Assembly (NCBI RefSeq): GCF_000612805.1
Contig: NZ_HG964407.1
Coordinates: 1-64,000, forward strand
DNA: 64,000 nucleotides
Reading direction: 5' to 3'
DNA from: Bacillus ndiopicus
Lineage (GTDB): Bacteria; Bacillota; Bacilli; Bacillales_A; Planococcaceae
A program made the translations under genes and the position numbers. Within the stretch, counting starts at the first letter, position 1; the number at the start of each line of letters is the position of its first letter. Positions 1 to 64,000 of this stretch are shown piece by piece. The notes beneath the pieces are model-generated. The model ran no database searches, had not been told where the DNA came from, and worked only from the letters and a program-made list of their open reading frames with translations.

Positions 1-110
1 CAAAATTGTGTTTCATCTATTCAATGAAACTTTATTCATTCACGTATTGCTTGTTCAGTTTTCAAGGTTCATTTTATTCTATCGATATTAACACACCCGA
101 CAGTTATTAA
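1..110 (-). other. Leader of an rRNA operon lying beyond the left edge
   Basis: Read on the minus strand, this stretch follows a sigma-A type promoter and contains the element CCTTGAAAACTGAACAAGCA at about 48-67. That element is typical of the leaders and spacers around 16S and 23S rRNA genes in Bacilli. No rRNA body is present in the window. That a 16S gene follows to the left is inferred from this leader and from the tRNA cluster just upstream. Confidence 0.6.
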
Positions 111-140
111 ACTTTAACATATCACTTAATTGTTTGTCAA
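111..140 (-). promoter_or_regulatory. Probable rRNA operon promoter
   Basis: On the minus strand a consensus -35 TTGACA (135-140) is followed after 18 nt by TAAAGT (111-116). It lies between the last tRNA and the rRNA leader, so the rRNA operon could be read both from here and from the tRNA promoter upstream. Confidence 0.55.
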
Positions 141-150
141 CATCTTTTTT

Positions 151-224
151 TGGAGCGGGTGATGAGAATCGAACTCACGACATCAGCTTGGAAGGCTGAG
201 GTTTTACCATTAAACTACACCCGC
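151..224 (-). tRNA. tRNA-Gly (anticodon TCC)
   Basis: Complete cloverleaf of 74 nt with an encoded 3' CCA; the anticodon loop reads CTTCCAA. It is the last tRNA of the eight-gene minus-strand cluster. Confidence 0.95.
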
Positions 225-235
225 ATATATTTTTT

Positions 236-312
<77 letters not shown>

Positions 313-331
313 TAAATTATTATAATTTTAT

Positions 332-417
<86 letters not shown>

Positions 418-480
418 ATTCAACTTTCTACTTGAGGCTACATAATTATCTGTATTACTTCATAATTAACAAGTTGAAAA

Positions 481-556
481 TGGTGAGCCATGAAGGACTC
501 GAACCTTCGACCCTCTGATTAAAAGTCAGATGCTCTACCGACTGAGCTAATGGCTC
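481..556 (-). tRNA. tRNA-Lys (anticodon TTT)
   Basis: A 76-nt cloverleaf with encoded CCA and anticodon loop CTTTTAA. The 63 nt separating it from the following tRNA-Leu are AT-rich and hold no obvious terminator. Confidence 0.95.
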
Positions 557-562
557 GTGAAA

Positions 563-637
563 TGGCTGGGGTACTAGGATTCGAACCTAGGCATGACGGA
601 ATCAAAATCCGTTGCCTTACCGCTTGGCTATACCCCA
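563..637 (-). tRNA. tRNA-Gln (anticodon TTG)
   Basis: A 75-nt cloverleaf with encoded CCA, acceptor stem TGGGGTA/TACCCCA and anticodon loop TTTTGAT. It is 6 nt from tRNA-Lys. Confidence 0.95.
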
Positions 638-643
638 ACGAAA

Positions 644-719
644 TGGCGGTCCCGACCGGGATCGAACCGGCGATCTCCTGCGTGACAGGCAGGCATGTTA
701 ACCGCTACACCACGGGACC
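644..719 (-). tRNA. tRNA-Asp (anticodon GTC)
   Basis: A 76-nt cloverleaf with encoded CCA and anticodon loop CTGTCAC. It is 6 nt from tRNA-Gln. Confidence 0.95.
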
Positions 720-745
720 TTAAATTATTCAAATATAAATGCAAA

Positions 746-820
746 TGGTGACCCGTACGGGATTCGAACCCGTGTTACCGCCGTGAAAGGGCGGTGTCTT
801 AACCACTTGACCAACGGGCC
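746..820 (-). tRNA. tRNA-Glu (anticodon TTC)
   Basis: A 75-nt cloverleaf with encoded CCA and anticodon loop CTTTCAC. It is the second gene of the tRNA operon. Confidence 0.95.
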
Positions 821-821
821 A

Positions 822-896
822 TGGCTCCGAAGGCAGGACTCGAACCTGCGACCAACCGGTTAACAGCCGGTTGCTCTACCACTGAGCTACTTCGGA
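822..896 (-). tRNA. tRNA-Asn (anticodon GTT)
   Basis: A 75-nt cloverleaf with encoded CCA and anticodon loop CTGTTAA. It is the first gene of the cluster, one base from tRNA-Glu and about 36 nt downstream of the predicted transcription start. Confidence 0.95.
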
Positions 897-938
897 TTAA
901 TCATTACTTAATCAGTGATAACCTCACCGACTTTTTCT

Positions 939-967
939 ATTATAGACACCTTATTTCAGATAGTCAA
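939..967 (-). promoter_or_regulatory. Sigma-A promoter of the tRNA operon
   Basis: On the minus strand -35 TTGACT (962-967) and -10 TATAAT (939-944) are separated by exactly 17 nt. This near-consensus promoter sits just upstream of tRNA-Asn, as expected for a strongly expressed stable-RNA operon. Confidence 0.9.
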
Positions 968-1082
968 CATTTTTTTATATTTTTTTTGAAAATTAATTTC
1001 GCAGTTAGTTTATCAGTTAAATTTCATAAATTATAATCCATAAATCACACATTAATCAACACCCTCTCAATTTTTAACGCAT

Positions 1083-1532
1083 TCATACTAATTCGATAGC
1101 ACCACGGCAATTACTACAACAATAAGATTTTACATTGATCTTTCTTTTCCTTCTATATAACTCACCACAATCCGTACAGCGATAATTGTAATAAGTTGTT
1201 TTTTTCTTTTCTTCTTTTTCAATTGTTGAACAAAAACGAGGCGCTCCTACCTTTTTTAATAACACTCGAAAATCTTGGTCTCTATGCCGATACCCTTTAC
1301 CTTGAATGTGCAAATGATAATGACAAAGCTCATGCAGAATAATCCCCTTTAACTCATCAATACCAAAATGTTCATAATAACGTTTGTTCACTTCGATATT
1401 ATGGCTATTTAACATGTAGCGTCCGCCTGTCGTTCTTAAACGTGAATTAAAATAAACTTTATGCTTAAAAGGTATTTGGAAGTATTGCTCTGATAACTGC
1501 TCTACTAAATGCTGTAATTGTGAATCATCCAT
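1083..1532 (-). CDS. SprT-like zinc metalloprotease family protein (YdcK/CmpA type)
   Basis: A 149-aa protein with the metal-binding motif HELCHYH at residues 67-73, the SprT/Spartan-type HExxH. A C-terminal zinc ribbon has cysteines at 119, 122, 139 and 142. The ATG at 1532 was chosen because GGAGAT lies 7 nt upstream; an in-frame TTG at 1547 has no such site. In B. subtilis the homologue (ydcK, also called cmpA, linked to spore-coat quality control) lies near tex beside the sigB operon, and the same order is seen here. Proteolytic activity is not shown by the sequence alone. Confidence 0.85.
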
Positions 1533-1628
1533 ATTTATCATCTCCAAAAATCTTTATGCTAAACGATGAAAAATCCAAGTTGCAGCTTAAAAGTGCAAGC
1601 ATGGATTTCCACCGTTACATTCTAAATT

Positions 1629-3791
1629 TTATTGTGGCGGAAGCATCGTTAAAGAAATACGGCCTTTTTCTACTTCTACCTTCTCTACCCAAACGGTTAC
1701 AATATCTCCAAGTGCAACAACTTCAAGAGGATGTTTAATACGGCGTTTTTGTAATTTAGATATGTGCACAAGACCATCCTGTTTAACACCGATATCTACA
1801 AAGGCACCAAAATCGACTACATTGCGCACTGTTCCTTGCAATTCCATTCCCACTTTTAAATCTTCCATTTGTAAAACATCTGTTTTTAGCAATGGCTGAG
1901 GGAAAGCGTCTCGTGGATCACGAGTAGGCTTCATTAATGTATCTACTAAATCTTTAACTGTCACTTCCCCAACATTTAATGCTTTACCTAATTCTTCAAT
2001 AGAAAGTCCTGAAATAGCTTGTTCTGCCTTTTCAGTTCCTACATCCTTTTTCGTCAAATTGGACATTTGTAGAATTTGTTCTGCTAACTCATAGCTTTCA
2101 GGGTGGATACCTGTTGCATCCAATGGATTTTTAGCATCCGCAATACGTAAAAAGCCAATTGCCTGTTCGTATGTTTTAGCTCCAAGACGAGGTATTTTTT
2201 TTAATTGTGCACGGGAAGTAAATTTCCCACTCTCACTACGCGCCTTAACAATATTTTCTGCAACCGTTTTCGATAAACCTGACACGTATTGCAATAAAGA
2301 AGCTGAAGCTGTGTTAACATCAACCCCTACTTGGTTTACTGCTGTTTCTACTATAAATGTTAAAGATTCCGCCAACTGCTTCTGCGATACATCATGTTGG
2401 TATTGTCCAACGCCTACTGCCTTTGGTTCAATTTTTACAAGCTCTGATAGAGGATCTTGTAAACGACGTGCAATTGATACCGCACTACGTTGCTCTACTT
2501 GCAATTCAGGGAATTCTGCACGTGCTACATCAGATGCCGAGTATACAGAAGCGCCCGCCTCGTTGACAATAACATAAGCAATTTCCGTTGTACCACGCTC
2601 TTTTATTACATCTGCAATAAATTGCTCTGTTTCGCGAGAGGCAGTCCCATTTCCAATCGCAATAATGCTAATCGGATAACGATCTAATAATTGATTTACA
2701 ACCTTTTTTGAGTTGGCTACATCGGGCTTTGGAGGATGTGGATAGATTGCTGTAACTTCTAACATTTTCCCTGTTTCATCTACAACTGCTAGCTTACAGC
2801 CCGTACGATATGCAGGGTCAACACCAAGCACCATTTTACCACGCATCGGTGGTTGTAATAATAAATTCCGTAAGTTTTCAGCAAAAATGTGAATAGCCTG
2901 TGCTTCCGCCTTTTCCGATAATTCATTACGAAGCTCTCTTTCAATAGAAGGTTGGATTAAGCGCTTATAGCTATCATTAATTGCCTCTCTTACTTGCGGA
3001 ATAGAAGAACATGAGCGATTTTTAGGAATCCATTCATTTTCCATTATTTGCGTTGCGCGCTCTACTGGTACAGTAATCGAGACTTTTAAAATCTCTTCTT
3101 TTTCTCCTCGATTTATCGCTAAAATACGGTGTGGAACAATGCGATTAATTGGCTCTTCATAGCTATAATACATTTCAAAAACATGCTTTTCGTCTTTATC
3201 TTCATTTTTACTTGCCGTTTCAATTTTCCCTTCACGCCAAGATAATTTACGCAAACGTTCTCGAATTGCTGCGTCGTCCGCGAAACGTTCTGCTAAAATA
3301 GCACGCGCTCCAGCTAAAGCGTCATCAACAGTTGGCACTGCTTTCTCATCATTCACAAAATTTTGTGCTTGCACCTCAATATCACTATTTGTAAACTGCA
3401 TCATTATATCTGCAAGTGGTTCTAATCCGCTTTCCTTAGCAATTGTTGCCTTTGTTCTACGTTTTTGTTTATATGGTCGATACAAATCTTCTATACGCTG
3501 AAGGACTGTTGCGGTTTTAATTGCACGCTGTAATTCTTCCGTCAGTTTACCTTGCTCATCAATTAAGCGCAATACCTCTTCTTTTCTTTTTTCAAGTTGT
3601 TGGATATATTGGTAGCGGTCATCAACTGCTTTAATTTGCACTTCGTCCAAGGAGCCTGTCGCTTCCTTACGATAGCGCGCAATAAATGGTACTGTATTGC
3701 TATCTTCAAGTAGTTTAATAACAGCTTCTACTTGATGTGGTAATACATTTACGTCTGCCGCAATTAACTTAAACATTTGTTTGTTATCCAA
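1629..3791 (-). CDS. tex: Tex-family RNA-binding transcriptional accessory protein
   Basis: A protein of about 720 aa, the usual Tex length. An N-terminal helical Tex domain holds the hallmark NTVPFIARYRKEATGS (about residues 33-48). A YqgF/RNase H-like domain starting GVDPAYRTGCKLAVVD follows near 325, then helix-hairpin-helix segments near 490-560, and an S1 RNA-binding domain closes the protein at about 645-710. The family binds RNA and affects transcription and translation fidelity. The start is uncertain: a TTG at 3791 has AGAAGGA 11 nt upstream, while a GTG at 3821 in the same frame has no clear site. A 1571-1608 stem-loop beyond the stop could be its terminator. Confidence 0.9.
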   Translation of the reverse strand: MDNKQMFKLIAADVNVLPHQVEAVIKLLEDSNTVPFIARYRKEATGSLDEVQIKAVDDRYQYIQQLEKRKEEVLRLIDEQGKLTEELQRAIKTATVLQRIEDLYRPYKQKRRTKATIAKESGLEPLADIMMQFTNSDIEVQAQNFVNDEKAVPTVDDALAGARAILAERFADDAAIRERLRKLSWREGKIETASKNEDKDEKHVFEMYYSYEEPINRIVPHRILAINRGEKEEILKVSITVPVERATQIMENEWIPKNRSCSSIPQVREAINDSYKRLIQPSIERELRNELSEKAEAQAIHIFAENLRNLLLQPPMRGKMVLGVDPAYRTGCKLAVVDETGKMLEVTAIYPHPPKPDVANSKKVVNQLLDRYPISIIAIGNGTASRETEQFIADVIKERGTTEIAYVIVNEAGASVYSASDVARAEFPELQVEQRSAVSIARRLQDPLSELVKIEPKAVGVGQYQHDVSQKQLAESLTFIVETAVNQVGVDVNTASASLLQYVSGLSKTVAENIVKARSESGKFTSRAQLKKIPRLGAKTYEQAIGFLRIADAKNPLDATGIHPESYELAEQILQMSNLTKKDVGTEKAEQAISGLSIEELGKALNVGEVTVKDLVDTLMKPTRDPRDAFPQPLLKTDVLQMEDLKVGMELQGTVRNVVDFGAFVDIGVKQDGLVHISKLQKRRIKHPLEVVALGDIVTVWVEKVEVEKGRISLTMLPPQ

Positions 3792-3880
3792 ATTTATCAC
3801 ATTCCTTCTTACGTTATTCACGATTACAAAAAATCAGCGTGCTAGAATTTCTCTCGCATTAACAGGCAGTAATGTCTTCT

Positions 3881-4050
3881 ACGATTAGTAATCGCAGGAG
3901 CAATTTATTTGTATCGAAATCAAAGTAACCGATACAAGATGCCCACTTCAAAGCTTTAAGTGGGAGCTTAACTGTCTGTAAAAACTTGATTAGTGGGAAC
4001 TAAAAATTAGTGGAGAAGAAGCCCCCACCAATTAAAGTTTCACTTTATTC
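3881..4050. repeat. Diverged single copy of the GACGAGTAAT repeat element in the rsbX position
   Basis: Bases 3881-3904 match the 33-bp tandem unit at 17274-17494 with two changes (ACGATTAGTAATCGCAGGAG against ACGACGAGTAATCGCAGGAG). Downstream come an inverted repeat CCCACTT/AAGTGGG (near 3942-3964), a longer inverted repeat (3985-4037), and GTTTCACTTTAT at the right end. The copy at 21211-21332 shares both ends. The 220-nt space between sigB and tex has no gene; rsbX would normally be here. It may be a decayed small mobile element, but no transposase remnant is visible. Confidence 0.6.
3981..4037 (-). terminator. Possible terminator of the sigB operon
   Basis: On the minus strand a 13-14 bp imperfect stem (4024-4037 with 3985-3997) is followed directly by TTTTTAC. 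It lies 30 nt past the sigB stop codon and inside the repeat element, so the element may supply the operon's terminator. Confidence 0.5.
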
Positions 4051-4068
4051 TAACATGCTGATTTTATT

Positions 4069-4848
4069 TTAACTATTATTGACTGCAACAACTGCATCTT
4101 GTAGTTTTTTTATTGCTGCCCTTTGAATTCGGGATACATGCATTTGCGAAATGCCTAGTTGCTCTCCAGCCTCTTTTTGACTCAGTTGTTTTAAATATGT
4201 AAGCTCTATTACCTTCTGCTCGCGCTCATTTAAAACATGCATAATTTCAGATACAATCATTCTTTGGTTTGCCATTTCAAACTCTAAGTCTTCTTTACCG
4301 ACAACATCGAACAATGTAACTGTACTACCATCAGAGTCGGATTCTATTGCACGATCCATTGACAACGCTTGGTAACCACGCCCCAATTCCATCGCTTCAA
4401 GCACTTCCTCTTCCTGCACTTCTAAACGTATAGCGATTTCAGTAATTGTAGGTGAACGCTGAAGTTCAGTCGTTAAGTGCTCCACTGTTGATTTAATGCG
4501 TGGGCCTAATTCTTTAATGCGACGTGGTACATGCACGTCCCAAGTTTTGTCTCGTAAAAAGCGTTTAATTTCTCCGATAATTGTAGGTATTGCAAATGCT
4601 TCAAAACTTCGTCCTACTGTCGTATCAAAACGTTGTATTGCTCCAAGTAAACCTAACATGCCAACTTGAACAATATCCTCGTAATACGTTTTACCAGCCG
4701 CGTATTTACGCGCTAATGCCTCTACTAGTTGTTGATAATGAAGTACTAGTTCTGTTTGAGCGGCTTCGTCTTTTGTAGCTTGATATTGTGCAATCCAATG
4801 GAGTACCTCTTTATCTGAGGCTTCATTAGGTAACGATTCTCTCGTCAT
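4069..4848 (-). CDS. sigB: RNA polymerase sigma factor SigB (general stress)
   Basis: A 259-aa sigma-70 family protein close to the 264 aa of B. subtilis SigB. Region 2 includes YEDIVQVGMLGLLGAIQRFD, region 3 lies in the middle, and region 4 ends with the helix-turn-helix QKEAGEQLGISQMHVSRIQ. It directs RNA polymerase to GTTTAA/GGGWAW promoters, examples of which occur in this window (5663-5687, 32886-32984). The ATG at 4848 has AGGTGG six bases upstream; a longer reading to 4875 lacks a site. It overlaps rsbW by 23 nt, consistent with translational coupling to its anti-sigma factor. Confidence 0.96.
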   Translation of the reverse strand: MTRESLPNEASDKEVLHWIAQYQATKDEAAQTELVLHYQQLVEALARKYAAGKTYYEDIVQVGMLGLLGAIQRFDTTVGRSFEAFAIPTIIGEIKRFLRDKTWDVHVPRRIKELGPRIKSTVEHLTTELQRSPTITEIAIRLEVQEEEVLEAMELGRGYQALSMDRAIESDSDGSTVTLFDVVGKEDLEFEMANQRMIVSEIMHVLNEREQKVIELTYLKQLSQKEAGEQLGISQMHVSRIQRAAIKKLQDAVVAVNNS

Positions 4849-5296
4849 AATCTTCCACCTGCTCTCTTGCGACATACTTTGTCATGAAAACAGTGACACC
4901 GCCCTCATTGTTTACCTTCACTTCATCCATGAGTGCTTCCATTAAATATAGCCCTAAGCCGCCTTCACGTAACATTGATATTTTCTCATTTTCGTTGTAG
5001 GGACCGATTTTAGATTTAACTTCTTCAAAATTAAAGCTATTGCCATAATCAGCTACCATAATCTCGATTTTATTATCGAATAAAGCGCAGCCAATAACAA
5101 CTTCACCTTCTTCAGTATCATGATAAGCATGATGAACGACATTTGTGACAGCTTCACCTGTGGCAATTTTCAAATCCTCAATTTCATCATAGGTAAACCC
5201 AACTCGCAATGCTAAACCTGAAATAGTAAGGCGAATGACACTAACATATTGTGGTTTAGCAGGGACTCTTATTTCTATATAATCAAATGCTTTCAT
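4826..5296 (-). CDS. rsbW: Anti-sigma-B factor and serine kinase RsbW
   Basis: A 156-aa GHKL-fold kinase with the N box EAVTNVVHHAYH and the glycine-rich GGLGLYLMEALMD. RsbW either binds SigB or phosphorylates and releases RsbV. The start ATG at 5296 follows GGTGGAG with a 7-nt gap; the upstream in-frame ATG at 5326 lies within rsbV and has no site. The gene overlaps rsbV by 14 nt and sigB by 23 nt, keeping the partner-switch proteins in proportion. Confidence 0.96.
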   Translation of the reverse strand: MKAFDYIEIRVPAKPQYVSVIRLTISGLALRVGFTYDEIEDLKIATGEAVTNVVHHAYHDTEEGEVVIGCALFDNKIEIMVADYGNSFNFEEVKSKIGPYNENEKISMLREGGLGLYLMEALMDEVKVNNEGGVTVFMTKYVAREQVEDYDERIVT

Positions 5297-5627
5297 TGTT
5301 ATACTCCACCTTTGTATTCGTTTCAATATCCATTAGCTCACTTAAACCAGTAATTTCAAATAAACGAACTAGGCGTGCTGTTAAACCGACTAGCTTAAAA
5401 TGCGCATTTTCTTTCACAACTTTTTTATAAAATGCAACGAAAATTCCTAATCCTGTACTATCTAAATAACTTACCTTTGATAAATCTAATTGCACTAATA
5501 AATCTTTTTCAATTTCAAGAGCGTCAAGCTCCTCGCGTAAAATAGGTGCTGTATACGTATCGATTTCTCCATCTATATATCCATGCACTACTTCCCCATC
5601 TTTTTGAAATTTCACATTTATGTTCAT
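5283..5627 (-). CDS. rsbV: Anti-anti-sigma factor RsbV
   Basis: A 114-aa STAS-domain protein. The phosphorylated serine is recognisable as Ser57 in DSTGLG. Unphosphorylated RsbV binds RsbW and frees SigB; RsbU restores this form. GGAGGTG lies well placed before the ATG. It is the first gene after the internal sigma-B promoter, so rsbV-rsbW-sigB form the autoregulated part of the operon. Confidence 0.96.
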   Translation of the reverse strand: MNINVKFQKDGEVVHGYIDGEIDTYTAPILREELDALEIEKDLLVQLDLSKVSYLDSTGLGIFVAFYKKVVKENAHFKLVGLTARLVRLFEITGLSELMDIETNTKVEYNNESI

Positions 5628-5662
5628 ACTTTTAACACACCTCCGTTATAACCTATACAACG

Positions 5663-5687
5663 ATTCCCTTTCTTCAAAATTTTAAAC
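5663..5687 (-). promoter_or_regulatory. Sigma-B promoter in front of rsbV
   Basis: On the minus strand GTTTAA (5682-5687) and GGGAAT (5663-5668) are separated by 13 nt, a full match to the sigma-B consensus. It lies between rsbU and rsbV, the place of the autoregulatory sigma-B promoter in B. subtilis. Confidence 0.9.
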
Positions 5688-5700
5688 TTCTCTTAGAATT

Positions 5701-6696
5701 TTATTTTTTAAAGATAACGACGGTAAAATCATCATCCAAACCTTGTTCTTGTAATTTCTGCAATTCTTCATATAATTTCTCGCACATTTCTTGTGCGCTT
5801 AAATGAGAGTATGTAAGTGCTAGCTGTTCAATAATTTTTCTTGAATCAATTTTATCATCATGCCTAAATTCCGTTACGCCATCTGTCATCATAATGATAA
5901 AATCGCCTTCATAAAGTGGAATCTCCGTCTGCTCATATTTCATTTCAGGCATAATACCAAGCAACAGCCCTTTCGCACCTAAGCCATAAAAAGCATTATC
6001 AGCAGCATTATAATAAATGGCAGGCTCATGTCCAGCCGAGCCATAAGTGAATATGCTACGCGCTAAATCTAATCGGCCATAAAACATGGAAACAAACATG
6101 CTATCATCCACGCTTTTTTCTATAATGCGATTTAATACTTCTAGTACATAAGAAGGATTATTCTCTGCGTATTCTAATGTATCAAGTCCATATTTCACCA
6201 TCGACATGCAGAGTGCGGCAGGTACCCCTTTGCCAACTACATCTGTTACTGCTACACCTACATAATTTTCCTCATCATTTAGAAAATGAACGTAATCGCC
6301 ATTCATTTTACGTATTGGAATGGATAACATACCAATATCAATTTCATCAATTTGCGGCACTGTCGTTTTTAATAAAACACTTTGAATCTTCGTCGCTACA
6401 TTCATTTCAATCCGCATTTCCTCCTGCTGCTCCAGTAGCATTTGATGCTCCTTCAATGTTAAACCGAAATAAACCATTATTTCGATTAAAAAATCGTAGC
6501 CATGTCTACTCACGACCGGTAATTCAGGAAATATTTCTTCCATCACTTGCTTATGCATATGTATTACTTCTTCTGGTGTTATATTTTTTTGAATCAATTG
6601 CCGAATAAAGTTTTGTCCAATATATAAATTTCGCTCTGATTGATTTTCAATATAATCTACGAGAATTTTTTTATATTGGATTTTTAGTTCTTTCAT
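5701..6696 (-). CDS. rsbU: RsbU, PP2C-type phosphatase that activates the SigB switch
   Basis: A 331-aa protein with an N-terminal helical RsbT-binding domain (about 1-85) and a C-terminal PPM/SpoIIE phosphatase domain (about 120-330). Metal-binding acidic motifs are visible: MNGDY, VTDVVGKGVPAALC, MTDGVTEF and the closing DDDFTVVIF. It dephosphorylates RsbV when stimulated by RsbT. It starts 13 nt after the rsbT stop. Confidence 0.95.
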   Translation of the reverse strand: MKELKIQYKKILVDYIENQSERNLYIGQNFIRQLIQKNITPEEVIHMHKQVMEEIFPELPVVSRHGYDFLIEIMVYFGLTLKEHQMLLEQQEEMRIEMNVATKIQSVLLKTTVPQIDEIDIGMLSIPIRKMNGDYVHFLNDEENYVGVAVTDVVGKGVPAALCMSMVKYGLDTLEYAENNPSYVLEVLNRIIEKSVDDSMFVSMFYGRLDLARSIFTYGSAGHEPAIYYNAADNAFYGLGAKGLLLGIMPEMKYEQTEIPLYEGDFIIMMTDGVTEFRHDDKIDSRKIIEQLALTYSHLSAQEMCEKLYEELQKLQEQGLDDDFTVVIFKK

Positions 6697-6709
6697 ATAC
6701 TTTTCCCTA

Positions 6710-7102
6710 TCACAACCATTTTTTTACGCGAACAGTTGTCCCTTCTTTTAATTGTGATTGAATTTCTATATCGTCCATTAATCTTTTAACCCCTGGTAAG
6801 CCAGCTCCAATACTACCCGATGTAGAAAATCCATCTTGCATTACGGCGCGTACATCTTCTATACCTGGACCTTGATCAGCAGCAGTTATTGCCAAGCCAA
6901 CTTTACCATCCTGCTCTACAGTTTCTATTGTAATCGTTCCAACACTGGCATATAAATATATATTGCGCGCTAGCTCACTAATAACTGTTGCAATGCGTGC
7001 TTGATTTACTGTGTCAAAGCCTATTTTTTTTGCTTCATTACGCCCTATTTCGCGCGCTGTAACAATATCCCATTCCGTTGTAATATTTATAGTAGATTTC
7101 AT
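6710..7102 (-). CDS. rsbT: RsbT, switch kinase and activator of RsbU
   Basis: A 130-aa GHKL kinase (B. subtilis RsbT is 133 aa) with the N-box region ISELARNIYLYA and the ATP lid motifs DQGPGIED and GAGLPGVKRLMDD. RsbT normally phosphorylates RsbS and RsbR in the stressosome and, when released, activates RsbU. No rsbR or rsbS lies upstream: the next gene is ndoA, 420 nt away. The ATG at 7102 follows GGTGAG; the longer reading to 7126 was not used. Confidence 0.92.
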   Translation of the reverse strand: MKSTINITTEWDIVTAREIGRNEAKKIGFDTVNQARIATVISELARNIYLYASVGTITIETVEQDGKVGLAITAADQGPGIEDVRAVMQDGFSTSGSIGAGLPGVKRLMDDIEIQSQLKEGTTVRVKKWL

Positions 7103-7142
7103 GCTTCTCACCGTCCCTGATGACATCTTAAAGTCTATTTTA

Positions 7143-7170
7143 AATATACCTTATAAAAATATTTTGTAAA
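7143..7170 (-). promoter_or_regulatory. Possible promoter of rsbT-rsbU
   Basis: On the minus strand TTTACA (7165-7170) and TATATT (7143-7148) are 16 nt apart, about 40 nt upstream of rsbT. Since a strong terminator follows ndoA, rsbTU needs its own promoter here. The rest of 7171-7453 holds no recognisable gene or further signal. Confidence 0.45.
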
Positions 7171-7453
7171 ATTAATTCTATCCAAAGTTATTTGTTAACG
7201 TTGAAAATTCCTGAGAAATGATTTGTGATGCAACGGCAAGGATTTTCCCCTTCAATGATAAAGCAGTCCGCAAACAAATTCGCCCCGAGTAATATTTGCT
7301 CATTTGCTTAATTTCTCTATAAAAGGCCGAAAATTCGGTTTTTTTGCCTTTTTTATAAATAAAAAGTGAAATAACACGTTATTTTTAATCAGCATCAAGC
7401 CAAGCAATTTTATAATTCTTTCAAAATTTCGAAGTTACTTTCTATAATGGCAT

Positions 7454-7508
7454 CAAAAAAATAGCTGTCTGAAAAATCATGCATCAGCATGCTTTCCAGA
7501 CAGCTATT
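7454..7508 (-). terminator. Terminator after ndoA
   Basis: A perfect 12-bp stem AATAGCTGTCTG/CAGACAGCTATT with a loop that can pair further (GCATGATGCATG-like), followed on the minus strand by seven T. It separates ndoAI-ndoA from the rsb operon. Confidence 0.9.
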
Positions 7509-7522
7509 TTCATTATTATGTA

Positions 7523-7873
7523 TTAAAAACTTACGAGGCCTAAACTAATACCTAATGCCATATCAACTTTTTCCATTAATTCATCATCAAGCTGTGTAAT
7601 GCGATCTGTTAATCGCGATTTATCAATAGTACGCAATTGCTCAAGCAAAATTACCGAATCGCGTTCAAACCCATACTTTTTAGCATCGATTTCGACATGG
7701 GTTGGCAATTTTGCTTTTTGAATTTGCGCAGTAATAGCAGCTATAATGACGGTTGGACTAAATCTATTGCCAATATCATTTTGAATAATTAGTACAGGTC
7801 TTGTACCACCTTGCTCTGAGCCTATAACAGGTGATAGATCTGCAAAAAAAACGTCTCCACGTTTTACGCTCAA
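7523..7873 (-). CDS. ndoA: MazF/NdoA-type mRNA interferase toxin
   Basis: A 116-aa protein, exactly the length of B. subtilis NdoA (EndoA), which cuts mRNA at UACAU-type sites. The family signature [20 protein letters not shown] opens the protein, and [19 protein letters not shown] follows. The start is a TTG at 7873 preceded by GGGGGATG; reading further upstream to 7933 would overlap ndoAI. It begins 4 nt after the ndoAI stop, so toxin and antitoxin are co-expressed. Confidence 0.95.
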
Positions 7874-7877
7874 ATTG

Positions 7878-8153
7878 TCATCCCCCGCTAACGAGACGCT
7901 GCTCCACCATATGTTCCGCTTCATATTCTGCATGCAGGCATTCGCTGCAAATCATCAGATTAATATGCGACATTTCCACATAGCCCTTTTCTAAAGCTTC
8001 CCGTATCTGATTTGGTTGTGTCTGCTTCACTCGTTTAGATGTTGAAACATACAGCATTTCGCCATTATAGAAATTTCTTTGGGCAAATATTTGTTGAATT
8101 TCTACTAATGACTCGTTTGAAGAGTTCGTATTCTCTCTATTTTTCGTGTACAC
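7878..8153 (-). CDS. ndoAI: NdoAI/MazE-type antitoxin with diverged N-terminus
   Basis: A 91-aa protein. The C-terminal half, which binds the toxin, keeps the family pattern ([10 protein letters not shown]...[14 protein letters not shown]). The N-terminal half, normally a clear ribbon-helix-helix DNA-binding domain, is hard to recognise here and reads as a diverged segment with [14 protein letters not shown]. The GTG at 8153 was chosen because GGAGGTG lies 6 nt upstream. Placement directly before ndoA and after alr matches B. subtilis. Operon autoregulation may differ if DNA binding is weakened. Confidence 0.88.
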
Positions 8154-8298
8154 AACAAGCACCTCCACAAAAGACCGCAAAACTTCTGCTTTTCATAATC
8201 TCATTCTACCATTGAATACATGCAATGAAAAGACAAGAAATCTAAAAAACTGACAATCTCTGTATGAAAAGCGGTTTTTTGTCGAAAGTACAAATATT

Positions 8299-9417
8299 TT
8301 AGCTGGTATATATCCTCGGCACTCGGTTTGTAATAATACATGGTATTTCGTAATTAATTGTATCGAGCTTGTTTGCCCATTCATCTAGTGAGATCGTTAC
8401 ATTTTGCTGTGTACCTATCAATGTCACTTTCTCTCCAACAGTATATGCTTTTGGAAGTAAAATCATACATTGATCCATACAAATTCGCCCAACTATAGGA
8501 GCACGTTTTCCATCAATTAACACCGTTTGTCCTGTTAATTTACGAAGCATTCCGTCAGCATAGCCAATCGGCAATGTACCGATAAAAACATCTTCTTTTG
8601 CAGTATACGTTGCACCATACCCAACAGATTGCCCTGCTGCAAGTTTCTTTACATGTACTAATTCCGTTTCTAACGACATAGCAGGCTTTAATGGAAATGG
8701 TAAATTTTCTGCTACATAATGAGACGGCGCCAATCCATACATCGAAATCCCAAATCGTATCGCATCCAGTTGTAGCGACCTGTCTTTTACTAATGCAGTA
8801 GCAGTATTAGCAACATGTACGAGGCGAGGTTTAACAGGTAACACTTGCAACATATCAGCAAAGAGTTTTACTTGCTCATTAAAATATTGCGTATCTTTCT
8901 CATCAGCAGTCGCAAAATGGGTGAATATCCCATCTAGTTCCATTTGTTTCGTCGCTGCAATCGCTTCATATAAATGTTGCAGTTCGTATGTTGAAGTTAT
9001 TCCTAGCCTACCCATGCCAGTATCCATTTTAATATGTAACTTCAATTTATTTGTTAATTGTAATAATGCCACTTGCTCTACCCACTCTTTAGAAAAAACA
9101 GTAAGTAAAATATTGTTTTGGGCAGCATATGTGGCAAAGGAAACAGGGCTTGCCCCTAATACTAATATATCCGTATTTGAAATATGTGAGCGTACATGAA
9201 CCGCTTCTTCAGGAGTCGCAACTGCTAATATCGTAGCGCCTGCCTGTATTGCAGCATGCGCTACTTCTATATCTCCGTGACCGTAGCCATTTGCTTTTAT
9301 GACAGCTATAATTTGCACATCTGATTGTAGGTGTTCTCGTAGTTGCTTGATGTTCTCTTGAATAGCTCGTAGATCTATAACTGCTTTTGTTGGACGATAA
9401 TATTGGATCTCTTCCAT
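8299..9417 (-). CDS. alr: Alanine racemase
   Basis: A 372-aa PLP-dependent fold-type III enzyme making D-alanine for peptidoglycan. The PLP lysine is Lys41 in VIKANGYGHG; the second catalytic tyrosine lies in SVGYGATY (about 265), and the C-terminal beta domain carries GRICMDQ. The ATG at 9417 was preferred because GAGGGTAG lies upstream; the TTG at 9441 has none. It stands alone with short flanks, upstream of ndoAI as in other Bacilli. Confidence 0.95.
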   Translation of the reverse strand: MEEIQYYRPTKAVIDLRAIQENIKQLREHLQSDVQIIAVIKANGYGHGDIEVAHAAIQAGATILAVATPEEAVHVRSHISNTDILVLGASPVSFATYAAQNNILLTVFSKEWVEQVALLQLTNKLKLHIKMDTGMGRLGITSTYELQHLYEAIAATKQMELDGIFTHFATADEKDTQYFNEQVKLFADMLQVLPVKPRLVHVANTATALVKDRSLQLDAIRFGISMYGLAPSHYVAENLPFPLKPAMSLETELVHVKKLAAGQSVGYGATYTAKEDVFIGTLPIGYADGMLRKLTGQTVLIDGKRAPIVGRICMDQCMILLPKAYTVGEKVTLIGTQQNVTISLDEWANKLDTINYEIPCIITNRVPRIYTS

Positions 9418-9514
9418 GTGCTTTCTACCCTCTTTACTCAAAATCTAAACATTTAGGCAGTAACAGCCCTCTTTTATTATAGGTTTAAATAAGGGCTATT
9501 ACTGAACAACTATT

Positions 9515-10522
9515 TTACTTCATCCCACCAGATGTGACAGATGCTGCAACTTCGATTAGTTCTTCTCTTGTCATCTTACTTGAAGCAATGAAAAATGATA
9601 TGCCATCTCTTTCCCAGCTAATTGAATTATCTGTAACTGCACCAATAGCAAATCCTAAGTCAGCTGGGTCTCCAGGCGCAAAGACAGGAACTGTCGAAGC
9701 CATTGTCATAGCAGGTTGCTGCATTAAAGTGAATGCTTTTTCACCTTCGAATGTTAAAATAACGCGCTCTACTCCATCTTCTCGAATCGTTTGTGAATCA
9801 ACTAATTTCGTATGATCCCATTGCAATATTGGGTAATGTGTTTGAAACGCCTCACTGTTTTTTATATCGGCACTCGCTGCCTCTTTTTCTTTATTTTCTT
9901 GAAATTTTTCTACAGCATATTCCTCTGCCTTGTGTGTCACACCTAGCTTTACATCATTAAACTTAATCGTAATTTGCTCTTCGCCTGCATCGTTTAAAAT
10001 AGCGACGCTTTTTGGCAACATAGATTTTTTATCCACTGTCACTAGCTGCGTCGTCATACCTGTTTTATCTGTGTTGCGCATCGCAGCGGTAAAAACATAT
10101 GCATCCTCAACATTTTCCATTTGTAACCCTTTATCGGCTTGTATATCTTCCGCTAATGCTCCGATTAAATATGCTTGGCTATTTTGTTTTGGCCAATCAC
10201 TTTGGAATTTATACGTTTTTGATAATGCTGGTGTAACGACAAATACACCTTCTTCATTTCGGACAATCATTTGTGTAATATCCTCATTTTCTGCAGTTAC
10301 CTCTACTTTGTAAAAATCAGGCTTTGTATGCCAAACTTTCACATCATAAGCACGAGGCTCCTTACCAGTCTTAATCTCCATCGAGGCAGTTAATTCATAA
10401 CCCTTTGTATCTCCCCATTTTTCTCCAATTTTTTGAACAACGTCCTCTTGCGATGCCTTACCACATGCCGCCAACAGGAAAATACAGCAGCCAATCATAA
10501 AAATGACCTTTCGGAAGTGCAC
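9515..10522 (-). CDS. ydcC: LolA-like outer membrane-type lipoprotein, YdcC family
   Basis: A 335-aa protein with a lipoprotein signal peptide: positively charged start, hydrophobic stretch and lipobox LAAC with Cys20. The mature part resembles the LolA/RseB-like fold seen in YdcC, a sporulation-associated membrane lipoprotein in B. subtilis. GTG start with AAAGGATGG upstream. A stem-loop at 9459-9503 lies beyond the stop without a clear U tract. Exact function is unknown. Confidence 0.85.
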   Translation of the reverse strand: MHFRKVIFMIGCCIFLLAACGKASQEDVVQKIGEKWGDTKGYELTASMEIKTGKEPRAYDVKVWHTKPDFYKVEVTAENEDITQMIVRNEEGVFVVTPALSKTYKFQSDWPKQNSQAYLIGALAEDIQADKGLQMENVEDAYVFTAAMRNTDKTGMTTQLVTVDKKSMLPKSVAILNDAGEEQITIKFNDVKLGVTHKAEEYAVEKFQENKEKEAASADIKNSEAFQTHYPILQWDHTKLVDSQTIREDGVERVILTFEGEKAFTLMQQPAMTMASTVPVFAPGDPADLGFAIGAVTDNSISWERDGISFFIASSKMTREELIEVAASVTSGGMK

Positions 10523-10588
10523 AATTCCATCCTTTCTCCACTTTCGCTCTAGTAATTTAGCATATGGAGCGTTACATCAAAATATGTC

Positions 10589-10942
10589 TTATTCCATTAA
10601 GACAACTTGAGCAGCTGCTACTGTTTGTGTATGAGTAATTGTTACAAAGCCTTTCACACGCTTGTCATCAAAATATAATTCAGGGGCACCTAATTCATTT
10701 TTTAAAATTTCAATTTGCTGCAATTCACAGCCTTTTCCAATACCTGTACCATTCGCCTTTGCATAAGCTTCTTTCGCTGCGAAGCGTCCTGCTAAAAATT
10801 CTACCCGCCTCGCATCAGAGAGCTTTGCAAAAAATGCTTGTTCACGAATTGATAAAATACGTAAGGCAAATTTTTCAGAGCGCTGCATTGCTTTTTTTAT
10901 GCGTTCAAGCTCAATTATGTCTAATCCAATTCCCTTAATCAT
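10589..10942 (-). CDS. acpS: Holo-[acyl-carrier-protein] synthase
   Basis: A 117-aa phosphopantetheinyl transferase that converts apo-ACP to holo-ACP using CoA. The motif GIGLDIIELERI carries the metal-binding Asp near the start, and FAAKEAYAKANGTGIG holds the catalytic Glu/Lys. The ATG at 10942 fits the family start and has AAAGGAA upstream. It is divergent from the rhomboid gene. Confidence 0.95.
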   Translation of the reverse strand: MIKGIGLDIIELERIKKAMQRSEKFALRILSIREQAFFAKLSDARRVEFLAGRFAAKEAYAKANGTGIGKGCELQQIEILKNELGAPELYFDDKRVKGFVTITHTQTVAAAQVVLME

Positions 10943-11003
10943 CGTTATGTTATTCCTTTCATTATTTATCATAACCAATGTATAATTAAAACGAGGTGGA
11001 AAA

Positions 11004-11600
11004 ATGTTTATTCGTAGAGAAAGCTTTCAACAGTATATTAAAATGTATCCCATTGTTTCAACTATTATAGCTTTAAATATTATAGCTTATATTATCACAC
11101 TCATTCCTGACTTTGGCACCAAAGTCCTTTATGCAGGGATGAGCTTGAATGCGGCGATTGCTGCTGGAGAATGGTGGCGTATTATTACATCTATGTTTTT
11201 ACACGGTGGTTTTTTGCATATTTTATTTAATATGTTCTCACTTTTTTTATTTGGACCTGAGCTAGAAAAAATTGCTGGAAAAATGCGCTTTTTAACCATC
11301 TATTTTCTTGCAGGTATTTTCGGTGGCATTACCACATTCGTCATACAAAACGATCCGTTTTATGCAAGTGTAGGGGCAAGTGGAGCAATCTTTGGCATTA
11401 TTGGCGCTTTTGGTGGATTGCTATACTATATGCGCCGCACTATGCCACAGTTGCGTCAAATTATATTACCGATTATCGTAATCAGTGTCGTTATGACGTT
11501 TTTACAACCTAATATTAATATCGCCAGCCATTTAGGGGGACTTGCAACTGGCTTTGTCCTAGGACTATTTTATTTTAAACCAAAAAATATGTTGCGTTAG
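11004..11600 (+). CDS. Rhomboid-family intramembrane serine protease (YdcA type)
   Basis: A 198-aa protein with about six membrane segments. The catalytic dyad is visible as Ser126 in GASGAIFG and His176 in ASHLGG; Asn76 lies in HILFNMFSLF, and the loop motif WWRIITSMFLHGG is typical. AGGTGG precedes the ATG. B. subtilis ydcA occupies the equivalent place beside acpS, though here the gene is on the opposite strand to its neighbours. Substrates are unknown. Confidence 0.92.
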   Translation: MFIRRESFQQYIKMYPIVSTIIALNIIAYIITLIPDFGTKVLYAGMSLNAAIAAGEWWRIITSMFLHGGFLHILFNMFSLFLFGPELEKIAGKMRFLTIYFLAGIFGGITTFVIQNDPFYASVGASGAIFGIIGAFGGLLYYMRRTMPQLRQIILPIIVISVVMTFLQPNINIASHLGGLATGFVLGLFYFKPKNMLR

Positions 11601-11607
11601 CGACAAT

Positions 11608-11637
11608 AAAAAAGAGTAGCGAATGCTACTCTTTTTT
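11608..11637 (+). terminator. Terminator after the rhomboid gene
   Basis: Stem AAAGAGTAGC/GCTACTCTTT with a GAAT loop followed by a T run. Confidence 0.9.
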
Positions 11638-11696
11638 GATATCTTTCATTTACATCTCTGCAACACTTTATTTAATTACATATAGGAGATGAAAAT

Positions 11697-12065
11697 ATGT
11701 TAAATAGAAAGTTAACCGCAGCTTTTTTCACTACTGTTATTTGTTTTTTTATAGTTCCTTTATTTTTCAACGAATATTATAACTCGTATTTTATTATTGG
11801 TTTATCTGTAAGTATAATCACTGTACCCACACTTTTTATAATAGGAATTTCATTTGCATTAGCGATTGAGCTTTTCAGTAAATTCAACAATATTTTAATT
11901 TTATATATTAAGCATCTAATTTGTGGGCTACTTTGTGTTGTACTGTTTTTATTGTTAACTGGATGGGATACTGAATTACTTTTTGTTTATACATTGATTG
12001 CATTTACCTACGTTTCAATTTTCTTTATTAATGATTGGATTATCAAGGTAAAATTCACAGATTAA
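11697..12065 (+). CDS. Small membrane protein of unknown function
   Basis: A 122-aa protein with four predicted membrane spans (about residues 8-25, 31-56, 67-90, 94-113) and no polar motif I recognise. TAGGAGATG stands a suitable distance before the ATG. It has its own 3' terminator and is AT-rich compared with its neighbours. It is inserted between acpS/ydcA and ydbT relative to the B. subtilis order. No function can be assigned. Confidence 0.75.
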   Translation: MLNRKLTAAFFTTVICFFIVPLFFNEYYNSYFIIGLSVSIITVPTLFIIGISFALAIELFSKFNNILILYIKHLICGLLCVVLFLLLTGWDTELLFVYTLIAFTYVSIFFINDWIIKVKFTD

Positions 12066-12080
12066 TATAGAAATAAAAGC

Positions 12081-12114
12081 GAAGGGGATTGTTCAAAAAT
12101 GAACAATCCCCTTC
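12081..12114. terminator. Bidirectional terminator
   Basis: Perfect 14-bp stem GAAGGGGATTGTTC/GAACAATCCCCTTC with a 6-nt loop, between convergent genes; T-rich on both sides. Confidence 0.92.
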
Positions 12115-12127
12115 ACTTTTTCATCTT

Positions 12128-13576
12128 CTAACGCTCATACCATCGCATTAAATCATCAATTTGCTGCTCTTCCATATGATACGCCTTTGCAGATGCGCCA
12201 GTCGCACCTGACATAACAACGATTTTCGCCGATGCTACATTTTTGCGTTTTTGGAAGTAATTTTGCTGCTGCTCGGCAATTTGAATACGGCGCTTTTCAG
12301 CGATAAATGTTACTCGACTTAATATTCGATACATAATCGTAATTTGCTCGTTTGAGATTTTAAAGCGAGCTGTTCTAAATTGCCACACTCCCAATAACAA
12401 TATAGGAATTATTAAGACTAAAGACAATAGACCATACGGGAAAAAGAAATATGACAATGCACCAATCAACGGAACAAGCCATACAAAGTCTATGCGATAA
12501 AAGTATGGACGTGAACGCTTTGGTGGACGTACTGCTCCCTCTAAATTAAGATCAAAATACGGAAATAGCTGTTGTAAAGGTCGCATCATATTTTTCTTTG
12601 AAATTAGAGGGAATAAGACAACGGTTTTATCCTTTTCTCCTCCAAAGCCACCTCCAGCACTTTCTACGATTACTGCTGCTAGCCCAAAGATTTGTCTAAA
12701 TGGATTTTCAACTATTTTAATTGCTTGTACACGGTTTAAAGGGATGGTAATTCGCTTTTTCTCTAATAAACCTCGCGTTATGATAAGTCGCTCGTTTTCC
12801 TCAGACACTGTAAAATTATAATAATTAATAAAAGTAATCGCTACGGATACGAACCACGCAATTAATAAACCAAAGATGACTAAAATCATAATTAATAAAA
12901 AGCCAAAGCGCAATAATTGTGCCATCTCTGCGTATATCCAGTCATACGGAATAAACTCTGAAAACTGCGAAATAACAGCTAATACCCCCGCTAATACAAC
13001 ACCTATACTATTAGAAGTTGTCGCTAAAATTATTAGGTCTTTTGGAGACATTTTATGAATTAAACGAGCGGTCGGTAGCTCTTCCCCTTCTACAACTGGC
13101 TGCGTTTCTTTTAATTTTTTAGTTTCGTTTTCAATAAAATCTGCCGCATCACGTGTAATGGCTGTTAGCTCTGCCTCTGCTTTTCCAGACTTATTACCCG
13201 CTGTCTCAACTGACACCTGCACCAAACCAAAAATACGGTGAAAAATACCCTCTTTATAATTTAAACTTTGAATACGTTCATATGGGATAAAACGTTTCTT
13301 TTTAATAAATAGACCGTGCTGCACCCGCAGCTCGTTATCCTCAAACCAATAAATAAACGTCCACCATTTAATAATTCCACTAAATAACGAAAAAATTATA
13401 ATTGTGGATAAAATAATAAGCGGAATCATGGATTGAAAAAAACGTTCATCACGAAAATTGAAACTAAAATTAGAGCCATTGGCCAAAACAATAATAATAA
13501 TCGGAATTAGCGAGCTCTTTAAAGTCTTTGCAAAGTTAATAATAGCTGATACAGGATGCAATTTATATTTAGACAT
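12128..13576 (-). CDS. ydbT: PH-domain membrane protein YdbT
   Basis: A 482-aa membrane protein with repeated bacterial PH (DUF304) domains. The pattern R-x-x-LI-x-R-GLL-x-KK-x-x-IPL-x-R-x-Q occurs twice (IKKKRFIPYERIQSL and LLEKKRITIPLNRVQAI). There are membrane pairs near 15-75, 185-250 and 365-400. It overlaps ydbS by 8 nt. In B. subtilis ydbST belongs to the sigma-W regulon and has been linked to resistance against antimicrobial peptides made by other bacilli. The sigma-W promoter upstream of ydbS supports the same regulation here. Confidence 0.9.
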   Translation of the reverse strand: MSKYKLHPVSAIINFAKTLKSSLIPIIIIVLANGSNFSFNFRDERFFQSMIPLIILSTIIIFSLFSGIIKWWTFIYWFEDNELRVQHGLFIKKKRFIPYERIQSLNYKEGIFHRIFGLVQVSVETAGNKSGKAEAELTAITRDAADFIENETKKLKETQPVVEGEELPTARLIHKMSPKDLIILATTSNSIGVVLAGVLAVISQFSEFIPYDWIYAEMAQLLRFGFLLIMILVIFGLLIAWFVSVAITFINYYNFTVSEENERLIITRGLLEKKRITIPLNRVQAIKIVENPFRQIFGLAAVIVESAGGGFGGEKDKTVVLFPLISKKNMMRPLQQLFPYFDLNLEGAVRPPKRSRPYFYRIDFVWLVPLIGALSYFFFPYGLLSLVLIIPILLLGVWQFRTARFKISNEQITIMYRILSRVTFIAEKRRIQIAEQQQNYFQKRKNVASAKIVVMSGATGASAKAYHMEEQQIDDLMRWYER

Positions 13577-14048
13577 CTTCTTCAGCCACCCTTGCTAGTT
13601 CTGAAATTTTAGCGCGTAGCTCATCTGCATCTGCTGTAATTAACATCGGAATAACATGTGTCGTTGCAGCAGAGGAGATTGAAATATTCGCTAAATCATA
13701 TTTTTTTAATATTGGACCTTGCCCTGTATCTACATGTTGCACACGTACCATCGGAATAAGTGTGCGCTTAACTATAAACAAGCCGCTTTGAATTTCAATT
13801 TCCTGCTCACGCACTTCATAACGCCAAATGCGCCAGCGAATATTTGGAAAAACCCATATTTCGAATATGGCAATCATGATAACAATTGCTGTCACTATGA
13901 AATAAATATATTTAGGCCATTCGAAATGGTATGTAGCAAAACTTATTCCTCCAGCAATAATAGCAGCCACTAGGGTTTCTAGTATTCCATATAGCCGCCA
14001 AACCGTTAATCCTTTTTTAGGAATTTGATATTTTGGTTCATTTCTCAC
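13569..14048 (-). CDS. ydbS: PH-domain membrane protein YdbS
   Basis: A 159-aa protein with two membrane spans (about 25-65) followed by one PH (DUF304) domain with WRYEVREQEIEIQSGLFI and the basic RTLIPMVRVQHV. GTG start with AAGGGA 5 nt upstream. First gene of the ydbS-ydbT pair. Confidence 0.9.
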   Translation of the reverse strand: MRNEPKYQIPKKGLTVWRLYGILETLVAAIIAGGISFATYHFEWPKYIYFIVTAIVIMIAIFEIWVFPNIRWRIWRYEVREQEIEIQSGLFIVKRTLIPMVRVQHVDTGQGPILKKYDLANISISSAATTHVIPMLITADADELRAKISELARVAEEDV

Positions 14049-14073
14049 TTCAATCCCTTCCTCTCCCTTTCAT

Positions 14074-14101
14074 TATACGTGTAAATGCCATTTTTGTTTC
14101 A
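14074..14101 (-). promoter_or_regulatory. Sigma-W promoter of ydbST
   Basis: On the minus strand TGAAAC (14096-14101) and CGTATA (14074-14079) are 16 nt apart, the exact sigma-W consensus and spacing, 26 nt upstream of the ydbS start codon. It implies that the genome encodes a SigW-type ECF factor. Confidence 0.9.
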
Positions 14102-14220
14102 AAATAATCCATTTGAAATTACTTTTATCTGAATGAAAGTGTTATTGATGATGGCACATTTTAGAATATAATGGGTGTATATCTTATATTTGTAGTTAAA
14201 CGGATAGAAGGAGGGAACGG

Positions 14221-14427
14221 ATGGGTACTAATAAAAATTTAACTTGGTTGCTAATTATTATTGGAATATTTTTGGGAAGTATCATAACTGTCTTCATATT
14301 CAATTTTTTCTTCAAAGTAGATTATAAAATTATAATTCCTATCGTTAGTGGTGGGATAATAAGCTACATTATATTTATGAATAATTTAAAAATAAAAAAT
14401 AGAAAAAAGCTTAAATTTACAAAGTAA
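14221..14427 (+). CDS. Small two-span membrane protein of unknown function
   Basis: A 68-aa protein with two hydrophobic segments (about 8-30 and 36-54) and a lysine-rich C-terminus. GAAGGAGGG precedes the ATG. A sigma-A promoter with TTGATG, 16 nt and TATAAT ends at about 14174. It has its own terminator. I do not recognise the family. Confidence 0.7.
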   Translation: MGTNKNLTWLLIIIGIFLGSIITVFIFNFFFKVDYKIIIPIVSGGIISYIIFMNNLKIKNRKKLKFTK

Positions 14428-14451
14428 ATTCTATCTGTATTACCTTAAAAT

Positions 14452-14492
14452 AAAACTGCTCTGGAAAACGAATTGTTTTCTAGAGCAGTTTT
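14452..14492. terminator. Bidirectional terminator
   Basis: Long stem AAAACTGCTCT-GAAAAC paired with GTTTTC-AGAGCAGTTTT, between the small membrane gene and cshA, which converge. Confidence 0.92.
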
Positions 14493-14559
14493 TTCATTAA
14501 AGGCAGTAGTGAGAAGTTTATATTTCAGCTTTCTCCTACATCCTTTTATTAAATTTTGT

Positions 14560-16071
14560 CTAGTCTTCGCGACGGCGTGGACGGCGGCTTCCGCTGCTTT
14601 CACGACGACGATCACGATTGCGATCTGATGATGCACGGTTACGGTCATTACTACGTCCGCGGTCACGGCTACCACCACGATCATTACGACGGTTACGGTC
14701 ATTGCGACCACCGCCACCACGGCCATGTTGCGAACCACGCTCACGGCGCATTGGCAATGGACGTTCTTCTGTAATCGTTACAGGTGTTGCATCTGGCTCA
14801 CGTGTAACCGATTTTAATGCAGCAGCGATTAAATCAACTGCATTATAGCTTTCTAATAGCTCTTCCGCTAATAAGCGGTAATCGCTAAGCTCAGCAGATT
14901 GCACTAGCTCTACTAAGTTTTCAACTGATTGCTGTTGTTGGCCTACTAATGCTTCGCTTGTTGTAGGTGGCTTTAATGGTGTCATACGTTTTTTTGTTGT
15001 TTCTTCAACAATACGTAAGTAACCCATCTCACGTGGTGTTACAAATGTAACAGCAAGACCTGATTTACCAGCACGACCTGTACGACCAATACGGTGTACA
15101 TAGCTTTCTGGATCTTGTGGGATATCAAAGTTGTATACGTGAGTAACACCCGAAATATCAAGTCCACGTGCTGCAACGTCTGTTGCTACAAGGATGTCAA
15201 TTTGGTTTTCTTTAAATTGACGTAATACAGAAATACGCTTCGCTTGGCTTAAATCACCATGAATTCCCTCTGCATTATAGCCACGTAAATTTAATGCTTG
15301 TGTTAATTCATCTACACGACGTTTAGTACGACCAAAAATAATTGCTAGTTCTGGTTGATGTACATTGATTACACGGCATAAAATATCGAATTTTTCACGC
15401 TCTTGCGCTTTTACAAAATATTGTTCGATATTATCAACTGTTAATTCTTTCGCTTTAATTTTTACGATTTCTGGCTCTTGCATAAATGTTTCAGCAATTT
15501 TGCGAATCGCTGGAGGCATTGTCGCTGAGAATAATAATGTTTGGCGATTTGTTGGTACATTTTCTAGAATCGCATTAATATCATCGATAAAGCCCATGTT
15601 TAACATTTCATCTGCTTCGTCTAAAACTAATGTTTGAACATCTTCAAGCTTTAATGTACGACGGTTAATATGGTCAATAATACGACCTGGTGTACCGACA
15701 ATAATTTGTGGCTTGTTTTTCAATGCGCGAATTTGACGTCCAATTTCTTGACCGCCATAAACAGACAATAGCTTCACACGTTTGTCATATCCAATTTTAT
15801 AAAGTTCTTCCGATACTTGAATCGCTAATTCACGAGTTGGAGCAATAACTAGTGCTTGGATGTTTGGGTTTTTAGGGTCAATTTTCTCAATTAGAGGAAT
15901 ACCAAATGCGGCAGTTTTTCCAGTACCTGTTTGTGCTTGGCCCAATATATCGCGACCATCTAATGCAAATTTAATTGTACCTTCTTGGATTGGCGTTGCT
16001 TCTTCAAATCCCATACGCTTTACTGAACGTAATGTAGATTCACTAATATTTAATTCTGAAAAATTTGTCAA
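14560..16071 (-). CDS. cshA: DEAD-box RNA helicase CshA
   Basis: A 503-aa helicase of CshA length. Motif Q is GFEEATPIQ, motif I AQTGTGKT (46-53), Ia PTRELA (79-84), TPGR (127-130), DEAD (151-154), and SAT and [10 protein letters not shown] follow. The last 65 residues form an arginine/glycine/asparagine-rich tail that binds RNA. CshA works in RNA decay and cold-shock ribosome assembly. The TTG at 16071 lies 10 nt after AAGGAG and fits the family start; extending to 16218 would add 49 residues without homology. Upstream 16072-16456 holds a long leader with two stem-loops. Confidence 0.95.
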
Positions 16072-16247
16072 ACTCTTCAATCTCCTTTTTTTCCTTATAA
16101 GTTGACAAATGGTTACATTTTCAGATGAAGTGTCGGCAAAATCGAGCCTATATGTGGAACGGTTTCCGTTACGTAAAAATTCTCTCTGCGCTTCATTGAT
16201 ATCATGATGATTTCTCACGCAGAAGCTTTCTTAATATGAAAAGGAAA

Positions 16248-16276
16248 GCCCGGTCGTTGCCGAGCGGTTTAATTCT
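16248..16276 (-). promoter_or_regulatory. GC-rich stem-loop in the cshA leader
   Basis: Minus-strand sequence CCGCTCGG, 6-nt loop, CCGGGC(TTT), about 180 nt upstream of the cshA start. It is unusually GC-rich for this region and is followed by TTTCCTTTT, so it could act as an attenuator or a leader structure. Function is inferred. Confidence 0.4.
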
Positions 16277-16330
16277 ACCTAGGTAATCAACATTAAACAT
16301 GAAAAACTATAGAATGAAACCGTTAAATTC

Positions 16331-16366
16331 AAAAAAAAGCACTCTTCAACAAATAATCTGAAGAGT
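16331..16366 (-). terminator. Terminator after the esterase gene
   Basis: Stem ACTCTTCA/TGAAGAGT followed on the minus strand by eight T. Confidence 0.85.
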
Positions 16367-16456
16367 CTTCGCACAAAATGTATCCATTGCTTTACATAGT
16401 CTATCACGTGCACAGTCAGTATGCAATGATAATGCTTAACTTAATAATCTGACTTT

Positions 16457-17149
16457 TTAAGGTGTGCAAAGAAATGCCAATACCTCACAAAACCACTCTT
16501 CACAATCATCGCTAAAACAAATATGATGCTTACCATTTGCCGATAAATATAAATGCTTATCCTCTGTTCGAATGTTATCGTATAAAAAGTGTGCTGCGAC
16601 ATGTGGAACGATGCCATCCTTTTCACCTTGAATAATGTATGTTGGAACATCGATCTGCTCAATGTAAGGCTCAACTTTTTTGACAATGCGCATAAATTCA
16701 ACCATCGAACTAAGTGGGACAGTAATTAGTTTGCGCTCATAACGCTGAAATAATTCATTATCCTTTAAATGCCCTCGAACTGCCTCTTTTGCCATTTCAC
16801 GCAAATCCTCTAACATTTGGACAGGACTCATGTATTTGATGGCTGCGCTCAATAATACAAGCTTTTTCACAGGATAACGTTTCGCTAAATATAAAGCGAT
16901 AACGCCCCCCATTGAAAAGCCAATAACTGTAATGTTATCTACTCGTTTCGCTAATTGGCGATAAGCGATTTCCGCATCCATTAACCAGTGCTGTGCTTTA
17001 TAGCCACGCATAGAAAGCTCCTCGCCATGTCCACAAAAAGTAGGTGTAACAATATCACATTCCATATGTTGCCGTATATATTCTGTTAATGGCTCTATTT
17101 CATATGGTCCACCTGAAAAACCATGCAATAATAAAATTCCTTGCTTCAT
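16457..17149 (-). CDS. Alpha/beta-hydrolase, carboxylesterase (Est30/YvaK type)
   Basis: A 230-aa monoacylglycerol lipase/carboxylesterase-like protein. The oxyanion region is LLLHGFSGGPYE, the nucleophile Ser lies in GFSMGG (about residue 82), the acid Asp in GEKDGIVP (about 178) and the base His in NGKHHICFSDD (about 208). No signal peptide, so cytoplasmic. The upstream region overlaps the terminator of murF. Confidence 0.88.
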   Translation of the reverse strand: MKQGILLLHGFSGGPYEIEPLTEYIRQHMECDIVTPTFCGHGEELSMRGYKAQHWLMDAEIAYRQLAKRVDNITVIGFSMGGVIALYLAKRYPVKKLVLLSAAIKYMSPVQMLEDLREMAKEAVRGHLKDNELFQRYERKLITVPLSSMVEFMRIVKKVEPYIEQIDVPTYIIQGEKDGIVPHVAAHFLYDNIRTEDKHLYLSANGKHHICFSDDCEEWFCEVLAFLCTP

Positions 17150-17213
17150 TTTGTTACACCTTCCTTTCTGTATATCTCTTGTGACTTTATATTACCCAAT
17201 TTACAGAAACAAA

Positions 17214-17246
17214 ATAGCATGTCAGAAATATTTCCTAACATGCTAT
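17214..17246 (-). terminator. Terminator of the murF transcript
   Basis: Perfect 9-bp stem ATAGCATGT/ACATGCTAT followed on the minus strand by TTTTGTTT. It lies beyond the 33-bp repeat array, so the array would be part of the murF 3' untranslated region. Confidence 0.75.
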
Positions 17247-17273
17247 AGATCCTTAATTAAGCAATCTTTTCTA

Positions 17274-17494
17274 CGACGAGTAATCGCAGGAGCATATGTT
17301 TTTTTGCGACGAGTAATCGCAGGAGCATATGTTTTTTTGCGACGAGTAATCGCAGGAGCATATGTTTTTTTGCGACGAGTAATCGCAGGAGCATATGTTT
17401 TTTTGCGACGAGTAATCGCAGGAGCATATGTTTTTTTGCGACGAGTAATCGCAGGAGCATATGTTTTTTTGCGACGAGTAATCGCAGGAGCATA
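17274..17494. repeat. Seven-copy 33-bp tandem repeat
   Basis: Units start at 17274, 17307, 17340, 17373, 17406, 17439 and 17472. Each reads CGACGAGTAATCGCAGGAGC, then ATATG, seven T and G. Copies are essentially identical, so the array is recent or kept uniform. Each unit contains GCGA/TCGC that can form a small stem. Because 33 is divisible by three, several frames stay open through the array; these are not genes. There are no spacers, so it is not CRISPR. Diverged single copies lie at 3881 and 21211. The rest of 17495-17594 holds an AAATCATCTT/AAGATGATTT stem-loop and no gene. Confidence 0.95.
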
Positions 17495-17594
17495 TATTAA
17501 TGCAGGAAGCACAAATCATCTTCAAAAGATGATTTGATGAAAACTAACAATCATTAGAATAGAAAAAAATTCTATTGATTGGTATTTTGTTTTA

Positions 17595-18956
17595 TTACAG
17601 ATGCTCCAAAATCGTTTCGAGCTTCATACCACGTGAGCCTTTTAATAAAATAATGGATTGCTCATTGGCATTAGCCTGAATTTTTTGTGCGATTGGCATA
17701 TAGTCTTCTTCACTGTAAATTAAATGCTCAGAATCAAATGTTGTGGATAGTTTTTCATATAACCATTTCATGCGTGAACCATATAAACAAATATATTGCA
17801 CAGTAGCTTTATCTATATATTGTGCAATATTTTCATGAAAGGCTTGCTCGTCATCTCCAAGCTCTAACATATCGCCAAGCACAAGCCATTTTTCTGGTCG
17901 AATTGTTGTCGTTTGCATAAAATCAATAGCAGCTCGCATAGATGTCGGTGCTGCATTATACGCATCATTAATAAATAACAATGGACCCTTTTCCACTAAT
18001 TGCATGCGCATATCTGTTAACTCAATTTGCGCAAGCGCCGTGCCAATTTGTTCATCTGTTAAATTCATCGCTCTACATATAAGCATCGCAGCTAGTGTAT
18101 TTTTCACTTGATGCTTACCTAAAATAGGGATTGCAAACTCGCCATTAATTAATCCATTTACAGTAAAGCTACTACCTTTTTCAGTAGTTGTAATTTCAGT
18201 TACATAAAGCTCATGCTCTGTATCAAAGCCAAATGCCTTTGCCTCTGTATATACATCTTCAGCTACTAAATCACGTAATAATGGTTCATCACCATCGTAA
18301 ATAAGGAAGCCTTCTTCCAATAAGCCTTGTGTAATTTCATATTTTGCTTGCGCAATGCCTGCTCGTGAGCCTAAATCTTGCATATGTGCTTCACCTATGT
18401 TTGTAATAATCGCTAAGTGTGGGCGCGCAATACGTGATAAAAGCTCGATTTCACCAAAGCCACTCATGCCCATTTCGAGCACGGATACTTCCGTATCTTC
18501 AGCAAGCTGTAAAATAGTAATCGGTAGTCCTAGCTGGTTATTAAGGTTGCCAATTGTTTTTTGCACTTTAAAATACGGCGCTAATGCACTTGCTACTATA
18601 TCCTTCGCAGAAGTTTTACCATTAGAGCCTGTAATACCGATAAATGTTGCCTTATGCTCGCTGCGATAAGCAATAGCCATTTGCTGTAATGCCTGCTCTG
18701 CATCATCCACGAATATTAATGGTCGGTTTTCGGGCGGGTTTGGCTCATCTTTAAGCCACAAAGAAGCCGCTGCCCCTTTTTCAAATGCTTGCTCAACAAA
18801 TTTATGACCATTCACCGACTCACCGCGAAATGGTACAAATAAATCACCAGTTTGAATTGTGCGAGTATCAATTGAAATACCTGTTACAACAACATCTTCA
18901 TGCGATTGCTCATCTATTTTTAACCATGCAGCTAATTGCTTTATTGTTTTTTTCAC
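17595..18956 (-). CDS. murF: UDP-N-acetylmuramoyl-tripeptide--D-alanyl-D-alanine ligase
   Basis: A 453-aa Mur ligase that adds D-Ala-D-Ala to the UDP-muramyl tripeptide. The N-terminal domain has SIDTRTIQTGDLFVPF, the ATP-binding P-loop is GITGSNGKTS (about 107-116), and the C-terminal domain has NDAYNAAPTSMRAAI and LLKGSRGMKLE. It follows ddl by 12 nt, so the enzyme making D-Ala-D-Ala and the one using it share a transcript. Confidence 0.96.
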   Translation of the reverse strand: MKKTIKQLAAWLKIDEQSHEDVVVTGISIDTRTIQTGDLFVPFRGESVNGHKFVEQAFEKGAAASLWLKDEPNPPENRPLIFVDDAEQALQQMAIAYRSEHKATFIGITGSNGKTSAKDIVASALAPYFKVQKTIGNLNNQLGLPITILQLAEDTEVSVLEMGMSGFGEIELLSRIARPHLAIITNIGEAHMQDLGSRAGIAQAKYEITQGLLEEGFLIYDGDEPLLRDLVAEDVYTEAKAFGFDTEHELYVTEITTTEKGSSFTVNGLINGEFAIPILGKHQVKNTLAAMLICRAMNLTDEQIGTALAQIELTDMRMQLVEKGPLLFINDAYNAAPTSMRAAIDFMQTTTIRPEKWLVLGDMLELGDDEQAFHENIAQYIDKATVQYICLYGSRMKWLYEKLSTTFDSEHLIYSEEDYMPIAQKIQANANEQSIILLKGSRGMKLETILEHL

Positions 18957-18968
18957 TTTTTATCCCAC

Positions 18969-20039
18969 TCAATCTTTGTTGTACTGTAATTGTTGCTTCT
19001 CTTCATAACGCTCAACAGCTAATTGAATTAATCGATCTATTAATTGCGGATACGAAACATCTGTATTTTGCCATAACAATGGATACATACTAAAAGGTGT
19101 AAAGCCTGGCATCGTATTTACTTCATTAATAATCACTTCATCCTCAGCTGTAACAAAGAAATCTGCACGCACGAGTCCAGCGCAATCTAGTATTTTAAAT
19201 GCGCGTTTCGCCATATCTGTCAATTGCTCAGTAGCTTGTGCAGAAAGCTCTGCAGGTATAATAAGCGTTGTAGAGCCGTCTTTATACTTTGAATCATACG
19301 TATAAAATTCAGTAGTTGGTTTAATTTCACCTGCAACTGAAACTTGTGGCTCATCATTACCAAGCACTGCCGTTTCAACTTCACGTGCAACTACACCTTG
19401 CTCTATAACTATTTTACGATCATATTGAAAAGCATACTCTACTGCCTCTACTAATTGTTCTTCATTATTTACTTTGCTAATCCCAACGCTTGAGCCTAAG
19501 TTGGCAGGCTTCACAAATAACGGCCATGTTAACTGTTGCTCACATTTTTTTACGATGTCTTGTTGATTATTTTTCCATTCACTGCGTATGAAATAAATAT
19601 ATGGGACCTGCTGTAAACCTGCTATTTCAAATAATTGCTTCATTACAACTTTATCCATTGCAGCAGAGGAACTTAGTACACCGTTTCCTACATACGGAAT
19701 ATTTAACACTTCAAATAAACCTTGAACTGTTCCATCTTCGCCATTTGTTCCATGCAACAATGGAAAAATAACATCAAATTGAATTGTATTATGTGCTTCA
19801 ATAAATTCTGTAATATTATTTGGCTTGCTCTCTTCTCTAGTAAATTGTAATTGCTCCACATTTTCTACAGGAGCTGTTAATTGGGGACCTGTGCGCCATT
19901 CACCGTCTAATGTAATATAAATGGGATACACTTCATAGCTAGCAAAATCCACAGCTTTTATAACTGCCATCGCTGTTGATAGCGATACTTCATGCTCTGC
20001 AGATTTCCCTCCATATACTAACCCTATTTTTTTCATCAT
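18969..20039 (-). CDS. ddl: D-alanine--D-alanine ligase
   Basis: A 356-aa ATP-grasp ligase. Motifs include GLVYGGKSAEHEVSLST at the N-terminus, PLLHGTNGEDGTVQGL, VKPANLGSSVGISKV, and NEVNTMPGFTPFSMYP at the C-terminus. The start with ATGATG follows TTAGGGGG; reading further to 20093 lacks a site. No sign of a D-lactate-specific active site was looked for in detail. Confidence 0.95.
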   Translation of the reverse strand: MMKKIGLVYGGKSAEHEVSLSTAMAVIKAVDFASYEVYPIYITLDGEWRTGPQLTAPVENVEQLQFTREESKPNNITEFIEAHNTIQFDVIFPLLHGTNGEDGTVQGLFEVLNIPYVGNGVLSSSAAMDKVVMKQLFEIAGLQQVPYIYFIRSEWKNNQQDIVKKCEQQLTWPLFVKPANLGSSVGISKVNNEEQLVEAVEYAFQYDRKIVIEQGVVAREVETAVLGNDEPQVSVAGEIKPTTEFYTYDSKYKDGSTTLIIPAELSAQATEQLTDMAKRAFKILDCAGLVRADFFVTAEDEVIINEVNTMPGFTPFSMYPLLWQNTDVSYPQLIDRLIQLAVERYEEKQQLQYNKD

Positions 20040-20148
20040 CTTGTTTCCCCCTAATTTAATCAAAATAACCTTAAAACTTCGTCTATAAAGCATTTGTATT
20101 GTATCACGATTAACTGCTCAATATGAACGATTGACCATAATCTTGGTT

Positions 20149-20190
20149 AAAAAAACACCCAGCTGCTGTTAGCAAAAAATACAGCGGGTG
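20149..20190 (-). terminator. Terminator of the 247-aa unknown gene
   Basis: Stem CACCC..GCTGT/ACAGC.GGGTG followed on the minus strand by seven T; it lies about 150 nt past the stop codon of the upstream gene. Confidence 0.8.
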
Positions 20191-20192
20191 CC

Positions 20193-20248
20193 ATCAATTT
20201 ATACCTTAGCCGATTTTAACTAAGATTTATTGGAGTAATTTGAGGGCG
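20193..20248 (+). repeat. Dispersed ~55-bp repeat, copy C
   Basis: Starts ATCAATTTATACCTTAGCCG and ends TAATTTGAGGG. It aligns with copies at 21372, 27872 and, reversed, 52151, sharing the frame ATCAATTA-CG-CTTAGCTAA-n-AGATTTTTT-n-AGTTAATT. It is the most diverged of the four. Confidence 0.5.
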
Positions 20249-20339
20249 CTGAACCAACCAGCCCCCGCAAATCCACCTTGCTACGTTTGTGATAACCAGA
20301 AATCTTTTTATCAATATTAGCTGTCAACCTCTATTGAAA

Positions 20340-21083
20340 TCAGCTAATTAAAATAAGCTCATCATACTTCTGTTTTATAATATCATTCAAATCATCCCAA
20401 ACTTCATCAGGAAAATCATAGTCAACTAAAGTTCTAATTTCTATGCTATAACAAGAATTCGGTTTTTCCTGCTTACTTAACGACAAAAGTGCCCCCTCTT
20501 TCATATAATGACGCCAAGAACGCAACACATTTGCATCAATAGCTGGTATTAATTTCGCAGATTTCCGTCTCCAAAAATTCCCTGCGCCTTCTTTTTCTTT
20601 AATCATTTGATTAAATAAATTTGCAATCAGCTGTTCTACGTCAGCTAAAAAGCGGAAATATATTTTTGTCATTTGATCTTCTGGTGCAGCGTAGTAAATA
20701 TAACGGTTTTGTAGCTTTTGAAAAAACGGTGAAGCAAGAGGCTCTCGCTTATGACCAATATATAAAAGCTCAGCTTGCTCTAACGGTGTTAACTCATTCA
20801 CTTGTTGCTCATTTTTGAAATCTAATAAACATAAATTTCCTTTTAAATCCGTTTTCGCAAAGCTCGGTAAATCTTCCGTCGAAATAAAATCTAGCTGTGT
20901 GTGCATATTAAAAGAACCATCTTCATAAGCGTGCTTTATTAAAAGTAAATTTTGTAATGATGCTGCAGAAGAAAGAAATTGTTTATGTGTTAACCTACTA
21001 AAAATGACAAAATGGTCAACATCGTTCATATGTATATACAAATGGTGCATATAATCCTCTGCTGCTCTCATTTTTCTTGCCAC
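20340..21083 (-). CDS. Conserved-looking protein of unknown function (247 aa)
   Basis: I do not recognise this family. The protein is soluble, without signal peptide or membrane span. It starts with MARKMRAAEDYMHHLYIHMN, is rich in aromatic and charged residues, and has a basic stretch NFWRRKSAKL near 170. The GTG at 21083 lies 10 nt after AAGGGG. It is a single gene between ddl and rodA, flanked on both sides by dispersed repeats. Confidence 0.7.
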   Translation of the reverse strand: MARKMRAAEDYMHHLYIHMNDVDHFVIFSRLTHKQFLSSAASLQNLLLIKHAYEDGSFNMHTQLDFISTEDLPSFAKTDLKGNLCLLDFKNEQQVNELTPLEQAELLYIGHKREPLASPFFQKLQNRYIYYAAPEDQMTKIYFRFLADVEQLIANLFNQMIKEKEGAGNFWRRKSAKLIPAIDANVLRSWRHYMKEGALLSLSKQEKPNSCYSIEIRTLVDYDFPDEVWDDLNDIIKQKYDELILIS

Positions 21084-21210
21084 TGCCTACCCGCCCCTTC
21101 AAATCCATTAATACTCCTATTATATGCCTATTCTTTGTTTTTTTGAAACATTTTAAATGGTGGCATCGTCTCAATTTTTATCACATATTAACATACAATA
21201 ATATTCTTTA

Positions 21211-21332
21211 CGACGAGTAATTATGGAAGTAACATTTTCTCTACTAAAAGTATTCAAGGTTTTAGTGGGAAAATCAATAGCCTTCTAAATCATTATTAGT
21301 AAAAATTACCGTAGGATGGAGTTTCACTTTAT
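21211..21332. repeat. Diverged single copy of the GACGAGTAAT repeat element
   Basis: Begins TTACGACGAGTAATTATGGA, matching the first half of the 33-bp unit, and ends GGAGTTTCACTTTATATT, matching the right end of the element at 3881-4050. The middle part differs. It lies in the 543-nt gene-free stretch upstream of rodA. Confidence 0.5.
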
Positions 21333-21371
21333 ATTACTTAGTCTACAGTAATTTTTCATATAATATGTTAA

Positions 21372-21430
21372 AATCAATTACGCCTTAGCTAATACGTACT
21401 TAGATTTTTTTAGTTAATAGTTGGGCATTG
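21372..21430 (+). repeat. Dispersed ~55-bp repeat, copy A
   Basis: AATCAATTACGCCTTAGCTA, a variable stretch, then AGATTTTTTTAGTTAATAG. Strongly similar to the copy at 27872-27931. Confidence 0.65.
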
Positions 21431-21492
21431 ATTTAAGAATGTTACGATACGCTGATTAATTGACTTTTTCAATGTTTGTGATATTTATCAAA

Positions 21493-21524
21493 GGTTTTAG
21501 GGCATTACCTCGTTAAAATAAGAC
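21493..21524 (+). repeat. Short dispersed repeat (GGGCATTACCTCG)
   Basis: GGTTTTAGGGCATTACCTCG followed by TTAAAATAAGAC; a close match lies at 50361-50404 (GGTTTCTAGGGCATTTCCTC). The remaining bases between 21431 and 21626 include a possible TTGACT -35 at 21460 but no clear gene. Confidence 0.4.
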
Positions 21525-21626
21525 GTAGTGCTTTTAGTAGGAGTTCCTCTTATTCAATGAGAAATTGAACACCTACCGATTAAAGAACAATAATGCAGTT
21601 AAGCACTTATGAATAAGGTGAATTTT

Positions 21627-22814
21627 ATGGAAAATAATCGTCAATTTATGAAACGTTTTGATTGGGCACTTGCTGTCATATTATTAATGTTTCTAGCTAT
21701 TAGTTTACTAGCTATCTCATCCGCTCAAACAAGCGGTCAATATGGAATTAACTTTGTACCAAGACAGCTTCAGTGGTATGTAGTCGGTGCAATCATTATT
21801 TCCTTTATTATGTATTTCGAGCCAGATCAATATAAAAAGATGTCGTGGTATTTATTTGGCTTTGGTATTTTATTGTTAGTTGTACTGGCGGTATTACCTG
21901 AAGGAATGGATCTTGTAGAGCGAAAAAACGGTGCTAAAAGCTGGTACCATATACCAGGTGTCGGAAGTATTCAACCCTCCGAGTTTATGAAAACCTTTTT
22001 TATTTTGGCAGTAGCTCGATTAATTAGTAAGCATCACGAAAAATATTTAATCAAATCACTCAAAACGGATTTTATTTTACTCGTTAAAATAGGAATTACG
22101 CTTATGGTACCGCTGATTTTTATTATGACACAACCGGACCTTGGCTCATCACTTGTTTTTATTGCCATTACAGCAGCTCTAATTATAGTCGCAGGTGTTT
22201 CGTGGAAAATTATTTTGCCTATCTTAGTTAGCGGCGCTGCTGCTGGCGGTGCATTACTTTGGATGGCACTTTATATGCAGGATTTTTTAGAAAAAACATT
22301 CGGTTTTAAAGCGTATCAATTTGCCCGTATCTATTCATGGCTTGATCCATATTCATATTCTTCAAATGAAGGATATCATCTTATCACTTCATTGAATGCG
22401 ATTGGCTCAGGTGAGATTTTTGGTAAGGGCTTTAAAGGGCGAGAAGTATATGTTTCAGAAAATCATACAGATTTTATTTTTGCAGTAATTGGCGAGGATT
22501 GGGGATTTGTTGGAGCAAGCTTCACTATTTGCTTATACTTCCTATTAATCTATCATTTAACTAAAACAACATTATTATTGAAAGATCCATTTTCCACATA
22601 TGTTTGTGCAGGTATTATCGCAATGATTACATTCCATGTTTTCGAAAATATTGGAATGACAATTCAGCTACTACCGATTACAGGTATTCCATTACCATTC
22701 ATAAGCTATGGTGGTAGTTCTTTAATGGGGAATGCGCTCGCAATTGGACTCGTCTTTAGTATGCGATTCCACTATAAAACATATATGTTCTCTGGTAATG
22801 ACGATGATGAATAA
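21627..22814 (+). CDS. rodA: Rod shape-determining SEDS glycosyltransferase RodA
   Basis: A 395-aa SEDS (FtsW/RodA/SpoVE) protein with about ten membrane spans. Family motifs are visible: IPGVGSIQPSEFMK, TQPDLGSSLVF (with the conserved Asp), YSSNEGYHLITSLNAIGSG, and ENIGMTIQLLPITGIPLPFISYGGSS. It polymerises lipid II with a partner class B PBP for side-wall growth. AAGGTG lies 6 nt before the ATG at 21627; the earlier ATG at 21609 has no site. Single gene with its own terminator. Confidence 0.93.
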   Translation: MENNRQFMKRFDWALAVILLMFLAISLLAISSAQTSGQYGINFVPRQLQWYVVGAIIISFIMYFEPDQYKKMSWYLFGFGILLLVVLAVLPEGMDLVERKNGAKSWYHIPGVGSIQPSEFMKTFFILAVARLISKHHEKYLIKSLKTDFILLVKIGITLMVPLIFIMTQPDLGSSLVFIAITAALIIVAGVSWKIILPILVSGAAAGGALLWMALYMQDFLEKTFGFKAYQFARIYSWLDPYSYSSNEGYHLITSLNAIGSGEIFGKGFKGREVYVSENHTDFIFAVIGEDWGFVGASFTICLYFLLIYHLTKTTLLLKDPFSTYVCAGIIAMITFHVFENIGMTIQLLPITGIPLPFISYGGSSLMGNALAIGLVFSMRFHYKTYMFSGNDDDE

Positions 22815-22862
22815 AGTGACTATTTAATTGAGTAGGGAAATTTCTTTCCCTGCTTAAAACAA

Positions 22863-22900
22863 AAGTAGGCACCTCAAAAATTATTTTGAGATGCCTACTT
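22863..22900. terminator. Bidirectional terminator
   Basis: Stem AAGTAGGCA-CTCAAAAAT/ATTTTGAG-TGCCTACTT between rodA and the convergent 46-aa gene. Confidence 0.92.
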
Positions 22901-22909
22901 TACTTTTTC

Positions 22910-23050
22910 TTATGCTTGTTGTGCTTGTGGTGATTGTGTTGGTGGTGTCAATACTTTCAAAAGCTCAATGCGAGATTTCGTAACAGTTGCGTTCACACCT
23001 AACTTAGATAAATTTGAAACAATTTTCTTTAAGTCGATTTCTTTCGCCAT
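22910..23050 (-). CDS. Small basic protein of unknown function (46 aa)
   Basis: A 46-aa reading frame starting MAKEIDLKKIVSNLSKLGVN and ending in a Pro/Gln/Ala-rich tail (TPPTQSPQAQQA). GAGGTGGAG precedes the ATG at ideal distance, and the shared terminator follows the stop, so it has the layout of a real gene. The first 34 residues look like an amphipathic helix-turn-strand unit (VTKSRIELLKVL). An ECF-like promoter lies upstream. I do not recognise the family. Confidence 0.75.
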   Translation of the reverse strand: MAKEIDLKKIVSNLSKLGVNATVTKSRIELLKVLTPPTQSPQAQQA

Positions 23051-23080
23051 TTGCTCCACCTCAGCCTTTTATATATTATA

Positions 23081-23109
23081 TAAACGTTTCAGGATAGTAG
23101 AAAGTTTCA
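23081..23109 (-). promoter_or_regulatory. Possible ECF-type promoter of the 46-aa gene
   Basis: On the minus strand TGAAAC (23104-23109) is followed after 17 nt by CGTTTA (23081-23086). The -35 matches sigma-W exactly; the -10 is only partly like CGTA and the spacer is one longer. A TATAAT overlaps at 23078, so a sigma-A promoter is an alternative. The stretch 23110-23388 upstream holds no gene. Confidence 0.35.
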
Positions 23110-23388
23110 CCTTTAAGAGGTCTGACTTATTTTTCTATACATATCATATCATTAATTCTCACTTGAAAATTTATCAATTATGTTACAACTACGTAAATTA
23201 TTTTTAATACAACCTATATTAACTGTGATTTCAATTCTCCCTACCCACTTATACAATATGCTCCTTTTCTATTATTTTATTCATCCACCCCTACATATCT
23301 TTATTAAAACAGTCTATATGTGCTACTATTATTTATGATATTGTACATATTTTTCGCGTATTCAAAAAATTAGGAAGTGGGTGTTGCT

Positions 23389-24846
23389 ATGCTTACTGTT
23401 TTGGAAACTAGCTTTGTCGCTCTTATTATTTTAGTGCTCAATATTTTATTTGCTATCGCAGTCATTTTCTTGGAGCGCAAAGACCCATCGTCTACATGGG
23501 CATGGCTACTAGTGTTGTTTTTCCTTCCAGTCGTTGGATTCGTTTTATATTTATTGCTTGGTAGACAGCTTAGTAAGAAGCATTTCTATCGCTGGGAAGG
23601 TCGCGAAAGCATTGGTATTAAAGCATTAATCGATTATCAAATTGAAGCTATTAAAGAAAATAAGTTAGAATTTCGCGGAGGACATATAGAGGCACATCAG
23701 GATTTAATTTATATGAATTTAATTACAAATCACTCTGTATTAACTCAAGATAATCATGTCGAAATTTTGAATGACGGTACCGAAAAATTTGATCGATTAA
23801 TTAATGATATCATGCACGCAAAAGATCATATTCATATTCAGTACTATATTTTCAAGCTTGATAATATAGGAAAACGAATCTTTGACGCAACAGTTAAGAA
23901 GGCTAGACAAGGTGTAAAGGTGCGAATTTTATATGATGAAATGGGCTCTCGCAGTGTTCGTAAAAAACAATTCAAAGAGCTACTAAATCTTGGTGGAGAA
24001 ATAGAAGTATTTTTCCCTTCTATTTTACCGCTTATTAATCCGCGTTTAAACTTCAGAAACCATCGTAAAATCGTTGTGATTGATGGACGCATTGGCTATA
24101 TCGGTGGCTTTAACGTTGGTGACGAATATTTAGGCTTAAATAAAAAGTTTGGCTATTGGCGTGATACACATTTACGTATTGAAGGAAGCGCTGTGCACCC
24201 TTTACAAACTCGCTTCTTACTTGACTGGAATCAAGCCAGCCACCATCATCGTGTAAAATATGCTGAACGTTATTTTCCTGTTATCCCTCAAAAGGGCACG
24301 GCGGCGTTGCAAATTGTTTCAAGTGGACCAGACACAGATTGGATGGTTATTAAAAACGGCTATTTACGGTTAATCGCAGATGCCAAAAAGTATATTTATA
24401 TACAATCACCATATTTCATTCCTGATAGCAGTTTTTTAGATGCAATTCGTATTGCGGCATTATCCGGAATCGATGTCCGTATCATGATTCCAAATAAACC
24501 TGACCATCCTTTTGTTTACTGGGCAAATTATTCATATGTAGGACAATTACTAAAAGCAGGCGCACGTATTTATCAATATAATAAAGGTTTTATTCATTCT
24601 AAAGTACTTGTAATTGATGATGAAGTCGCTTCAGTTGGTACAGCAAATATTGATGTGCGTAGCTTTAGCTTAAATTTTGAAGTAAATGCCTTTATTTATG
24701 ATCGCCCGATTGCACATTACTTAGCAGAGGCATTTGAAACAGATATTTTTGATAGCACTGAATTAACGAAGGAAACTTATGATAATCGCTCAAATATGGT
24801 AAAGTTCAAGGAATCAATTTCCCGATTACTTTCGCCAATATTATAA
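23389..24846 (+). CDS. cls: Cardiolipin synthase
   Basis: A 485-aa phospholipase-D superfamily enzyme. Two N-terminal membrane spans (about 5-30 and 38-58) precede two HKD motifs: NHRKIVVIDG with His225 and GFIHSKVLVID with His403. It joins two phosphatidylglycerol molecules to cardiolipin at the membrane. The ATG at 23389 follows GGAAGTGGG; a GTG four codons upstream overlaps that site. Confidence 0.94.
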   Translation: MLTVLETSFVALIILVLNILFAIAVIFLERKDPSSTWAWLLVLFFLPVVGFVLYLLLGRQLSKKHFYRWEGRESIGIKALIDYQIEAIKENKLEFRGGHIEAHQDLIYMNLITNHSVLTQDNHVEILNDGTEKFDRLINDIMHAKDHIHIQYYIFKLDNIGKRIFDATVKKARQGVKVRILYDEMGSRSVRKKQFKELLNLGGEIEVFFPSILPLINPRLNFRNHRKIVVIDGRIGYIGGFNVGDEYLGLNKKFGYWRDTHLRIEGSAVHPLQTRFLLDWNQASHHHRVKYAERYFPVIPQKGTAALQIVSSGPDTDWMVIKNGYLRLIADAKKYIYIQSPYFIPDSSFLDAIRIAALSGIDVRIMIPNKPDHPFVYWANYSYVGQLLKAGARIYQYNKGFIHSKVLVIDDEVASVGTANIDVRSFSLNFEVNAFIYDRPIAHYLAEAFETDIFDSTELTKETYDNRSNMVKFKESISRLLSPIL

Positions 24847-24896
24847 AAATAGCTGTTGGGAAAGTAGGTACTTCCTACATTCCCCAACAGCTATTT
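24847..24896. terminator. Bidirectional terminator
   Basis: Stem AAATAGCTGTTGGG.AA-GTAGG/CCTAC-TCCCCAACAGCTATTT between convergent cls and the carboxypeptidase gene. Confidence 0.92.
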
Positions 24897-24941
24897 ACAC
24901 TTTGATAAAAATCAGCAATTATTTTTTATCTTACCGAACAA

Positions 24942-25799
24942 TTACTTTAATCCCAAATATTCCTCTAATGTTGTATTTGCTTCGTAAACTGCTTTTGCAA
25001 TTTCAAGACCTACGTAGCGGAAATGCCAGGATTCATACATATAGCCCGTAATATTTTCCTTGCCCTGTGGATAACGCAAAATAAAACCATATTCATGTGC
25101 ATGCTGATGTAGCCATTTCCCTGCCGTTGTTTCGCCAAACTCACTCGTTAGCCATAAATTTTCGCGTCCCTTTTCGCCTATATCATAGGCTAATCCTGTT
25201 TGGTGCTCAGAATAACCTGGACGCGCACTATAGCGATCCGCTGCTTTTTTCCCGTCTCTATTTACGTAATTTGTATATAAAGTTGTTTGATATTCATAAG
25301 ATCGAAAACCGCTAAATGCTGTTAAATCAAATCCAGCTTCTTTGGCACCAGCAAGCATTTTTCCTAATGCCGCCTTCGATTCAGGGCTTTCGCCTGGATT
25401 GTACGTTTTCGGTAATGGGTATTGCTTATTTGCTACTAAAATTCCTTTCACATAAGTAGGCTCAACTGGCTCAATATGTGTCACTGGATAGCCACTTTCA
25501 TCATATTCAATTGACTTTGGCTCGTCCTTTTGTTCAGTCTGTTGTTCTTGCTGATTTTCATTTAACTTCTCATCATTTTTATCTTCGTTCTCTTCTTGTA
25601 CATCTGTTTCAGCTGGAACTTCCGTAGAATTATTGTTTTCATTAGACTGTTCTTCAACAGGCGGTTTTAATGAAGGTTTTATTAATTCTTGCTTTTCCTT
25701 TACTGTAAACACAATGGCACCAATAATTAATAATGAAGTAATTGAAATAATCACGATTTTCCAAGCATCACTTGTTTTTTTCGCTCGATTGCCCCTCAT
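24942..25799 (-). CDS. D-alanyl-D-alanine carboxypeptidase, VanY/LdcB (M15B) family
   Basis: A 285-aa membrane-anchored protein. An N-terminal span (about 14-33) is followed by a disordered Glu/Asn/Gln-rich linker (about 45-95) and the M15B peptidase domain (about 115-280). The zinc ligands lie in SEHQTGLAYDIG and ESWHFRYVG, with SGFRSYEYQ before them. It trims D-Ala from peptidoglycan stem peptides outside the membrane. No vancomycin-resistance genes are near, so a housekeeping role is likely. Confidence 0.92.
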   Translation of the reverse strand: MRGNRAKKTSDAWKIVIISITSLLIIGAIVFTVKEKQELIKPSLKPPVEEQSNENNNSTEVPAETDVQEENEDKNDEKLNENQQEQQTEQKDEPKSIEYDESGYPVTHIEPVEPTYVKGILVANKQYPLPKTYNPGESPESKAALGKMLAGAKEAGFDLTAFSGFRSYEYQTTLYTNYVNRDGKKAADRYSARPGYSEHQTGLAYDIGEKGRENLWLTSEFGETTAGKWLHQHAHEYGFILRYPQGKENITGYMYESWHFRYVGLEIAKAVYEANTTLEEYLGLK

Positions 25800-25864
25800 T
25801 TCTTGCGCCTACTTTCCTTACTAAATTATCTTAATTGTACCATCTAATTCTTTGAAAATGACAA

Positions 25865-26113
25865 TTACTTTGTGACTAAAACAAAAACTACTGCCACTGT
25901 TGCCAGCCCAAAAAATACAGCTAAATTACGCATCCATTTTGCTTCTTTGACATATCCTTGACGCATAAAGCTACGATAACGAAAGAAATTCGAAAATGTA
26001 AACATAACCGTTAAAAATAACACCGCTAAATTAAAATTTTGCTTAATTATGAAAAATATAGCTAACAAGCTACTGATAACAACCAGTAGGATTGATATTA
26101 CTTTCTCGTTCAT
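25865..26113 (-). CDS. Small membrane protein next to yidC
   Basis: An 82-aa protein with spans at about 4-20, 26-42 and 60-80, separated by the basic loop RYRSFMRQGYVKEAKWMR. AAAGGAGAT precedes the ATG at 26113. It begins 10 nt after the yidC stop codon, so the two are co-transcribed. Unknown function. Confidence 0.75.
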   Translation of the reverse strand: MNEKVISILLVVISSLLAIFFIIKQNFNLAVLFLTVMFTFSNFFRYRSFMRQGYVKEAKWMRNLAVFFGLATVAVVFVLVTK

Positions 26114-26123
26114 ACTATCTCCT

Positions 26124-26870
26124 TTACTTATGCTCTGAATAATATTTTCGCCCAATATATGTTTGGGTTATAAGAAGTAAACCGCCGATTGACCAATATA
26201 ACGGTAATGCCGCCATTGATGAAAATGAAATGATGACAATCATAATCGGTGAAATGTACATAAACATCTTCATTTGTGCTTTCTGTGCTTCAGGCACAGT
26301 CCATAATGATACTTGCGCTTGAACCATATACACAATTCCAGCGATAACTGTCATGACAATATCAGGTGACCCTAAGCTAAACCATAGAAATTGGTGCGAT
26401 TTCACATCTGGTGAGTATAAAATTGCGTAGTAAAGCCCCATAATAATAGGCATTTGAATTAGTATTGGTAAACACCCCATATTTAATGGGTTTATATTAT
26501 GATCACGGTAAAGAGAAAGCATTTCTTGTTGTAATTTGGCCTGTTCTTCTTTTGATTCAGCCTCTTTCATTTTTTGTTGAATTTCTTCCATTTTCGGCTT
26601 TACAATATCCATCTTCGACTTCATGGCTGCTTGTGCTCGATAATTTCGCAGCATAAAAGGCATTAATATTAAACGAATTGTAATCGTTATAGCAATAATA
26701 GCTAACCCATAACTTCCGTTAAATACGTCATTCCCTAAAAAATCTAACAAATAATCCATTGGCTTTACGAAAAAGCTATAAAAGAAGCCTTCTTGATTTT
26801 CCACTGACTTGCAACCACTTAGCAATAAAGCTAGGCTCCCTAACATACCAAACATCATTATTTTTTTCAT
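26124..26870 (-). CDS. yidC: Membrane protein insertase YidC/OxaA
   Basis: A 248-aa Oxa1/YidC-family insertase of the Gram-positive type. Lipobox LLSGC (Cys20) ends the signal, and the conserved groove arginine is in TITIRLILMPF (about 67). A charged loop (about 85-115) and the block NPLNMGCLPILIQMPI follow. It inserts membrane proteins alone or with SecYEG. It is not next to rnpA/rpmH, so it is probably the second copy (YqjG-like). Confidence 0.92.
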   Translation of the reverse strand: MKKIMMFGMLGSLALLLSGCKSVENQEGFFYSFFVKPMDYLLDFLGNDVFNGSYGLAIIAITITIRLILMPFMLRNYRAQAAMKSKMDIVKPKMEEIQQKMKEAESKEEQAKLQQEMLSLYRDHNINPLNMGCLPILIQMPIIMGLYYAILYSPDVKSHQFLWFSLGSPDIVMTVIAGIVYMVQAQVSLWTVPEAQKAQMKMFMYISPIMIVIISFSSMAALPLYWSIGGLLLITQTYIGRKYYSEHK

Positions 26871-26901
26871 ACTGTCACCTTCTATAGTTGTTAATATGGT
26901 G

Positions 26902-26930
26902 AGTATACAGCAATCTTTTCAAGCACTCAA
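26902..26930 (-). promoter_or_regulatory. Sigma-A promoter of yidC
   Basis: On the minus strand TTGAGT (26925-26930), 17 nt, TATACT (26902-26907), about 30 nt before the start codon. The short leader leaves no room for a MifM-like arrest peptide. Confidence 0.75.
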
Positions 26931-26937
26931 TTATTTC

Positions 26938-26987
26938 ATTACAAAAATAGACAAAGTCACTTTATTGACTTTGCCTATTTTTGTAAT
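26938..26987 (-). terminator. Terminator after the AraC-family gene
   Basis: Stem ATTACAAAAATAG-CAAAGTC/GACTTTG-CTATTTTTGTAAT. Confidence 0.9.
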
Positions 26988-26998
26988 TATTCCCTTTA

Positions 26999-27823
26999 TT
27001 AAGCATTCTCTAACTTTTTATCAACCATGTCGAAGCGATAAAAATCATGGTGAAGCTCATCACGGAAATGCTTTGGTGTCACACTAGTATATTTTTTAAA
27101 AATGCGCGTAAAATAACTTTGATTACAAAAATGGAATTGATTTGATATGGACGTAATACTTTTATTTGTATGCCTTAAATAATACTGTGATTCTTCAACA
27201 CGACGCACATTTAAGTATTCAACTAATGTAATTCCAACATGCTCTCGGAAAATACGTGATAAATGACTTGTACTAATATGAAAATTATTAGCAATATTTT
27301 CCACTGTCAAGTCCGTTTCCAATTCATCATTTATATACATAATAACTTTATTAACAGTTTGATGGCTAAATGTCGGTTGCTTACGATCCGCAATAAAATA
27401 CACGTAAAACTCTATTAAATCATCCGCAAATTGTAAAAATTCAGCATCCTTCATTTTATTCTCAATCATATCTGTACAAGCTAAATTAAATGCAAATGCC
27501 TTTTTAGGAGGTACTTGATTATCGAGCAGCTTTCGTGCAACAATTGACGATAAAACTACAAAATATTGGCGCACTGCTTTAATCATTTGTTTACCAAAGC
27601 GAATGGATAATATATCAATTAATGCACGTAACGATTCTTTCGCCTTTATCTCTTCTAAATGGTAAATCTCAAATAATAATCTCGACTCTATAGCAAAAAA
27701 ATCTTCCACACCATCGTATTGATTAATATTATCAATTTCCTGAAAATAACGTTTAGATATTGTCCCTGCTATCGATTGCTGTGGTTGCATAATATATCCC
27801 ATCTTTCCTAAAAATACTCTCAT
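26999..27823 (-). CDS. AraC-family transcriptional regulator
   Basis: A 274-aa protein whose C-terminal 100 residues (about 160-260) form the two-HTH AraC domain: LTVENIANNFHISTSHLSRIFREHVGIT, then SITSISNQFHFCNQSYFTRIFKKYTSVTPKHFR. The first 150 residues are a helical domain I do not recognise; it does not look like a cupin or a response-regulator receiver. The start is uncertain among ATG codons at 27823, 27802 and 27790. No target can be named. Confidence 0.85.
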   Translation of the reverse strand: MRVFLGKMGYIMQPQQSIAGTISKRYFQEIDNINQYDGVEDFFAIESRLLFEIYHLEEIKAKESLRALIDILSIRFGKQMIKAVRQYFVVLSSIVARKLLDNQVPPKKAFAFNLACTDMIENKMKDAEFLQFADDLIEFYVYFIADRKQPTFSHQTVNKVIMYINDELETDLTVENIANNFHISTSHLSRIFREHVGITLVEYLNVRRVEESQYYLRHTNKSITSISNQFHFCNQSYFTRIFKKYTSVTPKHFRDELHHDFYRFDMVDKKLENA

Positions 27824-27871
27824 ACCTTCCTAGATTACATAGTTGTTAAACAAGATGCATATTTTCATCGT

Positions 27872-27931
27872 AATCAATTACGTCTTTGCTAACTCAAGTT
27901 CAGATTTTTTCGAGTTAATTTGAGGAAGAAG
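27872..27931 (+). repeat. Dispersed ~55-bp repeat, copy B
   Basis: AATCAATTACGTCTTTGCTA, a variable stretch, then AGATTTTTTCGAGTTAATTT and GAGGAAG. Close match to copy A at 21372. It is the only recognisable item in the 870 bases between 27824 and 28697; the rest (28080-28690) is very AT-rich, with no reading frame that has a ribosome site. Confidence 0.65.
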
Positions 27932-28697
27932 TTAACTTAAAATCGCCACGCCATGCGCCCACGATTAACTAGCCCGCATTATACAGACCATCCACTTCTA
28001 TTCCCTACATTGGGAGCGAAGTCATTACACACTCATGTATTGCTTTTAGAGTTAAAAACAAACGTTCAACTCCTATTTGTTGCTGATGCTTCACTTTTAA
28101 TACAAAAATAATTTGTCAAATTAAGATTAATACTATTAAAAAAACTATTACTCTGAAACTATATTTTCGCTAAATTACTAGAAATTTTTTAGTAACTACA
28201 GTGAATATTACCATAATTTATGTTTTTTTATCAACCAATATTTTTTATTTCATTAGTTGAATTTTACTATTATTTAAAAAGTAGAATTACTATTCCCTTT
28301 ATTTTACTAACAAATTATTTTCATTTAAAACAAAAGCGTAAAGCCTATATTAACAATGTTAATATAGTTGCAACTTCTATTTAAAATCTGATTATTTTTT
28401 AGCTCATGACGATATTATTTATTATAGTAAGCTTAACTCAACAACATCTAAACAAAAATTAAAATTATTTAAATATAGGACAAGAGTTAATAAAATTTAT
28501 CCAATTATATACTTTTATAGAAGAATTAATATTTTAATAATAACTAGATGCCCCTTATTTTTTTTAAAATTTTAATTTCTTTGTAGAAAAAAGCATATAA
28601 TCTCTGCATTATTCTCAAATCTTCTATAGCACAAATATAAAGGAGTATAGTAAAATAGAGGATAAAGACTTTATTTATCTAAAAGAGGTGTCACATT

Positions 28698-29348
28698 ATG
28701 GATCCAAAACAAGTGGAAGAAATTATGGAAATAATTAAAGAGTTTTTCCCAGAGGATACATCAATTGCAATTTCAAATACCGATGAATATTTGTATTACC
28801 AGCCCAGTAAAAAAGTAGATTTAAAAATTAAACCAGGTGATCCAGTAAAAAAGGGTTCTGCAGCATTTCAAGCTCTTACTTATGGTCAAAAAGTAAGCAC
28901 ATATATAGAGCCTGAGATTTTTGGAGTACCCTACTTCGGTATGAGTATCCCTTTAATGGAAGAAGGCGAAATGAAGGGAGCGATAACCGCGGTCTTTCCT
29001 CAGAAGCCATCACCATTTTTAACAAACTACATTACAATTAAAATAGATGATTGCTGGTACCCAATTAAGCATAGCCAAGTCATTTATTTGGAAACACAAC
29101 TACGCAAAACATATGTTAAAACAATGAATCGTGCAGGCTACCACCGTTTGAATTTAAGTGATTTAGAACTATTTTTAGCACCTGACTCTTTCATTCGTTG
29201 CCACAGATCATACATCGTAAATATTGACTTTATTGATGAAATTCAACCAGATTCTCACTCAACGTTTTTACTTATTATGAAGGATGGGACACGTATCCCT
29301 GTAAGCCAGCGTTACGCAAGCTACTTCCGACGCTCATTAGGCTTCTAA
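28698..29348 (+). CDS. LytTR-type transcriptional regulator with N-terminal sensor-like domain
   Basis: A 216-aa protein. The C-terminal 105 residues (about 112-216) form a LytTR DNA-binding domain: VIYLETQLRKTYVKT, FIRCHRSYIVNIDFIDEI and GTRIPVSQRYASYFRR. The N-terminal 110 residues are not a response-regulator receiver (no phosphoacceptor pattern). They look like a PAS/cache-like ligand domain with YFGMSIPLMEEGEMKGAI. AAGAGGTG lies before the ATG. It stands 350 nt upstream of the CoA-transferase gene, a likely target; this link is inferred. Confidence 0.85.
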   Translation: MDPKQVEEIMEIIKEFFPEDTSIAISNTDEYLYYQPSKKVDLKIKPGDPVKKGSAAFQALTYGQKVSTYIEPEIFGVPYFGMSIPLMEEGEMKGAITAVFPQKPSPFLTNYITIKIDDCWYPIKHSQVIYLETQLRKTYVKTMNRAGYHRLNLSDLELFLAPDSFIRCHRSYIVNIDFIDEIQPDSHSTFLLIMKDGTRIPVSQRYASYFRRSLGF

Positions 29349-29562
29349 ATTTTTTATACGATTTGAAAGGAGGGCTGTTTCACTTCATAAATTTAGTGAT
29401 AATTTTCAATCCACTTTTAGAAATCACGAATATTTATTATTATGTTTGTTGCAAACAGCCTTTGGTTCATTAAGTATTAAAATTCATATTTTTGACATAT
29501 TTACATACCGCTACACAATCTTAAATATATCGCAAATTCCCTTTTTTTCTCGCTTAAACATT

Positions 29563-29578
29563 TTTTAAGCACTTTCAT
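29563..29578 (+). promoter_or_regulatory. Possible cre (CcpA) site upstream of the CoA-transferase
   Basis: TTTTAAGCACTTTCAT matches 13 of 16 positions of the cre consensus, with the centre CG changed to CA. It lies about 120 nt before the start codon. Carbon control of acetate metabolism by CcpA is known in Bacilli, but the match is imperfect. Confidence 0.35.
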
Positions 29579-29699
29579 GTATATCATGAAGAAATTGTGA
29601 CAATTTAGTGATAATATGTGGTGGTATGTATTTTAATACCTGTTTTTAAAAAACAGAAAATTCAATTTTCTATAAACTTTTTGCGGAGGAGGATTTTCA

Positions 29700-31223
29700 A
29701 TGGATTCACGAATTGAAAAACGTTTAGGGGTAAAAGAATTAGCTAACAAAATTGTTTCTGCTGCGGAAGCCGCTGCTCTTATTCAAGACGGTACTGTAGT
29801 AGGTATGAGCGGTTTTACACGTGCTGGTGACGCAAAAGTTGTACCAGAGGCACTTGCAGAACGCGCTAAAAACGAGCCATTAAAAATTGATGTTTACACA
29901 GGGGCATCATTAGGACCGGAAGTTGACAATCACTTAGCTACTGTAGGGGCAATCCGTAAGCGTGGACCATTCATTGCAGATGCAGGTATTCGAAACCTAA
30001 TCAACTCAGGCCAAGTAACTTATGTAGATGCTCACCTTTCTCATAACGCTGAATTAGTTCGCCAAGGAATTATTGGCCCAATTAAACACTTAATTATTGA
30101 AGCAGTTGCTATTACAGAAGATGGTTTAATTGTTCCAACAAACTCAGTTGGTAACTCACCTATTTTTGCACAATATGCTGAAAACATTATTATAGAGTTA
30201 AATATTTCTCATCCAGAATCATTAGTAGGTATCCACGATATTTATATTCCAGGTGAGCAAGGTGCTCGTGATCCAATCCCAATGACAAATGTACAGCAAC
30301 GCATTGGTGAAATTGGTATCCGTGTTCCATTAGAAAAAATTCAAGCAATCGTTATTTCTGAAGAGCCCGATGCTCCTTCATTAATCGTACCAGCAGATGA
30401 GGAAACTCAAACAATGGCAAACTTGTTATTAGATTTCTTCCGTTCTGAAATTAAAGCGGGTCGCTTAACAAACAACTTAATGCCATTACAATCTGGTGTA
30501 GGTTCTGTTGCTAATGCTGTATTAGAAGGATTTGCTGATTCAGAGTTTGAGGATTTAGTAGTAGCCTCTGAAGTATTACAAGATGCAGTATTCAACTTAA
30601 TTGATGCTGGTAAAGTAAAATTCGCTGCAGCAACATCAATTACACTTACTGAAGAATTACAGAAAAAAGTATATGGCAACCTAGAAAAATATGCTGATAA
30701 AATTGTATTACGTCCACAAGAAATTTCTAACCATCCAGAGCTTATTCGTCGTTTGGGCTTAATCTCAATTAACACGGCTCTTGAGTTAGATATTTATGGT
30801 AACGTAAACTCAACTCACGTTTCAGGTACAAAAATGATGAATGGTATTGGCGGTTCAGGCGACTTCGCACGTAATGCTCGTCTAGGTATTTTCGTAACGA
30901 AATCATACGCAAAAGGCGGCGCTATTTCTTCAATCGTACCAATGTCTTCACACGTGGACCATACAGAACACGATGTAGATGTAATTGTAACAGAGCAAGG
31001 TATTGCTGACTTACGTGGCTTAGCACCAAAAGAGCGTGCTCAATTAATTATTGAAAACTGTGCACACCCAGATTTCAAAGATCAATTACGTGATTACTAC
31101 AACCGCGCTGTTGAAGCAACTGGTAATCACCAAACACCACATATTTTAGAAGAAGCTCTTTCTTGGCACGTAAATCTTGCTAAAAATAAAACAATGAAGC
31201 AAGAAGTACCTGCCCAAGCTTAA
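29700..31223 (+). CDS. Acetyl-CoA hydrolase/transferase family protein (succinyl-CoA:acetate CoA-transferase type)
   Basis: A 507-aa class I CoA-transferase with both halves of the fold. The catalytic Glu is likely the one in VVASEVLQD (about 287), and GGSGDFARNARLGIF (about 390) is the CoA/oxyanion loop. The family moves CoA between acetate and succinate (or propionate), linking acetate activation and the TCA cycle. TGCGGAGGAGG precedes the ATG and codon use is highly regular, suggesting strong expression. The 351-bp upstream gap holds a cre-like site and two identical 14-mers. Confidence 0.9.
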   Translation: MDSRIEKRLGVKELANKIVSAAEAAALIQDGTVVGMSGFTRAGDAKVVPEALAERAKNEPLKIDVYTGASLGPEVDNHLATVGAIRKRGPFIADAGIRNLINSGQVTYVDAHLSHNAELVRQGIIGPIKHLIIEAVAITEDGLIVPTNSVGNSPIFAQYAENIIIELNISHPESLVGIHDIYIPGEQGARDPIPMTNVQQRIGEIGIRVPLEKIQAIVISEEPDAPSLIVPADEETQTMANLLLDFFRSEIKAGRLTNNLMPLQSGVGSVANAVLEGFADSEFEDLVVASEVLQDAVFNLIDAGKVKFAAATSITLTEELQKKVYGNLEKYADKIVLRPQEISNHPELIRRLGLISINTALELDIYGNVNSTHVSGTKMMNGIGGSGDFARNARLGIFVTKSYAKGGAISSIVPMSSHVDHTEHDVDVIVTEQGIADLRGLAPKERAQLIIENCAHPDFKDQLRDYYNRAVEATGNHQTPHILEEALSWHVNLAKNKTMKQEVPAQA

Positions 31224-31231
31224 CATTAATG

Positions 31232-31269
31232 AAAAAGACAAAATCTGTTCAATCAGATTTTGTCTTTTT
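31232..31269 (+). terminator. Terminator after the CoA-transferase
   Basis: Stem AAAAAGACAAAATCTG/CAGATTTTGTCTTTTT with a 6-nt loop. Confidence 0.93.
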
Positions 31270-31326
31270 CTCTTGAAAGAATGATATAATCAATTATTGA
31301 GAAATATTATCAAATGGAGGCTAGCT

Positions 31327-32472
31327 ATGCGTTTCTTTATATATGCGATTATTTTCTTCTCATTCTTTGACTTATTTACACAGCTCCCTGTAATGAGTAC
31401 GTTTGCAGAATCTGTTGGTGCAACACCGTTTATAGCAGGACTAGCTGTAGGTATGTATTCATTTTCTAATACATTCGGCAATATTTTGTCAGGTTTTTGG
31501 ACAGATAAAAAAGGACCTTTCCACGTTCTTGTTATCGGCTTATTGCTAACAGGGGTTTCCCTTTTATTATATCGATTTGTTGAAGAACCTATTCTTTTAT
31601 TAACTATTCGTTTTATACACGGTTTAGTAGCTGGGCTTATCGTTCCTGCTGCCTTTACTTACTTGGCAAATGCTACAGAGCACACGAAGCGAGGCAAAAG
31701 TAGCGCCATTTCTGGAGCATTCGTAGGTATTGCGGCAATTGTCGGACCAGCATTTAGCGGTATCATGGCAAGCCGCCAAAGCGTACCGTTTGTTTTTAGT
31801 ATCACGGCTATTTTTATACTAGTTTTAGGCGTTTTAACGCTCGTTATGCTGCGTAATACAAAGATTGTAAAATCAAAAAAGCAAGAACAAGCAATTGCTG
31901 TAAGCACATTTTTCCGCAATAGTGGAACAATTAAAGCTTTTATCGGGGCATTCTTCCTAATGTTTTCCCAAGGTGTCATCGCCTATCAACTTCCTTTGCA
32001 TGTGCAATCGTTAGGCTTTGATTCACGCATGAGTGGGATGTTAATGAGCATCTTTGGCATTGTAGCTGTGCTCATCTTTATTTTACCGACAAACCGAATT
32101 TTTGATAAAGTGGCTCCTACATATACATTAGCAATCGGAATTGGTTTAATGGGTGTGAGTCAGTTAATTTTAAGCCAATCAAGTGATAGCAGTATGTTAT
32201 ATAGTGCGCTTATTTGCTATGGTGTCGGCTTTGGTTTATTATTCCCATCTATTAACTCTTTGTTAATCGACTCCACAGCAGTAGAAGTACGAGGGAAAGC
32301 TTATGGCTATTTTTACGCCTTTTTCTCATTTGGTGTTGTCATCGGCTCGTCTTTACTAGGATTACTTGCATTAAACCATACACAAGGCTTCATTTTAACT
32401 GGTGTAATTTTATTAATTTTCGCTGGTGTAAGCTTAATTAATTTCAGCAAAGAAAAACAAGCTGTACATTAA
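31327..32472 (+). CDS. MFS transporter
   Basis: A 381-aa major facilitator with about twelve spans. The loop 2-3 motif reads GFWTDKKGPFHVLVIG and the fourth-helix region is RFIHGLVAGLIVPAAFTYLAN. The ATG at 31327 has TGGAGG upstream; the earlier reading from 31297 is not needed. Drug or metabolite efflux is likely by family; substrate unknown. Confidence 0.85.
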   Translation: MRFFIYAIIFFSFFDLFTQLPVMSTFAESVGATPFIAGLAVGMYSFSNTFGNILSGFWTDKKGPFHVLVIGLLLTGVSLLLYRFVEEPILLLTIRFIHGLVAGLIVPAAFTYLANATEHTKRGKSSAISGAFVGIAAIVGPAFSGIMASRQSVPFVFSITAIFILVLGVLTLVMLRNTKIVKSKKQEQAIAVSTFFRNSGTIKAFIGAFFLMFSQGVIAYQLPLHVQSLGFDSRMSGMLMSIFGIVAVLIFILPTNRIFDKVAPTYTLAIGIGLMGVSQLILSQSSDSSMLYSALICYGVGFGLLFPSINSLLIDSTAVEVRGKAYGYFYAFFSFGVVIGSSLLGLLALNHTQGFILTGVILLIFAGVSLINFSKEKQAVH

Positions 32473-32523
32473 AATATAAAAGGCGTGTCTTAATATTTTT
32501 TTAAGACACGCCCTTTTATATTT
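32473..32523. terminator. Bidirectional terminator
   Basis: Stem AATATAAAAGGCGTGTCTTA with TAAGACACGCCCTTTTATAT, between the convergent MFS and YtxH-like genes. Confidence 0.92.
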
Positions 32524-32534
32524 CAATTCCTTCA

Positions 32535-32846
32535 TTAAGTTAATTCTTTTTGGTCATTTTCATTATAGTACTGTACCGATGTTTGTGCACCTTCCGCAAT
32601 CATATTGTTTTCACGAATTTCAGTCGTATCTGCGCTACCAGCCGTTTCAGCTAGATTTTGCAACGGTGTTTCTTCTTCCATTGATGCCCTATTGTCTCTC
32701 ATTCCATCCATCATTTCAGTCGCTTTTGCTTTTGCATCCTGAATATAGTTCATTACTTTGTCCCTGTTTTCCTTTTTACTTAAATAGCTCGCTGCTCCTG
32801 CAACTAAACCTGCAATAACAACGCCTTTTCCTTTTAGTTTTGCCAT
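32535..32846 (-). CDS. YtxH-like general stress protein
   Basis: A 103-aa protein with a short N-terminal glycine/alanine-rich hydrophobic segment (GVVIAGLVAGAASYL, about 8-22), then the SKKENRDKVMNYIQDAKAKA helix typical of YtxH/DUF948-like stress proteins, and an acidic tail. GGAGGG lies 7 nt before the ATG at 32846. A consensus sigma-B promoter directly upstream supports general stress control. Confidence 0.8.
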   Translation of the reverse strand: MAKLKGKGVVIAGLVAGAASYLSKKENRDKVMNYIQDAKAKATEMMDGMRDNRASMEEETPLQNLAETAGSADTTEIRENNMIAEGAQTSVQYYNENDQKELT

Positions 32847-32885
32847 TATATATCCCTCCATTGTTATTATCGTTATATGGAAGTT

Positions 32886-32911
32886 ATACCCTACCGATTT
32901 ATAGTTTAAAC
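32886..32911 (-). promoter_or_regulatory. Sigma-B promoter of the YtxH-like gene
   Basis: On the minus strand GTTTAA (32906-32911), 14 nt, GGGTAT (32886-32891), 40 nt before the start codon: a full consensus match. Confidence 0.9.
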
Positions 32912-32958
32912 ATTTTGGTATGTAAATCAGTGACATCCCCTATTTTTTCATAAAAAAT

Positions 32959-32984
32959 GTTTCTATTTTTTTAATTTAGGGTAT
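32959..32984 (+). promoter_or_regulatory. Sigma-B promoter of the 33-aa membrane protein
   Basis: On the plus strand GTTTCT (32959-32964), 14 nt, GGGTAT (32979-32984). One change from consensus in the -35. It is divergent from the ytxH-like promoter, 47 nt away. Confidence 0.8.
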
Positions 32985-33017
32985 AAAAGCAATAATAATA
33001 GAAAGGGGCGATGAAAA

Positions 33018-33119
33018 ATGTTTAAATTTCAAGACATACAGTTTGGCGGACAAGAAGTATTATCAATACTAGGAGCGGCAGGCGTGTTAACATCGCTCGT
33101 GTATTTCTTCGTGTTTTAA
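33018..33119 (+). CDS. Tiny single-span membrane protein (33 aa)
   Basis: A 33-aa frame, MFKFQDIQFGGQEVLSILGA at the N-terminus, followed by a hydrophobic end (AGVLTSLVYFFVF) that should span the membrane. AAAGGGG stands 9 nt before the ATG. A sigma-B promoter lies upstream and a terminator shared with the convergent acetyltransferase follows. I do not recognise the family; a stress-induced membrane peptide is the simplest reading. Confidence 0.7.
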   Translation: MFKFQDIQFGGQEVLSILGAAGVLTSLVYFFVF

Positions 33120-33154
33120 ATAGTGCTACATTTTCTAAGTAAATTAAACAACAA

Positions 33155-33203
33155 AAAAGTTGTCTGAAAGCAGTGTACTAGCTTCTTTTCAGACAACTCT
33201 TTT
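33155..33203. terminator. Bidirectional terminator of the GTTGTCYGAAAAG family
   Basis: Stem AAAAAGTTGTCTGAAA/TTTCAGACAACT-TTTTT with a 17-nt loop. Confidence 0.9.
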
Positions 33204-33214
33204 TTAATATATTG

Positions 33215-33493
33215 CTATGCCTTCACATCGTCGTATGCATCGCTCTTTTCAAAGGAAGCGACCACATAGGAGCAAATTGCGTGCATTTTTAAATTATTAG
33301 CGCGAGCATACTCTGCCGCTTTGTCTAACAATTTTTTAGCTACCCCTTGTCCACGCAATTGATCAGATACATACGTGTGATCCATATGCATCACACCATT
33401 TTCCTCAGACCATGTAATTTCAGCTAAGCGCTCTCCATTCTGCTCGTATTCATAAGCAAAATGTCCATTACTACTTACTAAAGTAAATTCCAT
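33215..33493 (-). CDS. GNAT-like N-acetyltransferase, YjdJ type
   Basis: A 92-aa minimal GNAT domain (DUF4442/YjdJ-like). It contains EITWSEENGVMHMDHTYVSD, the acetyl-CoA loop QLRGQGVAKKLLD, and CSYVVASFEK near the end. The ATG at 33493 has AAGGGG at proper distance; the one three codons upstream is too close. It follows ypuA by 20 nt. Proteins of this type are small, and their acceptor is unknown. Confidence 0.85.
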   Translation of the reverse strand: MEFTLVSSNGHFAYEYEQNGERLAEITWSEENGVMHMDHTYVSDQLRGQGVAKKLLDKAAEYARANNLKMHAICSYVVASFEKSDAYDDVKA

Positions 33494-33513
33494 TGCATCC
33501 ATCCCCTTATTGA

Positions 33514-34416
33514 TTATTTAAACCATGAAGAAATTGTTTCTATTAATTTATTAAAGAAGTTTTTCACGCCATTCCAAAAACCTTCATCTTGTAAAATAGG
33601 CGCGAATTTTTCTTCAATAGTTTTACTTAAATCAGATAGCTGTGAAGATAGCTTTGAAAAATCAATATCTAATCCACGAATGCGATCCATTAAATCGATT
33701 AATAGTTGTCGATCTGTCTCACTTAAATTAATTTGTAGACGCGCTAATTGATCCTCAACAATTTTTTGTACTTCCTCACGTGTCGCAGGCTTTTGCTCTG
33801 CAATTACTTTTTTTATTTCTGTTAAAAGCTCTGCTACACGGTCATCAGAGATATCCGCACTATCAGCAATTGCTGTCGCAACATTTAACTCTTCATTCGC
33901 TACATCGGTACGCTCAATATCAAGTTTCTCACCTGTTTTAACTTCATAAGCTTTATAAATCCCTACTAATGCTGAGTGGCCTGTTACTGGCTTCGGTGCT
34001 GCAATTTCCACGATAGCATCCTCGATACCAGCTGTCATCATTGCATTCGCATAAATTTCAGCAGTTACTTCTGTAATATTTTCTGGTGTAACGATACTAA
34101 TAATTAACCCTTTGCCCTCTTCCTGACGTGTAATTTTTGCCGAAGAATACATGCGAGAGCTGGCATTACTATTTTTAATATATTGCACTAAATCATCACC
34201 AGACACCGTTACTTCATCAATCTCAGGCTCCTCGTTAACACGTAATGCTGTTTTTATTGTTTCTTTTTCTGCCTCTGAAAGATTTGCGCCATATACGACA
34301 ATTGGTACACCTAGTTTTTCATTTATTGGTTTCTGTGTTGCTGCGCTCGCAAGCGGTGCAAATACCGCCAAAGCTAACACCGTTATGACAAGCTTTATAA
34401 TCCATTTTTGCTTCAT
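33514..34416 (-). CDS. ypuA: Secreted DUF1002 protein (YpuA type)
   Basis: A 300-aa exported protein. A Sec signal peptide ends at ASA (about 25), the DUF1002 domain covers about 30-200 (VVYGANLSEAEKETI, TPENITEVTAEIYANAMMTAG), and helices with coiled-coil potential lie at 200-275. AGGGGAG precedes the ATG at 34416. B. subtilis ypuA responds to envelope stress; the biochemical role is unknown. Confidence 0.85.
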   Translation of the reverse strand: MKQKWIIKLVITVLALAVFAPLASAATQKPINEKLGVPIVVYGANLSEAEKETIKTALRVNEEPEIDEVTVSGDDLVQYIKNSNASSRMYSSAKITRQEEGKGLIISIVTPENITEVTAEIYANAMMTAGIEDAIVEIAAPKPVTGHSALVGIYKAYEVKTGEKLDIERTDVANEELNVATAIADSADISDDRVAELLTEIKKVIAEQKPATREEVQKIVEDQLARLQINLSETDRQLLIDLMDRIRGLDIDFSKLSSQLSDLSKTIEEKFAPILQDEGFWNGVKNFFNKLIETISSWFK

Positions 34417-34526
34417 ATTTTTTCTCCCCTCAAACACTTTACTATCTCTTGTTGGTAATCCGTACTATCATACGTCTTTCCCATGTCTATTAGTACGTGT
34501 TTAAAAGTAAAAGGTTGCAAGCAAGC

Positions 34527-35381
34527 CTACACAAGCTCTGTCCAACCATCCTCTTGTTTAATTTTACGTGCTTTCATTAATGAACCTAATGCTCGTTTAA
34601 AGGCACCTTTACTCATATCAAACATCTCTTGAATTTCCTCTGGTGCCGATTTATCACCAAATGGCATTTTACCGCCAACACTTTCTAAATATGCATAAAT
34701 TTTTTCTGCATCATCACCTAAACGCTCATGCTTACGAGGTAACATTGAGCCATTTAGTGAGCCATCCTCTTTCACATCAATAACGCGAACTTGTACATCT
34801 TGTCCTAAGCGTGGCTCAGCCTTCATTTCTGATTCGTGAACAAAGATACGATATGGTGTATCAACTCCAATTAAAAATGAGCCTACAGGTAACAAACGAT
34901 ATGGGCGTGCAAGGATGTTCTTATTATATATGTCCTCAAAGGCACCCTCATATAATTCATTCACTTTTTCCTCTGTTGCTAAGCGACCAAATAAATCACC
35001 ATTGCGGTCTGTTCGCAGCGTCATAAATAAATGGTCACCTGGCTGAGGCCAAAGCTCCTGTAATGCTGGTAAATCCTCTGCTTTTACGATAACTTCACGC
35101 GATGAGCCAATATCAACTGCTGCCCCTTCACGTGTTACTTTTAAAACGCGAGCCCAACCGTACTGCCCTTCAAGAATCGTTGGCAGCGCAGTTGTTGCTT
35201 GTAAATCGCCTCGGCGATCTGCATATAAAAACACTGTAATGCGCTCTCCCACATCAACAGTTTCTGCCACCTCCGACATATTTAATGGGATTTCAACATC
35301 GCCATTCGTTAATATATAGCGGGAACCTTGTTGTTCCAATACTGTTAATTCTACAACTTGCCCTGAACGTAATTCATTCAT
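34527..35381 (-). CDS. cvfB: S1-domain RNA-binding protein, CvfB/YitL family
   Basis: A 284-aa protein with three S1-like domains and a C-terminal winged helix (KMPFGDKSAPEEIQEMFDMSKGAFKRALGSLMKA). CvfB was described as a virulence and gene-expression factor in Staphylococcus aureus; it binds RNA. The ATG at 35381 follows GAGAGGA; an ATG at 35405 overlaps the mntR stop and lacks a site. Co-transcription with mntR is likely. Confidence 0.88.
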   Translation of the reverse strand: MNELRSGQVVELTVLEQQGSRYILTNGDVEIPLNMSEVAETVDVGERITVFLYADRRGDLQATTALPTILEGQYGWARVLKVTREGAAVDIGSSREVIVKAEDLPALQELWPQPGDHLFMTLRTDRNGDLFGRLATEEKVNELYEGAFEDIYNKNILARPYRLLPVGSFLIGVDTPYRIFVHESEMKAEPRLGQDVQVRVIDVKEDGSLNGSMLPRKHERLGDDAEKIYAYLESVGGKMPFGDKSAPEEIQEMFDMSKGAFKRALGSLMKARKIKQEDGWTELV

Positions 35382-35405
35382 CTTTTGCAAATTCCTCTCT
35401 GTCAT

Positions 35406-35825
35406 TTATATATTTTGCTGTGCCTTCATTGCATCTAGCTTTGCCACAAAGTCCTTCTCTTCTTCCATTAGCTGTACTAAATCCGCAATTCGATCAATCG
35501 CATTCCAGCTTAAATGGTGCTCAATTCCTTCAACGTCCTCATATATACGCTCCTCGTCTACACCAATAATTCGCAGGAATTGCTCTAGTAAATCGTGCCT
35601 TTGCACCAATCGCTTTCCTAGTTTTTCCCCTTTTGCTGTAAGCGTTAAACCTCTATATTTTTCATATACTAAGTAACCATCTTTATCTAACTTCTGAACC
35701 ATTTTCGTAACTGACGAAGGTAGAACAGATAATGCTTCTGCGATGTCGGACACTCGTGCATACCCTTTATTGTCAATTAATAAATAAATTTGCTCGATAT
35801 GATCCTCCATACTTGGTGTTGGCAT
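35406..35825 (-). CDS. mntR: Manganese-responsive repressor MntR
   Basis: A 139-aa DtxR-family regulator. All six residues of the binuclear Mn site are present at the B. subtilis positions: Asp8, Glu11, His77, Glu99, Glu102 and His103. The HTH reads [30 protein letters not shown] precedes the ATG. A matching operator is found at 61707-61726 over the zupT promoter. Confidence 0.96.
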
Positions 35826-35896
35826 ATCCGAAAACCCCTCTCTTTCATTTAACTATATTAAGTTTACTACATATTTGGGCGAAAAGTTAACTGAAA

Positions 35897-35943
35897 ACGG
35901 CGGCTATCGAAAAAGCAGGTCAATACCTGTTTTTTCGATAGCC
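35897..35943 (-). terminator. Second terminator-like hairpin upstream of mntR
   Basis: Stem GGCTATCGAAAAA-GCAGG/CCTG-TTTTTTCGATAGCC followed on the minus strand by GCCGTTTTC. The 185 nt between it and the next hairpin hold no reading frame with a ribosome site, so what it terminates is unclear; a small RNA is possible. Confidence 0.55.
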
Positions 35944-36135
35944 CTGCGCAATTTTATTAAAGTCATTCTTACTTATGATTCTCTTTTTCGTACCAAAAAC
36001 ATAGATGTTTAAAAAACAACCTAAAAAAGGATATTTAACCGAGTTTCGAAGGTAAATCTACTTTTTCATTTTCAAATTAATCTTGTTATAAAAATTTTTT
36101 ATGGATAATGAATTTAATTTTATAATTTAACAAGC

Positions 36136-36178
36136 AAAACAGCCTACAACGTATCATTTTGACCGTTGTAGGCTGTTT
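36136..36178 (-). terminator. Terminator after comFB
   Basis: Perfect 15-bp stem AAACAGCCTACAACG/CGTTGTAGGCTGTTT, T-rich beyond it on the minus strand. Confidence 0.9.
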
Positions 36179-36181
36179 CTA

Positions 36182-36466
36182 TTATTCACTATGATCTAAA
36201 CCCTGCCCTACTTTATGAATCGCATGAATAATTTCTTTATTAATTGCTTCGATATTGTGTGGTGTACTTAAAACGCTGAAAGCTTTTGTTCGCGCCACAT
36301 CAGATGTAACGTATTTTTGAGGTAAATTATTTAATGCTGAAGCTATAATATTCATTTCACATTGTTCACAATGACAAAACGTTTGGTATTCTGCCCCATA
36401 CAACAAAAATCGAACGAGTCCACGGACAATTTCTTCAGTTACATTCACTAAAATTGGTTGTGTCAT
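36182..36466 (-). CDS. comFB: ComFB-family (late competence development) protein
   Basis: A 94-aa protein of the ComFB family. NVTEEIVRGLVRFLL near the start and the cysteine cluster CHCEQCE (31-37) are typical, the latter probably a zinc site. In B. subtilis comFB lies between comFA and comFC; here it is an orphan, so this may be a paralogue. ComFB-like proteins elsewhere bind cyclic di-nucleotides; whether this one does is unknown. Confidence 0.8.
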   Translation of the reverse strand: MTQPILVNVTEEIVRGLVRFLLYGAEYQTFCHCEQCEMNIIASALNNLPQKYVTSDVARTKAFSVLSTPHNIEAINKEIIHAIHKVGQGLDHSE

Positions 36467-36685
36467 TTACATCGCCTCAATCACTCATGTACTTGAAGTT
36501 TTTCATACTCCCTTTACTAACCAAAAGTTTTGTACTAGTACATCTTTTCATATGTTCTTTTATCATATAACATCATATACTATGATGCAAATAACCCGTT
36601 CATTATTACAAAAATGACAGTATACACTATAATATTAAGGTAAATTTCTCTATCACTAGCATTTATCTTACTTTAATTCAATAAA

Positions 36686-36723
36686 GTTGCCCGGAAAGCA
36701 GCACACCTGCTTTTCGGACAACC
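36686..36723 (-). terminator. Terminator after the metal ATPase, GTTGTCYGAAAAG family
   Basis: Stem GTTGTCCGAAAAGCAG/TGCTTTCCGGGCAAC (minus strand) followed by TTTATT. Confidence 0.8.
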
Positions 36724-36736
36724 CTCTAGCTCAAAA

Positions 36737-38827
36737 TTATTGTTTATTAAGTAGACGTAGTGAATTTAATACAACAAGTAAAGTTGCACCCATATCCGCA
36801 AAAATTGCAATCCATAAAGTTAGCCATCCTGGAATTACTAGCAGTAGCGCAACTAGCTTTAATAAAAGTGCGAACGTAATATTTTGCTTAATGATTGATA
36901 ATGTTCTTTTGCTTAAACGCATCGTGTAAGGTAGCTTCGTTAAATCATCTCCCATTAGCACGATATCGGCTGTTTCTAATGCTGCATCTGTGCCTGCACC
37001 GCCCATTGCGATACCTACAGAAGCCGTCGCAAGTGCAGGTGCATCATTCACGCCATCACCTACCATTGCAACCTTTCCATACTGTCCTTGTAATTCTTTA
37101 ATTGCTTGTAGTTTATGCTCTGGTAATAGCCCTGCTCGAACATCTGCAATACCTAAATTCTTTGCGATTGCCTGCGCTGTTAATGGTGCATCACCTGTTA
37201 ACATTACACTATGCTCAAGCTCCGATACTACTTCCTTACTTTCCTTACGAATTTGGTCAGCAATTGCTAACACACCAATACATTCATTATCACGCGCTGC
37301 TACAATAACTGACTGCCCCTCGGTTGCTAACTTCTCAATTTGCTGCATCAACTCTTCACTAATAGAAGCTAATGAGCCAATCCATTTCACGCTACCTACT
37401 GCAATTTGATGCCCATCTACCATTGCATAGGCACCTTTCCCTGTTACCGATTGGAAATCTGCCGCACTAGCGATTTCCACACGCTGCTCAGCCGCTCTTT
37501 TCAAAACTGCCTGTGCTAATGGATGCTGAGATTTTTTTTCAACAGCCCCTACTAAAGTTAATAACTCCTGCTCTGTAACATTTGCTGTTATGATATTCGT
37601 TACTTCAGGCGTTCCCTTTGTTAGAGTACCTGTTTTATCAAAGGCAACTGCATTTATATGACCTAGCTCCTCTAAATATACGCCACCTTTGATTAGTACT
37701 CCGTGTCTTGCCGCATTACCAATTGCTGTAACAATAGCAACAGGTGTTGAGACAACTAATGCACATGGACAACCAACCACAAGTACCGCTAAGCCTTGAT
37801 AAATCCACTCCTGCCAGTTCCCTGTAATAAGCGAAGGAATAATTGCTACGAGAATCGCAACAACAATAATGGCTGGCGTATAGTATTTTGCAAAGCGGTC
37901 AACAAATTTTTGAGATGGCGCTTTTTCCGCCTGTGCTTCTTCTACTAAATGAATGATTTTCGCAATTGTTGTATCATTTACTAACTTTGTTACTTTTACT
38001 TCAAGTGCACCTTCTTCATTCAATGTTCCTGCAAATACTTCATCATCTAGCGCTTTATGAACAGGAATGGATTCACCTGTAATCGACGCTTGATTTACTG
38101 ATGATGTGCCACTTATCACAATACCATCCATTGCAATTTTTTGCCCTGGCTTAACAATAAGTATATCTCCGATTTGCACATCCTCTGTCGGAACTTCTAC
38201 TTCATGCGTATGGTCGCCATGTGTGCGTTTAATTAAAGCGATAGGTGGTGCAATATCCATTAATGTTTCAATCGATTGACGCGCTTTATTCATTGAATAT
38301 GCCTCTAATGCCTCACTCACAGCGAATAAAAAGACAACGACTGCTGCTTCTTGCCATTCACCAATAATCGCCGCACCAATAATGGCAATTGTCATTAATG
38401 TTTTCATATCGAATTCAAAGCGCAGTAAATTTTTAAAACCAGTTAAGAACATCGCATGCCCACCGACAACAATTGCACCTAAATAAAGAGCCACAACAAG
38501 CGTACTCTCTTCTCCTTTAAATGAGCTTGTAATATAAGCTGCAAGTACAAATAATAAAGATAAGCCTGCAAAAATATTTTCTTTACGCTTATAAAATGGG
38601 ATTACTGTTTTTCGTCGGTCATTAATTGACTTTACTTTAATACCATCAAAGGCACCTGCTTCTTCAAGCTGCTCAACAGTAGCATCACCGACAACAGTTA
38701 ATTTTGCCGCACCAAAGTTTAGCTGCACATCTTCAACAGTTGGAATATCTCGAACATTACGTTCAAATTTTGCCGCACAACTCGCACAAGACAGATTTTC
38801 AAGCCGATATTGCTGTTCACTAGTAGC
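36737..38827 (-). CDS. cadA: Zn/Cd/Pb-exporting P1B-type ATPase
   Basis: A 696-aa ATPase. One heavy-metal-associated domain has CASC (Cys15, Cys18), then membrane helices, the transport motif CPC in VVGCPCALVVSTP, the phosphorylation site DKTGTLT, and GDGVNDAPAL in the hinge. The CPC plus single HMA pattern is typical of CadA/ZntA (divalent soft metals) rather than CopA. GGAGGAGG lies before the ATG at 38827, 4 nt after the cadC stop, so the pump is made only when the repressor lets go. Confidence 0.9.
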   Translation of the reverse strand, partial: ATSEQQYRLENLSCASCAAKFERNVRDIPTVEDVQLNFGAAKLTVVGDATVEQLEEAGAFDGIKVKSINDRRKTVIPFYKRKENIFAGLSLLFVLAAYITSSFKGEESTLVVALYLGAIVVGGHAMFLTGFKNLLRFEFDMKTLMTIAIIGAAIIGEWQEAAVVVFLFAVSEALEAYSMNKARQSIETLMDIAPPIALIKRTHGDHTHEVEVPTEDVQIGDILIVKPGQKIAMDGIVISGTSSVNQASITGESIPVHKALDDEVFAGTLNEEGALEVKVTKLVNDTTIAKIIHLVEEAQAEKAPSQKFVDRFAKYYTPAIIVVAILVAIIPSLITGNWQEWIYQGLAVLVVGCPCALVVSTPVAIVTAIGNAARHGVLIKGGVYLEELGHINAVAFDKTGTLTKGTPEVTNIITANVTEQELLTLVGAVEKKSQHPLAQAVLKRAAEQRVEIASAADFQSVTGKGAYAMVDGHQIAVGSVKWIGSLASISEELMQQIEKLATEGQSVIVAARDNECIGVLAIADQIRKESKEVVSELEHSVMLTGDAPLTAQAIAKNLGIADVRAGLLPEHKLQAIKELQGQYGKVAMVGDGVNDAPALATASVGIAMGGAGTDAALETADIVLMGDDLTKLPYTMRLSKRTLSIIKQNITFALLLKLVALLLVIPGWLTLWIAIFADMGATLLVVLNSLRLLNKQ

Positions 38828-38831
38828 CATT

Positions 38832-39179
38832 TTAATTGTCCTCCTCCGCATGCTCATAAGCAATTTTCACAATTTGATAAACGTGCTCATCTGCTAAAGA
38901 ATAATACACTTGCTTCCCTTCGCGATAAGACTTTGCTAAACGATTTTCTTTCAAATAACGCAAATGATGTGAAGCCGTTGCGACAGACGATCCAATAATT
39001 GCTGCTACATCACAAACACATAATGCCTTTTCTATTGTCAATGCATAAGCGATTTTTAATCTCGTTTCATCCGAGAGTGCTTTTAAAAACTTTGCTACAT
39101 GCCCTAGCTCTGGCAATTGGCCTTGCACACGCTCTACTGTCTCTTCATTACTCTTTGTTACTTCGCAAATATCTTTCAT
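38832..39179 (-). CDS. cadC: ArsR-family metal-sensing repressor, CadC/SmtB type
   Basis: A 115-aa winged-helix repressor. The alpha-3 metal motif CVCD has Cys54 and Cys56. The alpha-5 zinc site Asp97, His99, His110, Glu113 has exactly the spacing of plasmid CadC. Only one Cys (Cys5) remains in the N-terminal arm where CadC has two, so the thiol site may be weakened in favour of the alpha-5 site. A perfect operator palindrome lies upstream. Confidence 0.92.
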   Translation of the reverse strand: MKDICEVTKSNEETVERVQGQLPELGHVAKFLKALSDETRLKIAYALTIEKALCVCDVAAIIGSSVATASHHLRYLKENRLAKSYREGKQVYYSLADEHVYQIVKIAYEHAEEDN

Positions 39180-39192
39180 GACTTTCTCACCT

Positions 39193-39262
39193 CATTCAAA
39201 CGTTCATTTGATTGTAGTATATAATATATGCAACTAACATTCAAATGTTTATTTGAATGTTA
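39193..39262 (-). promoter_or_regulatory. cadC-cadA promoter with two CadC-type operators
   Basis: On the minus strand -35 TTGAAT (39239-39244), 17 nt, -10 TATACT (39216-39221). A perfect inverted repeat TAACATTCAAAT-4 nt-ATTTGAATGTTA (39235-39262) covers the -35, and a weaker copy ATTCAAA/TTTGAT (39194-39212) covers the start of transcription. Both match the CadC operator pattern TCAAATA..TATTTGA. Confidence 0.88.
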
Positions 39263-39351
39263 AAAAATGTTAAAGCTTTTAGTTCTTTGGATGCGAACCA
39301 TCTAATACTTTTACTCATATACTCTATACAAAAATAAGTAGGAGTGAAAGT

Positions 39352-40788
39352 ATGTCCATACGCACAGGCAAACAATATATTGAACGAATTGATGCACTCC
39401 AATCATTTATTTCCATCGATGGTGAAAAAGTAGAGGGAAAAGTATCGGAGCACCCCGCTTTTCAAGGCGTGATGTGCAGTCAGGCAAAGCTTTTTGACCG
39501 ACAACATGAAGAAGATTTTATTGACAAACTGACGTATGTATCGCCAACAAGCCTTGAGCGTGTTGGAATGTCCTTTCGCCAAGTTTTGACTGCCGAAGAC
39601 CTTAAGAAAAGAAGGCTAGCAGCAAGGGAGTGGGCATTGTGTACTCATGGCTTTATGGGTAGAAGCCCTGACTATATGAACACAACATTGATGGCTTTAG
39701 CATCCGCCGCAGATTATTTGAAGGGGAAGCCGAATTGCTTTCCTGAGCATTTGCAGCAGTTTTACGAATTTGCGCGTGAGCAAGATTTAACGATGACACA
39801 CACATTTATTGAGCCGCAAGTGAATCGAAAACAATATTATATAGAAGATGATGAAACTACTATTGCAGCAAAAATTGTAGATAAAACAAGTCAAGGGCTT
39901 GTTATTAGAGGAGCACGATTGCTTGCTACACAAGGCGGAATGACTGATGAACTTCTAGTGTTATCTTCAATCAGCTTCGATTTAGAGCGGAGTTTTGGGT
40001 TCTCTATTCCGAGCAATGCCCCAGGTTTAAAATTTTATTGTAGACAATCTTTTGTTGATAATACCTCTGTGTTTGATTATCCACTTAGTAGTCGCTTCGA
40101 GGAAATGGATGCAGTTGTTGTTTTTGATGATGTCGTTGTACCGTGGGAGCGTGTTTTTTATTATGAAAATTTAGAGGTAGCCAGTCAATTTATGAATATT
40201 AGTGGCTTTCAAGCATACACGTTACACCAAGTATTATCACGGCAAATCGTTAAAACAGAATTTATTTTAGGCGTGGTACAATCCATTATCAAGACGATTA
40301 ATATTGGAGATTATTCACATGTACAGCAAAAGGTAGTGGATATTATCGTGACATTAGAAACAATGAAAGCATTGTTGTTAAAATCTGAATTGGAGGCGCA
40401 TAGAGATATTTTTGGGTTTCTACGACCACATCAGCCAACATTACAAGTTGCCATACAAGTGTTTCCTAAAATGTACCCTCAATTTACAGAAATTATACAG
40501 ATACTTGGCGCAAGTGGACTAATGTCCATTCCAAGTGAAAAAGCTTTTGCAGCAGATGATGGGGACTTAGAGCATTATTTACAGTCATTTCAAGACGGTG
40601 GGAAAGAACGTGTAAAAAAGTTCCGCTTAGCTTGGGACTTAGCGATGAGCAGCTTTGGCACAAGGCAGACACTATATGAGCGATTCTTTTTTGGTGACCC
40701 AATTCGTCTAGCTAGTGGCTTATATCACTCATACAATAATGAAGAGTTCGTTCGTCGTATAGAAAGCTTTTTAGACAAAAAAGATTAG
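39352..40788 (+). CDS. 4-hydroxyphenylacetate 3-monooxygenase family protein (HpaB/YoaI type)
   Basis: A 478-aa flavin-dependent monooxygenase oxygenase component, the size of HpaB. Typical stretches are SIRTGKQYIERI, HTFIEPQVNRK, VIRGARLLATQGG, FDDVVVPWERVF and GASGLMSIPSE. It would hydroxylate a phenolic compound using FADH2 from a separate reductase, and no reductase gene is adjacent. GTAGGAG precedes the ATG. B. subtilis YoaI is a likely relative. Substrate not provable. Confidence 0.88.
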   Translation: MSIRTGKQYIERIDALQSFISIDGEKVEGKVSEHPAFQGVMCSQAKLFDRQHEEDFIDKLTYVSPTSLERVGMSFRQVLTAEDLKKRRLAAREWALCTHGFMGRSPDYMNTTLMALASAADYLKGKPNCFPEHLQQFYEFAREQDLTMTHTFIEPQVNRKQYYIEDDETTIAAKIVDKTSQGLVIRGARLLATQGGMTDELLVLSSISFDLERSFGFSIPSNAPGLKFYCRQSFVDNTSVFDYPLSSRFEEMDAVVVFDDVVVPWERVFYYENLEVASQFMNISGFQAYTLHQVLSRQIVKTEFILGVVQSIIKTINIGDYSHVQQKVVDIIVTLETMKALLLKSELEAHRDIFGFLRPHQPTLQVAIQVFPKMYPQFTEIIQILGASGLMSIPSEKAFAADDGDLEHYLQSFQDGGKERVKKFRLAWDLAMSSFGTRQTLYERFFFGDPIRLASGLYHSYNNEEFVRRIESFLDKKD

Positions 40789-41075
40789 TGGAATGGGCTG
40801 CTAGGGAAATAATGAACTCCCTTCAGCCTATTAAATATGCTGATTCTCCTACAATGAACATGGACATGCTAGCCGGAATTTAAAGCTGATTCATACCTAA
40901 TCAATGAATATTCTATTTTAGGACTATGGCATCTTCACGTCATTGTTATCTCAGGGTTGTTTTTTATATCCCCTTCTTCAAATAACAAAGACCACAGTTT
41001 TTTATTTTCCTTCTTTTGAAAACCTCCCACAATATAATTTTCAACTTAAGTTAGCTAAATCACATAAATGTTACC

Positions 41076-41207
41076 TTTTAGTGCCTATATCACTTAAAAG
41101 TACGTACTTACTATTGCTTTCGATATGTTTCATAATAGCATTCGGAAGAGGACAATAAGTAGTACAGTACTAAAAGTTCCTATGTTACTTTTTAGCTCGT
41201 ACATTAC
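41076..41207 (+). promoter_or_regulatory. Paired direct repeat, likely regulator sites for the MFS gene
   Basis: Two imperfect 33-36 bp direct repeats lie at 41076-41111 and 41170-41207 (AGTGCCTATATCACTTAAAA and AGTTCCTATGTTACTTTTTA, each continuing to CGTAC.TTAC). The first ends in the palindrome AGTACGTACT. The style resembles HxlR-family operators (AGTAC/CTTACT). The rest of 40789-41075 holds no gene. Confidence 0.5.
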
Positions 41208-41241
41208 TTAAATATATATTTTAATATTAGGAGGGATTCAT

Positions 41242-42465
41242 TTGAATTCAAATACAATATCTTCTTTAAATACCCAAACAAATAACAGAAGTATCTTTGC
41301 ATTGTTAGCACTAGCAATTAGTGCATTCGGAATTGGTACAACCGAATTTATCAGTGTCGGTTTATTACCATCTATCTCGAAAGATTTAAACGTTTCTGTA
41401 ACAACAGCTGGTTTAACAGTATCTTTATATGCGCTTGGAGTAGCATTTGGTGCTCCAGTTTTAACATCGTTAACAGCTAGTATGTCGCGCAAATCGCTCT
41501 TAATGTGGATTATGGTTATTTTTATAGTAGGTAATGGGATTGCAGCGATGGCAACGAGTTTTGCTGTCTTACTTGTAGCCAGAGTTGTGTCTGCATTTGC
41601 ACATGGCGTTTTTATGTCAATCGGTTCAACGATTGCAGCTGCACTTGTACCAGAGGATAAACGCGCTAGTGCAATTGCCACAATGTTTACTGGATTAACA
41701 GTAGCAACTATTACAGGCGTGCCTATTGGAACATTTATCGGTCAACAATTCGGATGGCGAGCATCTTTTATCCTTATTGTATTAATTGGTGTGGTTGCTT
41801 TAATTGCAAATAGCATACTAATTCCATCTAATTTAAAAAAAGGTGCACCTGTATCATTCCGCAATCAATTTAAATTGATTACGAATGGACGACTGTTACT
41901 CATTTTCATCATTACCGCATTAGGGTACGGTGGAACGTTTGTAACATTTACGTATTTGTCACCCCTACTACAAGAAGTAACAGGATTTAAAGCGAGCACT
42001 GTTACAATTATTTTGCTAGTGTACGGTATTGCCATCGCAATTGGCAATATGGTTGGCGGAAAGCTATCAAACCGAAAACCAATTCAGGCGTTATTTTATA
42101 TGTTCTTAATCCAAGCTATTGTGTTATTCATATTGGCATTTACAGCGCCATTCCGAGTAGCAGGGCTTATTACAATTATTTTCATGGGATTATTCGCGTT
42201 TATGAATGTCCCTGGACTGCAAATTTATGTTGTTATATTGGCTGAACGATTTGTCCCAAGCGCTGTCGATGTTGCTTCAGCAATCAATATTGCTGCATTT
42301 AACGCCGGTATCGCGCTAGGAGCATATTTAGGTGGTATTGTCACAAATTCATTAGGATTAATTCACACAGCCTGGGTAGGCGGTGTTATGGTAGTAGGTG
42401 CTGTCATTTTAACAGCCTTAAGTATAAAATTAGAAAAAAAAGATCAATTAGCAGATTCGAAGTAA
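41242..42465 (+). CDS. MFS transporter (AraJ/YdhP-type efflux)
   Basis: A 407-aa transporter with about twelve spans. GIGTTEFISVGLLPSISKDLNVS at the start and TGVPIGTFIGQQFGWRASF in the fifth helix (motif C) mark the DHA1 drug:H+ antiporter group. TTG start with TAGGAGGG six bases upstream. A strong terminator follows. Likely exports a drug or sugar; substrate unknown. Confidence 0.87.
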   Translation: MNSNTISSLNTQTNNRSIFALLALAISAFGIGTTEFISVGLLPSISKDLNVSVTTAGLTVSLYALGVAFGAPVLTSLTASMSRKSLLMWIMVIFIVGNGIAAMATSFAVLLVARVVSAFAHGVFMSIGSTIAAALVPEDKRASAIATMFTGLTVATITGVPIGTFIGQQFGWRASFILIVLIGVVALIANSILIPSNLKKGAPVSFRNQFKLITNGRLLLIFIITALGYGGTFVTFTYLSPLLQEVTGFKASTVTIILLVYGIAIAIGNMVGGKLSNRKPIQALFYMFLIQAIVLFILAFTAPFRVAGLITIIFMGLFAFMNVPGLQIYVVILAERFVPSAVDVASAINIAAFNAGIALGAYLGGIVTNSLGLIHTAWVGGVMVVGAVILTALSIKLEKKDQLADSK

Positions 42466-42489
42466 TAATTCGCACAAAGTAAACACAAT

Positions 42490-42529
42490 AAAAGCGCATG
42501 AAATGATTTAAGGTCATTTCATGCGCTTT
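42490..42529. terminator. Bidirectional terminator
   Basis: Perfect stem AAAGCGCATGAAATGA/TCATTTCATGCGCTTT between convergent MFS and penicillin acylase genes. Confidence 0.93.
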
Positions 42530-42536
42530 ATTCATT

Positions 42537-44954
42537 TTATTGTGCCTTTAAAATTAAGTCGTAAGCTGGATCAATTTCACCGTTAATATACGTTCTATGA
42601 TAGCGACCGTATACCCACTGTGATACTTGATTGTCATACCATTTCGATTTTAAATGACCACTTTGTCCTGGACCAACGATATGATCTGTGTATTTCAAAT
42701 CGGCTAAATCGGCTACAAAGCGCCATGATGCACCATGATTAACATTACCATTTGCATCATTTGCCGCTGCCTGCACCGTTACACGTGAACCGCCAACTGG
42801 CATTGATTTTGGATTAACATACGATGCAATAAAATCAGATGCACTTGCAAGTGGGTGTTTAAATAATATTTTATGGTAGTTACCCCATTGCCATTTCGAT
42901 ACAGATGTGCCGTACTTCGCCTTTAAATCGGCAATTGCACGTTCAAATGAACCGTACACTACCTGATTAAGCCCACCAGCCTGTTTAATCCATACGCCCT
43001 CGTTACCAGCATATGCTTCGCGCAGCATCTCATCCATAATTTGATATTTACCAGGCATCATTTCATAAACATCTGCCGGCATTTGCTCTTTGAAAATTGT
43101 TTCTTTTATTTCTTCAATTAAGAAATGCCAAATTAGTGGCTCTGCATTATCTTTATTGTCATAAAGCTCCCATTCTTCCATTAGCGTAATAATATTTGCA
43201 TATTTGCCCTCTTTATCATTCGCTTTAATTGTTTCTAGGAATCCTGGTAAAAATTCAGCAGCGTACAAATTCTTCTTATCCATTTGCATTGCCTTCATAT
43301 CATTCTTTGTGAAGCCTTCAAGAACTTTTCCTGTTTCTTCATCAATTGAGCCGATACTACCTTTTACCGATTCAATCATTTCAACAATACGCTCATAGCG
43401 GTATGGCTGTGCCCAGAACTTTGTAATATGATACGGGTATTCTTCCCCAATCACCTCATTGTTTGCTGTGGCAATATAGCCTGACTCTGGATTGATAACT
43501 TTCGGTAATTCGTCATAAGGAATAAAGCCTTCCCAACCATATTCAGAGGAATCTCCAGGTACTGGTAGTTGTCCATCACCTTTTTTACGAATTGGGATAT
43601 CGCCATTTGCTTTGTAAGCAATTGTGCCATCCGTTGAAGCAAAGACGAAATTTTGCGCAGGTGCGCGGAAATCATTCAATGCTGTTTCAAACTCATCCCA
43701 GTTAGTTGCTTTATTAAAGCCAATAATTGCACGTAGCTCTCTTGTTGGCTGCAGAGCTGTCCATTGCATAGAAAATACCGCTGTTGGCTTTTCTTGCTTA
43801 AACACTAATTCTGAAATAATTGGACCGTGACGTGTTTCAACGACTTCAAAATCAATCGTTTTGCCACCTTTTACTTTGATTGGCTCGTTTCTAACAATCG
43901 CGTCTTCCCACTTGCCATCATATTTAAATTGCTTAGGATTTTCAGGGTTTGGCGTTTCAATATATAAATCCTGTACATCAGGTCCTACATTCGTTACCCC
44001 CCACGCAATTTTGTCATTATGTCCTAAAATAATACCTGGAATCCCCGCAAAAATAACACCGCTCACATTTTGCTCTGGTGATTGTAAATGCATTTGGTAC
44101 CAAATAGCTGGTGTATTTAACCCTAAATGCGGATCATCCGCTAATAACGGCTTACCTGATTTCGTTAAATCACCTGATATAACCCAGTTATTGCTACCGT
44201 TAAATTCATTTGGCAATAAATCCACATTGAAAGCACCTGCTACATCGACTGGATTGTTTAAGTTCGCTTCAATGATTGATTTCGCATTTTCTGGATACTC
44301 AATCATTAATTCTTCTACTTGTTCTTCTGTGTAATTTTGTAAAGCCCAATGACGGAAAGCTAGCATATTCCAGTTTCCACCTAAATCGTAAGCCATATAT
44401 TTACCGATTGTTAAAGAGTCAATAGGTGTCCATGGCTCTGGCTCATATCCTAGTAACTTAAACTCATAAGAAAGCTTACTAGTTCCTTTTACTTCATCAA
44501 TAAATGCGTTAACACCTTCCGCATACCATTGTAAGATTTGCTTTGCTTCATCATCATATTCATCCCATGATTGCTCAGCCGCGTTTCGTAAACTAAATGT
44601 GCGGAAAAACTTATCTGTTGATACGGCATTTTCCCCAATCACTTCTGCTAATCGACCACTTGCTTGACGGCGTGATAAATCCATTTGGAATAAACGATCT
44701 TGTGCTTGTACATAACCTTGCGCTCGGTATAAATCCGCATCCGACTCAGCTACGATATGTGGAACCCCCATACCATCACGCGTCACTTTCACATCCGAAT
44801 CTAATATCGCTACATCTACTTCTCCTTCAATTGTTGGCAAGGAGTTTTCCACATACATATGTACGCCAGCTACTGCGGCACCAGCTAAAATAATAAGTAT
44901 ACCGACAGTCCAAATCGCGATATTAATTATTTTTTTGCTCTTTATTTTTCTCAT
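42537..44954 (-). CDS. Penicillin acylase family protein (Ntn hydrolase)
   Basis: An 805-aa precursor. An N-terminal membrane anchor (about 10-32) is followed by the alpha region (VTRDGMGVPHIVAESDADLY, QGYVQAQDRLFQMDL). The self-cleavage site is G/SNNWV with catalytic Ser254, and the large beta domain follows. Such enzymes cleave amide bonds of N-acyl compounds, including beta-lactams or acyl-homoserine lactones; the natural substrate is unknown. GAGAGGTGG precedes the ATG at 44954. Confidence 0.92.
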   Translation of the reverse strand: MRKIKSKKIINIAIWTVGILIILAGAAVAGVHMYVENSLPTIEGEVDVAILDSDVKVTRDGMGVPHIVAESDADLYRAQGYVQAQDRLFQMDLSRRQASGRLAEVIGENAVSTDKFFRTFSLRNAAEQSWDEYDDEAKQILQWYAEGVNAFIDEVKGTSKLSYEFKLLGYEPEPWTPIDSLTIGKYMAYDLGGNWNMLAFRHWALQNYTEEQVEELMIEYPENAKSIIEANLNNPVDVAGAFNVDLLPNEFNGSNNWVISGDLTKSGKPLLADDPHLGLNTPAIWYQMHLQSPEQNVSGVIFAGIPGIILGHNDKIAWGVTNVGPDVQDLYIETPNPENPKQFKYDGKWEDAIVRNEPIKVKGGKTIDFEVVETRHGPIISELVFKQEKPTAVFSMQWTALQPTRELRAIIGFNKATNWDEFETALNDFRAPAQNFVFASTDGTIAYKANGDIPIRKKGDGQLPVPGDSSEYGWEGFIPYDELPKVINPESGYIATANNEVIGEEYPYHITKFWAQPYRYERIVEMIESVKGSIGSIDEETGKVLEGFTKNDMKAMQMDKKNLYAAEFLPGFLETIKANDKEGKYANIITLMEEWELYDNKDNAEPLIWHFLIEEIKETIFKEQMPADVYEMMPGKYQIMDEMLREAYAGNEGVWIKQAGGLNQVVYGSFERAIADLKAKYGTSVSKWQWGNYHKILFKHPLASASDFIASYVNPKSMPVGGSRVTVQAAANDANGNVNHGASWRFVADLADLKYTDHIVGPGQSGHLKSKWYDNQVSQWVYGRYHRTYINGEIDPAYDLILKAQ

Positions 44955-44970
44955 AAAATCCACCTCTCTA

Positions 44971-45735
44971 TCATATTGCATCCTCTCTTAATTTTAATGC
45001 GATAGGACAATGATCGCTGCCTAAAATGTGCGAGTGAATATCCGCTTCCTGAACATGCTGCATAATGCGCTCTGACACAATAAAATAATCAATGCGCCAG
45101 CCAATATTGCGCTCACGTACTTTGTTCATATATGACCACCATGTATAAGCATCTGAACGCTCAGGGTATAATGTGCGGAACGTATCACAGAAGCCTGATT
45201 CTAGTAATTCTGTCATTTTAGCACGTTCCTCTACAGTTACGCCCGAATTCCCATGATTCGCCTTCGCATTTTTCAAATCAATATCGCGATGTGCGACATT
45301 TAAATCACCACAATAAATGACGGGTTTCAACGCATCAAGTTGCTTTAAATAACATGCTAATTTTTCTTCCCATTCAATGCGATAGGCAAGCCTTGCTAAA
45401 TCACGCTGCGCATTCGGGGTATAAACATTTACTAAATAAAATTTTTCATACTCCAATGTAATAATACGCCCTTCTAGCTCACTCTGCTCATCCTCAACAC
45501 CATAATGAACATTTAACGGCTGATGCTTCGTAAAAATAGCGGTACCTGAATAGCCTTTTTTCTGCGCATAATTCCAATATTGATAGTAACCTTCTAGCTG
45601 TAATTCAACTTGTCCCTCTTGGCATTTAGATTCTTGAATACAGAAGAAATCGGCATTCATTGCATGAAAATAATCTAAAAAACCTTTTGTTATACATGCG
45701 CGAATACCGTTTACATTCCATGAAATAAATTTCAT
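44971..45735 (-). CDS. exoA: Exodeoxyribonuclease III / AP endonuclease
   Basis: A 254-aa ExoA/Xth-type enzyme of base excision repair. Catalytic motifs: ISWNVNGIRA, FFCIQESKC (metal Glu), YTPNAQRDL, CGDLNVAH (Asp/Asn) and LGSDHCPI (Asp-His). AAGGAG precedes the ATG at 45735; the longer reading to 45777 has no site. It lies between murB and the acylase gene on the same strand. Confidence 0.95.
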   Translation of the reverse strand: MKFISWNVNGIRACITKGFLDYFHAMNADFFCIQESKCQEGQVELQLEGYYQYWNYAQKKGYSGTAIFTKHQPLNVHYGVEDEQSELEGRIITLEYEKFYLVNVYTPNAQRDLARLAYRIEWEEKLACYLKQLDALKPVIYCGDLNVAHRDIDLKNAKANHGNSGVTVEERAKMTELLESGFCDTFRTLYPERSDAYTWWSYMNKVRERNIGWRIDYFIVSERIMQHVQEADIHSHILGSDHCPIALKLREDAI

Positions 45736-45779
45736 TCTATTACTCCTTACAATATTTAGGAGGCACTTGGCCCCCAATA

Positions 45780-46691
45780 TTAATCCTCACCTACGATTTT
45801 TACTTCAAGCTCTAAATCGACATCGAATTTTTCCTTTACAACACGCTGTACCATTTGAATCGTTTCGATATAATCTGTCGCTGTTGCATTGTTTTTGTTA
45901 ATAATAAAGCCTGCATGCTTCTCTGAAACTTCTGCGCCACCGACACCTTTTCCTTGTAGGTCGCTATCTTGAATTAATTTCCCCGCAAAATAACCTGGAG
46001 GACGTTTGAATACACTTCCTGCCGAAGGATATTCTAGCGGCTGACGTGACTCTCTTTGATGCGTTAAGTCAGCAATTTTAGCATCTATTGCTTGCTGGTC
46101 ACCGTACCCTAACTGGAAAGTAGAAGATAACACATAGTAGCCTTTTTTCGCAATTGCGCTCGTGCGGTAGCCTAACTCTAATTCATCCTTCGTTAAGACA
46201 AGTCGCTCTCCCTCTTTCGTTAGCACAACTGTTTCCACAATAACATCTTTAATTTCACCACCATACGCACCTGCATTCATCGCCATAGCACCACCAATCG
46301 AGCCTGGAATACCACAAGCAAATTCTAAGCCTGTTAAGCTCTCGGCTGCTGCATATTTCGATACATCCTTTAGCAATGCACCACCTTGTGCAAAAACAAG
46401 CCCATCTGTTATTTGAATCTTATTTAAATTAGCAAAATTAATTACGATGCCGCGTACACCACCATCACGTACAACCATATTCGATCCGTTCCCAAGCATT
46501 AATAAAGGAATTTTGTGTTGATGTGCATATTTCACAATATCTTGTGCCTCTTGCTCTGTATTTGGCATAGCAAAAATATCCGCATTGCCACCTAATTTTG
46601 TCATTGTATAAGTTTTTAATGATTCATTTATTTTAATATTTGAAGGATCGATGATTTGTGATAAACCATTTACCCATTGCTGTAATGTCAT
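45780..46691 (-). CDS. murB: UDP-N-acetylenolpyruvoylglucosamine reductase
   Basis: A 303-aa FAD-binding type IIa MurB. FAD motif LLMLGNGSNMVVRDGG, then GLEFACGIPGSIGGAMAMNAGAYG, active-site YPSAGSVFKRP with the proton-donor Ser, and HAGFIINKNNATATD. It completes UDP-MurNAc synthesis. AAAGGAA precedes the ATG. It is apart from the mur gene cluster, as in several Bacilli. Confidence 0.95.
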   Translation of the reverse strand: MTLQQWVNGLSQIIDPSNIKINESLKTYTMTKLGGNADIFAMPNTEQEAQDIVKYAHQHKIPLLMLGNGSNMVVRDGGVRGIVINFANLNKIQITDGLVFAQGGALLKDVSKYAAAESLTGLEFACGIPGSIGGAMAMNAGAYGGEIKDVIVETVVLTKEGERLVLTKDELELGYRTSAIAKKGYYVLSSTFQLGYGDQQAIDAKIADLTHQRESRQPLEYPSAGSVFKRPPGYFAGKLIQDSDLQGKGVGGAEVSEKHAGFIINKNNATATDYIETIQMVQRVVKEKFDVDLELEVKIVGED

Positions 46692-46786
46692 AAAACAATT
46701 TCCTTTCTTCCATTGATTAAGCCTCTACATAAATTATACTTTCTAAGTATCTGTTTTTATGACCTATTTGACAAGTAAATTGTTGC

Positions 46787-47092
46787 TTACAACCAAGTTT
46801 GTGACCATTTTTCAATCTCTTGGATTGTATTCATTAAGGACTGTCCCTTTTCTGTCAATGTATACTCAATACGAACTGCTGACTCAGCATGTACTTTACG
46901 TTCAACTATTCCTTCTTTTTCTAGCTCCTTTAAACGCTCTGATAATAAGCGCCCGCTAATAGGAAGAGCCGATTCGATTTCATTAAAGCGCTTCGTACCT
47001 TCTAGTAGTTGATGAATAATAAGTATCGTCCAACGCTTTCCTAATAGCTCCATCGCCTTTGCAAGCCTTGGACATAATTTATTTTCAGTCAT
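46787..47092 (-). CDS. HxlR-family repressor, YodB/CatR-like
   Basis: A 101-aa winged-helix protein. CPRLAKAMELLGKRWTILII, then KRFNEIESALPISGRLLSERLKELE. Cys7 occupies the place of the redox Cys6 of YodB, which senses diamide and quinones, while the C-terminal cysteines of YodB are absent. GAGGTG precedes the ATG. It lies beside an azoreductase, a known YodB/MhqR-type target class. Its own target is not proven. Confidence 0.85.
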   Translation of the reverse strand: MTENKLCPRLAKAMELLGKRWTILIIHQLLEGTKRFNEIESALPISGRLLSERLKELEKEGIVERKVHAESAVRIEYTLTEKGQSLMNTIQEIEKWSQTWL

Positions 47093-47163
47093 AAGTCTTT
47101 CACCTCTATCCTTTCTATTTTAACGACAATTCACAGGAAAGTAAAACCGTCTTTAGGTTCGCT

Positions 47164-47198
47164 ATTGGTTCATCATCAAAAGCTGTAGTTGATAAAAG
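47164..47198 (+). repeat. Short dispersed repeat (GTTCATCATCAAAAGCTG)
   Basis: GGTTCATCATCAAAAGCTGT followed by AGTTGATAAAAG; a diverged match lies at 52049-52087 (AGTTCATCACCAAATGCTGT). It may be the trace of a common element. Confidence 0.4.
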
Positions 47199-47204
47199 TA
47201 AAAA

Positions 47205-47240
47205 ACGGATTTAGAAATTTATTCAATTTCTAAATCCGCA
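47205..47240 (-). terminator. Terminator after the azoreductase gene
   Basis: Stem CGGATTTAGAAATT/AATTTCTAAATCCG followed on the minus strand by six T. Confidence 0.9.
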
Positions 47241-47270
47241 TTTCTATTTTCGCCTTATGCGATTTTTATA

Positions 47271-47906
47271 TTACGCTAAAACAGCTGTTAAGTTTTTTGC
47301 AGTTGCTTTTACTTTTTCTAAGCCAGCAGCGATGATTTCTTGTGCTTGTGCTGGGTTTGCATTATGACCTTCGATTACTACTTCGTCAATTTTTTGCATA
47401 CCGAAAACGCCACCGATTACGTTATTAATATAGTTTACAGCCATTTCAGATGCCGCTGCCTCTGGTGATGAATAAATACCGCCACGAGCTGATAAAACAA
47501 TATATTTTTTGTCTGTCATTAAGCTTACCAAGTTGCCATTTTCATCATATTTAAATGAGTAGCCTGCACCGTAAGTGTAGTCGATGAATGATTGTAATGC
47601 TGCTGGAATTGTTAAGTTCCATAATGGGAATGCGAATACTACTACATCTGCCGCAGTTAGTGCTTCACGTGATTTATTGAAAGAAGCTAACGAAGCTACT
47701 TCTTTTTCATTTAATTCTTCGCCAGCTTGTGCTTTACCAAAAGCGTTGAATAATTCTTGTCCGAAGTACGCTAAATTTTCTTCAAATACGTCAAATGTTG
47801 ATAATTCAATACCTTGTGCTTTTGCCTCTGCTACGAAAGTTTCGTACATTTTTGTTGAAACGCCATCTGGGCGGTTATTTGCTTTTACTACTAATACGTT
47901 TGTCAT
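47271..47906 (-). CDS. azoR: FMN-dependent NADH-azoreductase / quinone reductase
   Basis: A 211-aa flavodoxin-like enzyme. MTNVLVVKANNRPDGVSTKM holds the FMN phosphate loop, FAFPLWNLTIPAALQSFIDY the conserved flavin/dimer contact, and SARGGIYSSP the isoalloxazine loop. It reduces quinones and azo compounds by two electrons and so detoxifies electrophiles. A MhqR-type palindrome lies upstream. Codon use suggests good expression. Confidence 0.93.
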   Translation of the reverse strand: MTNVLVVKANNRPDGVSTKMYETFVAEAKAQGIELSTFDVFEENLAYFGQELFNAFGKAQAGEELNEKEVASLASFNKSREALTAADVVVFAFPLWNLTIPAALQSFIDYTYGAGYSFKYDENGNLVSLMTDKKYIVLSARGGIYSSPEAAASEMAVNYINNVIGGVFGMQKIDEVVIEGHNANPAQAQEIIAAGLEKVKATAKNLTAVLA

Positions 47907-47940
47907 TTATAAAAAGCTCCTTTGGAATATGCAATATTAT

Positions 47941-47960
47941 TTATCTCGAAATCAAGATAA
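47941..47960 (-). promoter_or_regulatory. MhqR-type operator upstream of azoR
   Basis: TTATCTCGAAATCAAGATAA is a 20-bp inverted repeat with two mismatched pairs, close to the MhqR operator (TATCTCGAA..TTCGAGATA) that controls azoR2 and mhq genes in B. subtilis. It sits about 35 nt before the start codon, where binding would block transcription. Confidence 0.75.
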
Positions 47961-48053
47961 TACATATAATAATAGAGCAGCGAAAAAAAATCAAGCCTGC
48001 TGCTCTAAGACTTTAGTCTGAAATTCATCGCTGAATTAAAGTAAAACTTCTCT

Positions 48054-48761
48054 TTACTCGATATCGCATATGCCATCTTCGCATAGCGCACCTTTGCCAC
48101 CAACCATATTTAATTTACGTTGTAAGCCTGCTTCTATCGCTGCCTTTTCCACTGTTTCCTCAAATAAATGTTGTGGCTGAGCACCAGAAATTCCGTATTT
48201 ATTATCAATCACGAAAAATGGTACACCACGTACACCTAGCTGACGAGCTATTTCAATATCTGAATACATTTCTTCTTTATATTCATCACCAGCTAGCATT
48301 TCTTTCGCTTGCTCGCCATTTAAACCAACTTCTTCAGCTAATGCCACTAATACATCTGCGCGCCCAATTGCTAAGCCATCTAAAAAGTGGGCTTGTAGTA
48401 GTCGCTCGTTCATTTCTGCACCTTTACCTTGTTCCTCAGCCCATTTAGCTAAGCGATGTGCTTTAATCGTATTTGCCGTTTTCATACGATCAAAATCGTA
48501 TTGCAAACCGACTTCCTTTGCGCGTTCCGCTACATTTTGCGTCATCGCCTTCGTTTGCTCAATTGACATATTATATTTAGCAGCCAATGGACCGTAAATA
48601 GATTCCTCTGAATCCACAGGCGTTGTTGGATCTAATAAAAAACTTTTATACTGAACTTCAATTTGTTCTGTATAACCGCTCACCTCAAGCGCTTTTTCTA
48701 ATTGTTTTTTTCCAATATAGCAAAATGGACAAACATAATCAGACCATACTTGTATAATCAT
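48054..48761 (-). CDS. DsbA-family oxidoreductase, FrnE type
   Basis: A 235-aa cytoplasmic thioredoxin-fold protein with the active site CPFC (Cys11, Cys14) and cis-proline loop VRGVPFFVID. A second cysteine pair is near the C-terminus (CEDGIC), which FrnE-like proteins use for disulphide exchange. No signal peptide. It lies upstream of the azoreductase on the same strand; a thiol-stress role fits the surroundings. Confidence 0.9.
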   Translation of the reverse strand: MIIQVWSDYVCPFCYIGKKQLEKALEVSGYTEQIEVQYKSFLLDPTTPVDSEESIYGPLAAKYNMSIEQTKAMTQNVAERAKEVGLQYDFDRMKTANTIKAHRLAKWAEEQGKGAEMNERLLQAHFLDGLAIGRADVLVALAEEVGLNGEQAKEMLAGDEYKEEMYSDIEIARQLGVRGVPFFVIDNKYGISGAQPQHLFEETVEKAAIEAGLQRKLNMVGGKGALCEDGICDIE

Positions 48762-48888
48762 TAGTTACTCCTCCTTTGTTTCCTCATTGTACAAATAAGC
48801 GAATACATTATTCAATTTTTTTGACTTATGAATAGCGGTTGATAAATTTCCCTATACTGTAGGTTAAATATAGGTAAGGGGGCTTTTT

Positions 48889-50247
48889 ATGCAACAATCA
48901 TTATGGCTTCATAATACAACACCAATAACTACTACAACACTCTCGTCTGACACAGTTTGTGATATTTGCATTGTAGGTGCCGGTTTAAGTGGGGTTTATA
49001 CAGCTTATTTACTTGCAAAGGCTGGATTGCGTGTAATTGTTCTTGAAGCAAAAAGCATTGGTGAAGGTGCAACAGCGCATTCTACAGGTAAACTAACAGC
49101 TCAGCACGGGCTATTTTATCATACGCTAAAAGAGGAGGATGCTAAGCTTTACTATCAAGTAAATAAGGCAGCGATTGAACAAGCGCTGGAACAGGCCGAC
49201 AAAACTACTTACAAAACAGCAACATCATTTATTTATACAACTGAAATGGACAATCGTGTTTTATTAGAACAAGAGTATGAGACATACAAGAAGATTGGCA
49301 TTCCATCACTTATAACAAATGATACAGAGCTAGCAGATAAAATTCAGCTAGCTCTAGGTATGCAACACGAAACCCAAATTCATCCTGTACATTTTTTGCT
49401 CCATTTCGCAAAATTAGCACAACAGGCTGGCGCGCAGTTTTTTACACATACCCGTGTCACACAAGTTACAGATAAACCGACTGTCACAACAGCTGACGGC
49501 TATACAATTGCCTGCAAAAAGCTTGTACTATGCACACATTATCCAATCGATTCAATTGCTGGTTTAAGTACTTTGAAGCTTTCAGTTGGACGCGCCTATT
49601 TAACCGCTACAACATGTCCAGATCTTTTACAAGGTCAATATGTCAGCATCGATTCCCCAGCTCGCACAATTCGTACCGCTCAAATCGATGGGCAATCTTA
49701 TTTTGTCTATGGTGGTACATCCCATGTAGCTGGAATGGAAGGAGACACAATAAAGTATTATGATACACTTGCTCAAGAGCTGGAAAGTAAATTTGATTTA
49801 TCTGAGCCAAGTTTTTTATGGAGTGCACAAGATATGACGACACCTGATAGCATACCTTTTGTAGGTCCAATGACAGAAGATTCTCCTATCTATATTGCAA
49901 CAGGCTTTAAAAAATGGGGGCTATCCAGCTCACTTGTCGCCGCTGAAATATTGCATGGCTATTTTACAAATAATGAACACCGCGCTACTCAATTGTATAG
50001 GCCTAGTCGCATACAAGGGCGTACCGTCTATGATATGCTCACAAAAGTAGGCTTTATTGGCGAACAATTTATTGCAGGTTATGTGACGCGCATGTCAGCA
50101 CCCAAATGTACTCATTTAGGCTGTAAAACACGGTGGAATGAAGCGGATGAAACATGGGATTGCCCATGCCACGGCTCCCGTTACGATAAAAATGGGAACG
50201 TAATTGAAGGCCCAGCTGTTTATCCATTAAAATTAGAAAATGAATAA
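48889..50247 (+). CDS. FAD-dependent oxidoreductase with C-terminal Rieske domain (YhfW type)
   Basis: A 452-aa fusion. Residues about 1-375 form a DAO-type FAD fold: dinucleotide motif [33 protein letters not shown] near the end. Residues about 400-450 hold a Rieske [2Fe-2S] domain with CTHLGC and CPCHGS. B. subtilis YhfW has the same architecture but is about 57 residues longer as I recall it. GTAAGGGGG precedes the ATG. Substrate unknown. Confidence 0.88.
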
Positions 50248-50295
50248 AAGGTTGTCCGAAAAGTAGGCTGACTCGCCGCTTTCCGGACAACTTTT
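50246..50295 (+). terminator. Terminator, GTTGTCYGAAAAG family
   Basis: Stem AAAAGGTTGTCCG-AAAG/CTTT-CGGACAACTTTT overlapping the yhfW-like stop codon. Confidence 0.9.
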
Positions 50296-50360
50296 GTTGT
50301 TCAATTAAAAAATTCGCCAAATAGAAATATGTCAGTAAGCTTTTAAAAATTGCAAATATC

Positions 50361-50404
50361 GGTTTCTAGGGCATTTCCTCGCATTTTAAAATGTATAAGT
50401 AAGA
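50361..50404 (+). repeat. Short dispersed repeat (GGGCATTTCCTCG)
   Basis: GGTTTCTAGGGCATTTCCTC, then GCATTTTAAAATG and TAAGTAAGAC; partner of 21493-21524. It lies between convergent genes, where nothing else is visible. Confidence 0.4.
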
Positions 50405-50479
50405 CTAAATTTTCCGTTGTATCAAAAGTGACTTCAATTTTCTAGACATTCTCGTTTCTATATAAAACTCAACTCTGTA

Positions 50480-50851
50480 CTAGCCTTCTATCAAAGCTAT
50501 GTAAGGTAGTTGCTGTCCATCTACCTCCACAATTAGCAAATGAACCCCATCACCATTCGTCGAGAAAACTTCTGTACCACTAGCTAGTTTTGTCGCATAA
50601 AAATCTTTGAAGCCTATAGGAGTTGTTGTCATTTTCTTTATCTTCCCTATTTTATTGCCTTTTTTATATTGTGAATCTTGTACCCACTCTAAATCAGACA
50701 CATTAGTATAGATTAAATCATTGTATTGAAAAATATCAGCTTGAGGGTCTTCTTTAAGAATAGATTTTGCTGATGGATTTGTTGGGGCGCCAGACGAGCA
50801 TCCTGATAATACCAAGAAAAATATAAAATAATATATGAACGCTCTCCTCAT
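50480..50851 (-). CDS. Small lipoprotein of unknown function
   Basis: A 123-aa protein with a lipoprotein signal: MRR, hydrophobic stretch, lipobox VLSGC (Cys18). The mature part contains DLIYTNVSDLEWVQ and ends with VDGQQLPYIALIEG, probably one small beta-rich domain. GGGGAGG precedes the ATG. I do not recognise the family. Confidence 0.75.
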   Translation of the reverse strand: MRRAFIYYFIFFLVLSGCSSGAPTNPSAKSILKEDPQADIFQYNDLIYTNVSDLEWVQDSQYKKGNKIGKIKKMTTTPIGFKDFYATKLASGTEVFSTNGDGVHLLIVEVDGQQLPYIALIEG

Positions 50852-50946
50852 ATTTCCTCCCCCCTTTTACATCTCTTTATCAATCTCGCGAGGGAAACCT
50901 CTTCAAAAATCTGTGACATCCGCTGAATCAAGATAAAAATACAAAA

Positions 50947-50989
50947 GGGCAGCCAGAAAAAGCATGTTTTTCTACTTTTTCGACTACCC
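50947..50989 (-). terminator. Terminator after ppaC
   Basis: Imperfect stem GGGTAGTCGAAAAAG/CTTTTTCTGGCTGCCC (minus strand), then TTTT; a weaker member of the GTTGTCYGAAAAG family. Confidence 0.75.
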
Positions 50990-50995
50990 AATTTT

Positions 50996-51922
50996 TTATT
51001 TTAAGCCTTCTGTTAATACAGGGACAATTTGTTTTTTACGTGAAACAATGCCTTTTAAGTTAATGCGACCGTCAACGATTTTCTCACCAAAGCTAGCTGC
51101 TGCGGCTTCAGCTACTTGTCCAATCGCAACTGCCGTAGAATCGTTATTTAGAATGTCTGTTACAACGAAGAAGAATAAATCTAAACCGTTATCTGCAACA
51201 TTTTTTGTAAGTAATGCTTCTAACTCTGTTTGGCGACCTAGTACATCTTCAATATCAACAGCATTTACTTGCGCTACTACTGCTTTATATGTGCCAAAAT
51301 CAAAACCTTTGGCATCTAATGATAATAAATCCTCTAATGATTTATCCGATAAATCTGCTCCAGCTTTTAACATTGCTAAGCCGTATTCAGCTACATCAAT
51401 ACCTGCAATAGTAGCTAGTTCCTCACCCGCTTTGACATCTTGCTCTGTGCAAGTTGGCGATTTGAATAATAATGTATCTGAAACAATAGCAGATAACATT
51501 AAGCCTGCGATATTTGCAGGAATTTCTACATTATTTTCTTTAAATAGTTTATTTAAAATTGTTGCTGTACAGCCAACAGGCTCAGCACGGAAATATAATG
51601 GATCAGCCGTTTGGAAGTTCGCTACACGATGGTGATCAATCACCTCTGTAACTTGCACTTCTTCAATACCATCTGCAGATTGTTGGAATTCGTTATGGTC
51701 TACTAAAATGACTTGCTTTGCTTCACCAGCAACTGTGCCAATAAAACGTGGCGCTTCAAAGCCGAATTTTTCCAAAGCAAATTTTGTTTCATTATTAATA
51801 TCACCTAAACGTACAGCCTCTGCTTCAACACCTAATTGTTGTTTTAAATACGCATAAACGATTGCAGATGTAATTGTGTCTGTATCTGGATTTTTATGTC
51901 CAAAAACTAAAGTCTTGCTCAT
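50996..51922 (-). CDS. ppaC: Manganese-dependent inorganic pyrophosphatase
   Basis: A 308-aa DHH-family (family II) pyrophosphatase. Metal ligands in [21 protein letters not shown] and DHHRV; the C-terminal substrate domain ends with [10 protein letters not shown]. It hydrolyses pyrophosphate to drive biosynthesis and depends on Mn. AGGAGG precedes the ATG at 51922; the earlier reading to 51958 was rejected. Confidence 0.96.
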
Positions 51923-52048
51923 GAAATAGCCTCCTAATTTATCAATGCTTATTAACAAGCTTATTTTATCACAATTTATATATTAAATTGAATTCGAAGT
52001 TTAAATGTAGATTTTGTGAATTTCTAAACTTTATATAATTTTAACTAA

Positions 52049-52087
52049 ATTAGTTCATCACCAAATGCTGTGATTGATTAAATAAAG
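52049..52087 (+). repeat. Short dispersed repeat (GTTCATCACCAAATGCTG)
   Basis: Diverged match of 47164-47198. It lies in the 476-nt gene-free stretch after ppaC (51923-52398), which also holds copy D of the ~55-bp repeat. Confidence 0.4.
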
Positions 52088-52150
52088 GCTAATCAACACA
52101 CCTGTTATAGTAATTAACCGTATTTCAAGGCTTTAGGCAGAAAAACACAC

Positions 52151-52200
52151 TAATCAACTCGGAAAAATACAAATAAAAGTTAGTTAAGGCATAATTGGTT
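52151..52200 (-). repeat. Dispersed ~55-bp repeat, copy D (reverse orientation)
   Basis: On the minus strand AACCAATTATGCCTTAACTA, variable stretch, then GTATTTTTCCGAGTTGATTA. Same frame as copies at 20193, 21372 and 27872. Confidence 0.55.
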
Positions 52201-52398
52201 AGTCTATTAATTCCTTATTCACATATCGAAACGTTCCAAACTTCCTATTTAATAAAAAAAAAGCATAGACATAACTCCTTTTTAACATCGTTGGTTAGTA
52301 TAAATGCAAAAAATTTGAACATTAAATATTATTTTTTTGATTCATATGTTAAAATAATCGTATACACAATAAATTCAGTCATAGAAATGAGGATAGCA

Positions 52399-53199
52399 AT
52401 GTCTAAAAAAATGGAAAAGAAGTATATTCCATTAGCTGAGTTCTTCCAGAGTGCAACGCAAAATGAAATTACATTAACATATGAGGCCATCGAAAATATT
52501 ATGGGTCAAGCGTTGCCAAATGCTGCTTATTTGAACTTGAGTTGGTGGAAAAAAACGAAACCACCTCTGACACATTACCAATCTTGGTTCAACGCCAATT
52601 ATAATGTAATTGATGTTCAGTTAGGGCAATCTGTAACATTCTCTCGTTTAAAACAAATAGGAAATGATGAAAACGAAATAGACGAAAATACGCAAACTTC
52701 TATTATTAGACCAATTGAAACAGAGGACGCTCGCTCATTTATTCGTCTACAAGAGCAAATCTACGCACAATCTGAATTTGAATATTACGAACCGAATGTT
52801 CAACATCTAACAGTACAAGTTATTCGCAAGCAGATGGCTGAGTGGCGTAAATTTAAAAAGCACACAATACTTCTATGCATTGTTAATGGTGAGTTTGCTG
52901 GCTATTCACGTATTAACGGACATAAAGAGCAACGTTTACAACACGCTGCTACAATGCGCATTGGCGTTTTAGAGAAATATGAAAACACTGGTATTGGTAC
53001 CGCATTATTAGAAAATAGTATAAAATGGGCAAAACAAAATGGAGTCGAAAGACTAGAAGCAGTCATAATGTCCCATAATGGCAGAGCAATTACCCTTTTT
53101 GAAAAACAAAACTTCACAATCGAAGGCAAGAAAAAGCACTCTGTTAAAATTGATAACAATTATTATGATGAAGTTATTTATAGTAAGCTAATTAACTAG
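52399..53199 (+). CDS. Two-domain protein: DUF7662-like module fused to GNAT acetyltransferase
   Basis: A 266-aa protein. Residues about 5-90 resemble the DUF7662 module (YIPLAEFF, EITLTYEAIENIMGQALP, LSWWKK, W.NANYNV, VTFSRL). Residues about 110-265 are a GNAT domain with the acetyl-CoA loop RIGVLEKYENTGIGTALLE and MSHNGRAITLFEKQNFTIEG. The ATG at 52399 has GAGGA upstream; a frame extending to 52195 has no site. A terminator follows. Acceptor unknown; the fusion is unusual. Confidence 0.8.
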   Translation: MSKKMEKKYIPLAEFFQSATQNEITLTYEAIENIMGQALPNAAYLNLSWWKKTKPPLTHYQSWFNANYNVIDVQLGQSVTFSRLKQIGNDENEIDENTQTSIIRPIETEDARSFIRLQEQIYAQSEFEYYEPNVQHLTVQVIRKQMAEWRKFKKHTILLCIVNGEFAGYSRINGHKEQRLQHAATMRIGVLEKYENTGIGTALLENSIKWAKQNGVERLEAVIMSHNGRAITLFEKQNFTIEGKKKHSVKIDNNYYDEVIYSKLIN

Positions 53200-53211
53200 T
53201 TTTAAAATACT

Positions 53212-53248
53212 TAAAGGCTGAGGAATATTTGTTTCCCCAGCCTTTTTA
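53212..53248. terminator. Terminator between convergent genes
   Basis: Stem AAAGGCTG-GGAA/TTTCC-CAGCCTTT followed by TTAATA. Confidence 0.85.
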
Positions 53249-53279
53249 ATATTTTCTGAACGAAGGCTTCTGTTTAAGC

Positions 53280-53522
53280 TTATTTGTGATGATAATAAGC
53301 TAAATCTTCTTTCATTCTCTTTTGCAACTCATTGTATCCTGAAAAATCCATTGCATAACAGAAACGGATAACCGTCGACTCGCTTACGCCTGCTATTTTC
53401 CCGACTTCAGATGCTATCTTTGTCGTTACAATGCTTGGATCATTCAAGACGAATTGCGCGACGCGGCGCTGCCCCTTCGATAATCGTATAAACCTCTTTT
53501 TAATATTCTCACAAATACTCAT
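53280..53522 (-). CDS. RpiR-type HTH protein lacking the SIS domain (80 aa)
   Basis: An 80-aa protein that corresponds only to the N-terminal HTH_6 domain of RpiR/MurR regulators: FIRLSKGQRRVAQFVLNDP, then IVTTKIASEVGKIAGVSESTVIRFCYAMDFSGYNELQ. Full members have a 150-200 aa sugar-phosphate SIS domain after it. Here the stop codon is followed within 30 nt by a terminator, and no SIS remnant is seen. Either a stable stand-alone regulator or a short relic. The 334 nt upstream (53523-53856) hold only the terminator of the next gene. Confidence 0.75.
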   Translation of the reverse strand: MSICENIKKRFIRLSKGQRRVAQFVLNDPSIVTTKIASEVGKIAGVSESTVIRFCYAMDFSGYNELQKRMKEDLAYYHHK

Positions 53523-53734
53523 GCTCTACTCTCTATCCTTTCTCAACTAGCTTAATTGAACATACATTAACATGAATAATCACTACATTCAATATTTTTT
53601 CAGAAAAATCTGTCATCCGAATTTTCCCCATACAAGACTAAAAATAGCTATGAACAACGCATATTGCTCATAGCTCCATTAGATAAAGTAATTTTTTATC
53701 TACTTATTAGATGGATAAGTAATGTATTTCGTTT

Positions 53735-53774
53735 CAAAAAAAGCTGTAGAGAAAGGATTTCCCTTCTCTACAGC
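53735..53774 (-). terminator. Terminator after the NiaP-like gene
   Basis: Stem GCTGTAGAGAA-GG/CC-TTCTCTACAGC followed on the minus strand by seven T. Confidence 0.9.
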
Positions 53775-53856
53775 CTGAGCTTCTATATAACGTGTGTGCT
53801 TCTGCCATAATCGCATTACAATACAATTACCCTTGACACAGCTTCTGGCACTATCT

Positions 53857-55083
53857 CTAGTCTAATTCCAACTGCTTTGTTTCTTTTCCTAAAAATAGTA
53901 CAGCTGATACACCAATTAGAATCGCAACACAGAAAATCGCAAAAATTGAACCTATTTCATAACCTTTTGTCATTAATGCCCCTACTAATAGAGGACCAAA
54001 GATACCACCTACACGCCCTACTGCCGCTGCCATTCCAGTGCCTGTTCCGCGAATAATTGATGGATACTGCTCAGGTGTATAAGCATATAATGCTCCCCAT
54101 GCCCCTAAATTAAAGAATGATAAAAGCATGCCTGAAATAAGTAAAATCGTTACGGATTCTGCATTTCCAAAGACAAAAGCACTTGCTGCTGTTCCAATTA
54201 AATATGTAACAAGTACAAATTTACGTCCAAGCTTCTCAATAAACCAAGCTGCAGTAAAGTAACCTGGTAGTTGTGCTAGTGTCATAATTAACACATATTT
54301 AAAGCTAGAAATTAAATCAAAGCCTTTACCTACCATCACACTTGGCAACCATAAAAACATACCATAGTATGAAAATACGACTGCAAACCATAGCACCCAT
54401 AGCATAAATGTTGAACGTGCATATGGTTTAGACCACACTTCTGCAATATTTTGCATAACAGAGCGCTTTTTAGCTTCTGCCTTCGCTGTAAACTGCGGTG
54501 AATCTGGCAACTTCATGCGAATATAAATCGCATAAAATGCTGGAAGTGCAGTTAAAATAAGTGCAACACGCCAGCCTTCAATTGGCCAAAATGTCGCTGG
54601 AATAACGAAGTAAGAAATTATTGCGGCAAGCAGCCATCCACCCGCCCAAAAGCTTTCTAATAATACAACAACGCGACCGCGCTCCTTAGTTTCTACACTT
54701 TCAGAAACGAGTGTCGAAGCAACCGGTAACTCTCCACCAAGTCCCATTCCGACGAAAAAGCGTAATATTAAAAATAGCGTTAATGTTGTTGTAAATGCCG
54801 ATAAACCACTTGCAACTGAAAATAAAATAAGTGTCCACATAAATACTTTTTTGCGCCCTACTTTATCAGCAAATACACCAAAAACAAGAGCTCCAACAGC
54901 CATCCCAATCGAGTTGATACTTCCAATCCAGCCCATTTGTGATGGATTTAAGCCCCATTCTAATTTAAGTGCTGCAATGATAAATGATAATATGCCGACA
55001 TCCATCGCATCAAACATCCAGCCAACGCCTGCAACGCCGAGCAATTTATTGCGTGAAATTTGCGTGTTTTGTTGTTTTGTCAT
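53857..55083 (-). CDS. MFS transporter of the aromatic acid/niacin group (NiaP-like)
   Basis: A 408-aa transporter with twelve spans. The signature GWMFDAMDVGILSF in helix 1, GVFADKVGRKKVFMW in loop 2-3, and RFFVGMGLGGELPVASTLVSE in helix 4 place it with the SV2-like aromatic acid:H+ symporters; B. subtilis NiaP (niacin uptake) is the closest type I can name. AGGTGG precedes the ATG at 55083. Substrate is inferred, not shown; no nad gene is adjacent. Confidence 0.8.
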   Translation of the reverse strand: MTKQQNTQISRNKLLGVAGVGWMFDAMDVGILSFIIAALKLEWGLNPSQMGWIGSINSIGMAVGALVFGVFADKVGRKKVFMWTLILFSVASGLSAFTTTLTLFLILRFFVGMGLGGELPVASTLVSESVETKERGRVVVLLESFWAGGWLLAAIISYFVIPATFWPIEGWRVALILTALPAFYAIYIRMKLPDSPQFTAKAEAKKRSVMQNIAEVWSKPYARSTFMLWVLWFAVVFSYYGMFLWLPSVMVGKGFDLISSFKYVLIMTLAQLPGYFTAAWFIEKLGRKFVLVTYLIGTAASAFVFGNAESVTILLISGMLLSFFNLGAWGALYAYTPEQYPSIIRGTGTGMAAAVGRVGGIFGPLLVGALMTKGYEIGSIFAIFCVAILIGVSAVLFLGKETKQLELD

Positions 55084-55212
55084 AGTAAATATAACCACCT
55101 GTCTTTACACTTGTATAAGCATGTATACTATACACCTATTTTTTAAATGTGACAATATTGTTTAAATTAAATTGTTGTTTTACTATTGAAATGAGTGAGT
55201 GAGAGGGTTAAA

Positions 55213-55287
55213 ATGTCTTGTATACAAAAACAACTGTTCATTCAGAAAGAACAAAAGGAGCTATGTTTGATATGTGGAAGGGTTTAA
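55213..55287 (+). CDS. Possible 24-aa upstream reading frame overlapping thrC
   Basis: ATG preceded by GAGAGGG at ideal distance, coding for [20 protein letters not shown] and four more residues. It ends 16 nt inside thrC in another frame, covering the thrC ribosome site. The peptide has no threonine codon, so classic attenuation by threonine is unlikely; translational coupling to thrC is possible. Existence as a real peptide is uncertain. Confidence 0.4.
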
Positions 55288-56324
55288 TTGCAGAATATAA
55301 ACAATATTTACCTGTTACTGAAAATACACCAGCTTTAACTTTAAATGAAGGAAATACACCATTAGTGCATTTAGTTAACTTATCTAAGGAACTAGGCATT
55401 GAATTATACGGGAAAATTGAGGGAGCAAACCCAACAGGCTCCTTTAAAGATCGCGGTATGGTTTTTGCTGTTGCTAAAGCAATTGAAGATGGTGCAAAAT
55501 ATGTTATTTGTGCCTCTACAGGTAATACATCTGCTGCCGCTGCTGCCTATGCGACACGCGCAGGTATTGGGTCAATTGTTGTTATTCCAAAAGGGAAAGT
55601 AGCACTTGGTAAATTAGCACAAGCAACAATGTACGGTGCAAAAATTATTGAAATTGATGGCAACTTTGATGATGCCTTAAATATTGTGCGCCACATTAGT
55701 GAAACTACACCTGTTGCACTTGTAAATTCGGTAAACCCGTATCGTATTGAAGGACAAAAAACGGCCTCCTTTGAAATTGTAGATACACTTGGTAAAGCAC
55801 CAGATTTCTTATGTATTCCTGTTGGCAATGCAGGTAATATCTCTGCATATTGGAAAGGCTTTAAAGATTACCATGAAGCAAAAAGTTCAGGCTTACCGAA
55901 AATGTTCGGCTTTGAAGCTGAAGGTTCTGCTGCAATCGTCAAAGGCGAACCAATTGCTACCCCTGAAACAGTTGCAACAGCCATCCGTATCGGCAATCCC
56001 GCTAGCTGGAAACTAGCAGAGGCCGCACGTGATGAGTCTGGTGGTATTATCGACTCTGTAACAGACGATGAAATTATAGCAGCTTATAAATTAATCGCTG
56101 GCAAGGAAGGAATTTTTGTTGAGCCTGGCTCAGCGGCTTCACTTGCAGGGGTCATTAAATCAGTGAAGGCAGGTCTTATTCCGCAAGGCAGTCAAGTCGT
56201 AACAGTATTTACAGGCAATGGGCTGAAAGATCCTGATACAGCAATGAATGTATCAACAGTAGAGTTAGTATCTTTGAAAAACGACGAAGAAGAAATTCGT
56301 GCATATATTGAGGGCGTACTATGA
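55272..56324 (+). CDS. thrC: Threonine synthase
   Basis: A 350-aa PLP enzyme, the size of B. subtilis ThrC (352). It starts [20 protein letters not shown]; the PLP lysine is Lys59 in [10 protein letters not shown], with [13 protein letters not shown] and the phosphate loop [12 protein letters not shown]. It makes threonine from phosphohomoserine. The ATG at 55272 fits the family start and has AAAGGAGC 10 nt upstream. hom, usually first in this operon, is absent here. Confidence 0.95.
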
Positions 56325-57214
56325 GCTGGCAAATAAAAGTTCCTGGTAGTACAGCGAACCTTGGACCAGGCTTTGATTCTATCGGGCTCGGCTTATCGCT
56401 TTATTTAACATTGCACGCTACACCGCAGAAGGAGTGGGAATTTATCCATCAAGGTGCACATGTACCATCAGATACAACAGTAGAAAATCATTTAATCTAT
56501 CAAATTGCCAAGCAAGTAGCCGAGCGCTATGATAAAGAATTACCTGGCTGTCATGTCACGATGACAAGTGAACTTCCTTTAGCCCGCGGTGTTGGCAGCA
56601 GCGCCGCGGCGATTGTTGCCGGAATTGAGCTAGCAAATTTACTGTGTGATTTGCAGCTTACAACACAGGATAAACTAAATATTTCATCACAAATCGAAGG
56701 TCATCCTGACAATGCGACTGCTTCTGTTTTAGGAGGCTTAACAATTTCCTCTATGACTAAGGACGGCATTGTTGATACGATTCATGTACAAGACGTTGAT
56801 GTAGCTTTCATATTATTTATTCCTGACACAGAATTAAAAACAGCTGACGCACGCGGCGTCCTTCCTACACAGTTAGAGCGCCCTTATGCAGTACAAGCAA
56901 GTGCAGCAGCAAACATGCTTGCTGCCTCACTTATTGCCAAAGATTATGAGCGTATTGGCCGCTATATGGAAGCAGATTTATTCCACGAGCCCTTCCGCGC
57001 ACAACTTATTCCTAACTACGCGGAAATCCGCCAAGCAGCAAAGCAATCAGGTGCATATGGCACAGCACTAAGCGGTGCTGGCCCAACACTTATTTCGATT
57101 ATACCAACAACGATTGCTGATGAATTTGCTATCAGCATGCAAAAGCAATTTCCTGAGCATCGCATTGTTTTGACGGTAGCTGATCGACACGGGATAGCGG
57201 TGACACCGCTATAG
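56321..57214 (+). CDS. thrB: Homoserine kinase
   Basis: A 297-aa GHMP kinase. Substrate motif [19 protein letters not shown] loop [14 protein letters not shown] (about 85-98), and the C-terminal [14 protein letters not shown]. Start and thrC stop overlap (ATGA), so the two proteins are coupled. Produces the phosphohomoserine used by ThrC. Confidence 0.95.
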
Positions 57215-57221
57215 TTCGGAT

Positions 57222-57265
57222 AAAAGCGCAAGGAATCCATTTTAAAAGTGAATTTCTTGCGCTTT
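57222..57265 (+). terminator. Terminator after thrB
   Basis: Stem AAAAGCGCAAG-AAT/ATT-CTTGCGCTTTT followed by T. Confidence 0.9.
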
Positions 57266-57425
57266 TTTCATATTTTAAACTTACTGGCGCATTGAAGACT
57301 TTTTGTAAGTATCGTTAGAGTAGAACTAGTGAAATAACTATGATTTTCATGGTAGTATGAAAGCGTCAAAACCTTAAAACCAACGATAGAGTGGATTCAT
57401 CAAATATATTATTGGGGGATATCTA

Positions 57426-57662
57426 ATGTTTCATAAATGGAATAAAGAGAATATTATATTCGATGGCTTACATGAAGCAGATGTATGGGCTGATTCAATA
57501 ACTAACGAAATTTATGCTAGGCTCTATGATAGTTATGATACTCCCGATTATAAAATTGCTTATTCATTAGCATTTAGACTTGCAGAGATAAAAGAATTCA
57601 GAGTTGTTACAGAATCAACTGGCAATAGATATAAAGTTTGGGTATTGCCTTTTGAAGGCTGA
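57426..57662 (+). CDS. Hypothetical acidic protein (78 aa)
   Basis: A 78-aa soluble protein, MFHKWNKENIIFDGLHEADV at the start, tyrosine- and aspartate-rich (ARLYDSYDTPDYKIAYSLAF). TTGGGGGAT precedes the ATG. AT-rich and isolated; no terminator found directly after it. Family unknown. Confidence 0.6.
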   Translation: MFHKWNKENIIFDGLHEADVWADSITNEIYARLYDSYDTPDYKIAYSLAFRLAEIKEFRVVTESTGNRYKVWVLPFEG

Positions 57663-57714
57663 AATCCATATAGTTTGTTTTAATTAACTATAGTACGAGG
57701 GCTTATTTTGAATT

Positions 57715-57819
57715 TTATTCCATGTTTTTTTATGTTTATTCCATGTTTTCAGAGATTTATTCCATGTTTTTTTAAGTTTATTCCACGTTTTCAAAGGTTT
57801 ATTCCACGTTCATCTCAAA
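57715..57819. repeat. Five-copy 21-bp tandem repeat
   Basis: Copies of TTTATTCCATGTTTT plus six variable bases start at 57715, 57736, 57757, 57778 and 57799, with CATG changing to CACG in the last two. The period of 21 keeps a frame open (7-residue repeats FIPCF..), but there is no good ribosome site for it, so I treat this as non-coding. Confidence 0.85.
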
Positions 57820-57925
57820 ACCTAAGCAAACCTCTAAATTCCCCTCTCTCTTTTCTCATACATGCATACTTTTTCTTAAAATCGGGTATAGTACTATCAC
57901 TTGATTGGAGAAAGGGGAAATGTTA

Positions 57926-58570
57926 ATGAAAATCGCGGTTATTGGAGCTGCCGGACAAGCTGGTAGTAATATATTAAGAGAATCGATCATGAGAGAATAT
58001 GATACAACAGCAATTGTACGCAATCAAGCTACATTAAAGGAAGATGTGAAAACACTTGAAAAAGATTTATTCGATTTAACAACAGCTGATATTGAAGAAT
58101 TTGATTGCATCGTTAATGCCTTTGCCCCCAAAAGTGGCGAGGAGCATTTATATGTAGAAGCAGGCAAACATTTAATCACAATTTTACAGCCAACGAAAAC
58201 GCGTTTAATAGATATCGGTAGCTCAGGTTGCCTATTTACAAATAAAGAAAAAACATTACGCTTACTCGATAGTAAAGAGTATCCTGCACAATTAACTGCT
58301 GCCGCTAAATATCAATTGCAAAATTTACAGCAGTTACAACAGTCCTCTATAGCATGGACTTTTATATGTCCTGCGTTAATGTTCGATGCAGAAGGTCCAC
58401 GTACTGGTCACTACATTACAGGTCATGATTATTTACTTATGAATTCGCAGCATAACAGCTATATTAGCCAAGCCGACTTTGCGGTAGTTATTATCGATGA
58501 AATAGAAAATGCTAAGCATATAAATGAAGCATTTACAGTAGCTTCTGAAAATACGACCTCGGCTAGTTAA
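57926..58570 (+). CDS. NAD(P)-binding short-chain reductase-like protein (YwnB/BF4250 type)
   Basis: A 214-aa protein with an atypical NAD(P)H-binding Rossmann fold: KIAVIGAAGQAGSNILRESI at the N-terminus, VNAFAP after strand 4, and LIDIGSSGCLFTNKE before the active region; the YxxxK of classical SDRs is not obvious. AAAGGGG precedes the ATG at 57926. B. subtilis YwnB is a likely relative. Substrate unknown. Confidence 0.82.
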   Translation: MKIAVIGAAGQAGSNILRESIMREYDTTAIVRNQATLKEDVKTLEKDLFDLTTADIEEFDCIVNAFAPKSGEEHLYVEAGKHLITILQPTKTRLIDIGSSGCLFTNKEKTLRLLDSKEYPAQLTAAAKYQLQNLQQLQQSSIAWTFICPALMFDAEGPRTGHYITGHDYLLMNSQHNSYISQADFAVVIIDEIENAKHINEAFTVASENTTSAS

Positions 58571-58574
58571 TTTG

Positions 58575-58610
58575 AAAAGGAGAGCTGTTTAAAAAGCAGC
58601 CTCTCCTTTT
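58575..58610 (+). terminator. Terminator after the YwnB-like gene
   Basis: Stem AAAAGGAGAG-CTG/CAG-CTCTCCTTTT. Confidence 0.85.
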
Positions 58611-58689
58611 TAAATTGCTTAGCAGTCACTTATCTCATATATCCACTACCTCTCTCATACGATATACAAAGCTTTATGAGGAGGGTTTT

Positions 58690-60741
58690 ATGAAGGACAA
58701 TCACAATGATGAAAATAAAAAGCTAAAGCAACTTGATGACTACAAAGTCAATAATGATGGCACAAAGATGACGACGAATCAGCGAGTTAGAATATCCAAT
58801 GATGAAGAATCTTTAAAAGCAGGCTTACGCGGACCGACATTGATGGAGGATTTTCATTTTCGTGAAAAGATTACTCATTTTGACCATGAGCGTATCCCAG
58901 AAAGAGTTGTACATGCACGCGGCTACGCAGCTCATGGGGAGTTTGAGTTATATGAATCGATGTCTGAATTTACAAGAGCACACTTTTTACAGAAGGCTGG
59001 CACAAAGACGCCTGTTTTTGTGCGCTTTTCGAATGTCGTTGGTAGCTTAGGCTCTCATGATACAGCACGCGATGTACGTGGCTTTGCTGTGAAATTTTAT
59101 ACAGAAGAGGGCAATTTTGATTTAGTTGGCAATAATATTCCCGTCTTCTTTATTCAAGATGCATTAAAATTCCCTGATATTATTCATGCTGTGAAGCCTG
59201 AGCCACATAATGAAATACCGCAAGCGTCCTCTGCGCATGATACTTTTTGGGATTTTATCGCAAATAATCAAGAAAGCGCACATATGATTATGTGGCTAAT
59301 GTCGGACAGAGCTATTCCAAGAAGCTTCCGCACAATGGAAGGCTTTGGTGTTAATACGTTTCGCTTTGTTAATGCATCTGGTCATAGTAAATTTGTCAAA
59401 TTTCACTGGAAGCCTGTTCTTGGGGTACACTCGCTTATATGGGATGAGGCACAAAAAATTGCTGGTGCTGATCCTGATTTCCAGCGCCGTGACCTATGGG
59501 AAACAATTGAAGCAGGCTTTTATCCTGAATACGAATTCGGCGTGCAAATGATTGATCCAGCTGACGAATTTAAATATGATTTTGACATACTTGATGCGAC
59601 GAAAGTTTGGCCTGAGGAGTTAATCCCTGTGAAAAAAATAGGCAAGCTTACGTTAAATCGCAATGTAGATAATGTCTTTGCTGAAACAGAGCAAGTAGCC
59701 TTTCACCCTGGCAATGTTGTACCAGGTATTGATTTTTCTAATGATCCATTGCTGCAAGGGCGTCTGTTTTCTTATTTAGATACACAGCTACTGCGTTTAG
59801 GTGGTCCTAATTTTACGGAAATACCAATTAATCGCCCACTCTGCCCTTTCCATAACAACCAACGCAATGGCTTCAGCCGCCAAATGATTAATGTTGGTAG
59901 GGTAAGCTACCATAAAAATTCTTTGGCGAATAATACACCTGCAACAAGCACCGCTGCTGAGGGAGGTTATGTACATTTTCCTGAAAAAGTGGAAGGGCGA
60001 GTTATTCAAGGGCGTAGCAAATCTTTCGATGATTTCTTCTCACAAGCAAGACTCTTTTGGAACAGTATGACACAACCAGAAAAGCAACATATTTTAGACG
60101 CTTTCACTTTTGAAGTAGGTAAAGTAGAGAGCCGTAGTGTCAGACAGCAGGTGGTTGATATGCTTGCTAAAATTGATCACACATTAGCGACTACACTGGC
60201 TGAACGCCTTGCAGTTCATAAGCCTACTCAGCAGCAAATTGATGTAACTGCATCTTCTCCTGCATTGAGCCAGCAAAATACAATATTCGTCCCTCAAACA
60301 TTGCGTGTAGCTATTATTATCGGCAATCAATTTAACGCGCAGGAACTAGAACAGGTAATGAAGGAATTTAAACGCTACGGCGTACGCTATCAAATTATTG
60401 CCGAATCGTTTGAACCAGTGAAAGCAGCAAATGGGCAAACGTTTGATGTCAATGCAACATTTTTAACAACATCCCCTGTCCTTTATGATGCCCTTTATGT
60501 CGTTGGTGGAACAGCAGCAAATCAAGCTAAATTTAACAGTGATATGACAGCCTTTATTCGTCAAGTTTATCAAAACTACAAACCTATTGGCATCGCTACA
60601 ACAGGCGTTCCATATTTTAATGCAACACGCGCTAAAGCGAGTGAAGGAATTCTTTTCGCCACAGCAAATCCAAACTTCTCACAGCAATTTATTCAAAATA
60701 TCGCAAAGCAACGCTTCTGGGAGCGGGATATTTATATTTGA
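58690..60741 (+). CDS. katE: Large-subunit (clade 2) catalase
   Basis: A 683-aa HPII/KatE-type catalase. Catalytic His in [15 protein letters not shown], Asn in [11 protein letters not shown], proximal Tyr in [15 protein letters not shown]. About 150 C-terminal residues (from about 535) form the flavodoxin/DJ-1-like domain of this clade. It destroys hydrogen peroxide. GAGGAGG precedes the ATG at 58690. A TTGCTT-17 nt-TATATC pair (58615-58643) is a possible promoter. No sigma-B or PerR site was found, though B. subtilis katE is sigma-B dependent. Confidence 0.94.
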
Positions 60742-60746
60742 GCTGC

Positions 60747-60795
60747 GAAAAGCGCGAGAAATCTATTGTAAAAAACTAGATTCTCGCGCTTTTTA
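60747..60795. terminator. Bidirectional terminator
   Basis: Stem AAAGCGCGAGAA-TCTA/TAGATTCTCGCGCTTT between katE and the convergent zupT. Confidence 0.92.
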
Positions 60796-60846
60796 ACATT
60801 TTCGTAAACCCATTAATACATTTCATCTCTGGTAATTTTAACTACA

Positions 60847-61662
60847 TTAAGTCAACAGCACCAGACTAACTGCCATTACGGCCATCCCCGCAACTAAGCC
60901 GTAAATGGATATATGTGTTTCATCATATTTTTTTGCTGCTGGTAATAGCTCATCTAGTGAAATAAATACCATAATCCCCGCTACACCCGCGAATACTACA
61001 CCGAACATTACATCATTTAAGAACGGCATTAAAATTAAATAAGCGACCAGCGCCCCAACCGGCTCTGCTAAACCAGATAATAATGACAAGCGAAAAGCTT
61101 TCATTCGAATGCCTGTTGCGAAGAAAATCGGTACAGCTACCGCAATTCCTTCTGGGATATTGTGAATCGCGACCGCAATTGCAATAGCGATACCTAAATT
61201 TGGATCTTGTAATGCTGACATAAATGTAGCAATTCCTTCTGGGAAATTGTGAATGGCAATCGCCAATGCGGTAAATGTCCCCATTTTCATTAGCCTATCA
61301 GCATCTACATGCGGTTTACTTTCAACTGCATTCACATCTTCAACCGTTCGCACTTCATGTGGATTATTTTTATTTGGAATAAATTTATCAATTAATGCAA
61401 TAAAAAGTATCCCTCCAAAAAAGCCAACAAGTGTCATCCAATAACCATTCGTTGCACCTAGAGCTATCGTTAAAGAATCTTTCGCCTTTACAAAAATTTC
61501 AACAAGTGATACATAAATCATTACACCTGCAGAAAAACCAAGTGCAGCAGATAAAAATTTCGTATTGGTTCTCGATGTAAAAAACGCTATTAAACTACCT
61601 ACTCCAGTCGCCAAACCTGCAAACAATGTTAAACCAAGTGCTAATAATACATTTCCATCCAT
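60847..61662 (-). CDS. zupT: ZIP-family divalent metal transporter ZupT
   Basis: A 271-aa transporter with eight spans. The binuclear metal-site motifs are in helices 4 and 5: AIHNFPEGIATF and AIHNIPEGIAVA. ZupT has broad substrate range (Zn, Mn, Fe, Co). The MntR box over its promoter points to manganese as the physiological substrate here. GGTGAGG precedes the ATG. Confidence 0.94.
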   Translation of the reverse strand: MDGNVLLALGLTLFAGLATGVGSLIAFFTSRTNTKFLSAALGFSAGVMIYVSLVEIFVKAKDSLTIALGATNGYWMTLVGFFGGILFIALIDKFIPNKNNPHEVRTVEDVNAVESKPHVDADRLMKMGTFTALAIAIHNFPEGIATFMSALQDPNLGIAIAIAVAIHNIPEGIAVAVPIFFATGIRMKAFRLSLLSGLAEPVGALVAYLILMPFLNDVMFGVVFAGVAGIMVFISLDELLPAAKKYDETHISIYGLVAGMAVMAVSLVLLT

Positions 61663-61694
61663 AATTTGTTCCTCACCTCAACTAAGTTAATCGT

Positions 61695-61726
61695 ATTATA
61701 CGCAAATTGTTTCCTTAAGGCAACTT
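61695..61726 (-). promoter_or_regulatory. zupT promoter with overlapping MntR box
   Basis: On the minus strand -35 TTGCCT (61718-61723), 17 nt, -10 TATAAT (61695-61700). The near-palindrome AAGTTGCCTTAAGGAAACAA (61707-61726) matches the MntR operator TTTGCCTTAAGGAAACT and covers the -35 and spacer, so Mn-MntR should block transcription. Confidence 0.88.
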
Positions 61727-61783
61727 TATTTTATTAGGAAATATTTTATGAATGAATTCAACTTTTAATATTGGATAAAAAAA

Positions 61784-61810
61784 TGACGCTCTTCTATAAA
61801 AGAGACGCCA
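61784..61810 (-). terminator. Terminator of the PAP2 gene overlapping its stop codon
   Basis: On the minus strand GGCGTCTCTT/AAGAG-CGTC, followed by ATTTTTTT. The stop codon at 61794-61796 lies within the hairpin. Confidence 0.75.
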
Positions 61811-62405
61811 CTTTTTTCTTCTTCTTCGCTCGTTCATACCATATCATGCACACAACAAACCATGTATAGCCCATGCTCCACCCTGCTAATACATCCGTTG
61901 CAAAATGGCGACTTTCAGCAATGCGAGATAGTCCAATTAAACATACTAAAATTAATGCGACTAACCAAATAATCAACGCTTTCTTACTGCGCCCTAACCC
62001 TTCTGACAGCAAGTAAGCAATTGTTAATAGATATAAAGCCCCTGTCATTGAATGTCCTGATGGAAAGCTAAAGGACAGTAATTGATTTGCAATCTCTGGT
62101 CGTGGACGCTCAATCAAATTTTTTAATAACTGGTTTAAAGCATTACCTACTGCAATCGTTAACAGTACAAAGACAATTGCATAATAGTTACCCTTCCTCC
62201 ACTGCCAAATAACAAGGATTAGCGCTACAATTACTACAAAAATCGGCTCACCAATGTAATGGAAAAAAATAAGTAGCTCATTGCCACCAAGCAACTTCGC
62301 CCACCTCTCATCAAAAGTGATAAACGATGGGTTTGCGTATGTGAAACGTAGCATAATAAATAAACTTAAAGTAACAACCCCTAAGCTATAAATCCATTTT
62401 TTCAT
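61794..62405 (-). CDS. PAP2-family membrane phosphatase
   Basis: A 203-aa protein with five to six spans. The three PAP2 motifs are present: KNLIERPRP (about 95), PSGHSM (about 115) and SRIAESRHFATD (about 158). It probably removes phosphate from undecaprenyl diphosphate or another lipid phosphate on the outer face. Which lipid is not shown by sequence. Confidence 0.92.
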   Translation of the reverse strand: MKKWIYSLGVVTLSLFIMLRFTYANPSFITFDERWAKLLGGNELLIFFHYIGEPIFVVIVALILVIWQWRKGNYYAIVFVLLTIAVGNALNQLLKNLIERPRPEIANQLLSFSFPSGHSMTGALYLLTIAYLLSEGLGRSKKALIIWLVALILVCLIGLSRIAESRHFATDVLAGWSMGYTWFVVCMIWYERAKKKKKVASLL

Positions 62406-62436
62406 TTCTACCCCACCTTTAAAATATACTAGTATT

Positions 62437-62757
62437 TCATTTTAAAATTCGATAGTTTGTATAGGAGCATTCAAGAATATAGTCTAATTGCTCAAATTCA
62501 GCTTGCTCAAATCTCGGTTTATCATTCAATGGAAGACCTTTATCGTAATTTTCCCATTGTACCTCAGAAGCCCAATAAGTCAATACGACAACTTCCTCCC
62601 TGCTTACATCCTTTTTCTTTACATATAATTCCCGACTCAAAAAACCTTGTTGCTGCTCCATACTCGATGGGCCTTCATTACGCCCACGTACAAAGCGATC
62701 TATTACTTTATATGAATTACCTGCCACGACAATAAAATGCTTCATTTGAACAAACAT
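62437..62757 (-). CDS. Antibiotic biosynthesis monooxygenase-fold protein, possibly heme-degrading (HmoA/HmoB-like)
   Basis: A 106-aa ABM-domain protein. FIVVAGNSYKVIDRFVRGRN, then GFLSRELYVKK and VVLTYWASEVQWENY, as in HmoA/IsdG-like proteins where the helix after the strand carries conserved Asn/Trp. The ATG at 62757 has AAGGGGG 7 nt upstream. A consensus Fur box lies 250 nt away, which would suit a heme-iron enzyme, but the distance is large. Confidence 0.78.
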   Translation of the reverse strand: MFVQMKHFIVVAGNSYKVIDRFVRGRNEGPSSMEQQQGFLSRELYVKKKDVSREEVVVLTYWASEVQWENYDKGLPLNDKPRFEQAEFEQLDYILECSYTNYRILK

Positions 62758-63010
62758 TTTCATACCCCCTTTTCAAAACCATTTCATATCGTTATAGAAA
62801 TAGCGCTATATATTAACATATACTCACAAATTGACTTCCGTCACTATATTGAGCTAATTCACCCTCCATGTGTTCCATCACTTATTATGCTAAGAAAAAT
62901 AAGATGTTTCAACGCTTTTTATTGCCTCAAAAAATATTTTTATTTTTTAGTCACCTACACAAGGCATTAATATTGTTTTTTCAGATATTATTAATTAAAA
63001 TGAATTTATC

Positions 63011-63029
63011 GATAATGATAATCATTATC
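63011..63029. promoter_or_regulatory. Fur box (exact 19-bp consensus)
   Basis: GATAATGATAATCATTATC is identical to the classic Fur consensus. It lies between the divergent ABM gene (254 nt) and fumC (176 nt). The 447-nt intergenic region otherwise holds a probable sigma-B promoter for fumC and no further gene. Which gene it controls cannot be decided from sequence. Confidence 0.85.
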
Positions 63030-63137
63030 ATATTGATGTTTTTTTGATATATCATCTTTAAATAACTACCAAAAAGTCTGCGGCATTTAAAAGATTTTGT
63101 CTCTATTCCCTTTCATCTTCATGAATTAAAAAAAGAT

Positions 63138-63162
63138 GTTTCTTCACATAATAATAGGGAAA
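63138..63162 (+). promoter_or_regulatory. Probable sigma-B promoter of fumC
   Basis: GTTTCT (63138-63143), 13 nt, GGGAAA (63157-63162), 42 nt before the start codon. The -35 is the same variant as at 32959. Confidence 0.6.
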
Positions 63163-63204
63163 AGAATAATTAATATTACACTACTTTCTAAGGAGCTGTT
63201 TCAA

Positions 63205-64000
63205 ATGGACTACCGTATTGAAAAAGATACGATGGGTGAAATTAAAGTACCTGTCAATAAATTATGGGGGGCACAAACACAGCGCAGTAAAGAGAACTTC
63301 CAAATCGGTATAGAGCATATGCCAATCGAGCTTATTCAAGCGATGGCTATTTTGAAAAAAAGCGCAGCTACTGTTAATGAGCATCTTGGTAAGCTATCCC
63401 CTTTAAAGGCACGAACAATTCGACAAGTTACTGATGAAATTTTAAATGGTCAATGGGATGACCATTTCCCTCTTGTTGTATGGCAAACAGGTAGTGGTAC
63501 ACAAACCAATATGAACGTCAATGAGGTTATTGCCAATCGAGCAAATCAACTTCTACAGGAGATTGGCGATGAGGCAATTATTCACCCAAATGACGACGTT
63601 AATAAATCGCAAAGCTCGAATGACACTTTCCCTACAGCACTACATATTGCGGCTGTTTTAAAAGTAGAGGACTATTTACTACCTCGATTACACCTTTTAA
63701 AGACAACACTTGCAAATAAAGCTGAGCAGTTTAAAAATATTATTAAAATTGGACGTACCCATCTTCAAGATGCTACACCTTTAACATTAGGCCAGGAAAT
63801 TAGTGGCTGGGTAGCAATGCTTGAAAAATCAGAGCAAATGATCCAGCATAATATTCAGTATATGAAAGAACTAGCTATCGGGGGTACAGCAGTTGGTACA
63901 GGTATTAATGCACACCCTGAATTTGGTGAGCGTGTAGCAGCAGAAATTAGCCAATTAACAAGTAAGGCATTTACATCTGCAGCAAATAAATTCCATGCTT
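63205..64000 (+). CDS. fumC: Class II fumarate hydratase FumC (N-terminal 265 residues, runs off the window)
   Basis: The open frame starts [20 protein letters not shown] and continues to the right edge. Conserved FumC blocks are present: [63 protein letters not shown] and [10 protein letters not shown]. It interconverts fumarate and malate in the TCA cycle without an iron-sulphur cluster. AAGGAG precedes the ATG. The catalytic loop near the C-terminus lies outside. Confidence 0.96.

Follow-up and report, generated by a model that had tools for sequence, protein, structure and literature searches.

A seven-unit hairpin array on the 3' side of murF in Bacillus ndiopicus as a probable run of the internal module of a BOX-type modular interspersed repeat of Planococcaceae

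The BOX repeats of Streptococcus pneumoniae and S. suis follow the plan boxA–boxB(n)–boxC, are intergenic, and vary in unit number between strains; S. suis has one boxB type that occurs in two frames, A/C and E/F (PMC3049150, in part). BrickBuilt, a MITE of Porphyromonas gingivalis, contains a 23-nt minisatellite, lies between genes in every case, and has a strain-variable unit number (PMC4596501, in part), and the MIRU of Mycobacterium are dispersed minisatellites varying in copy number (PMC3635867, in part). Like BOX, the repeat described here is intergenic and composite, and its internal hairpin module may be absent or present in up to several tandem copies (PMC3049150, in part); with BrickBuilt the repeat shares a minisatellite inside a larger repeat, the intergenic location, and the variable units (PMC4596501, in part), and with MIRU the dispersed minisatellite of varying copy number (PMC3635867, in part). 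BrickBuilt differs in having one host element, in one species, and 23-nt units without a spacer (PMC4596501). The likeness to BOX concerns the plan only, and no homology is claimed; the core of our module was found in 0 of 359 sampled Bacilli outside Planococcaceae. Unlike the BOX module, the Planococcaceae module is set in at least three unrelated frames, is spread over 11 of 19 genera with an almost fixed core, and in one frame (family D, below) is nested in a reversed, long-stem form of its own half-sites. MIRU have longer units and are not known to show a module-in-host-repeat structure. No published description of the repeat was found in the literature searched, exact core strings included (subscription journals were mostly outside the search).

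The window analyzed here is the whole stretch of 64,000 nucleotides at positions 1 to 64,000 of contig NZ_HG964407.1 of B. ndiopicus (assembly GCF_000612805.1; this genome is G000 below). TRF reports a 33-bp period with 6.9 copies and 98% matches at 17267–17495; a second array, with a 21/42-bp period, is reported at 57706–57810 of the window. The seven near-identical units described in the initial annotation are real, and only one base differs overall: the cores start at 17273, 17306, 17339, 17372, 17405, 17438, and 17471, the core is exact in all units but copy 1, whose first base is A instead of G, and all six spacers are identical (Table 1). The array is likely to consist of tandem copies of the hairpin module found inside a modular interspersed repeat of BOX type, so far seen in Planococcaceae only. 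The murF terminator indeed lies beyond the array, as had been noted from the sequence, so that the murF transcript would include the reverse complement of all seven units.

Table 1. Features at and around the array (window coordinates).
Feature	Position	Strand	Details
Array of seven 22-nt hairpin cores GCGACGAGTAATCGCAGGAGCA and six 11-nt spacers TATGTTTTTTT	17273..17492	+	Period 33
One unit, RNA hairpin UUUUUGCGA-CGAGUAA-UCGCAGGAG	17299..17331	+	9 bp, G-U pairs included; -7.6 kcal/mol, z -2.25
Probable left end, eroded, of a family A host repeat, AGCAATCTTTTCT	17251..17272	+	Identical to own-genome copy L231; alignment
Possible remnant of the right part of family A, AATGCAGGAA	17493..17512	+	Common to the copy in L107/L230; weak, by eye
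Intrinsic terminator of murF, beyond the array	17246-17214	-	15-bp stem, then TTTGTTT; terminator scan
murF (453 aa), upstream gene; the array is in its 3' untranslated region	17595..18956	-	
Alpha/beta hydrolase-like gene (230 aa), downstream	16457..17149	-	Named by reading of the sequence alone
Single diverged core elsewhere in the window	3881..3902	+	3 mismatches

The window MurF is 86–87% identical to the MurF of two Metasolibacillus records, which points to Metasolibacillus as the genus of this genome. No core was found at the 80 murF loci fetched from relatives, two of which are Metasolibacillus; in 13 cases the 3' region was also inspected directly. Conservation in relatives, on which the initial annotation had made its case depend, is hence absent for the locus, while the element itself is found in 54 of 200 genomes of the family.

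In the regions fetched from the window's genome, the core GCGACGAGTAAYCGCAGGAGCA occurs at 103 places with at most three mismatches (a whole-genome search with the T form of the core gives 100 matches). The expectation is 0.04 under equal base frequencies and the reversed pattern has no match in this genome, which excludes chance. The matches form 69 clusters, 50 of them single cores, 11 with two, four with three, three with four, and one, the window array, with seven; T precedes the core in 68 of the 69. The view of the unit as a general element dispersed in the genome is thereby confirmed, diverged singles such as the one at 3881 included. By a simple open-frame test (not annotation), 67 of the 69 clusters are intergenic, the two exceptions being the window array, which lies in a false frame made by the repeat itself, and a leader ahead of a signal-peptide-like start. 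Single-linkage grouping of the flanks gives ten groups, a lower bound on the number of contexts, since A, B, and similar ends were chained into one group of 52.

The core is present in all five genomes of the genus examined. With one comparison genome per species, it is found at one mismatch in the 54 family genomes mentioned above, which belong to 11 of the 19 genera represented, and exactly, with the leading T, in 53 of 261 genomes drawn from the order, all 261 being Planococcaceae; in a sample of 398 Bacilli it occurs in eight, all among the 39 Planococcaceae members. The near invariance of the core across genera could reflect selection instead of recent spread. Two further arrangements were also seen: two inverted cores 5 bp apart in the window's genome (C1:857004-857052), and, in several genera, a core directly after a terminator-like stem and T-run (L182, L184, L185, L154, L144).

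The core is a module set inside other repeats, of which there are at least three different ones (A, B, and D), as each of these occurs with and without it. The module spans about 32 bp, a short T-rich leader followed by the 22-nt hairpin core, and once in a host repeat it is present as one to seven tandem units; in all three families, the outer frames enclose a variable number of internal modules, zero or one to four cores, as in the BOX-type plan.

Family B has the layout TTTAT-CCCGTATTAAC-AGGCTGTA-AGACCCCC...GGTTCAC-TTTAT. Its left end was matched 67 times in four genomes; of the 30 loci fetched, 28 are bounded by TTTAT on the left and 27 by TTCAC-TTTA(T/A) on the right. These bounds recall, by description only, the TTTAT motif of B. 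cereus bcr1–bcr18 (PMC6542083, in part). The core (at most five mismatches) is present in 12 of the 30 loci and absent from 17, among which L211 resembles a relic; the remaining one (L192) is not B. The module is found at two sites: at site 1 (G001), it follows GTATTAAC and makes a clean 31-bp difference (L198, L206, L213 versus L210, L215, L217); at site 2 (the window's genome), it follows GGCTGTA and has two additional C at its right edge (L193, L205, L209, L214); L202 carries it at both. Two B repeats standing head to tail with one TTTAT in common (L190 and L194, G001 C1:250666-250830) look as if B recombines at TTTAT.

Family A has the form TTAWCTTGATTCAGCA...; 27 loci were fetched, some of which are chance matches in genes, and 10 have the core. 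Empty copies are L233, L235, L238, and L246; filled ones are L230, L243, L239, and others. In L230, 32 bp stand between AGCA and AATG, and a second AGCA forms the end of the module itself. Of the 27 loci, 6 show inverted ends within 450 bp, L244 and L245 being the same element. Thirteen identical bases and the eroded end suggest that the window copy is probably a member of this family. A second hairpin, TGTA(T/C)CGAAAGCG(T/A)AGCGRCAGGTACA, which may likewise be modular, recurs in family A repeats of G000 (for example, L230, L243, and L246) and partially in a copy resembling B (L104).

Family D (G002 and G003; 33 matches, 30 fetched) is a long hairpin built on the opposite strand from the half-sites of the module, GCGACGAG-GATGGTGACAATTGATTGTGACCAC-CGCAGGAGCA. 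One to four cores lie in the loop in 17 of the 30 loci; the 13 without a core include L394, with a truncated core, and L406, L408, and L410, only distantly D-like. The leader before the first core is nearly constant within each of B1, B2, and D, so that few entry events, followed by spread with the host repeat, are needed to account for the filled copies.

The number of units changes at the same locus between close relatives, again as in the BOX-type plan. In the near-identical genomes G002 and G003, loci were paired by both flanks (11 of 23 G003 clusters and 3 of 15 G002 clusters remained unpaired among those fetched), and of the 12 orthologous loci obtained, 5 differ in the number of units, in each case by whole units: 3 versus 1, 4 versus 2, 3 versus 1, 1 versus 2, and 3 versus 2, with flanks 95–99.9% identical. 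Among loci with at least two units in G002 or G003, the number differs in 5 of 5. Variation of the kind anticipated between strains is thus seen for the element, between two near-identical genomes other than that of the window. No orthologous pair with zero units in one of G002 and G003 and at least one in the other was found, and two further D pairs are 0–0; the only coreless pairs being 0–0, no change from or to an empty repeat was observed.

Within the window's genome, 25 of 28 pairs of spacers taken from the same array of at least three units are identical, against 0 of 225 pairs taken from two such arrays. At core base 12, two cores share their state (C or T) in 56 of 62 pairs from one array and in 626 of 1316 pairs from different arrays. 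Both results are what local tandem growth predicts, which bears out the earlier proposal that the murF array was amplified in place.

The small GCGA/TCGC stem first noticed in the unit is real and longer than noted, extending to nine pairs as RNA on the plus strand (Table 1). The minus-strand unit gives -6.6 as RNA (z -2.77), and as DNA the unit forms a 5-bp stem with -4.1 on either strand. Over the 103 units, the pair at positions -2/17 is T-G in 49 and C-G in 48, and that at 4/12 is A-C in 59 and A-T in 41; the stem bases are almost invariant, and covariation is therefore unusable as proof of an RNA stem. Rfam matches in the window are eight tRNAs only; six element loci searched at E up to 1 gave two matches, both far below the gathering scores, and a known RNA family was rejected. 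A CRISPR array was rejected as well, the spacers being 9–13 nt long and mostly identical within arrays.

A regulatory role of the units, be it in termination, in stabilizing murF through a 3'-UTR hairpin, or in antisense RNA, would agree with the negative z values on both strands, with the terminator-like calls made by the terminator scan at five plus-strand units of the array, and with the upstream gene lying on the core's strand in 41 of 67 intergenic clusters. However, this orientation bias is weak, and no array stands at any of the 80 murF loci of relatives. The T-run begins about 6 nt past the stem in the window array and is missing after the last units of the B and D arrays, hence a terminator role is not general, although it is possible in the window array; as an explanation of the units, regulation appears quite improbable. 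Translation into short peptides (MFFCDE) has next to no probability and was rejected. The AGGAG-CAT-ATG frame of six codons ending in TAA, reported initially for each unit, is literally present in 6 of the 7 window units; element-wide, AGGAG..ATG..stop within 20 codons is found in 17 of 103 units and the six-codon frame in 8, 6 of which are those of the window array, so that the frame is not a property of the element. The SD-like run is only 3 nt from the ATG, the frame is on the strand opposite murF, and it is an accident of the TATGTTTTTTT spacer of this array. Collapse or expansion during assembly may concern the exact count of seven, since the genome is a draft in 22 contigs without reads; that the array as such is an artefact is highly improbable, given tandem cores in four of the five genus genomes (G000–G003), including arrays of two to three units in the single-contig genome G003, and the locus-specific spacers.

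Two further explanations concern what moves the module. It might be a mobile mini-element, with half-sites GCGACGAG...CGCAGGAGCA, that is inserted in trans and forms arrays by repeated insertion after its own AGCA end. Consistent with this, the same module stands at different points of unrelated host repeats, its right edge ...GGAGCA is exact at A, B site 1, and D (the left edge is T-rich and variable), and other loops, such as the 25-nt GATGGTGACAATTGATTGTGACCAC, are also found between the half-sites. Yet the right edge at B site 2 has the two extra bases, the near-constant leaders call for few insertion events, one spacer common to the units of an array is what local duplication predicts, and no enzyme candidate was found; we regard insertion in trans as unlikely, and as equally unlikely that the half-sites belong to the smallest independently inserting DNA elements, of about 27–33 bp. 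Were it true, an element with a hairpin between a T-rich left edge of varying sequence and an invariable AGCA end on the right would be copied into hairpin-bearing host repeats and beside its own end by a host or transposase function common to at least 11 genera, and other loops, from 11 to 57 nt, would be tolerated between the half-sites. Mobilization of the module as a REP element by RAYT, a Y1 tyrosine transposase, is very improbable. The module is a short hairpin repeat in many copies and, like REP, a dispersed palindrome of 20–40 bp (PMC3733652, in part), and four of the five genus genomes encode a RAYT-like protein; however, the window's genome is without one and has no Y1_Tnp match. RAYT homologues occur in 28 of 54 core-positive versus 65 of 146 core-negative family genomes (Fisher p = 0.43) and are missing in 7 of 11 genomes with at least 30 cores, and no core at up to six mismatches was found in the loci of about 3.3 kb around Y1 genes (L163–L168). 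Unlike REP/RAYT, the module also forms direct tandem runs, not head–head/tail–tail dimers (PMC3733652, in part). With no RAYT association, a REP/RAYT element was rejected.

As for other mobile elements, the window's genome contains one intact TnpB (L169), two TnpB fragments, and no TnpA, and L169 has only a 6-mismatch core-like stretch. Families A and B carry CCCCCACTT..AAGTGGGGG hairpins resembling those after tnpB genes; on this ground, a derivation of the A and B ends from IS200/IS605 may be entertained. As for spread by plasmid or phage, neither gave a match to window positions 17250–17520 at E 0.01.

Given no RAYT association and no Y1 gene in the window's own genome, we hold to the BOX-type reading, in which the unit number would change through slippage in replication, or through unequal recombination among units; the hairpin and the identical AGCA junction would favor such changes. 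Host repeats would be the main carriers of the module to new places in the genome, and its entry into a new host repeat would be a rare event. In the window, what came to lie between murF and its terminator is probably a decayed copy of family A, in which the module would have expanded to seven units. The array would give no product, any effect being exerted via hairpins in the murF 3' untranslated region, where it is probably near-neutral.

The plan of BOX, or of a minisatellite within a MITE, would thus extend to Planococcaceae, where our searches found no such repeat in print, with a single 22-nt hairpin whose sequence stays almost unchanged from one genus to another and in several unrelated host repeats. 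This makes it testable what moves or preserves a module of non-coding size, and how fast a hairpin minisatellite changes; the arrays may also be used as strain-typing markers for Metasolibacillus and its relatives. Two viral contigs also carry one exact core each (L247:6315-6336 and L248:3286-3307), in the same shared context, which is unlike host repeats A, B, and D.

Follow-up and report, generated by a model that had tools for sequence, protein, structure and literature searches.

General stress regulons are rich in genes of unknown function, and genes as short as the one described here are easily missed. Among the described systems closest to the locus examined here are KdpF, CydX, AcrZ, and MgtS, small membrane proteins that serve as accessories to transporters and oxidases. 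The others are two families of small proteins and one regulon. In Listeria, Prli42 (NF033880; ~31 amino acids, one membrane helix, sigma-B linked) belongs to the stressosome, where its basic cytosolic N terminus binds RsbR (PMC6614362). In Bacillus cereus G9241, DUF3948 (PF13134; ~35 amino acids) is represented by five adjacent homologous genes of ~110 nucleotides each, whose function is unknown (PMC10196113). The sigma-B regulon of B. subtilis, with rsbV, ctc, and ytxGHJ among its members, is read from promoters of the type GTTTAA-N14-GGGTAT, for which the 14-base spacer is optimal (PMC9847131), a motif alternatively given as GTTTaa plus GGGWAW with a spacer of 13 to 15 bases (PMC7824861).

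Here we describe a gene of 33 codons in a stretch of 64 kb from Bacillus ndiopicus, referred to as the window. We are highly confident that this small gene is real and encodes a membrane microprotein, probably under sigma-B control. It shares the promoter type of the B. subtilis regulon and differs from that regulon in that it was not found outside its family in the genomes sampled. A literature search returned no paper on it.

The locus and its sigma-B-type promoters

The small gene is an ATG frame at positions 33018 to 33119 of the plus strand, stop included, and its product, MFKFQDIQFGGQEVLSILGAAGVLTSLVYFFVF, is a 33-amino-acid protein that its homologues, dN/dS, and predicted helix mark as a single-helix membrane protein. 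An AAGGGG region at 33003 to 33008 (plus strand) reads as the ribosome-binding site, and GTTTCT-N14-GGGTAT at 32959 to 32984 (plus strand) matches a sigma-B promoter in sequence and is conserved among relatives. A second match, GTTTAA-N14-GGGTAT, runs on the minus strand from 32911 to 32886, 47 bp away, before a divergent ytxH-like gene (32535 to 32846, minus strand). For that gene we used the 103-amino-acid form starting MAKLKGKG, instead of the 133-amino-acid frame in the open reading frame list, which begins upstream of the promoter. On the other side lies the convergent gene of a small GNAT-family acetyltransferase (PF14542; 33215 to 33502, minus strand), separated from the small gene by a hairpin and T-run at about 33157 to 33205 that is likely a bidirectional terminator (fold z of -2.6, with a loop exceeding the length allowed by the automatic terminator scan). 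The two promoter sites, the 33-codon frame, its ribosome site, and a terminator had all been pointed out in an earlier note on this DNA, and each is present in the sequence as described, the terminator as this hairpin.

Both sites have the 14-base spacer, and the small gene is preceded by the -35 and -10 elements of a sigma-B promoter. The pattern GTTTNN-N12..14-GGGTAT occurs twice in the 64 kb, at these two sites, against 0.34 matches expected by chance, and 6 of 100 shuffled sequences had at least two. Judged on the window sequence alone, the two promoter-like sites are therefore only suggestive of sigma B. Among relatives, nearly every lineage has a sigma-B-type site 50 to 110 bp upstream of the small gene, with Ureibacillus as the exception. 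The strict form, GTTT-N14..17-GGGTA within 120 bp upstream, was found at 66 of 68 loci in seven genera (Metasolibacillus, 5/5; Sporosarcina, 18/18; Bhargavaea, 5/5; Psychrobacillus, 12/14; genus g8, 21/21; g12, 3/3; g13, 2/2), compared with 0.14% of shuffled upstream sequences. Looser variants, in which the -35 element is GATT and the -10 element GGGAA or GGATA, precede the gene in 30/32 Lysinibacillus and 13/15 Solibacillus loci (shuffled rate, 1.3%), and both genomes of g2 fit this looser pattern as well. Some Solibacillus and Psychrobacillus loci match neither form. The GATT/GGGAA and GATT/GGATAA variants do not fully follow the B. subtilis consensus, and a different sigma factor might recognize them.

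In Ureibacillus, the small gene has a strict site upstream at 0/20 loci and a loose one at 1/20, which suggests a change in how the gene is regulated there. Many Ureibacillus ytxH genes (loci L061 to L083) keep a looser site, GTTTAA-14-GGAAA, where the small gene has no visible sigma-B site. For the window and most relatives, the promoter patterns indicate that the small gene very probably belongs to the sigma-B regulon. Moreover, the shared stress control that the earlier note had proposed for the small gene and the ytxH-like gene is borne out to the extent that sigma-B-type promoters are kept before both among relatives; at 47 of the 80 named loci, a strict site precedes the ytxH-like gene itself, and most of the remaining loci have a looser one there.

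Conservation and coding capacity

A single-protein search recovered the small gene in all five genomes of the window's genus (94 to 100% identity) and gave weak matches in other genera, and a search with an alignment grown stepwise found homologues of 30 to 37 amino acids in 191 of the 261 family genomes, covering 12 of 19 genera. Stops or frameshifts in sister strains, named beforehand as the observation that would speak against a gene, did not appear: the frame is intact in 5/5 genomes of the genus and in those 191 of the family. Profile iteration on short hydrophobic sequences can drift, a risk guarded against by synteny, since the same GNAT gene lies convergent just downstream of the small gene in 139/139 loci read. 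A scan of 399 genomes drawn from the whole class gave convincing matches only within the family; those outside it were weak and mostly fragments of much longer frames. One such match outside the family, a 29-amino-acid frame in genome G524 (MHTYTWKEIMSAIAAAIVLSSLAFALSLY; locus L290, frame starting at ~1000), was rejected as a homologue, being weak and without the invariant Thr; its similarity is to the N-terminal half of that protein family's short product. Several genera with sigB, and also some Ureibacillus with sigB, have no small frame. The distribution suggests that the gene is ancestral or nearly so in Planococcaceae/Caryophanaceae, with Metasolibacillus, Lysinibacillus, Solibacillus, Ureibacillus, Sporosarcina, Psychrobacillus, and Bhargavaea among the genera that carry it.

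The small gene evolves as a protein-coding gene does: frame, start, and ribosome site are conserved, dN/dS lies between 0.05 and 0.20 in all eleven genera in which it could be determined, and changes concentrate at third codon positions. Compared with the nearest relative, the gene of the window's genus shows four synonymous and no amino-acid changes. These values bear on the possibility that the frame, short and promoter-proximal as it is, serves as a leader peptide or arises by chance within a regulatory RNA. Such a reading is scarcely credible, because dN/dS is well under 1 and because a convergent gene follows in 139/139 loci, so that the transcript of the small gene contains no further gene to lead. 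The size and the single hydrophobic helix would likewise fit a membrane peptide of antimicrobial or type I toxin-like character, but this is very improbable: the gene is under strong purifying selection, most genomes carry it once and at a constant position, and PHROGs and phage and plasmid collections gave no match. The small gene as a membrane protein gene, with one hydrophobic span as first proposed, is upheld by family-wide homologues, low dN/dS, and a single predicted helix.

Association with sigB and with the ytxH-like gene

The window carries sigB itself (4069 to 4875, minus strand; TIGR02941, E = 5.9e-115), 28 kb from the small gene. Also on the minus strand, at 4 to 7 kb, are rsbW, rsbV, rsbU, and rsbT, of which rsbV, rsbU, and rsbT were identified by sequence. 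Just upstream of rsbV, at 5664 to 5687 (minus strand), stands GTTTAA-12-GGGAA, likely an autoregulatory sigma-B promoter. The genes rsbR and rsbS are usually located between rsbT and a mazF-like gene; in the window, this interval (6710 to 7933) has no frame of at least 50 amino acids fitting either.

In the family, sigB is present in 253 of 261 genomes. Neither sigB nor rsbW was found in G035, which belongs to the Solibacillus genus and consists of one contig, or in G019, two genomes from lineages in which the small gene would be expected. Each retains the ytxH-like and GNAT genes in place, with a broken relic of the small frame between them. The G035 relic has lost its start and its frame is shifted, whereas the other 15 genomes of that genus all have sigB and an intact small frame; the G019 relic has its membrane half destroyed and shows no ribosome site. 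There is a counterexample in G276, a Ureibacillus genome without sigB in which the small frame is intact, from a lineage without a sigma-B site before the gene. Thus, the small gene appears to track sigma B more closely than it tracks ytxH, although imperfectly, and two decays are few. These two cases, in which the gene decayed naturally where sigB is missing, offer ready-made genetic evidence.

The earlier note had gone further and suggested that shared control implies shared function with the YtxH-like protein. The name itself proved loose: the protein scores 15.2 bits (E = 0.029) against PF12732, far from the cut-off of 37.5, and four of ten homologues match this family, weakly. A functional pair, either a complex or a joint stress module with divergent sigma-B promoters ensuring coexpression, would account for the arrangement at 74/74 loci in five genera, where ytxH lies divergently 134 to 887 bp upstream of the small gene, for its position 1.3 to 1.9 kb upstream in several Sporosarcina, Psychrobacillus, and Bhargavaea, and for the sigma-B-type site before ytxH nearly everywhere. 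However, the small gene also occurs with ytxH at that greater distance or with none near it, as at the loci of g8, g12, g13, and g2 within flanks of 0.8 to 1.5 kb; some Ureibacillus have ytxH adjoining the GNAT gene with no small frame between; and the two genomes without sigB retain ytxH while the small gene is lost. Given how stable the whole neighborhood is, the two genes may be adjacent by inheritance and not for a functional reason. We therefore consider the pair unlikely, and the claim of shared function is not sustained.

The spacing varies even within the genus. In three other genomes of the window's genus (L088, L089, and L090), the ytxH-like and small genes are 600 to 700 bp apart, with an apparent second acetyltransferase gene between them. 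A record titled Arthrobacter beigongshangensis (L237; NZ_JADHDX010000008.1) has a Sporosarcina-type locus of ytxH and the small gene and is probably misnamed or contaminated.

Relationship to known small proteins and a proposed function

Prli42 resembles the small protein in size, in its one membrane helix, and in a link to sigma B, which for the small gene consists of its presence pattern and its promoter. By analogy, the small protein could act upstream of sigma B, as a sensor in its pathway or as a tether for it. Identity with Prli42 is excluded, since a separate, true Prli42 (NF033880 over the cut-off) is encoded elsewhere in all ten genomes tested, the window's included, and none of 38 members of the small-protein family matched NF033880 at an E value of 1. 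The N terminus also differs, with a net charge of -3 to 0 in 111 of 118 distinct sequences in place of the basic K4, K5, and R8 of Prli42 (PMC6614362). In addition, the small gene itself stands under a sigma-B promoter, although positive feedback would still fit. A Prli42-like role is thus highly unlikely.

No Pfam or NCBIfam family reached its cut-off with any of the 38 members searched, and profile and fold searches of the PDB gave nothing useful. The nearest family is DUF3948, matched by 14 of the 38 members, with a best E value of 1.9e-4 and 21.5 bits; this best match is colinear over most of the length, from residues 5 to 31 of the protein and 7 to 33 of the 35-position profile. In whole-genome scans, moreover, the best DUF3948 matches fall mainly at the small-gene locus. 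On these grounds the small protein might belong to the DUF3948 micropeptides of the Bacillus cereus group and share their function. Against this, every match stays below the gathering threshold (21.5 versus 25 bits), and the five adjacent copies in B. cereus G9241 (PMC10196113) contrast with a single gene behind a sigma-B-type promoter here. The window's own protein has no DUF3948 match, and none of the 399 class genomes yielded one over the cut-off. We regard membership with a common function as a serious contender that falls a little short of an even chance, and the sequence comparison as indicating a possible remote kinship, not membership.

The protein family itself is defined by a sharp signature, [FY]-x3-[DE]-x7-[AS]-x2-[LIVMC]-T, derived from the 118 distinct sequences. 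Four positions, [FY]9, [DE]13, [AS]21, and T25 (spacing i, i+4, i+12, i+16), are conserved in type in 118/118, and only one of the 188 ATG frames of 28 to 60 amino acids in the window, the small gene, carries the signature. The N terminus is neutral or acidic, as the net charges given above indicate, and the C-terminal half has no K or R in any of the 118. Mean hydropathy in this set reaches up to 2.17 over 19 residues, as for one hydrophobic helix of about that length, and for the window protein a single helix is predicted from sequence at residues 5 to 32 (mean pLDDT, 85). A helical-face test of conservation gave a weak result (P = 0.03 to 0.12, depending on the stretch chosen).

We propose that under stress the sigma-B RNA polymerase would make a short monocistronic transcript of the small gene and that the 33-amino-acid product would insert as one helix, comprising about residues 14 to 32 and ending at or near the C terminus, with the neutral to acidic N-terminal segment at the membrane surface. 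With a small-xxx-T face, the helix could then pack against a second membrane helix and so adjust or stabilize a larger membrane protein during stress. Packing is suggested by the four-position spacing, the small-xxx-T motif, and the absence of a soluble domain. The proposed mode of action, one short helix, and regulation by stress or condition are those of KdpF, CydX, AcrZ, and MgtS, to which the small protein may be likened in these respects. To the specific role, in which a one-helix protein induced by stress assists or regulates a larger membrane protein, we give an even chance. As a whole, a sigma-B microprotein gene acting by helix packing is the best explanation of the locus and, in our judgment, a likely one. 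The adjacent ytxH-like protein is a candidate partner, though not a favored one. More tentatively, the small gene may be a core member of the sigma-B regulon throughout the family, encoding a fixed-signature one-helix stress subunit of one larger membrane protein and lost together with sigma B.

Most of this family, whose members live in soil and the sea and include Lysinibacillus and Sporosarcina, has kept the small gene, and with a signature so sharp and conserved positions so few, its function could be assigned from a deletion and a small set of point mutants. Elsewhere in the window, a tandem array at 17267 to 17495 consists of 6.9 copies of a 33-base unit (98% matches) and reads in frame as FLRRVIAGAYV repeats within a 128-amino-acid frame.
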